From NCBI GenBank assembly GCA_946699065.1, contig CAMPDV010000005.1, positions 744,001-808,000 on the forward strand: DNA of 64,000 bases, read 5' to 3'. The stretch comes from Loxodes magnus (Eukaryota; Ciliophora; Karyorelictea; Loxodida; Loxodidae). Made by a program: the position numbers and the translations under genes. Each line of letters begins with the position of its first letter. Positions within the stretch are counted from its first letter, which is position 1. This document shows positions 1 through 64,000 of the stretch, piece by piece. The notes under the pieces were generated by a model. It was not told where the DNA came from. It made no database searches and saw only the letters and a list, made by a program, of their open reading frames with translations.

Positions 1-3000
1 AAACATTCTGAACTATAGCAATTTTCCCTTAAAATAACTATAACTAGAAAACTATCCAGTATAAGTTCCCTAACCAATCCTCAATTTATAATTAGCATCT
101 ATTTAAGAGAAATCTAGTAGTAATGTATTTTCATAAATAAGGCACTTAGATACGTATCTATAAGCTGAAATGCAGTGCTATGTTTGAGTTTGCTTCAACC
201 CTATAACAAGTTTCTACCAGGTCTTACCATAATATTAAGGAGCTTCTAATCCTGTTTAAGTTATGCCACTCCAATATTTAAAGGCATATTTCTTCATGTC
301 TATTCCTATTTAAATGAATTAATGTGCTGAATTATCTGAAATTTCAAAAATCATCATTTTTTCCTATGCAGCAACTGCTGTAAGATCAGGGGCGATTCAG
401 AATTCGAATGTAATTCCTGGTATATTAAGAGCTGTATCAAGATTAGCTATAAAATTTAGTGTTACATCTGTTGGGAGACTGCCAGGAAAACTATAGAGTA
501 AATTATTCCATGCCAGATTAAGATCATCATAAATAGGAACAGTTTGTAAAACAACTTAATCTTTAGGACTTATAGTAGCTGCACTGCAAGTATAAGAAGT
601 TGGCTATAACGTAGTAATCTTTCCTAAGCAACACAAGCATTCACCTTAAATAGGACTAAGAGCATTATATTAAAATTAAGCAGAGCAATCTTAAAGGTTT
701 TGCTAATTGTAAATTCTTATTCAGGAGACTTAATAAGTTTGAATGGCATTTCCTAGTTGAGAATATGAATTTTTGTGCTATAAGTTGCAAGTAGACGCTA
801 GAGATAAAGCATTATTATATACGCATTTAGTATCATAATCCTATTAAGTAACACATCATTAAAAGCTGTATACTCCTACAGATACTTTATAGATTTTGAG
901 ATATACATAAAAAATACTTGTACTTAGATAAGCTTTGACAGTTATGCTGTATGATGGTCCAATACTAAATTCTAGATATCAAATATTGCTTTAATGAGAT
1001 AGTGTCATAGTACATCCTACATTTATAATTTAGTAAACACTATATTTGTTAGAATTGCTTTAACTTTCAAACCTCATTTAGTAAATTAGTTAGTCTGATA
1101 AGAAAACGTTCCCTTGGTAAAATTAATCTCAACCATATAAGTTTATAGATGAAGGAGCTGTTATTTATTATAAGCCACTAATGTAGGTTGTATGAGGAAC
1201 CTTGCTATTGCATTCAGAGTATTATAATGGAAAGTTTGTGGTTGCTTCACATGTTCCTTAGCAGTATTCCCAACAAGGAGTATAAAGAGCCCAAAAATCT
1301 ACTAAGTATTTATCTAGGGAAAGTTAATCATGGGATTTTGCAATGTATCTTAATGCTAGCAGTTTCCCTTCAAATCCTACATTTCCTACTGTACTTACAG
1401 TCCCTAAAGATAAAGTTCAACCAGGTCCAACATTTCCAGAATTCAGAGTAAACTAAGGTCTATCAAAGCAGAAAGAAGGATATTTGAAAGAAGACCAGCA
1501 AAAGACAGTCTTTGTATTTGAAAATGAAACTACTATATAGTGCCAATACTGGAGTATATCAGAATACAAAGGAGCCTAAAAACTTTAGCCATGGCCTATG
1601 AATATGAAAGTTGCTCTTGGATTATTTAATGAAATTCGTAAAAAGGAAGAAGTATCAGCTTTAAGTATTTCTAGAATATCATAGTTGTTGTATGTTTAGA
1701 TATAAATTCAGAAGGTTAATGTAAATCCATTAGAATTCTAATTACCACTTAAAGGAGTATACAAATTGTATCCTATTATATCATCACTGGTTATTGCAGT
1801 TTAGAAAGCTATGGAAGACTATTATAAAGATGTAAGAGGAATATAGTTTGGGATATTTTGTACTGTAACAGGATATCTCGAAGAATCAGTTGTAATTGAT
1901 GAAATTGCTTAAGCGTAGCAAGTCAATGTATTAGCTCCACTATTTGAGAGATCCATCTAATAGCCTAAGCTACAAACACAATCTCCAAAATTAGGCCAAT
2001 TAGGATTATATTATTTAGCCTTAGGATCGCAAGAAGTTTGAATGTTTTCATGATTATATATTCTAATTCATGCTATTTCATAGGTAAAAGCTCCTGAAGG
2101 AAACATTATATAACTAGTTGTTGATTAGTCAATATTACAAGTTGGCTTTTAAGTAGCTTATCTGCAAGTAGGTTCTAAATTATCTCCTATTAAGCATAAT
2201 TCAATATTATAGTCATCAGTATTAGGATTATAAGTATTTTTAACTCTAACAGCCAATTCAAAGGAACTTTAAAATTAAAGTAGAGTTATATAAAGATCAG
2301 TATCTATTGTTGCTGTATCTATATGAAGATTAAAAACGTTTCCAGTTACGAATAGAGATATAGAGCAACTACCTAAGTTACCCATTAATTAGAATATTGT
2401 ATACTAAGTACTTTGTAAGGTAAGTTTTGCTCAGAACTCATATCTTATTACATCTTATCAAAACAGATTATAATAAAATAAAGCTTTATCATCTCCATAG
2501 TATTAAAGTGAGGGGCCAATTTACCCATAAATATCATTAGTCAATGTATGAGGAATATATTACGTGCACGTGGATGATGTATCATATTATGGATTTGCTA
2601 AATCCTAGCATACTCCTTTACAATTAAGTCAGCAGGGAGTTAAAGTTGACCAGCAATCTGATATTTACTCATTCAATCCTATTTCACTATAAGTTTTGCC
2701 CGAAAATCTTAATGCCATTACACTGCCTTAGAATTAATTCCACCCAATTAAGGTTCCATTTCCTATTGTCAATTTATCATTGTTATTTAAATAAGTAAGT
2801 AGTAAATTAAAAGTCCTAGTTCAACATGTAGATGGAAACTAATAGGAAGAATAGCAAGCCATTAGAATATTACTTGTAAAGCTGAGAATGACATGATGCC
2901 ATGTAACAGTATGACAGTAAGGAAACTAAATTTCATAAGTATTAGATAATCTTTCTGAATAAACTGTTATAGACTCTTAAAATCTATTTATACCAATGCC

Positions 3001-6000
3001 TAAAAATATGCCACTTAAATCCCTTATTTCCATTAGTTCTAATCATTCTCAAGCTGTTGGGTCTATTGTAAATCAGAAATCCATTGTAAACCCATTAGCA
3101 TTAATAATAGATGATACTGTGCTTTTAAAACTTAAATCAATCTTCTCATCAACAATTGAAGCAGCAAATTATGTTTAAACATAACTAGATATTAAAGAGA
3201 GGGTTATTAAATCAGAAGGAAGCTTGCATTTACCAACAGGATATCTAGGAGTAAAAGAAGGAATTGATTGAGTACATTATATTAAGTTAGTGACAGGGCT
3301 ATAAGAAGTAGCATAGCAAAGTGAACAGTGGCATTAAACTAGATCAGGATAAGTTGGATTATATTAGTGCGATTAATAGCAATTTCCTGATACTTTAGAA
3401 TCACTGTTGTATATTTATAAATCGTTAACCTAATAATCTTAAATACTCTGTTAAAATTTTAATTGGCTTAAATATTCAAATCTGCATCAATTTGTGCTTA
3501 TTGTTGCTTATATGCACTAAGGTTCGTAATTAATTTGAGTTACACAAAAGGAAATATCATGAGTTGCTCCATTATTTTTAATTCAAATTAGAAATGAAGC
3601 TTCTATTGATGAATAGGCAGATATTGTAACCTATAAACTTGTAGAATAAGTATTTAAAAAGAATTTGTTATCTACAGCAGAAACTGTCAAAGTACATCCT
3701 GCATTTATAATTTCAAATACATTGTATTCTGTTGCAGAAACACTTAATTTCGCTCAAAATGAATAAGCTGCATAGTTTTAAAGGAAAGGATTACTCAATA
3801 AACTAGTGTCGTACCCATTAAGTGAGAAGCTATAACTAGAAGTAATCGAAGTATAAGATGATTAGAGATACCTATGAGCAGCATTTAAAGAGCAGTTTTA
3901 ATAATCAGGTGAATTAGCAGGGCAAATTCCTAAACAATTTTTTCAGCAGGGAGTTAGAAGAGTTAAATAATCTACATAAGCTTCAGTTATTGGAATGCTA
4001 TCATATGGCATGTTAAATAATCGCAAGTTCAGAACTTTTCCATCCAAATCATTATATCACTAACAGCAATAACTTCCACCAACTCTAATTACATCAGTAC
4101 TTGTTATTATACTACTCTTTACTTCGAAATCTCTTTTAAAGCATTTTGACTATTTTTGATATGATGAAATGCAATATTTTGTTCCTTAATTAAGTTTCCA
4201 TCCAATGATTACATATTATCATCCTGCATCATAATAAAAAGGAACGTTAGCAGGTCTATTAGAGCTATAATCTGAATATAGTCTAAAAATGTAAGCATAA
4301 TTATCTACTACTATTGAAAGCTTTCTATCAATCTAGTTAGAAGCTAAAATTTCTAAAAGCGATGCGTTTTGATTAACGTTTGTACTTTTAATTCAGAAAT
4401 CTAGCATAAAGCCATTTGGATTGAGTGCGAATCCAATTTAATTAGCAATGGTATCTTAAATTCAATCATTAACTTACCATTAAAAGTTTTGCGAATATAA
4501 TGGTGATATTATTATATTTGTATAGGAAGGAACTGAAGCAAATGTTACAGGCAATCTTTAAATATAGTCTATTATTTGATCGTCGCAAAGATTAGATGAA
4601 TTTATTACTTTCCCTAAAGTACAAATACAGCCATGCTAATAATTCCATAGAGGATTGTATTGCCACTGTGAACATTAAATGTCTGGAACTTTATCATATA
4701 TTTTCAAACTTCTTATTTGAAGAGCTTAAATGGGATTTCCTAATGTGATTATAGACTCTTATCTAATGCTGCAAACAGTTGAAATCGTTGTAGAGTTTAA
4801 ATAAGTACAAATAGGCTCATAATAGGATTAAGTACACATATTCTTAAATCAAAAATCCTGTCTGATTTTTATATAAATGCTAATTAAATTAGAGCTTCTC
4901 CAAAGGTTGAAAAAGAAGTTAAACCACTTTAAATAAGCTATAAGCTTCCTTAAGAAATATCTACTATAATGTTAGAATTTAGAGCACTTATTTTAGTGGT
5001 ACATGCTAAATTTTCAATTTAAAGTAAATCATATTAAGTAGAAGAATCTACTAAACCTTTTATCCAAAACTCATAAATACCATTTTCTTAGTATCATATG
5101 TCACCATAGAAGGAGATGTCAGTTGCAAGTATTATTTAAGGTGTTGCTAAACTCTGCCATCCTGTTTTATATTTATCATGAGGAAGATTTCATGTGCATT
5201 AGTTTAAATCTATTGGTAAACTTTATAAGCATACTCCTCAGCAATGTTATCAACAAGGAGTATAAACACCCCAAAAATCTGCTAGTGTTTGTCCTAGTGA
5301 TAATTACGAAGCAGTTTGATTAAAATATCTAAAAGCTAATAAATATCCTTCAAAAACTGCATACCCTTACAAATGGCCTGTTGCTGTTCCATTTCCAATG
5401 CTAAGTTTATGCGAACTTGTAAGAATTCCTGAATTTAAGGCAAAATTAGTCTTTGTGTAGCAAACAGAAGTTAATTCGAAAGAAGTTCAGCAATAAACTG
5501 TTTATGTATTACTAAAAGAAACTATTATATGTTATCACTATGTAGCAGAGTAGTATGGGCACTAAAATCCTTATCCTCCGTTCAAATCGCTGACAAAAAC
5601 TATTAACTTTGAAAGTGAATCAATAGCAATAGTTAAAAATCTACTATTTGAAGTTTTAATTTCGAAAAAAATCATACTACGAGTCACAGAAGTTGATATT
5701 CAAAATGATAAAGTAAATCCATTTTGATTCAATTAGGAACTTAAATCAGTGTAAACACTGTAATCATTTACATAGTTACTTGTAGAAGAACTTATATAAT
5801 AATTAGGTTAGCTATCACTTGTTTATAGCACTACATAAGAAGGATAATTAGATACTTGTACTGGAAATCTAGAAGGAACATTTCTTATACTTTAGATAGC
5901 TTACACTGTACATATTATTTAGTTAGATCCTCCTGATATATCCATTACAAAGCCAAGGGAACAGATACAAGGACCTTCTAATGGTCAAAGAGGATTATAT

Positions 6001-9000
6001 AGATTTACTTAATTGCATGTTGTACCTTCAATATAATCCAGAACTTCAACCCAAGCAATTTAATAACTTACAGATGTTCAAGGAAATGTAATCTTAGAAT
6101 ATTAATTTTGGAAGAAATTGCATGAGGAAATACTTGTCAAATTTAAGCAATTAGCTTCGTTATAATCTGGAATAATACACCATTTTAAATCAAAATTGTT
6201 TGTAGCTGATTTATAATAATTGACTATAACTATTTTAGCTTCTAGGGTAGACGTAAACTAAGAAATTGTTATTTGAGAGCTGTAACTCTAAGTAGATGTT
6301 AAGTCCAATTAGAATACGTTATTACTTACTTTGAGTGAAATATCACAATTACCTGTATTTCCAACCAAATTAAAGATTTCATATTAAGTGCCAGTAAAAG
6401 TAAGTTAAGTTCAGAATTCATATCTAAGTATGCTTTAGTGGAATGGATTATAATAGAACTTCGTATTATCATTAGCTTGCCAAGATAATTAGGTTCCAGC
6501 GCTACTGATTGTCGAATAAATATCGTCTTTTAAATGGTGTCCACTTAGGCAAGTTGTTCCTTAAATATATTAAGGATCAGTAGTTGATACACATTATCCT
6601 TAGCATTTCTGCCAACATGGTGTAATACTAGTGAAGCAATCCATTTTATATCTATCTAATCCTAAGCTACTATATGTTTAACCATTTACTTTGAAAGCTA
6701 AAATTGAACCTTCAAATTCGTGATAAGTAATGAAGCTGTCAGGATCAGTAAAGCTTCCATCTCCTACTTAAATTTAGTCATTTGTAGTTAGATTTTATAA
6801 AACTAGTTTAAAGCTTCTTTTATAGCAAAAAGATGGATACAGCTAACTAGAATAGCAATATAAAGTATCTTAACTAGTGAAGCTCACCATAATATGATGC
6901 CAAGTTTTTGCTAGATCTATTGGAGCATTGAAATATTAAGCTATTCCCTATCTGTTACTATAAAAAAGTAAAACACCTGACCATTAGTTCAGCATAACAG
7001 TCAAAAATATTGAATTAGCAATGCTAGTGTCTTTAATTTCAAATAATTTCATGTCTGCTGTATTAGATTAAGTAAACCATCAAGTTAATGTAAATCCATT
7101 AGAATTTATAATACTACTAACAGCTGTATAAAAGTTAGTTGTGTATTCATCTGCTCCTACTGTGAAATCTTATTTGATATCTTAATTTATTCAAATACTT
7201 ATCAAATCGGATGGATATCTACAGAAGGGAGGAGGATAACGATTTGGAGTTAAAGTTATTGATTGTATAGGACTTGAAGTGCATGTTATCTTATACTGTC
7301 CAGCTACTAAACTACTTATATATCCTAACGTGCAAACACAAGCTCCTGCATTTCTATAATTTTGGTTATACTAATGCTATAGTTAGCATTATATGTTCTA
7401 TTCTTAGTAGTTAAATATATCAATTCAAGCTACTTAATATGACTATATACTTGTAGTGGGAAATTCTATTTTTGAGCCTAATTTAGAAGCAATATTGCAT
7501 GTATTTGACAAAACATAAGATAAGCATATAGGTTCATAATAAGAAGGAGTTACGCATCATTCTAATTGATAGTCATTTGTAGCTTTTCTATATTAATTTT
7601 GAATGTAAATCTTGGCTTCTAAACTAGTAAATGAATCAACCGTAATCTAATAACTTGTAGTAGAAACAGTAGTTAGTGCTAAGTTAAAACAATTGCCTGT
7701 AACTGAAACTTATATATTGCAATTATCTCCAATTAGATTTGTGAATATCACTTAAGAAGGATTTTAAGTAGCTTTAATTCAATATTCATATCTTATATAT
7801 TAAGCCATAAATAAATCGCTATAAAATATTGTATTATCATATCCATTCTTCGAGTAGCTTTGGCTATTATCACAAGTATAGTATGTATCGTCCTTTAATC
7901 TATGTGAATAGTATATACTACAGTAATTTATGGCTTCTTTAAATTCAACGTTTGTTGTACTTTAACATTCGCCTTAGCAATATTACCAGCATGGTGAATA
8001 AGTTGTCCAGCAATCTGCAAGTTTTTCATTTAATCCTAAAGTAATTCAATCCGATTTTGTTATTTTTAAGGCTAAAACTTGTCCTTACATTTCTTCATAC
8101 GTAGAATAAGTTCCACTTCCAACAGTTATAAGATCATTTGTATTTAGGTAAGCAAGAGTAAGTTAGAATTCTTTATTTTGACAGACTGAAGCATACAAGT
8201 AAGTAGATCAGCAAAAAATTGACGAAGAGGAAGAAAAACCTAATATAATATGTTGCCAATTATTATTTGCTCCCCAATATAGCCCAATTAGAGTGTTTTA
8301 GCTAGGTCTTTCAGTATATACTTCAACTACTTTTGAAATTTAGTTATGATTGACTGATAAGAAAACATTAGTTGTATCTTTAATTTCGAATATTCTCTAA
8401 TTAGCATTTACACTAGTTTTATACCAGAATGATATGGTAAATCCATTTTAGTTTATAATACTATTGACTAACGTATAAAAGCTTAGTATATCTTCATCAA
8501 CTGTTGGTTTAGCGTATGTAGTAAGTGTTTTGTCATCTATCTTTCCACTGACTGAAACAGATATGAAATCAGGATAATTACATCTTTCAATAGGATATCT
8601 TGTAGAAAATCATGAGGGATCGGTAAGTGGTTATAATGCAACCGACGCGCAGACTAATTCATCAGTATTTAAAAAGTTAGTTTAATAACCGATAGAACAC
8701 ATACAATCTCCATATCCGTGATGCTTAGGATTGAATTATATGTCAGGACAAGGCTCATTTCAAGAATAAGGATACAGTTTCACTTGAGCAATTTAATGAG
8801 GTACTGAAGTTTAAGGAAAGGCAATAGTACTAGAATCAGAATGTTAAATGTTACAAGTAGCTGGAATGATTGATTATATGCATTATGGCTCCTTATTATC
8901 TTAAGTTACACATCATGTGAATGTGTATTTATTCGTTATTGAATCGTATTAATTTTAAACGTAAGATTTCACTTTCTAGTTAACCGTAAATTAACTTAGA

Positions 9001-12000
9001 ATAATTTAATAGTGCTAATTAGTTGAAGCTGTTATATAGCAATCCCAAGTAACACTTGTAATTGTTATTTCTATAGAGCATTAATTTGAATTTCCAGTAA
9101 GTTTAAAGACAGTATAAGTTGATAAATCATTAGTTAAAGTAGTGAAAAATTAATATCTAAAATCAGTATTAGTGAACATGTTATAATTGAAAATATTCTT
9201 GTCATATCCGTATATAGTAAGATCATGTGTCGCATCAATATTTTATCAATTGTTATCTTTTAAGAGATAATAAGAATGATATGAACATGCACTAGTTTAC
9301 GGATCATCTGAACAAGTTCCTGCACAATTTAATCCGCATGGCGTTATAGATGTTAAGCAATCAGCTAATTTTTCATCTAAATTGAGATGCGTATAAGTAT
9401 CTTATATTACTCTTAAAGCTAGAATTTTTCCTTCGAATTATTCATAAGTACTATATGTTCCATCGCCAACTTTTATGGTATCTCCAACTACTAAATTACT
9501 AAATGTCAATTAAAAATCTCTTAAATAGCAATAAGAAGAAAATCCATATGAAGAGTAGCAGTATTTAGTTTATGAATTAGTAAAGGAAATTATTATATGA
9601 TGCCAATTATTTTAATCATAAAATGGAACAGCGAAAGTCTGTCTATTTGCTCGATTAGAATAAAATATAACTGACTTAGCTGCATTATCTATGTTTGATG
9701 ATAAAAACACACTTGATCCACTTCCAATTTCGAACATTCTCATATTTTTATTGGATACGGTTAGTGTAAACCAAAACGTTAGTGTGAAACCGTTCGAATT
9801 CATTGTTGGCCGAACTAAATTATAAAAGTTCGTAGTTCCTTCGTCGCCTACAGTATCAGAAAATAAAATTCCTGTTAATTAGTTAATATTTGAGGTTATA
9901 TCAACAGAAATATATGATGGTCATGAACAAATTGCTATTGGATATCTATTAACTAATGCTCCATTATTAATGCTAGAAATAAAACTATAAGGCTAACAAA
10001 CGTTATCATAAGATCCAGCTCCACCGTTGAAATCTAGTTTATATCCTAAGCTGCATACACATGAAAATGTTGTAAGATACTGTCTATAAGCATAAGAGGG
10101 ACACGTTAAATCTTAGAATATTTAAAATTTTAGTTAACTAAGACTATAGCTTATGGAACTTAAGGGAAACTGTAATTAGTTGCTAGCTGAATGCTTGATA
10201 AAGCAGGATTTATCTAACAAATATAGTTAACACTAAGGTTCTTCATTGATAGCTTATAAGCATCAATAAAAATTATATTTAGGACTTACAAATTAATTAT
10301 AGAGAGTTACTATATACTAATCATTAGCAGCAGCATTTATAAGATTTATTTGATAGTCATAATTATAAACTCCTGAAATGATTGAAAGAGAATATTAGCA
10401 TGATTAAACAGATAAAGTAATGCTACAATAAGAATTATCAATTAGTTCAAAAAGAGTGTATGATGTAGTAGTATCCGTTATTTTAATTCTAAAACTTATT
10501 TCCTAAAAATTAGTTTCAAATAAGTTGAAATAGTATTTATTTGGATCATAGAAGTAATTCTATACTTTGTTATTTGAGTCTATTACTGTTCATGTATTAT
10601 CCAAAAGTCCATAATATTTTTTCGAGTCACATTGAGATAACTAAACATCTGTTAGTGATTAGCATTAGCCAACACAAGACTAAATGCAAGGTGTGTGCAC
10701 AGTTCAGCAATCAACTACGTTTATGTTAAGAGACAAAGATGTTTTAGTTTAGGAAGTTATCCTTAAGGCTAAAATTTTTCCTATAAATTACGAATATAAG
10801 GGATAAGTTCCATCTCCAAATTTTATTACATCACTTGAATTCAAAGATGCTAATGTAAGGGAGAAATGAGATCGATTATAGCAGAAAGAAGGCAAGTTTA
10901 AACTGGAATAGCATGCTAAAGTACCTGAACTTTCAAATCCTACTACAATATGATGCCAACTTTACACATCGTAATAAGGAATTTCAAATCTTTAAGAAGA
11001 AATTCTTTATGTATAAAATTTCAAAACATTACGATAAATATTAAATAAAACAGATAGTCATTTATTATTTGTACTATTGTAAATTTCGAAAAATGTCATA
11101 TAAGTATTACCACCATTTGAATTAAATCAGAAACTCATTGTAAAGCCATTTGAATTAATGATAGAACTTACTAATTAATAAAAATTAGTGGAGACTTCAT
11201 CACCTAAAGTGCTAGTAAAAGTTCAACCATTATTCTAATTCACACTCCCAGATATATCTATTTTTATGAAATCACTTGGATAATTACAGTATGTAATTGG
11301 GAATTTATTAGTCCAACTAGGATCAGTTATACTAAGAATACTGGATCCAGCTTAGCACTTTTAAATACCAGAATTTAAATAACTTTAATAGCCCAAAGAG
11401 CATAAGCATATTCCTTTTGAAAGATCATAAAATGGATTATACATATGTTATTATGAACAATCAGGACTTGAAAACTATATTGTTAAATAGGAAAAATTAT
11501 AGCTAGGAGTAGCAGTTGGAAATTTAATACTTCCTAACTCATGATAAAGGAAACAAACTGAAGAAATAATTTTTGTAGAACACAATGGGAGATCAATAGG
11601 GTAATAAGGCTAAACACAAAAAATAAGGTAATAGGAATTTGTTGTAATATAATTTATTTCATATTAAATATTTATTATTTAGGATACTGAAGTTGGAATT
11701 ACTAGGTTTAAAGAGTCACCTGGAGAAGCCGTATTTTAAAAAGTATATTAATTATCTTAAACAATTATATTTATTTAGCAATTTTTTCCAGTTTGTTAAA
11801 AAATAGTTCTTGCTGAACCGTCTTAATTCAATTAAACTCAGAAGCTGATTCTTGTAATTCTATGTTAAAAAAATAAATCATAATAGTATTTTGATTTATC
11901 TTAGAGTCCATATGATTAATCGCTTCCAGCCAAATAAATGATATCTTTGATAGTAACACTTTATGTAAAACATGTAGTTCCAGAAATATATTAGACATTA

Positions 12001-15000
12001 GAAGTGTTTGTGCATTAACCATAACAAATTAATCAGCAAGGAGTTAGTGTTGCTCAGCAATCAGCAACTATTTAATTTAAGTTATAACTTTAGTATAAAT
12101 CATCTATAATTTTAACGGCCAAAACACTTCCTTTAAAAGATGTATAACCATTATACGTTCCATCACCTACGTAAATTTTATCATCAGATTATAAAGCGCT
12201 TAGTGTTAACGTCATTGATCTTTAAAAGCAGTAAGAAGGTTTCGTATAACTGGAATAGCAGTAGAGTGTTCCTGCTGATGTAAATCCTGTAATTATATAA
12301 TGTCAAGTATTTGACCCATCAAATGGTACCATGAAGCTTTGAGTTGTTGTTCTTTGAGTATAATATAATAAAGAAAATGATACTGTGTTCACTTAAATGC
12401 TAAGAAAGACATTTCCATCAGTTTTTCTTATTTCAATCATTCTCATTAGTGCAGAAGGTTCTGAAGTTTTAAACCAAAAAGATAAAATAAATCCACTAGA
12501 AAAAGGAATTTAACCTTAGACTAAGCTATAAAAGCTAGAATTTGCAGCATTACTAGAAGATGTAAATACAGTTTCTGTATATTAATTTATTGCTCCAGTT
12601 ATATCAATCCTTACCCAAGTTTTTGGATAGTCACAAGTTGTTAAAGGTCATCTATTAGTGTAGCTTACATCAGTAATTATTTAAATTTGATCAGCATTGC
12701 ATGTAATAGTATTAGTTCCTCCACCAGTTAAATCCATTTGATTTCCTAAACTACAAACGCAATCATCTGATGTTGGGTAATAAGGATTATATTATTTAGG
12801 AAGAGTACAGGTGCTTGCAGGAAGATAATTTTAAAATGTTGCTAAAGCGACTTAATAGCTTATAGTAACTGATGAGGTAGTTGGGAACATAATTTTACTA
12901 GTAGCAGAGTGTTAAATATTACATGTTGTAGCTTATGTAGCACTTCTACAAATTTTGGATTCATTAATTTCTATGTTATCATAAGCTATACACCACTATA
13001 AATCATAATTGGCACCATTAAATTAGTTTAATATAGTTATTCTAAACTCCATCGTACTTATAAACGAATCTAAAGTAATTTAGTAACTGTATGTAGATCC
13101 TGATACTATTACTAAGTTAAAAGTATTATCAGTAATTGAAAGAGTCAGTGAGCAGGAAGAACTACTTCCTAATATCTAGAATACTGTATAACTAGTAATT
13201 ATTCGCGTTACCTTTATCCAAAATTAGTATCTCAAAACGTTTTATTAGAACATATCATAATAAAATTTAGTATAATCACTTCCTACAATTTGAATGCTGT
13301 TAGAATCATCGCAAGTAGAATAAGTATCCTAATGTAATATGTAAGGCTAATAATTGCAATAAGTAGTAGTATCATACTATGGATAGGTAGTAGAACTACA
13401 TATTCCTTAGCAATTTAATCTGCAAGGCGTAAATGTTGTTCAGCAATCTACTATATTTTAATTTAAGCCTAAAGTATTCAAATTCTAATCCAAGACCTTT
13501 ACTCCCAAAAGATCTCCTACATATTCCGTATATCCTGAATAAGTTCCGCTTCCTATATAAAGGGAATCATCAGTCTATAAATCATTCAAGCTTAGAGTGA
13601 AAGTTCTAGAAAAGCAATAAGAAGGTTTTGTCTAACTAGAATAGCAGTAAAGAGTAGAAGTAGTTGAAAACCCAACAACTATAAAGTGCCAAGTATTTGA
13701 AGAATCGTATGGACCAACAAATTTTTAAGTTGCAACTCTTTGAGAGTAAAAAAGAAGAATCTCTTGATTTGTATCCACTCCAATGCTTAAAAACACATTA
13801 TTATTTGATTTTCTTATTTCCATCATTGTTTATTAAACGTTGGCTTAATTCGTATTGAATCAGAAAATAAGTATAAATCCACTATCAAAAGGAATTTATC
13901 CTGATACTAAAGAGTAAAAGTTTGTACTGCCTTCATCTGTACCTGCAGCAAATGAAAAGGGTGTTGCTTAATTTATTTTACTTGCTATATTGATTTCTAC
14001 CCATGATAAAGGATAACTACAAATAGGAATTGGATATCTTCCTGAGTAAGATGCATCATAAATTGGTAAAATACTAGAAGTACTGCAAGTTATATCATCA
14101 ATACCTGATAATGTCATTTAATATCCAAGTGAGCAGATACAAAATCCTAGAGAAGGTCAATTAAAATTGTACTTATGAGCCATAACTGCACATTGAGGAC
14201 TATATGAATAGACATAAACCCCTCTTACTTAAAACGAAATAGCTGAAATAGGAAATTAAATTTGACTATTTGAAAAATGTGAAAGCTTGCAAATATTTGT
14301 CGTTGTTCCTTGATAGCATTATGATTCAAAAGTAGTTCTAGTAACACAGAGTTTGATTTATCATAATGGTGAGCTATAAATGTAATAGATTTCCACTCTT
14401 AATTCTTCATTACTTGTTCATTGACTAACTGTGACTTAAAACGATGAAGTACTTGATCCATCATTTATTTACAAATTGAATAGTTAATTGGTAACATATA
14501 ACTTTAATCAGCAGGAAGAAGAAGGTCCATCAATAAAGAAAGCCAGGTATTAAGTTGCACTTGGAGTTGCTTTTAATCAAAATTTATAAATAGCAATATC
14601 CTAAAAAAATGTATCGTAGTTAAATAAACTAGAAGAGCTTCCAATATAACTGTAACTATTACTTCCATCAACTGTTTATCAAGTGGTTGTTATGAGATCA
14701 TGTGGTTGGTTAACTGTGCAAGTAGTAGTTGCAATATTTTATGGATCTTAAGTCAAGCATTCTCCAGAGCAATATTTTCAACATGGTGTTCTTACTGACC
14801 AACAATCAACAACGTTTTCATTTAAATTCAAGGAGCTAAATATATTTCCAGATACTTTGAAATTTAGAATTTTTCCCTCGAAAGATACAAGTGAATATTC
14901 ACTAAAAGAAAAAGTGCTATCTCCAAAAGTTATTATATCATCAGTGGTAATATCATTTAGTGTTAGTGCAAAACTAAAATCAAAGCAATATGAGGCTGAG

Positions 15001-18000
15001 TTTAAATAAGTTGAAATACAATATTTTGTTCCATTATTTTAAAACCCTACAACTAAGTAATGCCAAGTATTTTAATCATAGTAAGGAGCTTTAAACATTT
15101 AACTTGTTCCTGCTCTATTTGAAAAGAATAGAAATACTCCTTGATCCATTAAACTTTAAAATGATATAAATATTGTATTTGAGGCTTGAGAGTTCTTTAC
15201 TTCAAAGACTCTTGTATTTTTGCTTGTTGTGCTTAGTTTGATTCAGAAAGATATTATAAATCCATTTGCGTTTATAATAGAAGCTAATGCAGTATGGAAG
15301 TTAGTTGTAAGAGTACTTCCACCTGTAGTGAAGTTATTAGCTACTTAATTATTAATTGAAACTTCTATAAAATCAGTTGGGTATGGGCAAGTTGAAAATG
15401 GATATCTACCACTAGCTGTTTGAAGACTTGAAAGAGCAGAACTAGTACAAGTAGCACCAAATGAGCCAGGTGTGCTCATAATAAATGTATAACCTAGACT
15501 GCATATGCATAAGCCTATTGAGCTATAATTGGGGTTGTATGTTTTAGTTACTGAAGTACAATCTGTGCTAGTAAATGCATAATTATAATAAGCAAATCAT
15601 GCAATTTAATAATTTATAGCTGATGTTGGAAATTAAATAAAGCTAGTAGCACTTTGTTCAATGCTGCATGTTGAGCCAATGTTATATATATATTAGCATT
15701 ATTAAGGATTTTTATGGAATTCAGGTACTACATACCATCTTATTGTATAATCATTTGTGGCAGTGCTATAAGTTGATTGATACTAAACTCTAAATTAAGT
15801 TGTTCCTGAAGTAAATTCTGATATCTAAATTTATTTAGTACTAGCAAACGAAGAACTCAACTAGAATATATTTCCTGTAATGCTCATTGTAACAGCGCAA
15901 GAAGCAGCATTCCCTTAAATTTGGAAGAAGTTATAACTTATGGCATTGTAAGTTAATTTTGCCCAAAATTAATATCTTTATGTGTTTTACATAAAGATAT
16001 CATAATAAAATTTTGTTTAGTCATTTCCATAAGCAATAAAGGAGCTTGCTCCATAAGTTTAATAAGTATCAGAAATCAAATTATTTGCCCCAGTAGTGCA
16101 AGTTGTTCCTGAAACATATGTTGGATCGCTATTATCGCAATATCCAGCACAATTTAGTCAGCAAGGAGAATTTAGCGAAAAGCAGTCTATTTTATTTTCT
16201 GTTAAGGACAATAAAGTATGATATTTCCCAGAAAATTTAAGAGCCATTATTTATCCTTCAAATTCAGAATAGCTTGCTAAGGTTCCAGCACCTACTTTTA
16301 ATACATCATTTGAATTAAGTTAGTTTATTAGCAATGCAAATGTACGTAAATAGCATGAAGAAGGAAATAAATAAGCTGAGTAGCAGTAATAAGTTTCTGC
16401 ATTCGTAAAACTAACTATAATATGGTGCCACGTATTGTTTGAACAATAGGGAGCATAAAACTATTAAGTAGAAGCTCTTTCCGTATAAAAATGAAGGATT
16501 TTTTATTCTTAATCTAGTCCAATTGAAAGAAATCTATTAGTGCTATCTTTAATTTCTAAGATATTCATGTTTACTGTACCTGTAGTTTTAAACCAAAAAT
16601 CTATTATAAATCCATTTGCATTTGAAATTGAGCTCAACGTAGATTGAAAGGTTGCTACTTAAATTTCGTCAGTTCCTATCGTGAAAGAATTTCCTATATA
16701 TTAATTAATAGAAGAAATATATATATAATCGCTTGGCAAACTACATTTAGATACAGGATATCTTGCAGTGAAACTAGGAATAGAAAAGCTGCAGGTTTAT
16801 GATGTAGAGGGATTGTAAATAGATCCCGCATAGCATAAGGAACATTAGCAAGTACCAGCATTAGGGAATTATTGATTATATTAATTTGAACCACATTAAA
16901 GCTATATTTAAGTACTTGAATCGTAAACTTTCAAATTAGCTATTAAATATGAGATTGAAGAGCTAAATTATAAGTAACTATTAGAAGCATGCTATAATTT
17001 AGGTATGCAATTAGTCCCAGTTATAGAGTTTTCACTTTGACAATAGCTGTATATATCAATATTCACACATACTTATAAATCATATTAGTGAGTTCCTAAG
17101 TCATGAATGTTAATAATGATTTAAGCTATTAAAGTTGGAGAGTAGGAAGGAATTACAATTTAATAAGATTTATCATCACTATTATCTGCTTGATCTATTA
17201 CTATGTTAAATTCATCATTTACATGTGAAATAGTTAAAGAGCATTGTCCACTGTTATCTAGTTTAAAGATGTCATAGGAAGTAGCACTTTAAGTCAAAGT
17301 GCTTCAGAATTGGTAATTCATATACTGCTAGTTCAATAAATCTCCGTTAAATACACTGCTAAATCCATATATTTTGTATAAATTATCAGAATTTATACTA
17401 TACCATGCACCTGTAAACATTGATGTAGGTCCATTTAATGAGCACCCTGTAGTTAGTTAAGGATCCGTATCAGAACAAGTGCCTGAGCAACTCTACCAGC
17501 AAGGAGTTTATATAGTAAGGCAGTTCATCACAGTTGAAGTAATTCCCAAGTTAGAATAAATATCATTATAAAGTCTTAAAGCTAGAATTTTACCTGTAAA
17601 TTGTGAATATCCAGTAGCAGAACCTCCACCAACAGTTAGAATATCGTTTCCATTAACTTAATTTGCATCTAATATAAAATTTGCTGATTAGCAATAACTT
17701 GGGAAATAAAAGGTTGAATAGCAATACTATATATTAGTAGTTGTAAAGCTTAATAGGAAATGGTGCCAAGTAGCTAAGTCATAGTATGAAAATTGCATTT
17801 TTTATCCAGAGCTTAAATCTGTTATTAATATTAAAGTTGATTGGCTTGGATTAATAGCTAACTAAAGGAAAATTCTTAAACTATCCTTTATTTAGAAAAA
17901 TATCATTTTTTAAGTGGATCCAAGATTTAACCAAAAATCCAATGTAAATCCATTTATATTTAAAGCAGTTCCTAGCTAAGTTTATCAATTAACTGAAGTT

Positions 18001-18500
18001 CCTGCAGTTCCAGTATATGAAATTGCATTATTTTGAGTGGTAGTAAGGATAATGTAAGTAGGAATGGTACAAGAGGTTATGGGTAAAACATTTTAAGAGT
18101 TAATTTCTTATTAGCTACATTAACTTGTCTAATCGCCTGTTCCAAATTAATATCCTAGACTGCAAACACATTTCCCTTAACTAGGCCAATTTGCATTGTA
18201 TTTATGTAAATCTGAGCATGTTCAGCAATCGCTGCTTGTACTTCCATAGCAAGTAGCACAAGTCTTATCACAAATCTTTGGTGATGATAAGCAATTTATT
18301 TCGTCACATAGAATGCAATTAGATCCACTAGCATAATGTGTATCAGGACATATACTATAGCATTACTTATTGTATAAATAAAATCCTGTTTTGCATGAAA
18401 GAGCATCATTATATACAGGAGTGTTACAAGTCTCATGATTTCAATAGCACTAATAGCATTAACTTCCAGATAACGCTGTTCCTGCAAAACAATTACAAGA
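1..18500 (-). repeat. About 14 tandem coding repeats of about 1.35 kb (LamG modules)
   Basis: The Gly codon of the 'NGFT' strand recurs near 17951, 16610, 15260, 13878, 12494, 11146, 9791, 8447, 7094, 5720, 4413, 3093 and 1728, with a diverged form (NIPGITFEFW) near 405. Spacing is about 1,300-1,390 bp. The copies differ at many positions, so this is an old, diverged array rather than a recent amplification. Confidence 0.85.
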
Positions 18501-21230
18501 ATCACTTGGATTTTTATGCTAATTTGGAGTGGAACATGTCTAACTCCAAATACTCGTACATCCTAAATCAGTCATTTTTGAGCAAGAAGTACTTGTGGTG
18601 CATAGTTCAGAACAAGTTTAAAATTAAGTAGTATACCATGGAATAAAATTATAATTAAGCTCATCTAGAGATATTATCTTATTTGGAAATATTTTAATAT
18701 CATAGATTCTTTTAGCGTAAACACTTGAGTATGGCTAAAAATCTATTTGAAATGTTGTAGGAGAAATATTTATTCAATCCCAATTCGTCAGAGTACAGTC
18801 TGCATTTGTATAATCATTAAAATTAGCTTAAAAGGACCATGAATTTGATGATCATTTATAAATATAGCCCATCTTGCTAACTACAGATGTAGCGCTATTG
18901 TAGTAATATCAAATAACTAAGAGTAAAGAACTTGGATAATTTCACCCGTGAGCAGTTGATGTAGAGGAGCAAGCATTACTTCCTCCATTAACTTCATATA
19001 TTTTTGAATCAGCGCCACTGTCTTCACAAATTTTTAAAATTCAGTCATTTGCAGAAGGTTTTCGTATACTAAAAAAGCATCTTTCATCGTTAAAGCCTAA
19101 ATTATTATTTGTATCTCAAACCATTAGAAATGTAAAAGCATTTATAGAGGAATATGACTATCCTCTTAATCATTTAATATCAAAAGAAGGAGTAGAGGAA
19201 TCGTAAGGAAGAGCGTAGTCTTTCTCTGATAACTGAATTAACTCGAGTCTGTCATAATAGCAATCAACGTTCCTGGGTCCAAAGCAAGTTCCTGTACCGC
19301 AAAAAGGATGACATGTTTCATCAAATAAGTTCGATATTCTTGTACTTGATAATGATGTAAAAGGATAAAATCTAAAATCATATAAATCCATAAGAGTGGT
19401 TTGTTAATTACTAGCAAGTGATTTATCTTCTCCTAATATTATTTAAAATGTAGCTTTAGAGAAAGTTATTGATGAAGCTCAATTTTTAGAGCCAGTATAG
19501 ATAGTTTAACCTCAATCTTTATTATACAAATAGATTTTGTTTGTAGAATCGTCATTTCCAAATGCTATTCATTTAAACTTAAACTTTGTGTTAGTGAAGC
19601 TATTAAAGTTCTGGCCATTTGCTCTAAAGTAGCTACTACTGCTTGGATTAAAATAAGCCCCTCAGTTGGTTGTTCCTTATTTTAGCGTAAAAATTCCTTA
19701 AATATTAACATCTTCATACAGTATCATACAAAATACAAAGGTAAAATATTAAACATTATGAGTAAAATCCCAAGTTCCGAATAAAGAGTCAGTTCCTGGA
19801 AATGTTTATGAGCTTGAAAATATATATCTAGCTTGATCAACTATTTTAAAGTATAACTCATTTTAGCTTACACTTGAACATCTAGCATTTCCACCTATAC
19901 TACTTCTAAGAATCTCGCAATCATTTTCATTGCTAACTATTTCATATAAATTATCTTAAGAATATCCTATATGAGAGTAAAACCTTAATCTTTTAAAATC
20001 CAAGCTTATTTATAATCCTGATCATAATGCAGTTGGAGCTCCTCCAATATATATTCCTTATGAAGAATCTCACGAAAGGCTGCAGGGAGTTTTACTGGAT
20101 AATGTTTAAGTAGAACATGTTATCGTTCCGGTTGTAAGATCTTCAAGACAAAGTGAATGAGTGTAACCAGCTTTATTTTAATTAGCTGTTAAACCAACAA
20201 CATAATCATTATTACTTGACATTACTACTGTATTTGAATTAACAGTTCCATCTGTTGATTAAAAATATGAAAAGAAGTTTCTATTTCCAGAAATTATTTT
20301 TACTGTTATCTTTAGAATGCTTCCGCTACATGTTCCAGAAGAAGGACCATATATAAGTAAAACTAAGCCTTCAGTACTAGGAGCACTGTTAAGTGATATC
20401 CAAAAAGTAACTGTGAAAGGCCTTGAAAAGTGATCATAACTAAATGTATTTACATCATTAGCAGCTCATGTGTAATATCCTTAGTTTAGGGTAGTTGAAG
20501 TGTCTGTATAAACTCAAGTTGATTAACTTTGCAATTAATAGAATTATGTTGAAGTGCAGGCTGACATGTCAGGAAATCATCCTGGCGAACAAATGTTATC
20601 ACAAATTTTGTTGCATGGAGTGTTTCAAATGTTTGCTAAGGAAGTTGTATTCCATTTAAAATTAGTCAAATCAGCCTCAGAAGTAATAAAAGTAATATAA
20701 TAAGAGGCTCCTATTAAATTTTATCCTATAGTAATGGTGGCTAAATTTGATAAAAATCTATTTGTGATAGAAATATCGGAACAAGTTGGAGCAGTGTTAT
20801 TATATGCAAATCTGCAAATTCTAAGAGTCTTAGTTCCTGATGAAATTCAGTAAGACATGCTTACATAGCTGACATAATTAGGACTACTATAAGCCATATA
20901 AAAGGAAGTTATTGTACCACTTTAACTTGTATCAGTACTCACAATCCAGCTTAACGTTCCGCCGGCGGAATTGTACGACAGCTCGATATATCCATTTTCA
21001 CCTGTAATTTTTAAAAGGGATTTAGTTCATGTAGTCGAATAAAAGAAATATCCTCCAAGAGATCAACCTCTTTCAGAGCTGAAGTCGAAATAGTCCGTAA
21101 TTAAGTCACTTAAAGATACTGTAGTTGGATTTGTTCCAGTATGTGTCGTTCTTGTATTCGGGTCAGTTAATAATCAAGATTAACCTGAGTGCAAAGAGAA
21201 ATAAAAAAGCAGCAGAACAATAAAGTTCAT
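1..21230 (-). CDS. Giant secreted/surface protein with tandem LamG (ConA-like) modules, 3' partial
   Basis: The ATG at 21230 starts MNFIVLLLFYFSLHSG, a typical signal peptide, and the frame stays open to the left edge (about 7,076 codons), so the C-terminus is missing. Residues about 1-870 hold lectin-like beta-sandwich sequence. Residues about 880-1010 are Cys-rich (furin/EGF-like, many CxxC). From about residue 1,090 on, about 14 modules of about 450 residues follow, each with an 'NGFTLxFW' LamG-like strand and a 'VDCW..TPC...C.G.C' Cys cluster. The conserved Trp of 'FW' is TGG at about 17,930 and 9,770 but TGA at about 1,710, 3,075 and 4,395, which supports TGA=Trp. TAA and TAG read as Gln throughout. 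The frame moves by one base near 4,822-4,826 (see findings). The family suggests extracellular adhesion or carbohydrate binding; the exact role is inference. No intron was needed elsewhere, but I checked frame at many points rather than every codon. Confidence 0.85.
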
Positions 21231-22433
21231 TTTTAATAGTTATATCTAAGTAAAAATAAAATTAGTTAGAATATTTGAAATTATACTAATACAGTTAAAT
21301 TTAACGTAACTAATCATTGATTAAGAAAAGGTTCATCTTATTTTAGCTTTTATTTCAAAAAAGAAAAAAGAAAGATATTATTTCTCTACCTAATCTTTGT
21401 TTGATTTTTCTTTTATTTAAATAAAGAAGACTTTAATTTAAATTATAGTTTCCTATCTAATAAAAATAAAAGTAAAGTTATTAAATTTTTAATCTTCACT
21501 ACTAATAAAGAGTAAAGCTAAAGTGATTAAACACAAAACTTTCTGTCAGCAGAAACCAAATAAAATTGCTTTTGTGTTCAATTTTCCTTTGAATTTAAGA
21601 TATAAATTTAAATTTGGAAATTAAACAAAAATCTATTATACAAAATAGAAAAACTAAATAGATCTTAGTAGGATAATATTTTCTTTAGAGTTATTAAGTA
21701 GCTAAAAAATAATTTTTATTTAAATAGCCTATCAAATTATTCAAGAGAATAGTGGCAGCAAGATTTTATATACTTGATTATACTTCCATAAATAAGAGAA
21801 ATCTCATGTTGGATTCAATATTGTAAAGAGAAAAATCATAAGCAACTATTCAACCTTTATAGGAACGCGAAATATATAATTATGGATTATAAATTAATTA
21901 TTTGCATTGTTTCTTATTTCCCGAAACTGATCAATCGAATATTTCAACAAAAACCCATTAGGAGTTTGTTCAGAATAAGCAATAAAGGGAGAGGTTGATT
22001 GTTGTAATTAATTGCCTTAGTAATTATTCAATAGACATGCATTTGAATTAAAATAAATATATTATTTGAAAGAATATTATGAACATTAAAGAATAAAATC
22101 TCCCTTTAGTTCTTTAAATATTTTACTCTTAAAATTAATTATAGCTCTTATTATTTTTGCTTTAGCTTTAATTTATCTTTATTATCTATTTGCAAATATT
22201 GTTTCTTGCTGAAGTATTATTTTAAAGTTTAAAGCTCTAAAATAATTATTTAGCTAACTTTTTTTGACTACATTATATCAACATTAAAATAAAGCTCTCT
22301 TTTAATAATTTAAACAGCTTATTTTTAAGAATAAATAACAATTTTTATATTTTTAAATCTAACTAATTTAATTTTAAAAGCTATATAAGCCAAAAGTTAT
22401 CTTTGCTGTCATATTATATTAGATATCATGCTA
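21231..22433. other. AT-rich spacer with one weak ORF
   Basis: This region lies upstream of the giant gene and downstream of the gene ending at 22434. It is very AT-rich with homopolymer runs. Under the ciliate code there is a weak plus-strand frame from the ATG at 21806 to the TGA at 22067-22069 (87 codons), and the same frame is open upstream without an ATG. In this code random frames of this size are common, so I do not call a firm gene. I see no RNA gene. Confidence 0.5.
21806..22069 (+). CDS. Possible small ORF, unknown
   Basis: ATG (MLDSILQREK) to a TGA, 87 residues with TAA/TAG as Gln. It contains a mixed charged and polar stretch that looks somewhat protein-like, and local GC is a little above the surrounding spacer. 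There is no known motif. The frame is also open for about 70 codons upstream with no ATG, so it may be a 3' exon or pure chance, because only TGA can end a frame in this code. Confidence 0.25.
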
Positions 22434-23611
22434 TCACTCAAGTTGAAGCTAATAATTTCATAATTGATATCTATTTTAAGACTTAATCAGTAATATCTTA
22501 GTAATACTTTATGAAATCTTCTTACTAGAATCAATATTCTTAATAATAAATAACTAAATCTTTTTTGCTTTATAAATAAATAATATCCTATTCTGGAGGA
22601 TGATTTTAGAAACATTTTTGAGAAAAATTGGGAAATATCTTTCTAATGTTATTATCACAAGCTCAGCATTATTAGCCTAATAAATTTATTTTAAATATAA
22701 ATGATTTTTATATTTAGAGTATGGGCTTTCAATTTATTTGCTTTTCCCAAATAATTTTTCCTGCATTTAGCTAGAAATTATTTCCTATTTGAATTTCTTC
22801 GAATATTAGAAAAGCATCTATTTGTTTTGAGCAACGTTAATCACTCTAAATCTATATAATCTTCAAATCAAAAAGTTATTTTATCTTCTAAGCCGTAAAA
22901 GTAACATCTGATTTCTTTATTTTGAAATTCGATGCTCACAATGAAAATTATTAAATATTTCTATCTGCTTTTATCAAGGTTTGTTTATAAAAGATAGCAT
23001 CTTATCTATATTCTAAGGCTGTGCCTATGCTACTGTTTCTTAGCATTAGTTTATTTTATCTAATTTCTAATAAATTTGATTGCTAAGCAGTTTGAAGTTA
23101 GACTTAGATTGAGTAATTCTGAATTATTTTACAAACTAAATTAGATTTAAATTGCTAAGTGACCTTTCAAGGTTTTGGTAGTATTTTTTGAATAGTTTTT
23201 CCGTATAATATTACTATGATGATAAGTTCTATTTTATTTGTTTTAGTAAATATAGCTTTCTTTTGACTCTTTATTTGGCTTTTGTTAAATAATTATATAG
23301 AGAATTATCAAGCTTTTTACTATAGTAGAGATTCTTAATTTACTCTTAATTTATAAAATCATTAAGTTTCAATTATCAAGCTTTTCAGCTTGACTTTCTC
23401 CACTTGGAGGTAAAGTAAATTCGAAAGCAAACGAAACTTATATCCTAATTGATTCATTTGAATAACTTTCTAGATTAGTTGCAAGTAATAAATTCATATT
23501 TTCAAGTAGAGAGGGCACAGTATAAACATATCAAATGCTTATATGTTAATTCCTAGGTTTAGTATTAGATTGATTATGCTAACTTTAGTGATTACCTCAA
23601 TTATTTTGCAT
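22434..23611 (-). CDS. Unknown protein with one internal frame break
   Basis: The ATG at 23611 begins MQNNWGNHQSQHNQSNTKP. The first frame has very low GC at third positions and carries 'VSFAFEFTLPPSGE' before breaking near 23370. A second frame then runs, rich in Lys, Gln, Tyr and Leu ('QIYQKLDKINQCQETV', 'FHCEHRISKQRNQM'), to the TGA at 22434-22436. The break is fixed either by adding one base near 23371 or by removing 68 bp between two identical 15-bp copies (23303-23317 and 23371-23385), which would leave 370 codons including the stop. I recognise no family. The second part looks helical and basic. Existence of the gene is fairly likely; its exact structure is open. Confidence 0.55.
23303..23385. 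repeat. 15-bp direct repeat 68 bp apart at a coding-frame break
   Basis: The 15-mer AATTATCAAGCTTTT occurs at 23303-23317 and again at 23371-23385, inside the gene at 22434-23611. Reading K-L-D-N is in phase at each copy, and loss of one copy plus the 53 bp between would join the two frames. This is the pattern of a pointer-flanked insert, but a one-base deletion explains the same break. Confidence 0.6.
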
Positions 23612-24046
23612 TTAAAAATGCTTCTTTATCTGAAGCAACAACAAAGCATTCAAGCAATTAGTAATTAACTATATTAAGACTGTAATGAAGTTATACTAAG
23701 CATCTATTTATAGGTTATATATTAGTAAGTTTATTTAAGTTAAATCTTTATTATACTAGTCTCTAGATATTCACAGAAATGCAGATAAATATTTACTCAG
23801 CTTGTATAATAAATGCTCTTTAATTGCTTTATGTAAAAATATAATTACTTAGCTAACTTAATACTAAAGCTTACTAAGTTACTATAACTAAATAGCTTAA
23901 CTAAATGCAAGAGTTTAATTATCTTCTATTTATTTTGTTTAATAAGCTAATGCTTAAATTTTAAATTGCTAGACTGAACATTCTAATGGATGTATTGTAA
24001 GATTTATTCCTAACTAGAATTATAAAGCAAACTAGATATTAAAACT
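23612..24046. other. AT-rich intergenic spacer
   Basis: This lies between the divergent gene ending upstream and the retroposon copy. It is AT-rich with no long reading frame, repeat family or RNA gene that I can support. Confidence 0.6.
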
Positions 24047-24058
24047 ATTCTATAAGCA
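24047..24058. repeat. Target-site duplication, left copy (element 1)
   Basis: ATTCTATAAGCA is identical to 25023-25034 and immediately precedes the element. Confidence 0.8.
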
Positions 24059-24073
24059 GATACATAGATAAAA

Positions 24074-24927
24074 ATGGAAAAAACCCGGGAATCTAAACCT
24101 TAAATTCTAAGCTTAAAGATCAATCTTAAGTCTCAGTTAACTAACAAGAACCAAGAATTCAAAAAAGATAAATCTACTCCTGTTAAGGATTGGGAAATAC
24201 GGAATTTCCTAGCAAACTGAAAAAGCTTGAGAAACTCCACGAACAAGACATTATTTAGCTTTATTCATTAATTGAGAAAATGAATACCGAAATATAGATC
24301 TTGAAGGCGGAAAACTTGAATCTTCGGCTTCTTTTTTAAGATAGAAAAAAGGAAGATCAAGACTTGGTAAGTAAAGTTTAGTTTTAAATTGAAGCCTTAA
24401 CTTCCTAATTTGAACTATTAGAAAAAAAACTAGTAGCAAATCAATAGAAAATTAAAGAAGAAAATCGATTACCAATAAAAAAAAACTAACCTCAAACAGA
24501 TCAGATGGAAATTGAAAAAATGCGAACAGAATCAAAATTTTAATTCAAACCTTTAATAAAACGTTGCTATTGTTGTTGTCAAAAGGCTGGACATTTTTGG
24601 AGGTAATGTCCGAAGTGAAGAAGAGTGCTTGAGCAGCACCGTAAAGAATTTGGAACATCGAGGAGGCTATATTGTAACTACTCTGGAGTTATTTACAGAA
24701 AGAAGCTGATATTAAATGATTCAAGTGTGACACTAATCAAACAGGATCTTGGTATTTAATAGTAGCAGAATTAATAGCTTTAAAAGGACAACAATGACCT
24801 TAGAATTTGGTTAGAGAAGCTGGAGAAAAATTACAAGAAGATGGAAGAACAATTCTATGAGCTTATTGAAGAGAAAGAAGAATTATCTCAGTTTGAAATT
24901 GATTCAGATGAAGACATGTACAGTTGA
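24074..24927 (+). CDS. Gag/ORF1-like coiled-coil zinc-knuckle protein, copy 1 (frame-shifted start)
   Basis: The main frame is open from about 24061 to the TGA at 24925-24927. It has an N-terminal region, a long coiled coil ('LKKLEKLHEQDIIQLYSLIE'), a CCHC-type zinc knuckle (CYCCCQKAGHFWRQC), a conserved block 'RLYCNYSGVIYRKK', a second coiled coil and an acidic end (DEDMYS). The knuckle has one extra Cys compared with the C-X2-C-X4-H-X4-C pattern. The only early ATG (24074) is in a different frame; a -1 slip at the A6 run near 24162-24167 would join it to the main frame. The protein most likely binds the element RNA. No stop besides TGA is needed. Copy 2 at 62306-63216 aligns over its whole length. 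Confidence 0.7.
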
Positions 24928-24952
24928 GTATGAATATAAAAACTTTTATTGT

Positions 24953-24986
24953 CTTTAATTTGAGGAAACATTTCCTCTAATTAAAG
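24953..24986 (+). repeat. Near-perfect hairpin in the element-1 3' region
   Basis: CTTTAATTTGAGGAAA pairs with TTTCCTCTAATTAAAG across a 2-nt loop (16-bp arms, one mismatch). It lies 25 bases after the ORF stop, where non-LTR elements often carry a structure recognised by the reverse transcriptase. Confidence 0.6.
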
Positions 24987-25022
24987 ATGATCCTAACCCT
25001 TATAGTTAAAATTAATTAATTA

Positions 25023-25034
25023 ATTCTATAAGCA
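25023..25034. repeat. Target-site duplication, right copy (element 1)
   Basis: ATTCTATAAGCA follows directly after the AT-rich tail of the element. Confidence 0.8.
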
Positions 25035-25229
25035 AATATTTAGAATAATAATATTAGGTAATATAAAAATAGATAGCTAAGCAATTATTATTAAAGAGTC
25101 TAATAGAAAACAGTAAATTTTACTAGTTATGCAACGATATTGATATGTAATATTGCTTGAGACTAAGTAGATTGATTAATTAGAAAGGTTTAATAAATTC
25201 AAATATTTAATTATATAAAAGGATATAAA

Positions 25230-26570
25230 ATGCAGAAAATGGACTTACCTCCTAATGTTATGAATTTCATAATGAGAGATATCTTAGATGAAAGAGAGTA
25301 ACTAACTTTGAATGAAAAACAGACAAAATCAATATAATAAGCTTACTAGGAAGTATAAGAATAAGGATATACTATAATTGATGACTTTTTTGATCCTGAA
25401 GTACTTTAAAAGGCTATGTAATTTCTTAAGGATTCCTCAGAATTTCATGAGGCTGGATTTGGTAAGGTAAAGAAACTAGATAAGCAAGCTAGAGGTGATT
25501 TAATTAGTTTTATAAAGCCTGAGAAAGTTGAGGATGAGGAAAGCTAAAGCATATTATAGTAAATAATATAACTTTAGAAATAATTATCACCTTAACTTAC
25601 TTTTGAGAAATAAGAATTCTAACTTGCTCATTATCCTGGTGATGGAACAAGGTATGTAGTACATAAAGATTCTTTTCCTGGTAACTTAAGTCGTTAGTTC
25701 ACCATTATCACTTATCTTAATCCTGATTGGTAAGAAAAAGGTTAAGGACATTTAAGAATATACTTTAAAAACAAAAAGCTGGATATTAGTCCTATTTTCA
25801 ACAGAGTTATTGCCTTTTTATCTGAATAGATCGAACATGAAGTTAGACCAACTTATTTGAATAGATGAGCACTAACTTGCTGGTTTTCTCATTAGCTTGA
25901 TATTAATAGCCAAATATACGTTAATGCCAACAATTAATCAGACATTGAGAGTTTCAAATAGAAGATTCTTAAGTAAGCTAGGAACTTAAAAAGAATTACA
26001 ATATTTCAAAATGAGTCTCTTGAAAGGCTTAAAGAAATAGGTTAGAAAGCTATAGAATAAAACTAGCTATTATTCTATTTAAAAATAAATGGAAACCTCA
26101 ACCTAGTTAAAGATTGGGACGTTAAGTTGATTCACTATCTAAATACTTGCTAAAAATAGGCAAAAATAGTAAGTGGACCAATTCCTTAGGTAAACCCTGA
26201 TCAGATAGAAAAATTTACCTTCAAATTTAGTATTAGAACAAATAATACTCAAGTTTAGGTTCCGGTAATCACAAGTGAATAATTAGAAGTAGTTTTATTT
26301 CCTCTACCTATTGAATAAAAATTAGCAAATTCTGACTTCTATTTTACAGATTTTTAAGTTTTTAAGTCATTAGACGAAGAGCCCAATGATAGCTTTATTT
26401 TTACTCATTATCTGTACAAAAAGCAAATTACCATACTTAATCCACCTTAGGCAGTTGCTTATTTAAGCAAAAATGTTGTAGAGACTCCAAAAATTATTTC
26501 AGAAGAAATGACATAAAAATAAGGAGAAATAATACAGGAAAGAGAGTTTATGGAATATCTTGGAGTTTGA
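25230..26570 (+). CDS. EGLN/prolyl-4-hydroxylase-like 2-oxoglutarate Fe(II) dioxygenase
   Basis: The ATG at 25230 (MQKMDLPPNV) leads to the TGA at 26568-26570: 446 residues, one frame, no intron. Residues about 35-220 match the HIF/EGLN-type prolyl hydroxylase fold: 'EQGYTIIDDFF', 'AHYPGDGTRYVVHKD' (iron ligands H145 and D147) and 'HEVRPTYLNR' (third iron ligand H203 and 2-oxoglutarate-binding R212). In the family this gives 2-oxoglutarate-dependent hydroxylation of a prolyl residue. The C-terminal half (about 300-446) has no recognised domain. An in-frame TGA (Trp) directly follows R212. A second ATG at 25239 could also serve. The substrate is unknown; oxygen sensing or translation control are family roles, not shown here. 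Confidence 0.85.
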
Positions 26571-26864
26571 TAGAAATTAATTAAGACTCTTTAAATAAAT
26601 ATTTTAATTATTAAACTAATAAACATAACAATACATTAAATCATTTCATGCTCATTATATTACACTCAATTATGATAGATATAATGCTTTTATTATAAAT
26701 ACTTATATTAACTTCTATATATATGCCTTTAAGAACAAGAAACTAAATAGTTTAATAGTAAATGAGGAAGATAAAAATCCTTAAACTAGGAAACTTTAAT
26801 AAAGAAGTTCTTTTATATAATGTAGTATGTTTAAATTGTATAGTAGCTATTAAAATTAAGAATA

Positions 26865-27794
26865 TCAGCATTAGATTATATTAGGTGATATTAGCACTGA
26901 ATGATAAAGGGAATAGATTTAAATAGTTTAAAATAAAAGATAAAAAGTAGAGTTTTTATAATAATTATTATGATTAATAGAACTTAATAACTCCTCCTAC
27001 TTTTTTTCTGCGTTATGGGCTCTGTAAGACATAAATTTAGTTTTCTGGATTAAGTTTAACCTCCCTTGGAACTATTTAATTTATAGTTCAAAATAAGAAT
27101 CAGAATTTCCATACATTTGGAGTAATTTATTGCGGTTTGCTTGATATGATTAACAGTATAACAGCTTATTATGGAATAAAATATGATTTAAGATAATATG
27201 CTCAGCTGGTAATTATTACTATACAGTTTCAAAGGCTCTTCATAATTAACAGCGCCTTTAAAATAGTTCTTTTTGTGGATTGTTTAATAGAAGAATACTA
27301 TAGCAATATTTAAGCGTATTTTATGTTTTGCTTTATAAATTCCTTTTTATGGGAGGTATAATTTATAAACATGTACAGACAACACTATCAATTACTGCAA
27401 GAATAAGTGGTAAAAAATAGCCTATAAAAGGAAGTCCTGTCATTTGATAATAGCTTATTTTTATGTTTGAATAACTTAATTATTTTTAGCCATGACGTGA
27501 TTTATCTATAATTGCTAAAAGTGATAGCAGCTTTATCTCTAATTTTCCACTTTATTTAACATTAAAATTTATTAGAAAATTAAGAGCTAGATTAGAATCT
27601 ATTATTTGTCTTGTTTTGCCAATTTATATTAATGCAGGTTGTAGTATACGATAAAAGCTTATAAATATAATCTCAACTTTTTATCCTTTTAAGTTCCAAA
27701 GACACTTACTTGGAAATGTATTACAAAATAAAATAAATCTTTAAATTTCTCTATTATCATCCTCTAGAAGTATGCTTTAATATAGTTAAGACAT
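26865..27794 (-). CDS. Probable unknown protein
   Basis: ATG at 27794 (MSQLYQSILLEDDNREIQRF) to the TGA at 26865-26867, 309 residues. Third-position GC is low, as in the firm genes, and local GC is above the flanking spacers. The middle has a hydrophobic segment ('LPFIGYFLPLILAVIDSVV') that may span a membrane, followed by a charged helical region ('MYGNSDSYFELQIKQFQG'). No family recognised. The opposite strand is also open (26762-27799), so the strand choice rests on codon bias and composition only. Confidence 0.45.
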
Positions 27795-28342
27795 AGTGAT
27801 TTATGAAGTTTATACGTAAACTATAAATATAACTATCATTTTATAGTAAAATAGCATGCTTATCTAATTAAGTATATCTAAGAAGGTATATTCATTTCTC
27901 AATCTTCATATAAAAGAGGGAAATAGGCTTCATACATAATAGAAGATAGCAACAGATTTTAATTCTTCTAATAATATAGAATAATTGCTAATAATATATC
28001 AAGATCTTCATTATTATTTAAATTGTCCTTTATAATATTAGCTAAAATTGAATTCTTTTTATTTAAGCTTAGCAATATAAAAATACAATTCTTCCATGTT
28101 TCTTATAGTTATCTTGTGACACTGATTCTAGATTTATTCTTCATTTTTAATGTTTTTTACTTACAGAAAAACTAAGTAAAAATCATTTTTCTTAGCAGTT
28201 GTTTTGTAATAAAGATAATTAAAGAAGAAAGCCTTAACAAAATATAATTGCATTCTAACTAAAAATTGATTGAAGTTATTAAAATATAATAGAGTAATTA
28301 AGTTTAAGGCCAAAAAATAGAATGTTACAACTTTTAAATTAA
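27795..28342. other. AT-rich intergenic spacer
   Basis: It lies between two minus-strand genes and would contain the promoter of the gene starting at 27794. It has AT-rich runs, and no further gene is supported. Confidence 0.6.
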
Positions 28343-30883
28343 TCAAGTAAAAGTCTAATTCAGTTTTTTCTAAGTTTTTGCTATACTTTGATTCAGAGTT
28401 TTTAGTTCTTCATCAAGTTTTATTTCCTGTGCTATTTTGATTCCTCCATAATGGAATGCTATTTCGTATAAAAGAGGAATAAATAGACTAATAGCTTTGT
28501 TTTAACTTTAGTAAGGCTAATTTTCTATAAATATTTCTTTGAATATAGGTATAAGATGGTCTACCTTAAATTAGTTTATCTGAAATTGCTTTTTATTGTA
28601 ATTTGCTATTTTTGTATTCTTTTTAATCATATTATTTGAATCTGCTTTTTGATTTAAATTACTCTGACTTCCATTAAATTTTAGCGAATTAGAACTCCCA
28701 TTATTAGTTTCAAAATTGAGTATTGATTTGGATATACTTTAAGAAGCTGTAAATTAAAGTGAGTTTTTATCTTTTGGAATAGGCTATACTTCGAGTAAAA
28801 TAAGCATAGCTTTTAAAACTTTCAAATCATTTTCGTTTAAATTTCCTCTAAAAGCTTAACTAGCTAGTAAAGTTGCCTTGTTATAATTCGAAATAGCATT
28901 CTAGGATATTTATAATTGATCTATTGGATTTTTTCTAAAATGCTTAGTTTTGTTAAGTGCTTGCTAAATTCTCTGTTTCTCTTTCATTAGTAAATTGCAT
29001 TTTTCAATCCAGTATTTTTATTTTACGTATTTTATCTAAAAGATAGATTCATGAAAAAACTCGCAAATTATAATTGAAGCCAAGCCCCCTTTTCTAATAA
29101 TATTCTTAACTAAATTTCAATCTTGTTTCATTTTCACTTTAAGTTGCTCTTGCTTTGTCTAGCTTCTTTATAGTTTCTATCTAGGTGATTTAGCCTTCCT
29201 TTTAGATTTTTATCTTTTTAGGCTTTTTAGTTTAAATGAAAATTAAGGATTATCTGTTTCCACTTCTTTTAAAGGAGAACTAACTTTTTCTATAATATAA
29301 ATTTACTTGAAATCTTATCAGGACTTTTTATTAATGGTGACATGCTTTCTTCATCTGTCTAGAAAAAGCTACTTTCCAATTTTATTAACTTACTGACAAT
29401 TTCTAAATTAGGTCTTTAAATTTCTAGATTTTAGTCTGATTCACTTTTCAATGATTATAATGAATTTAATTTTTGCAATTTTAATCTATATAATAATTTT
29501 TACTCTTATTTAGATTTTTTAGTTTCTTTCTATTTCTTTTGATTGTTTATTTTGTCTATTATTTTGCCAAGACAGGAACGACCCATATAATGGACTTTCT
29601 CCAGATTTTTATCTTTAAATGCTTATCTGGTTCTTAAATCCTTATTTTTATTTCCTTTTTTCTAGTTGCCTTTACTTTCCTAGATGTTTGACTTTTATTT
29701 TTGTTTTTTTACGATTTTTTTTGGATTTTCATGTTTCTTTCTTTTTTCTACTTATATTTCTCTTAACTCTATCTAGCTTTAAGGATTTGTTTTAACAGCA
29801 AATTAGTATGATTTATTTAAATTTTCAAAATTTTACATTTTTTTGTTGTCAGAAATTAAATCCAAAGACCTGTTAATAGCGAAGTCACTATTATTAAGAT
29901 TGGAGTTTTCTAGTTAACTGTTATCAAGATATTACAAGCTGCTTAAAAACTCTTCCTTGTATTTGGAGCATTTATTCTTTAATACTGGATAAAATATCTT
30001 CTATTTCGATTTATTTTATGTCCTGTTTAACTAGCCAAAAGGAGATTAGAGTCCGCTATGAATTACACTTATCACTTTATTTATTTTATCTTGATTATCT
30101 TTTTCTTTTCGAATGTTTTCATTTTTTGGAGAGGTACTAACGGAATAATTTCAGCTTATCTAAGTAAAATAAGAATCTTTATTATCCTATTTATCTTATT
30201 TTTATGATGTATTTATGTCTTAAGCAAATCCTATTTGAAAACTTTATTTCTAGTTACCATTAGAAAATTCATCAATCGAACCATTGAATTATATTTGTTA
30301 GAATTTTTATAAGCTTTGTTACTATGAATTTGCTTTGGTAAAGCTAAGCGTATTTTGGTGCTTTCTCTACTTGGTATCTTGAGTATTATGTAATACAGGA
30401 TGGAAATGTTTTGGCTGGAAAGCTTAATTTTATAGTTTCTACTATAATTAATTTTAACTGCCTTTACTTTTTCGTTTGTTTAGAAGATTTAAGTTATTTT
30501 CTTGATGCAGACTAAGCTATTGGGGTTGAGATAAATTTCTTTTTAGTTTCTTTTCTTCTTATAATTGAATCTAAAGGTTTTAATCTATAAACTACTTGCA
30601 AAATTAAAAATTAGTGAAGTATTTCTAAACTTCATCTATTATTTAGCTCTGATTCTCATTCTAGTTGGTATTACTTATTTGCTCTTTAGACTTTATCATC
30701 TTTTGAATATCTGAATTAGTAAAATTTACCATTTTCGAAGATTGATTCATATTCCTTCGCATCTTCTTACATTTTCCATAGAATTTCAGCTTAATGCTGG
30801 TGCTTAAGCTCCAATGAACTTATCTTTTGTATAAGTTTGGTTTGAATAAATTGACAAAGAAGGTTATCTTACTCTTAAAGCAT
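28343..30883 (-). CDS. Lys/Gln/Asn-rich unknown protein with two very short introns
   Basis: The ATG at 30883 begins MLQEQDNLLCQFIQTK. Removing a 19-nt intron (30711-30729) and a 17-nt intron (29290-29306) gives one frame of 834 residues ending at the TGA 28343-28345. Exons are 30883-30730, 30710-29307 and 29289-28343. The N-terminus looks coiled-coil. The middle is low-complexity, rich in Lys, Gln, Asn and Ser with basic stretches ('EKRKKHENPKKIVKKQKQ'). The last third is more globular ('LASIIICEFFHESIF', 'FKVDHLIPIFKEIFIE', 'LFIPLLYEIAFHYGGIK'). No family recognised. Both introns begin GTAAATTT and end in AG, and both restore the frame exactly. Confidence 0.75.
29290..29306 (-). other. 17-nt spliceosomal intron
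   Basis: On the minus strand GTAAATTTATATTATAG: GT-AG ends and AT-only interior. Its removal joins '...SPDKIS' to 'KKVSSPLKEVE' in frame. Confidence 0.65.
30711..30729 (-). other. 19-nt spliceosomal intron
   Basis: On the minus strand GTAAATTTTACTAATTCAG: GT-AG ends and a TACTAAT stretch resembling a branch-point consensus. Its removal joins 'EYESIFEN' to 'DIQKMIKSK' in frame. Confidence 0.7.
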
Positions 30884-31614
30884 TTTTAAGAATGAAGGTT
30901 ACTTACTAATAACAATTTTCTAATTAAGAAATTTAGCTTCAATATTTAAAAGCCTTTATAATTTAAATCACACTAGGATGTATATACATAGTGCTATAAA
31001 ATGTGACAACCCTTACTATAACTAAAGCATCAAGAGATAGTTAAATACATACTATTATTATATTTAGCTAATTAAACTCCTCTCATTAAGTGTTAGCTGA
31101 GCATTTATAAAAAATAAGGAATTCTATATCTTACTTTAATTGATAAAAGAAACTGAATATTAGACTAGCTTGCTACCAGACAATACTTTTAATTATATCA
31201 GTAGCATCTTTATTTTCAAAGCAATAACTTATTGCTTGTATTCATATTTCTCATCTCTTCTTTAGAATTATATTAATAAACTACTAAATTTAATTAAATA
31301 GCGTAAATATTAAGACTTTAAAGAAGTAATCAAAAGATTAAATATAACTAACTTTTGACTTTATCAAAGCGTATGAAGTTTATCAAAGAAAACTAGCTTC
31401 ATATAGAGATTAAATAGTATAACTTCAAAAGATAGAGTAGTTTATTAAGCTATACTGATAATAATAAGTCTGAGACAACTTACATTAAGGAAAAGTAAGG
31501 ATGATATAGATAAATGCTTTAGACAATAAAAATTAACTTTGATTGTTATAGATTATTAAGGATAATGAAATTAGCTTATTTGAAAGTAATTTTTACATTA
31601 TAATAAACTAATAA
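30884..31614. other. Spacer between divergent genes
   Basis: AT-rich. It should hold the promoters of the minus-strand gene at 30883 and the plus-strand gene at 31615. No ORF or RNA gene is supported. Confidence 0.6.
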
Positions 31615-32118
31615 ATGGAAAAGTTTGCTAAACATTTGCTTCTTATAAGCTTTGTTGCTACGTTTGCCTTTGGATAATCTTTCCCTGATGATGGCATGGA
31701 AAATTGCTTTGTATATGAGACTCAAGAATAGTGCAATTTGAACTAAGGATGCTCTTGGGAATAAACTCCAGTTGGCATGTTTTGTGTCGTTAAAGTTATG
31801 GGCAAGCTTAACTGTCTAATGCACATGAATAATTAAACAGCTTGTGAGAGTAGTTAGTGTAAATGGAGATGTAGTGAATATCTATGTGTTAACTCTGATG
31901 AAAATACTTTTAATTGCTTTGGACTTTCAAAAGAATAATGCAATAATGGATGCTTATGGAATTGCTTCGCACCTATGTGCTTAAGTGCTGAAGATGACTA
32001 AATATTTGAGTAGAATGCTCCTTTTGGGAATTTCAGGAGAATGCAAGAGGAGAATGATAAAAGCTAGTTACAACGAACTAAAGAATTCCTAAACAGAAGG
32101 ATTAAAATACAGGGTTGA
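31615..32118 (+). CDS. Small secreted Cys-rich protein
   Basis: ATG at 31615 (MEKFAKHLLLISFVATFAFG) gives a clear signal peptide; the frame reaches a TGA at 32116-32118 (167 residues). After the leader the protein has three imperfect Cys-rich units ('ENCFVYETQEQCNLNQGCSW', 'LNCLMHMNNQTACESSQCKW', 'FNCFGLSKEQCNNGCLW'), each with the order C...C....C.W, which suggests disulfide-bonded repeats in a secreted or surface protein. The tail is hydrophilic and basic. Two TGAs lie 12 bases apart at 32116 and 32128; if both read as Trp the frame continues to about 32533 with a hydrophobic start, so the stop used is uncertain. Family unknown. Confidence 0.75.
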
Positions 32119-33003
32119 TCTTCTGATTGAAAAAACTAATTGATTCTTCTAATCATCACTTTGAAGCATTTTAGATTTATCTTTTATCATAAATTAAAAT
32201 TGGTTCTTAACCTATTTAGGATAACCATTATAACATAACCTCATGGAACTTCAATCACTCCTTCCATTTACTATTCCAATTTGAAATAAAGCTTTCTTTA
32301 TAAATTTATTACTAATGTTTATAAGTTCAAAATACCTTTTGCTTATCTAACTACGTTTTCTATCTCTTTATAGATAATAAATGATAAGCAGAATCTGGCA
32401 ATAAAGATAAAATATGACTATGAATATAAGAAAGTATAAAATTTAAGGGTAACTATAAATGAGCAATTTCTACTAAATAATAGTTATCTTAATCTTATCT
32501 ATTAGAGCAATTACCTTTATTTATTAAATTGATATAATTAAGAAATTATTATTTAATCTATTTACTATTTATATCATAATGAGGCTAAAATCCTTAGAAT
32601 AATAGATATATTCTTTAAAACATTAAACTAGCATTACTAAAATGCTCAAATATTGGTTCAAATATATAAATTATAGATGATATAATTAAGCTGAAAATGC
32701 TAATTATCATTTACCTGTAAAGCATACAAATATTTTATTTTTGAAGTGCTTTTATTGATTTAAATAAGACTGAAAGTAATCTATTAGCCTTAAAAAAATG
32801 AATGTTAATATTTAAAGCATTGATTCCAATATTTTTCTAAAGAAGAAAAACTAATAAATCAGTAATTGAATATTTGAAATGCTATTAGCAGTAAATTAAA
32901 TATTGGTTCTTTCTTATACTAGTATTGATATAAGGATATTAGTATAATACCTTAATTCATAAATTCTAATAAATATCAAATTAAATATCAACCTTTAACT
33001 ATT
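32119..33003. other. Spacer, possible 3' extension of the Cys-rich gene
   Basis: The frame of the preceding gene stays open from 32131 to a TGA near 32531 without any ATG. Third-position GC there is not clearly coding. Beyond that the sequence is very AT-rich with no supported gene. Confidence 0.45.
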
Positions 33004-33474
33004 TCAGTCATTCAAACAGTCATTTTTAGCTTTTTTTATAATATTCAATTCCTTTGCTTCAGTATATTTCCTCTTAAATCCTTTTTTGGGGGATGTAGAC
33101 TATTTCTTAGGATTTTGCTTGTATTTTTCTAGGAGTAATTAAAGGTTTGTTAGTTAAAGCCTTAACCTAGAATTTTCATCTTTATAAGTCTCTGTTATCT
33201 ATTATTAATTACTTATTTGATCTTGAATTAATTTTAACTATTAGTTTAGCGATACGTTCTTAGCTTATCACTCTTAGTTCTATTAAAATAGTTATATATA
33301 TTAAACCTAAAAGGGTTATTCTTGCATCTCTGCTATATTCTTAAATATCTACTCCTGCTCTTAGTATTTTTATTATAGATCTATCAGCTATTACTTCAAT
33401 GCCTCTTCTGCCAAACCTTATGATTTCATTATTTCCTCATAAAGTTGAGATTACCGCTTAAAGCTTTCGATCAT
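33004..33474 (-). CDS. Small coiled-coil protein
   Basis: ATG at 33474 (MIESFKRQSQLYEEIMKSQG) to TGA 33004-33006, 156 residues, one frame. Residues 1-115 are strongly helical and Gln/Glu-rich with heptad spacing ('LAEEALKQQLIDLQQKYQEQ', 'LRLQLTNLQLLLEKY'), so a coiled coil. The C-terminus is Lys/Ser/Pro-rich and basic, perhaps a nuclear or microtubule-binding tail. No family recognised. It lies just downstream of another coiled-coil gene on the same strand, with 242 bp between. Confidence 0.65.
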
Positions 33475-33716
33475 TTATAAAATTAAAATAAGACAGAGAT
33501 ATTAAAGATTGCCTATATAATGAAATAAATCAACAAAGCTAAAAGGCTTAAATTTATATGGTATCAGTAACTTTAAAATGCTTATCTATTAGCAGCTATT
33601 GCTACTTTACCTTATATAAATGCCATTTTAGTCCCTTATAGTTTCTATTGAGGTTTAGAGAAATGAACTTATTGTATTAATTGGTTGATAATGAAATATG
33701 AGTATATTGAGAATGA

Positions 33717-35303
33717 TCAATATAAATCTATTATGTAGAATAGTAAGTTTATTAGAATCAGCATGTATTTTGATATCATTGCAGCGCTTTGGTTTTGGTC
33801 AAGTCCGTATTTCTGTTCGAAATATTCTTGAATACTGTTATCAATAGAAATTTATCCATAATCTAACACTCTTTATGCGTTTTCTTGAAGTGATTATAGA
33901 AAAGAATCTCTCAATTTTACGAAATCTTCGTACTGCATACAGGTATTCGATCCAAGCTTTGAAGATGCCTAAATAGCCAAAGTTCTGGCTATTTCTATAG
34001 CATCCGAAATGTTAAGTTAATCTTGTCTCTGCAATCTCTACCATTCTTAATTTAATTCTTTCACTTCACTTAATAATTCCTTAAATAATATTTTCAAACT
34101 ACTTAAGGAAGTATTTAGGTGAAGAGTTTACTCTTCAGATTGATTAACTGTAACATATCTTTTTTATTTTCTTATACCTTCTATCTATTTGTGCAGTTCC
34201 ACTATAAGCGGTGATCCTAACGCTTATTTCAGTGTTTACTTAAATGTTTAATTAGTTTAAACTGATAATTCAGGACTATTTAGCATAGATAAACTATTAG
34301 CTCTAGATCTCTATTACTCTTCTGGACTTTATAATTAGGTATCTAAAGAAAATCTGGATTATTTTTAATTAGGAGAGGCAAATATTTCGTTTTTCTACTT
34401 TTACTGGATTTCGCTTTCTCTTAAATATGCTTATAGATTAGTTAACTCTTCTAAGTTCAAGCTTTAAAGTTCCTCTTGGTTTAACTCTACGAAGCATTAG
34501 ATATAATTTTTGTTCTAAGTTTTAAGCTTTTATTAGAGTAAATTATGCTACATTTTTTTTGCTTATTATGTTGTAGTATTTTTTAACTGTTCCAGTTATT
34601 ACGTTAAAGATGCATTTTACTCTTTAAAATAGTCTAGATTTTAGTTTAGTTCTTAATTAGCAGTTTCCTTTTTAAGTAACTCTAAACATTTTGCGTTTTA
34701 ATCTTCCTCTAGTAGTTGGATATCTTTTTGTAGCTTTTATATTTCCTAATTTGCTTTCTTAAGCTGATTTTAGAGCTCTATGACTTTATATTCTTTATCC
34801 ATTTTCATTTGTAAGTGGTCGCTTTTATCTACTTCAGTATTATTAGGCAAAATCTGCTAAGCCTGTCCTACTCTTCCTATATTAGAAACAGTAGCTCTTC
34901 TCATTTCACCTTTTAATCTTCACTACTCTCAATCTTTTCCTTCTTCTTGCTAAATAGTACTTTTAGCTATATTTTTTGGTGCATTCCCCTTCTAAGCCAA
35001 CTCAATAGTATACTCTTAATTGTTTTATCCACTAAATTTGAGTTCAATCTATTATCCCTTAGTAAAAGCTTTGATAGTTTAATTCTAAACAGCTTAAAGA
35101 AGCATTACTTAGTCAACATTCTCTTTATGGAAGAGTTATTTGTACTAAACAGTAGAAGTATTAGCAAGTACAGTGTATTTGATTTACTCTCCTACTAGTC
35201 TTTCATTCTTAATTAGTTGGATTTCTAAAAGCTCAGTTGTTTTTTGATCTCCCTTTAACACAGAGGAGTCTAACAGATATACTTAGCATGTTGCTATGGA
35301 CAT
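33717..35303 (-). CDS. Coiled-coil protein with unknown N-terminal domain
   Basis: ATG at 35303 (MSIATCQVYLLDSSVLKGDQ) to TGA 33717-33719, 528 residues, one frame. Residues 1-110 look like a compact mixed alpha/beta domain ('YTVLANTSTVQYKQLF', 'GQQIELKFSGQNNQEYTIEL'). Residues about 155-290 form a long coiled coil ('YKVIELQNQLKKANQEIQKL'). A Ser/Pro/Gln-rich linker ('SLSMLNSPEL') and a second helical region follow. The last 25 residues are hydrophobic ('YMLILINLLFYIIDLY'), perhaps a tail anchor, unless the true stop is elsewhere. It diverges from the TLDc gene with only 67 bp between the chosen starts. Confidence 0.7.
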
Positions 35304-35370
35304 TTTTGTGGAATTAGTTAATAGAAAGAGTTGAAATTCAATAGAGCTGCTGCTGGTTATATTGTTAAAT
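35304..35370. promoter_or_regulatory. Compact shared region between divergent starts
   Basis: 67 bp separate the minus-strand ATG (35303) from the chosen plus-strand ATG (35371). Any promoter elements for the two genes must lie here or inside the neighbouring 5' ends. An in-frame upstream ATG for the plus gene at 35296 would make the genes overlap. Confidence 0.35.
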
Positions 35371-36645
35371 ATGGAAACTAACTTCTTGCAGATTTAAAAA
35401 GAAGTCTTTTGTATTGTATGTGATGAAGTGGCATCTTATGAATGCATGTAATGCAAAGTATGCGCTGCTCCTGTATGCAAAAAATGCATTTAGATTTGGG
35501 AATAACAAAATAAGGGCATACTAATCTGCATTTATGGCTGTATTCTGGATCCTAAGGTTCCATTTAAAGAGCGCTTCATTGAAGCTACACATGAAAAGCT
35601 AAAAAGGATTCAAAGTGCTATGGTTACATGCCAGGACTGTGGGTAGGTTATAAAAGCGAAGTACTTTAAATAGCACTAATGCGCTAAAAGCAATGGAGAA
35701 AACTAATCCCCTGAGCAAGCAAAGCTTTAGTAATATATAGTGAATTAGTAAAGAATGCTAGCTAACTTGTAGCAGACTGTTGAAACTCTTCAATAAAACA
35801 AAAACATTCCAAACATCCAATTAGACTAATAGGAAATCAGGTAAATTGTTGAGAGCAAAGTTTAGTTAATTGCAAAAGAAAGCGATTGGATTATCTCAAG
35901 AGATAACTGGTTCAAATCTGTAATATTACCTAGAACTAAAATGAGTATTGATTAGCGTAAAATACTTCCTGAGTTTTAATAATATCGAGTTTTATACAGA
36001 ATGTCTGAAGACGGAAGTTCTAATAAAACTTTCCACCTAAAAGTTGATAACTGTCCTAATACTTTAACGCTAATTCAAGCTAATGATAAGGCTATTTTCG
36101 GAGGTTTTACAACTATTGCTTGGAAATCTCCTTAGGACTAAGTCTTTGCAATGGAAACTATTTTAAATGAATAGCAAGCGAATAACGGAAAAAGAGGTTC
36201 TTTTTCACTAGAAAACCCAGATTCATATTAGTAAATGAAAGCTTTTGAAGAATTATCTTTTCTTCCAACCATTAAAGATTTTAATAACTAGAAAGAATTG
36301 AAGAAAGTTAGTAAAAAGGGAAATAAACCAGGTAGAACACCTTTATAAGAACTTCAAACTTTTGTATTTTCATTTTCTGATGGAATTAAAAAAAGGAGCT
36401 ATAGCTTTTAGTTATCAGATACTAGCAGGGCAGTAGGCCATTGGATTAACTGGGGTCCTTGTTTTGGCGCTTAAGACATCGTGATTGATCTTGATTGTCA
36501 CATAAATTCATCAGCTAATTTAGGTAAGAGTTTTAGAGATTTTTAAAGTACTAAAGACGACAAACTTCTTAAAAGTCTCAGTAGTTTCCTATGCCTTGGA
36601 CCTATATGGGCTATAAATGACGTAGAAGTAATTGAAATTGCTTGA
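35371..36645 (+). CDS. RING/TRAF-like zinc-finger and TLDc-domain protein
   Basis: ATG at 35371 (METNFLQIQKEVFC) to TGA 36643-36645, 424 residues, one frame. Residues 14-60 hold a RING/B-box-like Cys cluster (CIVC...ECMQCKVC...CKKC). Residues about 90-115 have a C2HC finger ('CQDCGQVIKAKYFKQHQC'). A Gln-rich coiled coil follows (about 120-175). Residues about 180-424 are a TLDc domain: 'YRVLYRMSEDG', 'AIFGGFTTIAWKS', 'FVFSFSDGIKK', 'WGPCFGAQDIVIDLDCHINS', 'LGKSFRDF' and the closing 'INDVEVIEIA'. TLDc proteins are linked to oxidative-stress defence and to V-ATPase; zinc-finger/coiled-coil/TLDc fusions are common in ciliates. The protein ends exactly with the domain, which supports TGA as the stop. 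Confidence 0.85.
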
Positions 36646-38437
36646 TTATTCAGAAATTCTTTCGATTTATTTACTACCTTAAAATTATACTTTAAATTAT
36701 TCATACTCTCCTTTCTTTTGCTTCTCACATTAAACTCATAATCTAAGTATTAACTAAGAATTCTAAAGAAAACAACTAAAGCAGCTACAAACTATTGATT
36801 AGAATTAAAATAGCTAACATATAATTATATGATTGTCACTTATCCAGCTTTTATTATGACTTTAGCTCTTACTTAATATTTCTCTTTTTACTATAACTGT
36901 TTTATTCAGTCGAGTTTTCCATTCAATAAAAGATACCAATAAGAAAACTAAATTGTTATAGTGCTTAAAGCAATTATAACTGCCTATGATTAATTTAAGA
37001 ATAACTTATATTGTATTTATAAGAGTAGTTAGATTTATTCCTTCTAACTTATTCAACACATTAGTATGTTTAAATGTCATCCTTATAGATATAATTTATC
37101 CAATTCTGTTCATATGTCCTTATAGAGATATATCATAGCACGAACATCTTTTTAATAATTAGTAATATTTCAATTCATTAAGTCAACTTTCAAAGGGAAG
37201 TAATTACACATTAATAAGCTAATTAAATGTAGTTGGATGAGTTAAGTATGGCATTCTCATAAATCCTATAATTAAAAATGGATTATTATAGATCCTTAAT
37301 AGTGATATTACATCGTTAAAAAAGGCTTAGCTTTATTTAATAAATAGCATATCTAATATAGCTCAACATTTTAAGAGATCTGAAAATTAAACGTTTCATT
37401 TATCTTTTTCATCAAGATTATTCGTTTTAGGCTAATGTAAAGTTGATTCTCTCTTATTATTGACTTACTAAATAAATTATCCATATATGAGTGTAAAAGA
37501 TCCTCAAAAAGATAAAAAGGAGTTAGCACTTAAAAATATTAAGCTTAATTATAAATGTAGATGGTAAATTTTATTATTTATATTGATAATTAAGTAAAAA
37601 AGATTTATTTTCATTTAAGGTTCTTATTTTTCTTTTCTATGGTTTCTCTTTTTATTCTTTAAATTTTATTATTATTATATGTTTGATTCTTTTAAAAACG
37701 ATTTATTATCTTAACTCATATCTCTACATTATAAATGATTTTAATCTCTTAGTTACAGTTAGAAAAGCATCTATTTTTATGTTAATTTTAAAATGAAATA
37801 TCAAGAATTGATATAATTATAGCTATTTTATTTTATTATAATTGTTTTCTTGTTTTCTACTTTAGAATGTAAAATTTATCTGACAACATCTTCATTATTC
37901 ATAAAAAGTCAGCATTTTACTTATTTTTTATTTATAAAATCTTAAAATTGCTATATAGCTTGATGTTATTAGAGTTCTCATAGATTAATTTAAAGATACC
38001 TACTAATTTATTTCATTTTTATTTCTATTCATCCAAACTTTTATCTATTTAACTATATACTAATTTTTCATATATACAAAGACACAAGCTTTATCTTCCT
38101 GCTGATAAAGTCTAGTATTATAAATTATAAAGCCAGATACTATTGTAAGTATTAAATTTTGAATGCTTCTTTATAAGCTTAACAAAAATAAAGAAGGCCT
38201 AAATTTAAATTAAGTAGCAGAGTTGATTATGCAGTTTATTTAAGAAGGTTAAGTAATTATGCAATAGTTAGCAGGAAATAAGTTTAACTTACTAATTTAA
38301 ATGTTTATAAATCCTTCTATTGGGTTATTTATATCCTGATTACTCTTCTTAGTATAAAATAGTTATTATAAAGATATTTATTTGTATTATTTAAGTAATC
38401 TTAAACAAAAATAATTAAAAGCCATTAAATAAACAGT
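36646..38437. other. Long AT-rich spacer between convergent genes
   Basis: 3' ends of the TLDc gene and the MORN gene face each other here. TGA-free frames of about 100-160 codons exist on both strands between 36830 and 37310, but third-position composition does not favour either and no motif is seen, so no gene is called. From 37560 on it is nearly pure A/T. Confidence 0.55.
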
Positions 38438-41400
38438 TCATTTTTTCTTCAAAGGTCTACTTCTTGCGCTCAAAGGAACCTTATAATCCTAGCTGAGGAT
38501 ACTTTTAGTAGATGCCTGAGCAAGTTTTTTTGATGATTGCATGCTTATATTTGCGTTCTAATTAGAAGTTTTGCCTGAATTAGAGTTAGACTTCAATTAT
38601 TTTTAATTTAGAGCTTGCTTCAGGATAGGTTCTATTTTCTTTAAGATTGATTTCTTTTTATCTGTCTATGATTAATCTAAAACTTAGAATGAAGTCATTT
38701 AAGATTCAGGAACTTGTTGCACTGAAAAGCTTGTTCCTTATAATTCATTAATTATTTGAGACTAATTGGATTGATTGTTGTTTTAAATAGTGTCAATTGA
38801 TAAAATGTTAGAAAATGCTATTCTAGGAGAGTTCTTTGTAGTTTACGACTGCATTCCCTTTTTGTAAAAGATATCTTAATTTTTATTTTCAATCTGCTTA
38901 GAATGAGAACTAAAAGAGGATTAGGATATTTAAGAAGTTACTTTTTCTTAGGTAATTTGCTGTCTAGCACTCATTATTGTTTAATTTGGCTATCTCTTTA
39001 ATTTTTAAACTTTCTTCTTAGATTCTTTTAGCAGCTTCTTTACTTTTTGAGTTTATGGTGCTTCAAGAATTAATTTACCAAATTATCACATTCCTTCTTT
39101 CTTAATTCCATCGCTAGATGTTAAAATTCCTTTGCCATGAAATTTATCTTAATGTCACATCCCTTTATATTTAGATCCTAAAATTAAAAAATTACCATCG
39201 TTTTGTGTAAAAACTCCAAATCCATGCTTTAAATCATCATAAAATTCGCCTCTATATGAACTTCCATCACTTCATTTACATACTCCATATCCATGCATTT
39301 TACCAGCTAAAACAGCACCCTAATACCACATTCCATCAGGCTTAAAAAATATTCCTGTTCCCTAAATCATATTTTAAATAAAAGTTCCTTCATACATTGT
39401 ACCATCAGACCACATGAACATTCCATTTCCATGCTTATATCCTTCTATTCATTAACCTTTATAAAGCGCTCCATCAGCTCAACTTTACGATCCTTCTCCG
39501 TGTCTTAATCCATTTTCAAACATTCCTTCATATTAACTCTTATCTGCGGCTTTTAAAATTCCATAGCCATTCATTTTATTGAATTTCCATTCACCTTCAT
39601 ACACGCTACCATCAGCAAAAATTTTTCTTCCAAATCCACTTATCTAATCACTTTTCCATTAGCCTTCATACTTACTACCTTCTCTCCAAAGAGCTATTCC
39701 CCATCCTTCTTTTTGATTTTTCTAGTTTCATTATCCAATATAAATAACACCATTGGCAAGTTAGACTGGTTAATAAGGACTTATTTATTGATCAGTTTCT
39801 GTTTCATAAGGTGTAACTAAAGGCTATAGTTTCTATTAAGTTTCTTTAGCTTCTTCAGTTAACCAATCAGGAATAGGACCTTCAATAACTTGCTACTCAT
39901 ATTATGGACTCTGAGATCTTAATGATGTGCTCTAACGTTAAGAAAGTTATGGAGACATAAAGTTTTACTATTGCTTAGGGAGATTACCTTGATCCATTTG
40001 ATTACTTTGGTTATGAATAGAAGATTGCATAAATTCTTAATATTATTCTGACTCATTTAAGTTTTAGATTTCTGGAATTTTTAGATCTACCTTATCAGTT
40101 ATGTCCAATGTTAGTTCTGAAGAAATTTAAGAATTATCCTTATTTTTATCAACTTATTAGTCTGCTCTTTATTCTATCTGTATTTCATATTTGGGACCAT
40201 TTATTTAGAGAATTGACGATTATAAGGATTCTGATGATTCTGATAATTCTGATGATTCACTTGAATATTTTTCAGCGAAAGACAACATTTTTTTTTCTTA
40301 TACTACTTATGTCACTTAGCTCTACATGTTAAGACCTGAATTTATTAACTCTTAATTTTCAAGAAAACGATCTTTTGTATTATCCATAATTTCGTTTTGC
40401 TAATCATGCTAGATTTAAGAATTTTCTTTTAAAGAATCTATTAAGCTCTCATCTTTTGTTATCTCTTCTATAATTAAGAGGCTATCATTTGCAGAGGATT
40501 ATTTTCGATTTTATTTAATTTATAAAGAAACTAAATTTTATTCATTTACTGTTTCTCTATCTATGTTTTAAGCTTACTGGACTTGCACAGATTGCACGAT
40601 AGTTACTTCATTACTTAATAAAGTATTATCTTATTAGTCATTTGACCTACTTTCAGCATTCAATTGATTGTTCTAATTTTGTAAGGTAATATCATAATCT
40701 TAGCTTTTGGTATCGCTTTTTTCATTTAGTAATAATTCTTGATTTTATAGTTGTGTTACACTTTCTTAGCATTCGATTTTGTCTTATGATAGATTTTATT
40801 CCATAGACTTCTCTTGAAAGGTTAATTCAATTTATTCTTCGTAGCTTATTTCTATTTCTGAATTAGGTTAATTAAGCTAGAAGTTTTCATTTTTAAATTT
40901 AGGTGAGGGCTAGTTCTATTCCTCTGCATTTACTTCTATGATACTAAACTGCTGCACATCCAATTTCAGTTATTCGTGAATTTTCTTTTGATCTAATGAA
41001 AACTCAGAATCACATTTAGATAGCATTAGTTAATTTGACAACTGATAGAAATTAAGTTTTTAACTAGACTAAAGGTCATTTTCATTGCTAAACTTTGGAG
41101 GGCGAATTTTTACAGGAATTCCTGGGGGATTTTCTATCAAATCATCTTTAAATCTAGGAGTATCATGAATCCTCTACTCAAAGCCTTTGTATTCCTCATA
41201 CTTCTAAAGAGATGTTGATAAACTGTTATAGTCAAAGTCGGAAATGTTTTCAGAATCAGAAGATTAGAAGTTGTTTTGTATCCCCAATTTAGCTTTTTAC
41301 TTTTTATTTAGTCCTTGCTTATTCTTTCTACTTTTCATCAATATTTCTCTTATACCATAAGTAGAAGTCCAATCATTAATTTCAGCTTTAACTACTTCCT

Positions 41401-42019
41401 AAGTGACGAAATTAATTCACTATCTTTTATTAATAGTCTTTTGGTTTCTCATACACTTGTCCTAGAAGAAAACTATTGCTTGCTGTAAGTCTCAGTTTTT
41501 TTATGCTCATATATTGATGTGATTTGCTGTTAATGTTTCATCTATGGAAGGATGAAAATGACCAGCAGCAAGACAAGTTCCTGCAAAAACAATTTGAAAC
41601 ATTTCCTTAATGAATGTAGTCATAATATGAGCATCTACTGTATTTCCAAACATTATACAATACTACCAAAACATTTTTGCTTTCTCTTTTGGTGCTCCTG
41701 GACTATATAAAATGCAGACCATCATAATAATTTTACTCCTAAACTTCTAGTTAGTTTCTTAAAACTTTAGGTAGAATTGAGTAATATTTTTATTAGGTTT
41801 TTAAGTTTCTGGTATTTCTACCTTAATTCTTTGCAAAAAGGCTACTAATTAGTTTAAAGATAAATAGTCAGTCTTACAGAATACTGTGAATTATTCTTGA
41901 AGCTAATACTACTTTACGTTTTCAAACCCTAATACTCTCTCTGCTTACTAGAAGATTGCGCACATTGGGTTCTGGTGCTTCTTTTTCCCACAAATCATTT
42001 CGCTTGCATTACAACCCAT
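38438..42019 (-). CDS. N-myristoylation-type MORN-repeat protein
   Basis: ATG at 42019 starts MGCNASEMICGKKKH, a classic N-myristoylation (Gly2) plus Cys3 palmitoylation context, so membrane anchoring is likely. The frame runs unbroken to TGA 38438-38440 (1,193 residues). Residues 1-210 form a Trp/Phe/Cys-rich helical domain ('AKMFWQYCIMFGNTVDAHIM') that may be EF-hand-like without clear calcium loops. Residues about 330-740 are acidic, Gln/Ser-rich and disordered ('ESSELSESSES'). Residues about 757-977 hold about ten MORN repeats ('YEGQWKSDQISGFGRKIFAD', 'YEGEWKFNKMNGYG', 'YKGQWIEGYKHGNG'). The tail is basic and Gln/Ser-rich. MORN proteins bind membranes and organise cortical or ciliary structures; a cortical scaffold is the likely role. 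Confidence 0.85.
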
Positions 42020-42652
42020 TTTTAAACTATTTGATTAATATTGTTTACTGAATTAAAATATCAAAGCTACTAAACTCTCTTTACTAAGAATTTCAAGCCA
42101 TTATTAAACTAAGAAACATCTATTTACTTTAAACGAAATTAATTAGTTAGATAATTATTATGCTTCATAATTTTATAGTTAATCTATTTAGGTTAGTAAC
42201 ACTTCTATAGGGAGTAGTTATAGTATGAAGGCTACTTAACTCCTTTATTTTAGTTGATTTGTATCTTATTGGCAAGATACCAGAATCATATTGAAAGACT
42301 CCTATCTTCTAATATTAAAGCATTCAAATTAATAGCTTTATATACCTTATCTTTAGCATAACCTTTGCATCATTCTTCCTTTACCTTCTAATACTCTAGT
42401 AAAGTTTATCTCATTTAACTTAGTACAAAAGGACACTGATGGGGATTCAGCAAGTATAACTTAAACTGAAGTTTGATGATATAAATAATGAGAATGAAAT
42501 GAAATTAGCTCTTTTAAATAAGGAATTTGTATTATACATAGAATGCTATTAAATAAACAGTAAAAGCAATTAGCATGAAATGTTAAATGGAGTATCAAAA
42601 GAGTTCTTAGCAGATTATTTTTCTTAAATATAATAAAAATTTAATTTATATT
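42020..42652. other. AT-rich intergenic spacer
   Basis: Between two minus-strand genes; it should carry the promoter of the MORN gene. No gene, repeat family or RNA gene is supported. Confidence 0.6.
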
Positions 42653-43663
42653 TCATTCCCAATATTTTTTCTGCTTATTGAAGTAACAGTGATCTTTACC
42701 TGGAGTACAATACTAAGGAATCTTTTTAATGTTAGTAATTGGACATTTCTTGATTTCTTTTTACTAGAAATCTTTTTTATATTCAGTATCATAATCAACT
42801 TCTAATTAGTCTTTTGCATAAGGAACTGGCGAGTGATAGAATAAATAGCCTTTCTCAGATCTCTAGAACTATTCTCTTTCTTTTTGCTAATATACTATTT
42901 AGTTAGTCGTTTATGCAGTAAATGGCTATCCTAGACAGTCACTTAAAATATTATTACTTTCATTGAAATTCTTTTTAGCCTAATTTTGTGTAACTTTATT
43001 TGCTGAGCTATTCTTTGTATTTCTTTGATAAGTACTTTCATATTCCACTTATTCGGGAACTCATAACTAAGTGGTAATTATAGGTTTGCATGATTTAGTA
43101 GAATCTAAAACCTTTGCTCCGTATTGTAACTAATTTGATGAAATTCCTTCAAACTCTCCTTAAGGTAAAGGATTACATTTTAATTCGTTAATCTTTCTTT
43201 GCTTAGCGTTCAGGTAATTCTAAGTTTTTGCTTAGTTTTGACAGCCTGATTAGAATAGTTTTTCATTTTCTAGCTATTTAACAGTTTTGAATTATTCTCC
43301 AGGATTAGGATGAGCGAAGTCAATTTAGCTCTATTGTATTTTTTTATTATTGATTCACTAATTCTTTTAACTATAAATTTCATTCTGAGAAGTATTTTTG
43401 GCTTAATACGCAGTAAATGGTCTATAACATTCTTGGTAGTAACTTTCGGTTTCAAGTAAAGGTTAGCCAGATTTATAAGGAGGAGGGCATTTATGCAAAC
43501 CACATGTACAAATCTAACATAAGCATCTATTATTTCCATCTAAAGGTTGTCTACAAGACTCACAAGGTGACCCCTCTTGAAATTCTTATTGATTACCATC
43601 TTAGTCTTGTTACTAAATATCTTGCAGCTGCAAGTTTAGATCTTATTTGTTTTTAATACTCAT
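42653..43663 (-). CDS. SAXO/STOP-type stabiliser of axonemal microtubules
   Basis: ATG at 43663 (MSIKNKQDLNLQLQDIQQQD) to TGA 42653-42655, 336 residues, one frame. Residues 47-60 are 'CLCQICTCGLHKCP', the Cys signature at the N-terminus of SAXO (FAM154) proteins, followed by 'YYQECYRPFTAY', then Mn-type microtubule-binding modules ('YESTYQRNTKN', 'YDTEYKKDFQQKEI'). SAXO proteins bind inside or along ciliary and basal-body microtubules and stabilise them. A second Cys pair precedes the signature (CESCRQP), which is unusual. Gln is almost wholly TAA/TAG. Start choice: only ATG before the conserved block in this frame. Confidence 0.8.
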
Positions 43664-46151
43664 TTTATTTCAAATACTTGAATAAATAATTTGAATTTCA
43701 TTGCTTTACTAATTACTTCTTTCTCACTATTATTACCAGCCTACTTCTTATAATTGTCTATATACAATTTATTAATTCCACTATCTTCCTTATTCTTTCT
43801 AAAACTTATCTACGAGAGATATCTATTATAAAGTAATAATTTTGGTCAAAAGACTCTACAAAAATTAAAGCTAAATCAGTGGGAAGAACTAAAGATGATT
43901 AATCTCTTTTGTTCTAATCTAAGATTTTATTAATTAAGTAACTATAACCTTTGAATAGCTTTGAAGATGCTATAATTATCATAAATTATGCCATTTGAAA
44001 ATAGCATTACATCTTTAATTGCCAATTCTGTAAATGTGTAATTGAAATATTTCCTATTATAAAGTATCCTTATTTACTAAACTACTTTCTTACTTATGCT
44101 AATTTGCTTTAGTAATTATGTAAGAATCTACAAACTTTTTAAATACAGAGATAGAAGAAAGAACTATATTGCAAATATTTTTAGAGAGTTCCTTAACTGT
44201 AATTTTGTTTAGATATCTATTGATTTTATATTTAATCTCTATTCCTCTTAGTATTTAATTTAGCTAGTATCTTCTAAATTTAATTTATTATAGTTGGATT
44301 GCTTAATGATAAATGTAGTGCTATTTTTCCATTTTACTTTTTATATCTTTCTAGTATATTCATATGATATATATATTTCACTTGCTATAAGCAACACTTC
44401 TAACATCATATTTTATAACTAGTTGGAGCTATCCAGATATTTTTAATAGTTACCTTTAAGTTTTTAAGCTAAATACTAAACTACTTCAGTTATTGCTTTT
44501 AAATTTAATTACTAACTTATTTATAGGCTATATGTATTTATTTTTAGAAATCCTTTAAGGAGATTATGTGAATATATATTCTAAGGATAAGCTTTATTTA
44601 TAATTAATTACAGAAAAAGAATAAAGAGATTGGACGAATTAAAGTATAATTAAGTTCTAAAAGTTTTTATATTATAAGTAATAAGAATTAAAAGGTTGCC
44701 GCTGCAGATAATTCAAATTATTGCACCGTTAATTATTCGTCCCTTAGACAAGAATCTGAATGATGCATTAATTTCCATTTATTCAGCTATTTCGGAAAAA
44801 TTAATACAGAATTGTTTGCTAGTTCTATCAATGCTCCTTTTATATTAAATATTAACTATTCTTTCTAAACATTAAAATTTTATTTTATTTATGTAGTTTA
44901 ATTTTTACGTTATATCAGCAGTGTGTTAGATTGTGGATTTTGTACATAAAGATGAATATTCTGAGCTGCTTAGAATAATGGAATTAAATACTTAATTTTC
45001 TAAATAACTATATCTAATAAATTCTTTATAAAAGTATTTATTACTAAAAGCATTAAGACTTGCCTAGTCTTTAATAAGAAGCAGATTAGTGTAATTTTTA
45101 TTAGTGAGCTTTATTATTATTTATAATGATTTAGATAGCTTTATTTAATCTTATGATTTATTGTATCTACTGCTTCATACAGCTTATACATTATCTAATT
45201 CTATCATTATTAATCCATAAAATCATATTCAATAAAAGTGAATCTGGTCTCTTTAATAATTAAAAACGATGATCTATAAAAATAAATAATCCTTGAAAAT
45301 CTTAGATGCTAATAGGTTAGCTTTGGCTGATAATATCATTCGAAAATTAAGTTAATTGATTCAGATAGCATCTATTTAATTTCATAATAGATAATCAGTT
45401 TTATAATAAACCTCATTATCAATATATAATAGGAAGCTAGTAATAACTATTTATAGCAGGATATATAGAACCATTTATAATTCCTTAATTATCTTTTTAT
45501 TTATCAATCTCTCTAAATGTTAAACTTCAAATTTATACTATTGAATCTTTTTCAAATCTATTCTTTATGTTTAAAGCTTATTAAGTGGATGAATCTATAA
45601 GAGTATTATACTAATGAAGTAATATTCTATGGGGAAAATGTTTACAGTGTGAATAATTAAAAGTCCCCAATTTCAGTTTTATAGATTTCTATAATTTGAA
45701 TAAATTAAATTATAACTTAATTATATATAGATATATCACTAACATATTACTATTCAACTTGTACTTTAATAAAGATAATAATAGCTTATCTTTAATTTAT
45801 ACATTTTTCAATTATTCTATTCATTTAAATTTTAGTTTTCTGATGAATTAAGTGCATTTCTTATTAAATTTTAGTTTATAATATAAGATTATTTATAAAC
45901 TCTGAATTGAAAGCAAGCCTATCAAGTAAAAGTCTAGCTTAGTCTTATTTAGCTTTTTAAATTCTTAATTCAGATAGAAAATTATATGATTTAGATTGGA
46001 GGGCTTAGTTATTTTATATCCTTGATTTACAATTTTCTCTTTTCTTTTTTAATTTAATTAGAGACTTTAATAATGTAAGCATTTAGATTATTTTAAATAA
46101 GAGCAAAACTAAAATAATCTAAAAATAAGATTAAGCTTAGAAGGTTTATTA
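43664..46151. other. Long AT-rich spacer
   Basis: About 2.5 kb, among the lowest GC in the window. I see only short frames, many direct and inverted A/T runs, and one slightly GC-richer patch near 44695-44755 with no recognisable RNA fold. No tRNA-like T-loop motif was found. Confidence 0.55.
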
Positions 46152-47036
46152 TCAATTCTTTTACTTTTTCATGCTATTTAGTATTTTAATCAAGCTTTCA
46201 TACAAAATCTACTTTTGCTGCATTTAAGGTTGAAGCCTTTCTAATTATTGTGACACTAACAGTACATTATATTTGACTCTTTTTATACTTTTTTGTAGGA
46301 TATCATTAAGTAGAAAGTTAAGTTAGTTATTTACATCACTATTTCACTTCTGTATGACATCAAAAGAAACTCCTCGCTTTTATTTTCCTTTAACTTCTTT
46401 TACCTTTCTCATATGTTCAAGGACTTACTAATCATCATTTTTATCGAGGCAGGGGTTTTTAAGATTTTTACTTGTGCTATAAAATTTTTTATTTTAATGT
46501 ATCTTTCTATGAAGCTTTAATTTTCCTATCTAGCTAAATTATTTACTGCATGCTTAACAAGAAAAAAGATTTTAGTTTTAGTGAATCTGTCAATGGCGCT
46601 TTAATTTATTAGAATCAGAGAATTATTTTTCGCACTAAAAGCATTTGTAAAATCTTCTCTTCTTTATTTTTTATTTTTAGTTCTGTTTTTCTTCTTAAGC
46701 TATTTCGCATTACAATGATTTATCCTACTAATAATCCTTATCTATAGTATCTTTTTCACTTTGATTTTCGGACTGACTGAGCGATCTCCTTTTAACCGAT
46801 TTTTCTTTTAAAAAGATTCTTTTATCTTTAATAGTATCAAAGCATACTTTTCTTTTTTTAACATGCTAAGTCTAGTTGTTGTGAGTTAGATTAGTGAATT
46901 GTATCTCTTTGATAATAGATGTTACACTTAGATTGTTCATTTTTATAAAGTTAAATCCCTTAATAAATTCTAATGAATCATCTTCTTCATTTGTATTTCC
47001 GTTTTTTAAGGTTATTTATGGTTACTTTTATTCCAT
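46152..47036 (-). CDS. Two-finger C2H2 zinc-finger protein
   Basis: ATG at 47036 (MEQKQPQITLKNGNTNEEDD) to TGA 46152-46154, 294 residues, one frame. Two adjacent C2H2 fingers lie at residues about 130-180: 'YKCFQCEKQFSDSNKLKRHW' (C132, C135, H148, H152) and 'FSCQACSKQFSQIGKLKLHR' (C160, C163, H176, H180), both C-X2-C-X12-H-X3-H. Basic stretches before the fingers ('KKRKVCFD', 'QKIKKRR') look like nuclear localisation signals. The C-terminal 90 residues are helical and Gln-rich. Likely a DNA-binding regulator. The Trp in finger 1 is TGA-coded. An inner ATG at 46940 is possible but the extra 32 residues look coding. Confidence 0.8.
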
Positions 47037-47196
47037 AAACAATGTTCAAGTTTAAATACTCGTTACTCGCTTATAAGCAAAGTATAGATAATATTAATTT
47101 TTACTATTCTCTAATACAATTTCAATAAAACTTTAATTTACTTACTGTTAATTCTTCCTTTACAACAGCCTAAGTTATTTAGCTCTGCTTTGTAAA
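47037..47196. promoter_or_regulatory. Divergent promoter region
   Basis: 160 bp between the minus-strand zinc-finger gene start (47036) and the plus-strand gene start (47197). It must contain both promoters; no specific motif is recognised. Confidence 0.4.
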
Positions 47197-50157
47197 ATGG
47201 AAATTTCAAAACCCTATAAAGCATAAGCTAATAGAATGCCCAATTAAATGCAAAAGTAGCCTAAATAGTTCCTTAACCCCCATTTTTAGAATAGCATTAA
47301 GTAAAGGAATGATTCCTCTTTTTAATAGAGCCTATAGGAAAGTGAGATAATCAGAACTGATTATGATTTAAAGTCCAAGGAAACAGAGGAAAGCTTTATT
47401 AGCTAGTCTTAGTTTTAGACTAATGATACATCTTTCAATAAAAGCCTTACTAATCTACAATCTTACTTATAGAGCTTTACATAAAGTAACAGTTGCAATT
47501 TAAATAACTAAGTTAACTAATAGAAGGAAAACCATAAAAGGAAAGACTTAAACATCTTAGAACCAGTAAAAAATATAATTTAGGAAAACACTAAAAGCAA
47601 TGAGAATCTAAATTAAGTTTATCAAATAATAGATCAGGCTTAGAATATCTTATCTAACTAAATTAAAACTATTTAAGCCTAGACTGATACAGTATCTTAA
47701 AGTTAATTCTCTCAATAGCAAATCATAGAAGAATGCTAGGCTAAAGACAATTTATCTTAGTAAAAGATTAGAGAATATAATTAATAAAACTTATAAAATA
47801 GGAATCTAACCAAGCACAAGAAATAAAGCTCTTCAATCAATTCAGTGAGCGATTTTGAGAAAAAAATAAAATTACTGCTTAATGAAAGCTACAATACAAA
47901 TAATCAAGCTTAAAGCAATCATATCAGAGGTAATAAGAAAGTTAATTAGAACTCATAGCCTTTCACTTAAAATCAGAAAGACACAGATTATCAAAATGTA
48001 TAAAAGAAATAATTTACTGGCTCTTAAGTAACTAAGTGAAGTTCAAACCAAGCTAAGAGAATATAATCATCAAATTTCTGTAGAAAAAATAGTTATTCAC
48101 CTAGTGGTATAATTTAAGTTTGCTAAAATTCTAACCAGTAGAAATCTTTAAGAAAGTAAAATAATATAAATTCCTTGTATTATCAAGATTCTTCTCAAAA
48201 CAGCAAAGTAGACTCTCTACAAGAAATGTTTACAATTAACTCAAGCAAATAATTTCAGAGCAACGAGTCAACAGATAATGTTTTATAAAAAGATGAAAAC
48301 TGATGAAATATTAATATGCTTAGACGTCCTTCTTAATCTAAAGATATGAAATAGTTAAATAAAAGCTTAAATAAATAACATTTAGAATGGAAAAACAGTA
48401 AAATTATTACAAGCAGTAAAAAACCTAACAGTAGGAGTAAATCACTCATAGATCTGTATTATAAGCCTATTTAGAAAAAAGAGTAAATTATGAAATAGCT
48501 AAAATAAGATTAAGAGCTTTAATTCCAAGCTTAATACACATTCAGGCCTTAAATCTCAACATAACAAGCTAGAAATCAAAATAAAAGTTTAGAAAATGAT
48601 ATACCTTTAAATCTTAAAATTGAGAATTTAAGTACTGGCTAGCTATAAAAAAGAAAAAAATGAGAGTATGAAAATAGAATGAAAGAGATCCAAAAAAGAA
48701 AACAAGAATGTACATTCAAGCCTGAAATTTGTAAAAATTCAAAAAGAATACTTCAAAAGCATAGATCATCTTCACTTGATTTTTAGGAAAGATTACAATA
48801 AAATCGAACTGAAAAGGAAAAAAGAATAATGGCATAGAAAAAAATAGCATAAAAATCCTTTGAAGAAGAATGTCCATTTTAACCTCATACAATAGACAGT
48901 ATATACTTAAGCTAGAGAAGTAAAGATAAATTCCATAAAAGAGTTGACTAAATAATTAATGATAGTTAAGATCGTATGCAGTAATTATAGTTAAAATTCG
49001 ATTAAAACCAAACTTACTCTTTCTCTCCCCACATTTCCACTAAAAGCTAATAACTTGCTGATATAAGAAAATAGAAGAAACAATAAGATTTTAATGTTTC
49101 AGAGAGACTTTTTAAGGAAGCTTAGCAATCTAGATAGAAGTTAATGGATTAGATAAGAACTAAAATAGAAAGTAGTTAGAGAAGTAAAAAGGATTAATGT
49201 TAAATAAGCTTGTAATTACATTCCAATAAATCTAACAATCAGGCTAATTTTTAGGAATTTCTTTAGAGATAAGAAAAATATAACTACAACTTAAAGAGTA
49301 AAATAAATGATCAAGCAGAATAAATTTTAATTTAATAATGCTCGTTTTAACCTTCAATAAATTCCTACTCTAAAATTGTAATGGATTGTAAGAAAAAAGA
49401 CAATAAAACTTGCTTTGAGAGATTAAACTAAACTTGTGACGAAATAACTAAAAATGATAAACATTATAAGTACTTGAAAAACGAATTTAACTTTTAGCCT
49501 TAAATTAACAGCAAAAGTAAACATTTAGCTGAGTAACATAGTTTTGTAAATTAAAGAGATTTAAGAGCTAAATTTAAAAAATCTAAGAAGGAACTTTAAG
49601 ATTAACTTCTTATATAAAAATTAATTGAGCATAGCAAAAAATAAATAAAAAATAAAACAACGAGTTAGAAAAGTATTTACAGTGATATGAGTACAATTAT
49701 TGACAGAATTAAAGAATAAGAATCTTAAAAGCTTAATGAAACTATGGAACTAAAAAATGACAAAGAATATTAGCAAATGAAAGAGTGTACATTCACTCCT
49801 TAAATTTTAAAATGAAATGTTAAAAATGATCCTACAATAGTACCAGGATTAAGCTAATTTCTAAGGTTATAAGAAAAAGCCAGGAAGAATAAGGAAAACT
49901 AATAATAGAAAAATGAAAAAATGTTTAATATTCAAGCTAATTATAAGTATGGCAAATCATCTACTTAAAGTTTTCCATTTAGACTAAGTAAGGATAAAAC
50001 AAATTAAAAGTCAAGTCAAGATTATACTATAATAAAATAGAATGCAGAAAAATCGTGTAAAATACAAGAATCGAAGATTTTAGATAGGTAAATAGTTTTT
50101 ATAAATAGAAATCATAAACGAGGATTTTCTACTTCTAGTCAAATCTTAAATTTTTGA
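47197..50157 (+). CDS. Gln/Lys-rich protein with repeated 'FxPxI' motifs
   Basis: ATG at 47197 (MEISKPYKAQANRMPNQMQK) to TGA 50155-50157, 986 residues, one unbroken frame. Residues 1-400 are low-complexity, rich in Gln, Asn and Ser. From about residue 500 a motif recurs about every 50-100 residues: ECTFKPEI (about 504), ECPFQPHT (558), FSPHIS (608), CSFQPSIN (714), FNFQPQIN (764) and ECTFTPQI (862), with basic helical segments ('NRTEKEKRIMAQKK') between. Proteins with 'ECTFxPxI(N)' repeats occur widely in ciliates and other flagellates, usually without an assigned function; a cytoskeletal or ciliary role is only inference. Adjacent TGA-TGA (Trp-Trp) occurs near residue 370. Confidence 0.8.
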
Positions 50158-51792
50158 AGACTTAACTTAATTGTTTATACCTTTATATTAAGATTAGAAT
50201 CTTATAGCTAATTATTATATTTGCAATATTCAATTTAGCAAACTAACTATTAATCATTATAATTTATTTATCTAATCTCCCTTTAATATACTTTAATACT
50301 TTAACATGAAACATATATTTAGTATATTATTGGATGATAAGTAGTTTTGCTTAAAAACCTTTATTAGATTTATTTCTAACTTAATATAATAAGCCTCTCA
50401 ATTTATAATTTTGGTTATAACGCAAAGTTAAAGGCTTTTAGATATGAGTTTAATTAAATTAAAAATGTAACTATTTTAATTAGGCTTTGAAATAATTTCT
50501 TTAATGTGAGTAGTTATTAGGTTATATATAATAAAGATAGCAATAAAGTATAAAGTTTTTAAAGGTTTAGTTTGGTATTTTAGCTTTAACTTATTTTTTA
50601 TTTTCATAGTCAAAACTTCTTTTACTTAAAGACATCACTGCATTACTTTAATTAAACAGTTTTTAAGATTATATTGCTAGATATTACTATAAACTAAATA
50701 CTTTTCTACTTTAGTACTTTTAATTTTAATTCATACTCATTAGTAAAATAGATACAACAGTCAGTTAATAATAGTAGATTACTGAAAGCAGCATTATAGT
50801 AGCTTAAATATACGCATTATTTAATCATCTGAGATACAAGAACTAGATTAGTAAAAATAAAGCTTAGCATCTTATTGCTATATATTAATTTAAATTAATT
50901 ATAAATTAGATTGCTAAGATAAACCTTTCCTTTTATTAAAACTTAAAAAAGCTAAATAGCAAAACTATTTTCATTAGTAAGTTAATGTGGTAATTACTTT
51001 TAAAAGACAAAGAAGAATGAAAGTATTAACGAATAGCTATCTATAAATTAGAAGCATTACCTCTTCTTTTGTTTTAAGCATAGTTTAATAAGATTTATTA
51101 ATAGCTTTAAATTAGTGCATATTTAAAGTAAAGGTAAGTACTTTTGCTTTTTATAACTTTCAAGCTGTATTATCTCTTATATTTCTCTAGTTTATAACTC
51201 GTTTTTCAAGATTCTAAATAGTGGTTTTTACTAATAACAGTTCTAGATTTAATTGAAATAAATAAATTCTAGAATCAAATGTTTATTAGTAAAAAACGAA
51301 TAAAAATTTACTGTTTTAGATTAGATTTCTTTATGAAATATTAATTAGAGTGCTTACATTAAGAAATATTTTAAAATGTAATTTTTACCTCCTTCATTAT
51401 AAAAAATAAAATAGTTTTGTGAATTATTTAGAGAATTTACGTAGAGCAAAGTAATCTACAGCTTTCGTAAATATAATAACTAAGAATTATTTCCCATACA
51501 AACAATTACATTAACAGTCATTTGGAAAGTAAAGGCAATATATCAGCTAAATGGAATTAATAGAACAGATAATAACTATAATATAAATCTAATTAGTATA
51601 TTATTTAAAATTTTACTTAAGTAAAGGATTCGTATACTCACTTAAAAAACTAATAAGATTAAAGAATATTCAAGCAACTAATTAGAATCCTTTAAAAATA
51701 AGTAATGAAAGCTATTAGATATTATAATAATTTTATATTAAGAAGTTGAGTCTTTTTTGATTAATATTTATTAATTAATAGTAAATAGCAAT
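50158..51792. other. AT-rich spacer between convergent genes, with one hairpin
   Basis: No supported ORF. It contains an imperfect inverted repeat at 51224-51297, listed separately. Confidence 0.6.
51224..51297. repeat. Imperfect inverted repeat (hairpin about 74 nt)
   Basis: The left arm (GTTTTTACTAATAA, then TTCTAGA) matches the reverse complement of the right arm (GTTTTTTACTAATAA, then TTCTAGA) with a few small gaps and a short A/T-rich loop. It sits between two convergent genes. It could be a small MITE-like remnant or a structured 3' element. Confidence 0.5.
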
Positions 51793-52591
51793 TCAAAACC
51801 GGAATTTGAAGCAAGGAGACTAGGTTAGCATTCTTTTAGTTAAGCATACTAACTAATTATCAGATTGATCTTGTTTTTCATAAAATCTTAAATTATAGAT
51901 GAAATTTGTTTCTGGAGGCTTGTTATATTTAACTAAATTTCTGTATCCTATAAATTATTCTAGCTCATTTTAGCTCATCGATCTTTTAATTTACTCTCTT
52001 TAATCTTTTCGATATCTTCGAGAAAAAGTTATATTAGCATTTTTACTAATGTCTTCAGCTTCTCATTTAAGGACATTTATTTTATTAATATTCCTCTGAC
52101 TTTCTTTGGCATTTTTAAGTTTTGTTAAATCGTCTTAAAAGTTCGATGTTTCATGCGTAAATTCACATTAATGCAGATTTTAATTAATAGCAAATTACTT
52201 TTTTCTAATCTTCTTTTCCTCTGCAGGATGTAATTGGTTTATCTTTAAATTAGATTAAGCATTTTTATTAGAAACTATTTTATTTCTAAATTAATAATTA
52301 CCTAAATCTGTTAACTATTATATCTGTCTTATCCTTTGAGTAGGCTTTTTCACCTTTAATGCATAAAAAATAGCAATTCTAGTCTGTCTACTTATTTTTC
52401 CAAAGTTTCTAGCCTTATTGACTACAAATTCTCTTTCCAATTTAGCTCTGATCATTTTGATTACAATCTTAAGTATGATTTAGTAACTCTTTCATTCCAA
52501 CAGGAGATTTTAACCTATTTTGTCTTAGTTTTTATTCTTTATCTTCTTCCTTAATCCTAACTTTCCTATCTACTTATTAATTTCCTTGCAT
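51793..52591 (-). CDS. Small basic Lys/Asn/Gln-rich protein with one tiny intron
   Basis: ATG at 52591 (MQGNQQVDRKVRIKEEDKEQ) to TGA 51793-51795. Start and stop are in different frames, so one intron with length 1 mod 3 is needed. The best candidate is 52446-52464 (19 nt), giving 259 residues and a low-GC3 reading ('LEREFVVNKARNFGKISRQT'). A 16-nt GT-AG candidate at 52286-52301 would also restore the frame. The downstream part is charged and helical ('NAKESQRNINKINVLKWEAE', 'RRYRKDQREQIKRSMSQNEL') and ends 'CFKFRF'. No family recognised. Confidence 0.55.
52446..52464 (-). other. Candidate 19-nt intron
   Basis: On the minus strand GTAATCAAAATGATCAGAG. It is preferred over the GTAATTATTAATTTAG alternative at 52286-52301 because the frame between the two sites then has lower third-position GC. 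The alternative looks more canonical as an intron. Confidence 0.4.
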
Positions 52592-53836
52592 ATTTATTAG
52601 TAATAACTTTTAACTTACAATCTATGAAAATAAGCAAACTCCATTTAAATCATTTATATATTATTTACCTTAACTTTCATGCTTCTTATCAACTCTTGCT
52701 AGTTTCCGAGTATTAAATCTATTTATTTCCTTAGTATACTCATTTAATATAATTTGTAACTTTAAGTTCTAATCTTTTTTGCTTATTTAGATGTGGCTAT
52801 ATGTTGATTATAGAAAATATCATAGTTTATTGATAATTCTTTAATTTAAAGGTTATTATAAAAAGTAAGTTATATAAAGCTCTGTGATATAAATGGTGTA
52901 TATACTATTACTAATAAGGTTATTTCATAATGCTAGCTTACTTATTTACTTACTTATTTAATTTTCTTTAATTATGCTCCCATTTAGCAATTATAAACTC
53001 TATAAAGTCTTTAATTTATTTTGGCATTTTAGTGTTGTATTAATCAAGAAAAATAATCTTTAGCATGTTTAGAAATAGAAATAAATGCTTAGTACTAATA
53101 AATATTAATCCTTTTAATTAATCTAAATAGCAAAACACTTGTCTAACTCTACTTTACCAAACCAAAAGTTGTAAGTTCTTTATATAATTTTACTAAGATA
53201 AAGTAAATAATGATATTTATCTCTTTAAAACAACATCAATTTTTAACTATTTTCAACGTTCTATTAATATTTGAAACTAAAGTCATATTATTACTTTAAG
53301 TATTTCTTACAATCAGTACTAAGCTATTAAATATTAATTTATTACTAAAACGTGTCAGTTTGATTAATAACAAATAGTTATAAAAGAAACAATAGAGCAA
53401 TTATTTCCATAATTATGTCTTTACTTTTTATAATTTAAATATGATTATGTGATTGAGTAATGAAAGGCCTTTAGTTCTTCAAACTCCTATTAGTTTTTTA
53501 TTCTTCAATCAATTAGTTGTATGAAGGAATGCCTAATTAATTTAGATTAGATTATTAAATCTTAAACTTTAAACTTTTTTCTTTCCAGAGTTAGAAATTT
53601 AGAAAACTTTAATTTTAATTGATTTAAGCTTTTCCTTTAAATGACTAATAAAGGCAAGGTTTAGAAATGATGATATAGATATTTGAGAAGACTTTTAAGT
53701 GTCCTAACTTTTAACAAGAATTAATTTGAAAGATAAAAGGATCATAGAAAAGAAGCAGGAGATAAGAATAAAAGTATTTAGATTTAAATAAAAATGATTA
53801 AATTAAAAGAGCATAATAGATATAAGAATCATATAA
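52592..53836. other. AT-rich intergenic spacer
   Basis: Between two minus-strand genes, with the promoter of the preceding gene at its left end. No gene or RNA gene is supported. Confidence 0.6.
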
Positions 53837-56800
53837 TCAAGATTTTTATTCTTCATTCTCTTCATTATTTATCTTGATAGTTCCTTACTTCTATGAAATT
53901 TTGTCCTATATTATTTGTACGTAGGAATTATTAACTGCTTTAAGATCTTCGCATGAAATATGACTGAGTTTTTCCCAAAATAGAGGTTCCTTGTTAGAAA
54001 TATCTGCCGTGACGATATCAGGATTTTCTTCTTTTAAAGTGTTAAGATATTTGACAAAATCTTCTTTATTTGAAATATATTCCCAAAGCTCTATATTTTC
54101 TTATAATGTATTCAAAATCCTTAACCTTAGCTTTATAATCGCATCTAGATGCTTCTAAATTATTTCCCAATTACCCAAAACAAGCTTTATCTAATCAGTT
54201 TATAATTTGCTCCATATATTTGTTAAAGCCATAGCAGCATTGATTCCTGCATATTCTACATCATGCCTAATAAGAGAAAGAAGGAAATTAACGATTGGAG
54301 TTAGATTTTCAGAAACTTTGATTTATCCGCTTGTTTACTGATTGAGCAGAATAGCGCAGTAAAGATGGAAATCTCTTGTTGATCTTTTAAACATATTGTT
54401 GATTATAATAAGAACTGAGTCTGTTCCTTCTGAGATTAGGTACATAAATAAGATACTAATAAGGTTTTATGTAAACATTAAGTGAGCGAAGTTCTTACTT
54501 AAAGCTGCTAGGATGCACAAAAGCTTATTTTTGAAGTCACTGTCTATCTCAAGCAAAGTAACTATTCTCTGGATCACTATTTTAGCCAAGTCTTGCCTCT
54601 CCAAATCAGCTATACAAGCCCATTTATAAAATATATCGATAGCCAGTTCATTGTTATCTATTTCTTTAAGCAATGTTGTTAGATATTAGTTAAAAACTGC
54701 GTTGTCATCCCAGAAAGTTTCACAGTCAAGTTGTTACCTAAGAAACAAATGAGTAATAGTAAAAATGGAAGCGTTTTTAAGTTCAGAATCTTCAGTCATT
54801 AAAGAATCATGAGAAAATTTAATAATTTTAGCCAGAAATTCACTATCAACAAAAGATTTGAAGGTCTAAGTATAATCAACTTAAGCTAAGCTTCTTTGAA
54901 GTAATCATCTGCTTTCTGGTTCAACATTGTTCATTAACTTTTGTAATTCTTCTTTGCTATAAATATTCTTAAGCCTACAACAGTTTTCAATAGTCTTGTA
55001 CAGCAAAGTTGTAAATTCTTTGTTGTTTTGGAACTAAACTAAGTGACTGCTCAGCTACATTTCTCCAAAAAATTTAGCGAATATCTCTAGTTTACTAAGG
55101 CAATAAATTCCAGAAATCCAGTCTTTGAGGCTTTATTAACTAATAGCTTGTTCAGCCATATACTTAGGAATGCTTTTTAAGATTTCTTAAATTTCTTCTA
55201 GAGTTTACCTCAATATTTCACGGCCTCGCTAATATATAGTTGATAAAAAATGTTTAACATTGTAATCAGTCTAAATGGATTTAGATACTTTTTAGTCAAC
55301 ATCATCATCTTCTCAGACTTGCAATTGAAGCTAAGCTGTGATTATTCTAAAAGCAGAAGCAGAAATTTCCATTAAATCATTTGCAACTTAAATTAGTTTT
55401 TCGTTCTTCTGATTTTTACTTTGTAGATGCTTAAAGGCTAGTTGAGCTGAACCTTTAATCAAAGAGATGAAGTTAATTTTAAGCAGCATATGGATGTTTT
55501 TCTAATTTTATGAAACTTTCTCCAAAAGATAGCATATATGTGCACATGTTTCCAGGACAATAACTTGATTTTCTCCCTATAAAAGAGAAATATTCGCAAA
55601 CTGAGTCTGTTTCGAAAGCTAATTTAAAATGAAGCTAGACATAGACATCTCTTATTTTTGAATAGCTTATTTAAGTACTTTAGCAAGTATTTTGATTAAC
55701 TAAATTGCTTACTAGTTTTTCTAAGAAAACTGATTCACTATTGAGTCAACTATGTCTTATCTTCTAATTATCGTATATAATGCTCTAAGAGAATTATCAT
55801 ACTTAAAATCTTTTTGGTTGTTTAGAGAAATTAGCTTAGCACAAAGCAGTGAGAATTAGTCAGCTTCTAAATGTTCCCATATTGAATCAAGCAAAGGATC
55901 TAGCAATAAGCAAGCTAAATTTTAGAATCTAGTTAATAGTTAGGGAGATATATTCTAAAACACGGTTTGCTCATTCAATATATTCATAAAGATGTTGAAC
56001 AGTTACTCAGGCAACTTTCTTCCAAAATAAACCAAATTCAAAAATCCAGCTATGCTATTGGAAATAGTTTCTATATCTTATGATAGCATTCCCTTCAGAA
56101 AAAGTTTTTCTAATTCTTCATGGGTAAAGTTTTGTATTAAGTTATTACTCTCAGCTAGACTGTTTGATAGGATTAAGATTAGAGGTCTAATTACATCACT
56201 TACTTTTTAGTCTTATGAAGATTTGAAATAGGTTACTAATTATTTACTAATGCTTTCCATGTTTAAGAGTAATGGAAAATAGCTTAAAATGGATAGCATA
56301 AAGCTCTATATAAGAACTTGGGATTCCTTTTGCTTCCATGTGTTTACATATGACATAAACTTGTTATTGCCTTCTTGCTGAGTCTTTTAGCTTGATTCTG
56401 TTCTCTATTGAACTATTTTAAATATCTCCTATACACTATCTTAAGCCCATTAGATTTCTCTAGCCTTTTTATGCTGAATTATGTTAGCAAAAGTACACAA
56501 AGCTTCTGCAAGAATTTCATTAGTTTAGCTATTTCTAATGGTTTCGAGAGCAAATTTCAAAGCTTCATCGTAATATTTATGATCTTAGTCAGTGTAGAAT
56601 AAGTGACTTAAAAATTTGCAAACCCATCTTTATCTTGTTTTTCCTTATTCCAAAATTGCATTTAGCATCTTTGAAGAGTTTGACATATTTAAAAATTCAG
56701 AGTGTTTAGACAGATGAGTCAAAATTTTGATTATCTTTTCGAAAAGTTCCTAGGAGAGTTTGCAAGAAGTGATTTAGTCTTAAACTAATTACAGAAACTA

Positions 56801-59800
56801 AGTCTGAAACAATGATTGAGTAAACACCTCATTACTAGCTAGATCCTCGAATATACTAAATGCTTCCTCTAAAATTTCATCATTATCCAGATTTTTATTA
56901 AAGATTTCAATAGCTTTCTGTACTGTATACTTTAATATTTCTCCTTTATTGTTTTTACCTTAATTTTCTGGAGAGTTAGTAATATAAGTCATTATTGCTT
57001 TCAGTACGTAAAGTTAAGATAAAGGTTGAGAACTGGTGTCAATTAATGTTGTCAAACCTTTCATTAGTCCTGTGTAGTCTTCCATCATTTTCAGGTTTTC
57101 CTAGTTAAAAGATATATTTACTAAGCCTATCAAACAGTTCTGCTTTAGCTCTTATGAATATCCAGGATCTTGTGATATCTCTTTAAGTAGTTCAAAGACT
57201 CTCTTTTATATTAAAATTTAATGAGTTTACTTGGAGTAGCTTAAGTTTGCGAAGATTAGCATAATGATGTCAGGAATCAGAGGAGATTTGGAGAAAGTGT
57301 TAAACAACATAATTAATCTCTCTATAGTACCTTACTAGCATATTATTTCATGACTATTAGCATTACAACTCATATTTCCTAAGTATCTCAAGCACACTTT
57401 TATCACACCTAAATTATTTTCTGCTTATATCAATCCTTGAAGAATCTATGAAAGTAACTCATCTTCTATCATTTAATTTTACTGTTCGGTAATGGTAGCT
57501 AGATTTGTTAAGAACGTTATAATCAGTTCTTAAAAGGAATCCTAGTAAGTATTTAAAAAAGTACTCAGTAGAGTTATGTCTGTCATTGCAGCTAGTTCAG
57601 TAAGGTAAGCATTACTTTTATAGGACAGGTTTACTAAGCACAAAATAGCAGTCATTCTTTCTTCTTAGTCGTTTAGACTTTCAAACAGTTGCTAAATTAA
57701 TAATGGCCATTTAATTATTTGATAGCAATTATCTTCATCAGTTGATAACTTGCTAAGAACAAAAAATACTTAATGCTTAAGTTTAGTGCCGGGTAGAGTT
57801 AAAACTCTATCACCTAACAAATCAATGAATTGGTTTACTAGATCTCTGCAATATTTCTCTATGTCACAACTTATTAGATTGGCGAAAAGCTACAGACAAG
57901 ACATTACTATAGGACTTTCTCTTGCTTAATCAGCACTCGCAGTTCAAGTAAGCTTTAATATTTTCTCAATCGTTTCTCTATCAGGCATACTACAAATTTT
58001 ACCTGATTTAAAAGTTAAGTTAGCAATAGTTACAATTGTTAGAGCAAATGTGCTATCATCATTCTTAGTTTTGATATACTAGCACAGATGGATCATTAAA
58101 TCCATATTCAGTAAACTTATTCTAATTTTTTCGTTCTTTTGCTTTTCACCATTACATGTTAGGGAATGCAGAACACATAAAACTGCTAGATTTATTTAAT
58201 CGTCTAAAGAGTCGAAATGAGCAATAGACTATACTAAATTCTCAATTGTAGCATTACTGATTATGGTGACTTAAAACTCTTAACTCAACGAAAGATTAGC
58301 CATAAGTTTAAAGATCTCTCTTTTGATAATTTCATTAGGTGTAGTTACCATGCTCAAGATTTCAGTTATATTTTTATGGACTAGTATTTAACTACACATT
58401 TCTTAATCTTAACTTAAGTTAGCTAACATTACACAGCAAGGAATCACTACTAGATAACTATAGCTGAGGTTTAGATATTCCCATATTATCTGTAATACTC
58501 CGGATTGTTAGAAAGCTTTAAAATTTTGTTCATCAAAGCTTAAATCACAGAGGATTTGAATTTTAGATATCATATCCTCCTCACTTCCATCAATTTTAGC
58601 CAAAACTTCGATTGAAGCATCTTTTGGATCTGCTAATTATCTCCTCCCGAATTCTGTTTGACTTAGAAGTTCAAGAGCATGCAAGCATTCAGAGTATAGA
58701 TGTTTGTATCCCTTAGCTAAGATACTAATCAAAATTTTATGACCTTTTTCTTATAAAATTTATCTATGATTTGACTATTCAGCTAAGACCAATCTGCATA
58801 TAGTTGTATGAATATATCCATGAACAGTTTCATCTACCAAACTCGATTCAAACATTGTTTTCAAAATGGTGATGATTTTCATATCTAATAAAGTTCTATG
58901 AAGGCTTTCTGTTCTAACCATATTCATAAGAAATACACTAATATATCTCTTTTCTCTATTAGTGAGTTGTTTTTTGCAGAAATTCAAAACAGTTTATATT
59001 ACTTGATGCTATACTATAATTGATTAAGCTTCTTTACTGTCACTAAGATCACTAATACAAAATAACCCAATCAGTTAGCAATCATTGTTATTGGTTTATA
59101 AAGCTTTTTGTATTAAGTCGCAAATACTAACTAAATGCTCTTTATCTAGTTCAGTTTTAGCACAAATAAGGTTACTCATAACTTTTAATGCTTCTCTCAA
59201 GGTTCTTTCATCTCTAGTGTTCCCCTTTTCTAATATTTATTTTACTGTTTTTTTAGTCAATAAATCATTTAAGTCCGAATGCTTTTCGCTCAGATTTGCA
59301 AAGCATCTACATGCAATATAAGTAAAAAAGTCTTCATTATAATTGATAAATTCAAGAAGCAAATCAATGCCTTTATTTTGAATAAATTAAGTTTGCATTT
59401 ACTTTGCAATGGCTAACATATTGGATAAAGCTAAAGCTATTTGTCTTTTAGAACTTACATCAGTGGATTTTATTTTTTCTATCATTAAAAAAATTATATT
59501 CTCGTCCAAAATCTCTTATCTGCATTCCTTTCTGATACTCAATCCAGCTAAGCAAGTAGCTATGTGTCCATATATTTCAGACTCCTCAAAAACTATAGTT
59601 GCAAATAGCTTTATTAATACACTTGTAAACCCTTTTTTGGAAAGCTTTTCTAGATTTTTTTAATTACTTGCTAGATTAGCAACTAAAAAGCAAGTGTACT
59701 TGGTTAGCTTTTTATCTTAAATTTTGTTTGTTAAAATTTTTATAAACGTAGTTATTTCAGGTTCCTTGATCAAGCTTTCATGATGTACTGGATCAGTTGA

Positions 59801-61126
59801 TATATTACTTAAAGCAATTGCTGCACTTTGCTGGATCTCTATTTCATAATTTTCGTTGTTATCCAGTACATGAATTAAAGGCTTTATTGACCAAAATGTT
59901 TTGTTTTAATTGTGAAATTTAGGGTTAGAAGACAAATTAGCTACTCCAATTACAGCATATCTCACTGTTTTTTCATCAGGAGATCCAGTTTATTTTAATA
60001 AAAACCCAGTTACGTCTTTTTCAAATAGCTGTGGCTAGTATTTAGTATTTCAGCTGATGTTACTAATGAATCTGCATGCTTCCCTAATAATCTTTATCTT
60101 CTTGCAGTTTTTTATTATTTCAAGGTTGGCGTTTAGAGCTCCTGCCTCTGAATTTAGCTCAATCAGTTTTTTATGAGTTTTAATATGTTCGCTCAACTAA
60201 GCTAAGCAGAAAGTAGCATCTTTAACGATATCCTGATTTTGAACGTTTGTGAGTTAGATGAGTAAGGTAACATACTTTGTCTTACTGAAAAAAGTGTAAT
60301 TTTCTTTGGATTTAAGAAGAAGCTTTAGAATTTTAACCAAATGCTCCATTATTTAAGAGTTTTCTCCACAAGTATTATGGATAACTATAAGCCTTCCATT
60401 TAGATTTAATTCCAGTAACTTTTGATGGTATTTCGGTTCGCGAAGTAGATGCTAAATACAGAGTAAAGCATTATGTATTACATTTATTTGAGTGCTGCAA
60501 AGACTACGCAAAATAGGCTCCACACATGCATCTTGCATTATAATTTCTCTCATTTGAACATGGCAAGAGGAATTTTCGCTCACTAGTGTTGCTACTAAGC
60601 TTAGAATATAGCCTTAATACTCTTACGCTGCGTTATCTAATAAATTAACGACTGAAAATTAAGCTATAAAAATGAATTTGTCTGTATATTTCTTTTTATC
60701 TTCAGGACACTCAGTTCCAGCTGCAAGTTTACTTAGAGCTTCAAGAGCATAAGTTAAAATAGTAGTTTCTTCACGATTTGATATCAATTCACAAGTGAAC
60801 TTTATAGTACCAGCAAACTCGAGTATTTTCTTATGTGTATATTTATTAGTGCTTAGAGCTGCTAAGCACTAAGCTCCTAGTTTAGGGCATCTTTTATCTT
60901 TTGTATATCTTAACAAGGGAATAATTGTCCAGTCTACTATACCTTTTTCAACAACTCTTACTTGAGTATAAGGTTCAGAGCAATGGTTTACTAACAGATT
61001 CACTACTTCTTGATTAGACACTATTTAGCTAACATGTCGTACTGTTTTCAATCAATAAGCAAAATCTTAGAAGGAACTCTTAGCATTACTCGGCAAGTGA
61101 AGTTATTCAGTAACTTCGTTTTCCAT
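53837..61126 (-). CDS. Giant armadillo-repeat protein
   Basis: ATG at 61126 (MENEVTEQLHLPSNAKSSFQ) to TGA 53837-53839: 2,429 residues in one unbroken frame. Nearly the whole length is built of about 42-residue helical units with armadillo/HEAT hallmarks such as 'ALEALSKLAAG', 'VIGVANLSSNPKFH', 'AAIALSNIST', 'FLVANLASN', 'CRCFANLSEKH', 'VMLANLS' and 'IMLIFANLS'. Units are clearest in the N-terminal half and more diverged towards the C-terminus, which ends in an acidic tail (NEENEEQKS). There is no kinase, TPR or transmembrane segment. Armadillo solenoids are protein-binding scaffolds; large ones occur in ciliary and vesicle-trafficking machinery. The partner is unknown. It is the longest fully contained gene here. 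Confidence 0.85.
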
Positions 61127-62234
61127 TGAATGAAATATATAAATAAAATAATTAAAAAAGGGAAAAACTTAATGAAATCTGATATAGTGTTTGATATCTT
61201 TCTATTAGTTAGTAACTTAGAGCTTCTAGTTTAATTCATTAATACTTATTATTATATACTTTAAGTATTTGCATATCAATTTATCAAAATAGCTAGAATA
61301 GAAACTTTTACTTAGAATAAATGCATTAGAGCCAACTTAGATCTAGAAGTTTGATTACTTAAGAACTTAGTAAAATAAAACTCCCTGATAGATATAAAAT
61401 CTCTCCTTTTAAGCAAAGTTCTTGCTTATAAAAATAATAAGCATAGCAATGTAGTTAGTTTAATAATTTAGAATTAAAAATAATTAATATCTAATAAATA
61501 AGATAACTTTATATCTTTCTCTTCTTAAGTTTCACTACACTTTAATACTAGCTTTATTTTTTACTTCTTATAAGTTTAGACTGTATATAAGATATTTATA
61601 TTATTAGTTTAAAGTATTAGGTATAATAATCACTAGAAGCATAAGTTCTAACTATGATATGCATTAATAATATCTGAATGAATAGCTTTTTTCTATTAAA
61701 AGTTTAAATGGTAAGATTCATATTAAATATAAAATTGCTATATAATATATAATGCATAAAGTTTAGCTTTACTTGTATAATTATCTTTTTAGAAAACTAT
61801 CTAAATACTTTATTCACTGATATGCTTAAGTAACTTTCACTAAAGTTATATTTATGTTATATCAATTCATTAAACTTATAGTGGTATTTCTCATCAACTA
61901 ACTAAGTTATTATTTAAATTTATTAATAATAATACCTTTTTTAAATGTTTATTAACTTAATTTTCTAAGTAAAAGAACTAAAATTTTGGAAATACAGTGC
62001 TGATCATGGTAAATTAGGATTATAGATATTAATTAAATAATTAGACTTGCTTTATAATACATAATCCATAATTAAATCCTTTGTTTTTATCTACTTTAAT
62101 CATAATTATCTCATTTGGTAGTATTTACTTAAATCTAAAATTTATAGCTGATAATTTAAATTTCAAAGGTTGTTTGTTAGGCAAATTCTTAACTTATTAA
62201 ATTTATTCATGCACGTTCAATATAGTAAGCATAG
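61127..62234. other. AT-rich intergenic spacer
   Basis: Upstream of the armadillo gene. Very low GC, and no supported gene or repeat family up to the target-site duplication of the second retroposon. Confidence 0.6.
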
Positions 62235-62248
62235 CAATACTATGGAAT
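62235..62248. repeat. Target-site duplication, left copy (element 2)
   Basis: CAATACTATGGAAT is identical to 63226-63239; neighbouring bases differ, so the repeat is exactly 14 bp. Confidence 0.85.
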
Positions 62249-62305
62249 GAATGAATAATAATAATATTAATTTTGAGTTTTCCGTTTTAGGGATTTCCAA
62301 CCCCG

Positions 62306-63216
62306 TCAGGAGTACAGCAGTTCATGCTCCCTGCTGTTAAATATAAATGTTTGGGACGTCCAATTTTAGCGAGATTGGGAACTCGGGTTTCACCAGGTTT
62401 TCCTTCCTTTTACTTGATATGGTTCCATCTTGATCTTGTATATTGAACCATCCGGGTTGCAATACATTCTTTTCATTCTTGCTTCTTCTTTTTTCTTCTT
62501 TTGTTGTTCTTTTATCCAATAGTTTCTTTATTTCTATTAGAATTTCTAACACTTCCGATAAGGATATCATACGCTTCCACAGCAGAAACATTTCTTTTTT
62601 ATTTTGAATTATTTCCATTGATTTGTTTGCTCTTTCTAGGCTTCGATTTCCATTTGTATAGCTCCAGTTTCGCTTTACTCTTTCTTAAAAGTTTACAATT
62701 TCTCTTCTACTTTTCCGAGTCTGTTATCCAGTTCAGTCTGTTTCTAAAGCTAATTTTAGGATTCGTTAGTCTGACTTTGTGAGATATTCCAAAAGGCGTT
62801 AAGATCTCATTCCTAGGACATAAGTCTTGACTTAATTCCTTCTGCTAGGTCTAGCTTTGCCATCAGCATATCATTGTCCTTCTTCAATCTCTTGACCTCT
62901 TCCTGGAGGTTCAGTACCATTTTGATGAGCTACTCCACGCTCATCTGGCCAGAAGGATTGAACTCTGGTACCTCATGATGGAGAACATGTTTCATCTGTT
63001 TCCTCGGTTTCTCTTTTGAGATTGGAGTTTCCGTGTGTATATTCTTCAAGGTTGGCTTCCGTTCGTTTTGTTAGATTCCAAATTGTTAGTTCAGTGTTGG
63101 TTAAGGTTGTGATAGAGAAGAATGTTAAGATTATTAAGACTTGGCTTCTTGCTTCCTCCCTTCCTTTTTGCTTAGGAAGAGGTGGTATAGAAGCCTGACT
63201 TTAAACCTTCAACCAT
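62306..63216 (-). CDS. Gag/ORF1-like coiled-coil zinc-knuckle protein, copy 2 (frame-shifted start)
   Basis: The main frame ends at TGA 62306-62308 and is open to the 5' end of the element. It carries 'EVPEFNPSGQMSVEQLIKMV', a coiled coil ('LQEEVKRLKKDNDMLMAKL'), a zinc knuckle (CFCCGSVWYPYRKC) and 'RMYCNPDGSIYKIK', each matching copy 1. The knuckle has Tyr where the family has the zinc-binding His, a one-base change, so zinc binding may be weakened. The only early ATG (63216, MVEGLKSGFY) is in the frame +1 to this one; a -1 slip at the A5 run near 63163-63167 would join them. Another frame change may lie near the 3' end, since the last about 50 codons no longer match copy 1. Confidence 0.65.
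62319..62344 (-). repeat. Short hairpin in the element-2 3' region
   Basis: ACAGCAG and CTGCTGT form 7-bp arms around a 10-12-nt loop near the 3' end of the element, at a place comparable with the hairpin of copy 1. The sequences are not alike, so shared function is only a suggestion. Confidence 0.35.
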
Positions 63217-63225
63217 TTTTTTATT

Positions 63226-63239
63226 CAATACTATGGAAT
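63226..63239. repeat. Target-site duplication, right copy (element 2)
   Basis: CAATACTATGGAAT abuts the A-rich 5' end of the minus-strand element. Confidence 0.85.
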
Positions 63240-64000
63240 TAAATTTATTTTTTATTATGTAGTTAATTAGAAATTTTCCTAATGATAATCTAATATGTCA
63301 ATTTTGAGTTAACTTACAGTAGATAATTATAATTTATTAGCTTTGCTTAAATTATCTTAGAAAGCTAGCCTTTATACAAAGAACGCTATTTAAATAGTCA
63401 ATAATTATAGACTCTTTTAGTATAAAATCTATTTCTATACTTAAATCAAACCAATCAGAGTTTTCATTATATGAAGTCTAATTTTCACACTTAATTATAT
63501 AATCTGAAAATGTATAAAAGGAGATAATTAACTAAAAGATCTACTAAGATAGCATTCTTCTAATGCCTAAGTACTATTATAAAGATAGAGCTAAGCAGCT
63601 TAAAAAAATAGTTAAACTTTAAAGTTTAGGAAGTTAGTTATAATATTAGGATATCAGTATACTACATAGAATGATGAGATAATTATTTATAAGTAGTTTA
63701 AATCAATTAATAAGGAATTTCTGTTATATTTTTGAACTTATTTAAGAAATAAATGTAGAAATTAGTTCTGCTATAGAACTTAATAAATATCACCAAACTA
63801 AATTTATATTTAAATTGCTAATTAAAGTTATCATTTAAATCTAACTCCAATCTGAATTAGTTCATTACAAAGATATACATAAAAAATTAATTGTTAACAA
63901 AGTTAAAAAATTTAAACTTTAAAATGAAACTATTTTTGTTATAGAACTTTCCTTTGAAAGTAACTTATTTGAAATGAGAAAAATATAAGGAAAATAGATA
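63240..64000. other. AT-rich spacer to the window end
   Basis: No gene, repeat family or RNA gene is supported in the last 761 bases. Confidence 0.55.

Follow-up and report, generated by a model that had tools for sequence, protein, structure and literature searches.

Two short units flanked by target-site duplications

The 64,000-nt stretch of Loxodes magnus DNA analysed here (the window) contains two short units that we describe together. Unit 1 is 964 bp long, lies on the forward strand at positions 24059-25022 and is flanked by a perfect 12-bp target-site duplication (TSD), ATTCTATAAGCA, at 24047-24058 and again at 25023-25034. An A-rich leader at 24059-24073, a part that varies between copies (2-30 nt from TSD to ATGG, mostly A-rich, in the 24 copies compared), precedes an open reading frame (ORF) at 24074-24927 that in this copy runs out of frame right past its start. 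The ORF specifies a coiled coil, a CCHC zinc knuckle (CYCCCQKAGHFWRQC, 24565-24609) and a YCN motif kept across families (RLYCNYSGVIYRKK, 24664-24705); it contains an internal TGA translated as Trp and closes with a terminal TGA at 24925. Downstream lie a 3′ hairpin region at 24951-24992, homologous to the 3′ end of LINE-F (described below), and a terminal stretch with an ATTA-type tail at 24993-25022, which also aligns to the LINE-F end and was found in 28 of 28 copies read.

Unit 2 occupies 977 bp on the minus strand (62249-63225), between perfect 14-bp copies of its own TSD, ATTCCATAGTATTG, at 63226-63239 (5′) and 62235-62248 (3′). Its ATG is at 63216, and several frame changes break the ORF. 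The first 42 nt of that ORF (MVEGLKSGFYTTSS, 63175-63216) resemble the start of LINE-A ORF1. A CCHC-type knuckle, CFCCGSVWYPYRKC, follows at 62549-62590, with TGA read as Trp and with H instead of Y in several other copies; beyond it are a RMYCNPDGSIYKIK motif at 62429-62470 and an A/T repeat tail at 62249-62266. The layout given in the initial annotation, with perfect TSDs, an A-rich leader plus ATGG, a coiled-coil and CCHC protein and an A/T repeat tail, was thus borne out for both units. Likewise neither has a reverse transcriptase (RT), and Pfam scans of the unit proteins returned no endonuclease (EN) or RT family.

Under the standard code, the window holds no ATG-initiated open frame of at least 120 aa; long open frames emerge with TAA and TAG as Gln. 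Karyorelict ciliates read TGA as Trp or stop, depending on context, and the internal TGA at a conserved position in the units fits this code.

Copy number, common ends and copy-specific duplications

Were the units mobile elements, further copies with common ends and differing TSDs would be expected, as the initial annotation had pointed out, and a search of the whole assembly (705,730,643 bp in 7,843 contigs) found this for both. For unit 1 (family 1), the best 40 of 1,627 first-look candidates were scored, and all 40, window copy included, were near-full-length at 94-100% identity; two fragments of one older copy, at 81 and 86%, came from the same search. The best 40 of 4,346 candidates for unit 2 (family 2) gave the same outcome (40 of 40 near-full-length at 94-100%, again with the window copy), plus one extra fragment at 72%. 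Because 40 candidates were scored per unit, copy totals from these places are lower bounds. Across the entire assembly, a 22-mer from the family-1 knuckle matched 675 places with at most 2 mismatches (reversed control, 0) and a 26-mer near the 5′ end matched 721 (control, 0); the near-equality of the two counts suggests that most family-1 copies reach the 5′ end. Nesting is seen at L003 (positions 726-2643), where a young family-1 copy interrupts an older, oppositely oriented one (81-86%).

We examined 28 of the 40 scored family-1 places with their flanks. The 3′ stretch that all of them share showed small variants in seven loci (L008, L011, L014, L015, L017, L019 and L022). Four loci with flanks common to another locus (L011, L024, L025 and L026) were left out of the TSD test, leaving 24 distinct sites. 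The TSDs of these copies exceed chance: the match between a copy's own 5′ and 3′ flanks averaged 13.9 bp versus 6.7 bp in 552 mismatched pairs, and a TSD of at least 9 bp (9-19) was present in 22 of 24 copies versus 47 of 552 mismatched pairs. At a threshold of at least 11 bp, the figures were 19 of 24 versus 6 of 552. Two copies, L007 (6 bp) and L022 (8 bp), had no clear TSD of at least 9 bp. L015 and L027 have the leader ATGCTAGCATAAAAA in common and different TSDs, as would follow if both had brought it along from one source locus.

For family 2, 20 of the 40 places were examined, including three with mis-anchored starts and two groups of three with common flanks. A TSD of at least 11 bp was found in 10 of these 20 copies versus 15 of 380 mismatched pairs, and the other half had no clear TSD of that length; another 3′ anchor, with eight copies excluded, gave a TSD in 5 of 12 copies versus 0 of 132 in the control. 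Both families carry the variable, copy-specific TSDs of products of target-primed reverse transcription, the signal being weaker in family 2. Family 1 also has the common, tailed 3′ end of a non-LTR element and no terminal repeats.

Two families of one superfamily

The initial annotation had placed both units in one family, a grouping that did not survive comparison at the DNA level, as blastn gave no significant match between unit 1 and unit 2. Their homology is confined to the proteins, which are 36% identical over 95 aa (E=1e-8). With the unit-2 protein joined from two frames, the local alignment score was 158, versus a mean of 49 and a maximum of 78 in 300 shuffles. Nine copies taken straight from their loci showed no variation in the CCHC cysteines or in the Y-C..G-x-I-Y motif. 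Because the proteins are homologous, the DNA shows no significant match and the CCHC and YCN residues are invariant, we treat the units as two families of one superfamily.

The layout recurs in other members of the superfamily: family 4 (L007/L089 and in L033) and, at one locus each, family 3 (L074/L087) and family 5 (L041/L088). The superfamily motif is also present at L120. Families 1 and 2 share a length of about 0.95-0.98 kb, a short A-rich leader with ATGG, a coiled coil, CCHC and YCNxxGxIYK in the protein, and a folded 3′ stretch with an A/T tail. By eye, a sequence resembling a serine tRNA gene lies downstream of the family-5 element (L088, on contig C97).

Coding state of the encoded protein

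Contrary to the initial annotation, neither window copy is intact, both being frameshifted; the description does hold for other copies. With TGA as Trp, 12 of the 28 family-1 copies read, not including the window copy, are open from ATG through the knuckle and YCN motif to an acidic C-terminus. Unit 1 has six A past ATGG instead of the usual seven and its frame is shifted for that reason, a state found in 7 of the 26 family-1 copies with a start found (window copy included), which run out of frame immediately past the start. Its knuckle also carries an additional TGT, a Cys codon missing from 27 of 27 other aligned copies. In family 2, 7 of 20 copies (L049, L050, L051, L052, L053, L063 and L065) read from ATG through the knuckle and YCN motif, with L047, L061 and L066 among the 20 not judged; a scripted count gave 6 of the 16 copies with a start found. 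In 24 of 28 family-1 copies the A run past ATGG counts 6, 7 or 8 residues, and it may be a slippage or frameshift site.

To gauge constraint on the protein, we compared substitutions between and within families. Between family 2 (L049) and family 4 (L007), dN/dS was 0.245 over 189 codons, with dS saturated in the first window; the ratio was 0.08 for the coiled coil (80 codons) and 0.69 for the final window (40 codons), in which L007 carries a frameshift. As judged from these ratios, the protein is shown to be under purifying selection between families 2 and 4. Among family-1 copies, private changes came close to neutrality (N/S at 0.89 of the expected value; 135 N, 55 S) and shared ones were under mild constraint (0.68; 43 N, 23 S). 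In our reading, copies that are dead drift, and the source lineages stay under constraint.

Database comparisons say little more about the protein. No Pfam entry was matched over the cut-offs by either unit protein, and a search of solved structures returned weak matches only (TUT7, Copia gag and nucleocapsid, E 0.08-0.34). The AlphaFold model of one family-2 copy contains a single long helix, spanning residues 94-189 (block pLDDT about 68-84), the remainder being unsure at a mean pLDDT of 50, and a Foldseek search with this model gave no match below E 2.

LINEs of the same genome share one end with the units

According to the initial annotation, a longer relative encoding EN and RT would be the driver, and we found LINEs with both that share one end with the units. 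In a search of the assembly for RVT_1, the best 150 of 3,403 candidates were scored. LINE-A (L041 and L043; partial in L045 and L046) is about 5.5 kb long and ends in a hairpin and a TTTA tail. Its copies also carry AAAAAATGG, upstream of which L041, L043 and L045 are similar over some 20-40 AT-rich nt, so that a short leader may precede it. Other families are LINE-B (L042) and LINE-E (L044).

An endonuclease search of the genome led to LINE-F, in which EN scored over the cut-off and RT matched RVT_1 at E=6.5e-27, with WADD. A single frame of 841 aa, rich in Q and N, lies ahead of EN. The element measures about 6.05 kb in contig C135. Three copies (L093-L095), all beginning with a run of A followed by ATGG, show 99.5-99.9% identity to one another over 2.75-2.8 kb, from which we conclude that LINE-F moved recently. 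LINE-F-like elements lacking RT and retaining EN and the C-terminus (family G; L091, L092, L116, L118 and L121) have an identical deletion junction in all five loci, spanning about positions 3287 to 5016 of L090.

Starting immediately past the stop codon, the terminal ~90 nt of unit 1 align to the LINE-F 3′ end at L090 (71% over 97 nt, E=1e-5), L120 and L119 (72%, E 1e-6 and 4e-6). The family-1 3′ end scored 53 against LINE-F, whereas 500 shuffles had a mean of 19.7 and a maximum of 37. Against family G the score was 40, and against LINE-A, LINE-B and LINE-E it was 19, 27 and 15, the LINE-B value being reached by 8 of the 500 shuffles. Family 1 thus has its 3′ end in common with an autonomous LINE, at about 71%. 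An exact LINE-F 3′ end was not found on any ORF1-only unit among the 20 places fetched from the best 40 of 1,797 candidates, all 20 being LINE-F itself; these places were 99.6-100% identical, a value that says little on the average LINE-F copy because they are the best matches. Since no exact LINE-F end was found and the match is only about 71%, the immediate partner of family 1 may be an unsampled LINE-F relative. Another 18 3′ regions downstream of RVT_1 matches, mostly LINE-A, included none like unit 1 or unit 2.

Family 2 is linked to a LINE at the opposite end. Families 2 and 4 and LINE-A ORF1 have an N-terminus of ~14 codons in common (MVEGFKSGFYTTSS, MEGFKRDFYTIS and MVSFKKGFYTTSS); 0 of 1,000 shuffles reached the scores of these three pairings, the only such ones of the 36 pairs tested. 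The unit-2 3′ end, compared with five LINE 3′ ends representing part of the genome's LINE families, scored above shuffles with none, and so appears not to be held in common with any of these five.

A chimeric element joins family 4 to LINE-A. At L033/L085, a 5′-truncated LINE-A, 97.85% identical to positions 3733-6009 of the oriented L041 locus, runs into a family-4 3′ end just past the LINE-A stop codon and ahead of the LINE-A hairpin. The family-4 part was 100% identical at 7 other places among the best 40 matches, and 1 of these 40 spanned the junction. No family-4 sequence was matched in the 5′ flank, which argues that this is not a LINE inserted into a family-4 copy. The simplest account would be a template switch from family-4 RNA to LINE-A RNA in reverse transcription. 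The chimera has no clear TSD of its own, the best candidate being 8 bp long and falling within the A/T tail. Downstream of the chimera, L085 contains a repeat-like stretch with a LINE-A-like terminal hairpin (AGAGATGTGCCC...GGGCTACACACTCT), perhaps a SINE, as judged by eye.

Probable non-autonomous retroposons with a gag-like protein

Taken together, the units are very probably copies of two related non-autonomous non-LTR retroposon families, each encoding one gag-like protein and presumably copied by LINE machinery. This agrees with the initial annotation, which had read them as non-LTR elements with a gag-like protein only, and the copies, TSDs, common ends and the EN- and RT-encoding LINEs sharing one end all support it. 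In the mechanism that we propose, LINE EN and RT would nick the target and prime on the folded 3′ end and tail, that is, by target-primed reverse transcription. A LINE-F-type element would serve family 1, and LINE-A families 2 and 4. For its part, the encoded protein may coat the RNA of its element and aid its copying, and we propose that the reading frame is kept for this reason. Mobilization in trans by LINE ORF2p is inferred from sequence, and the LINE-A/family-4 chimera would be consistent with it.

The strongest alternative is that the families are half-LINEs in the sense of mammalian HAL1, each an internal deletion of a full LINE and its protein that LINE's ORF1. The shared family-1 and LINE-F 3′ end and the first ~14 codons that families 2 and 4 have in common with LINE-A are what such an origin would leave, and family G, with EN and no RT, demonstrates that LINE-F-like elements do yield deletion derivatives. 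The proteins point the other way. A profile of LINE-A, LINE-E and LINE-B ORF1 aligned to the family 1 and 2 protein profile over 22 knuckle columns only, at a probability of 3.85%, both profiles being shallow and the comparison low in power. The 841-aa LINE-F frame matched no Pfam family, and a pattern search of the LINE-F ORF in three forward frames of L093 found neither a knuckle nor a YCN motif. On the LINE families sampled, we consider an origin as half-LINEs unlikely.

Far less probable is that LINE machinery produced the units as processed retrocopies from some host gene encoding a CCHC protein. Near-full-length copies with TSDs, some with an open frame, would be expected of retrocopies too, but the copies read end in ATTA or ATT repeats past a folded stretch, as LINEs do. 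It was on the lack of a poly(A) tail that we rejected this origin; the presence of several families with separate young copies and the homology of the family-1 3′ end to LINE-F also speak against it. Least credible of all are solo gag remnants of LTR elements, given the weak matches to gag-type knuckles (E 0.08-0.34) but no terminal repeats, and repeats spread by segmental duplication, which the shared flanks of L018/L024/L025/L026, L004/L011 and two family-2 groups of three would favour, yet which we rejected for most copies because the 28 family-1 loci read, despite their common ends, occupy 24 distinct sites and only 4 of the 28 had to be removed for flanks common with another.

If the retroposon reading is right, the gag-only superfamily could tentatively be regarded as an independent lineage, with its own RNA-binding-type protein under selection, that splits into families and switches LINE partners, taking a 3′ end from the LINE-F type and a 5′ start from LINE-A; we hold this wider proposal with less than even confidence.

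Relation to known elements

HAL1 elements end in poly(A), whereas the Loxodes units have A/T repeat tails after a folded 3′ end. The initial annotation had likened the units to HAL1 in layout only. As described in the literature consulted, HAL1 (half-L1) of mammals is a non-autonomous LINE relative that encodes ORF1p only, and so resembles the Loxodes units in having an ORF1-type protein without EN or RT (PMC5753468). It departs from them in descent: HAL1 derives from L1, whereas the protein of the Loxodes units is, as far as sampled, not a cut-down LINE ORF1 and not recognizably that of any of the LINEs compared (LINE-A, LINE-E, LINE-B and LINE-F), apart from the ~14 N-terminal residues that families 2 and 4 share with LINE-A.

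A second likeness is to TRE5-A.2 of Dictyostelium discoideum, which, in the account consulted, is a non-LTR element without ORF2, mobilized in trans by the ORF2p of TRE5-A.1, of which it is a variant, and targets positions about 50 nt in front of tRNA genes (PMC5633606). Both it and the Loxodes units are ORF2-less non-LTR elements of protists. Unlike TRE5-A.2, the Loxodes units share only one end with each LINE sampled, at about 71% or over ~40 nt, and would thus not be ORF2-less variants of their drivers. HeT-A of Drosophila is a non-LTR element that encodes Gag and no RT of its own; in the sources at hand it is telomere-specific with a host function, whereas the Loxodes units are dispersed.

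For L. magnus itself, two complete LINE families, rnd-1_family-27 and -19, more than 30,000 LINE-classified repeats and a majority of unclassified interspersed repeats are described in the main text of a genome report (PMC11441545). Extensive genome editing is reported to be absent from this ciliate. These two LINEs carry EN and RT, both of which the units lack. LINE-A and LINE-F are of the same kind as these two. We found no description of ORF1-only families of L. magnus in the passages of that main text consulted (PMC11441545) or in literature searches.

ORF1-only parasites of LINEs are an already known kind, as HAL1 and TRE5-A.2 illustrate. What is new is the families themselves, their protein, which does not resemble the sampled LINE ORF1s, and the pairing with two separate LINEs. 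To our knowledge, LINE parasites are mostly non-coding SINEs, and the few that code for protein are usually trimmed copies of their driver. Several families that keep a protein of their own without EN or RT make it testable why a LINE parasite retains a gag-like gene and how its partner changes. The ORF1-only families may also explain part of the unclassified repeats reported in L. magnus.

Elsewhere in the window, at positions 1000-16500, several stretches are mutually 67-79% identical, a pattern resembling that of a tandemly repeated gene whose copies have diverged, and the open frames in that region are fragmented.
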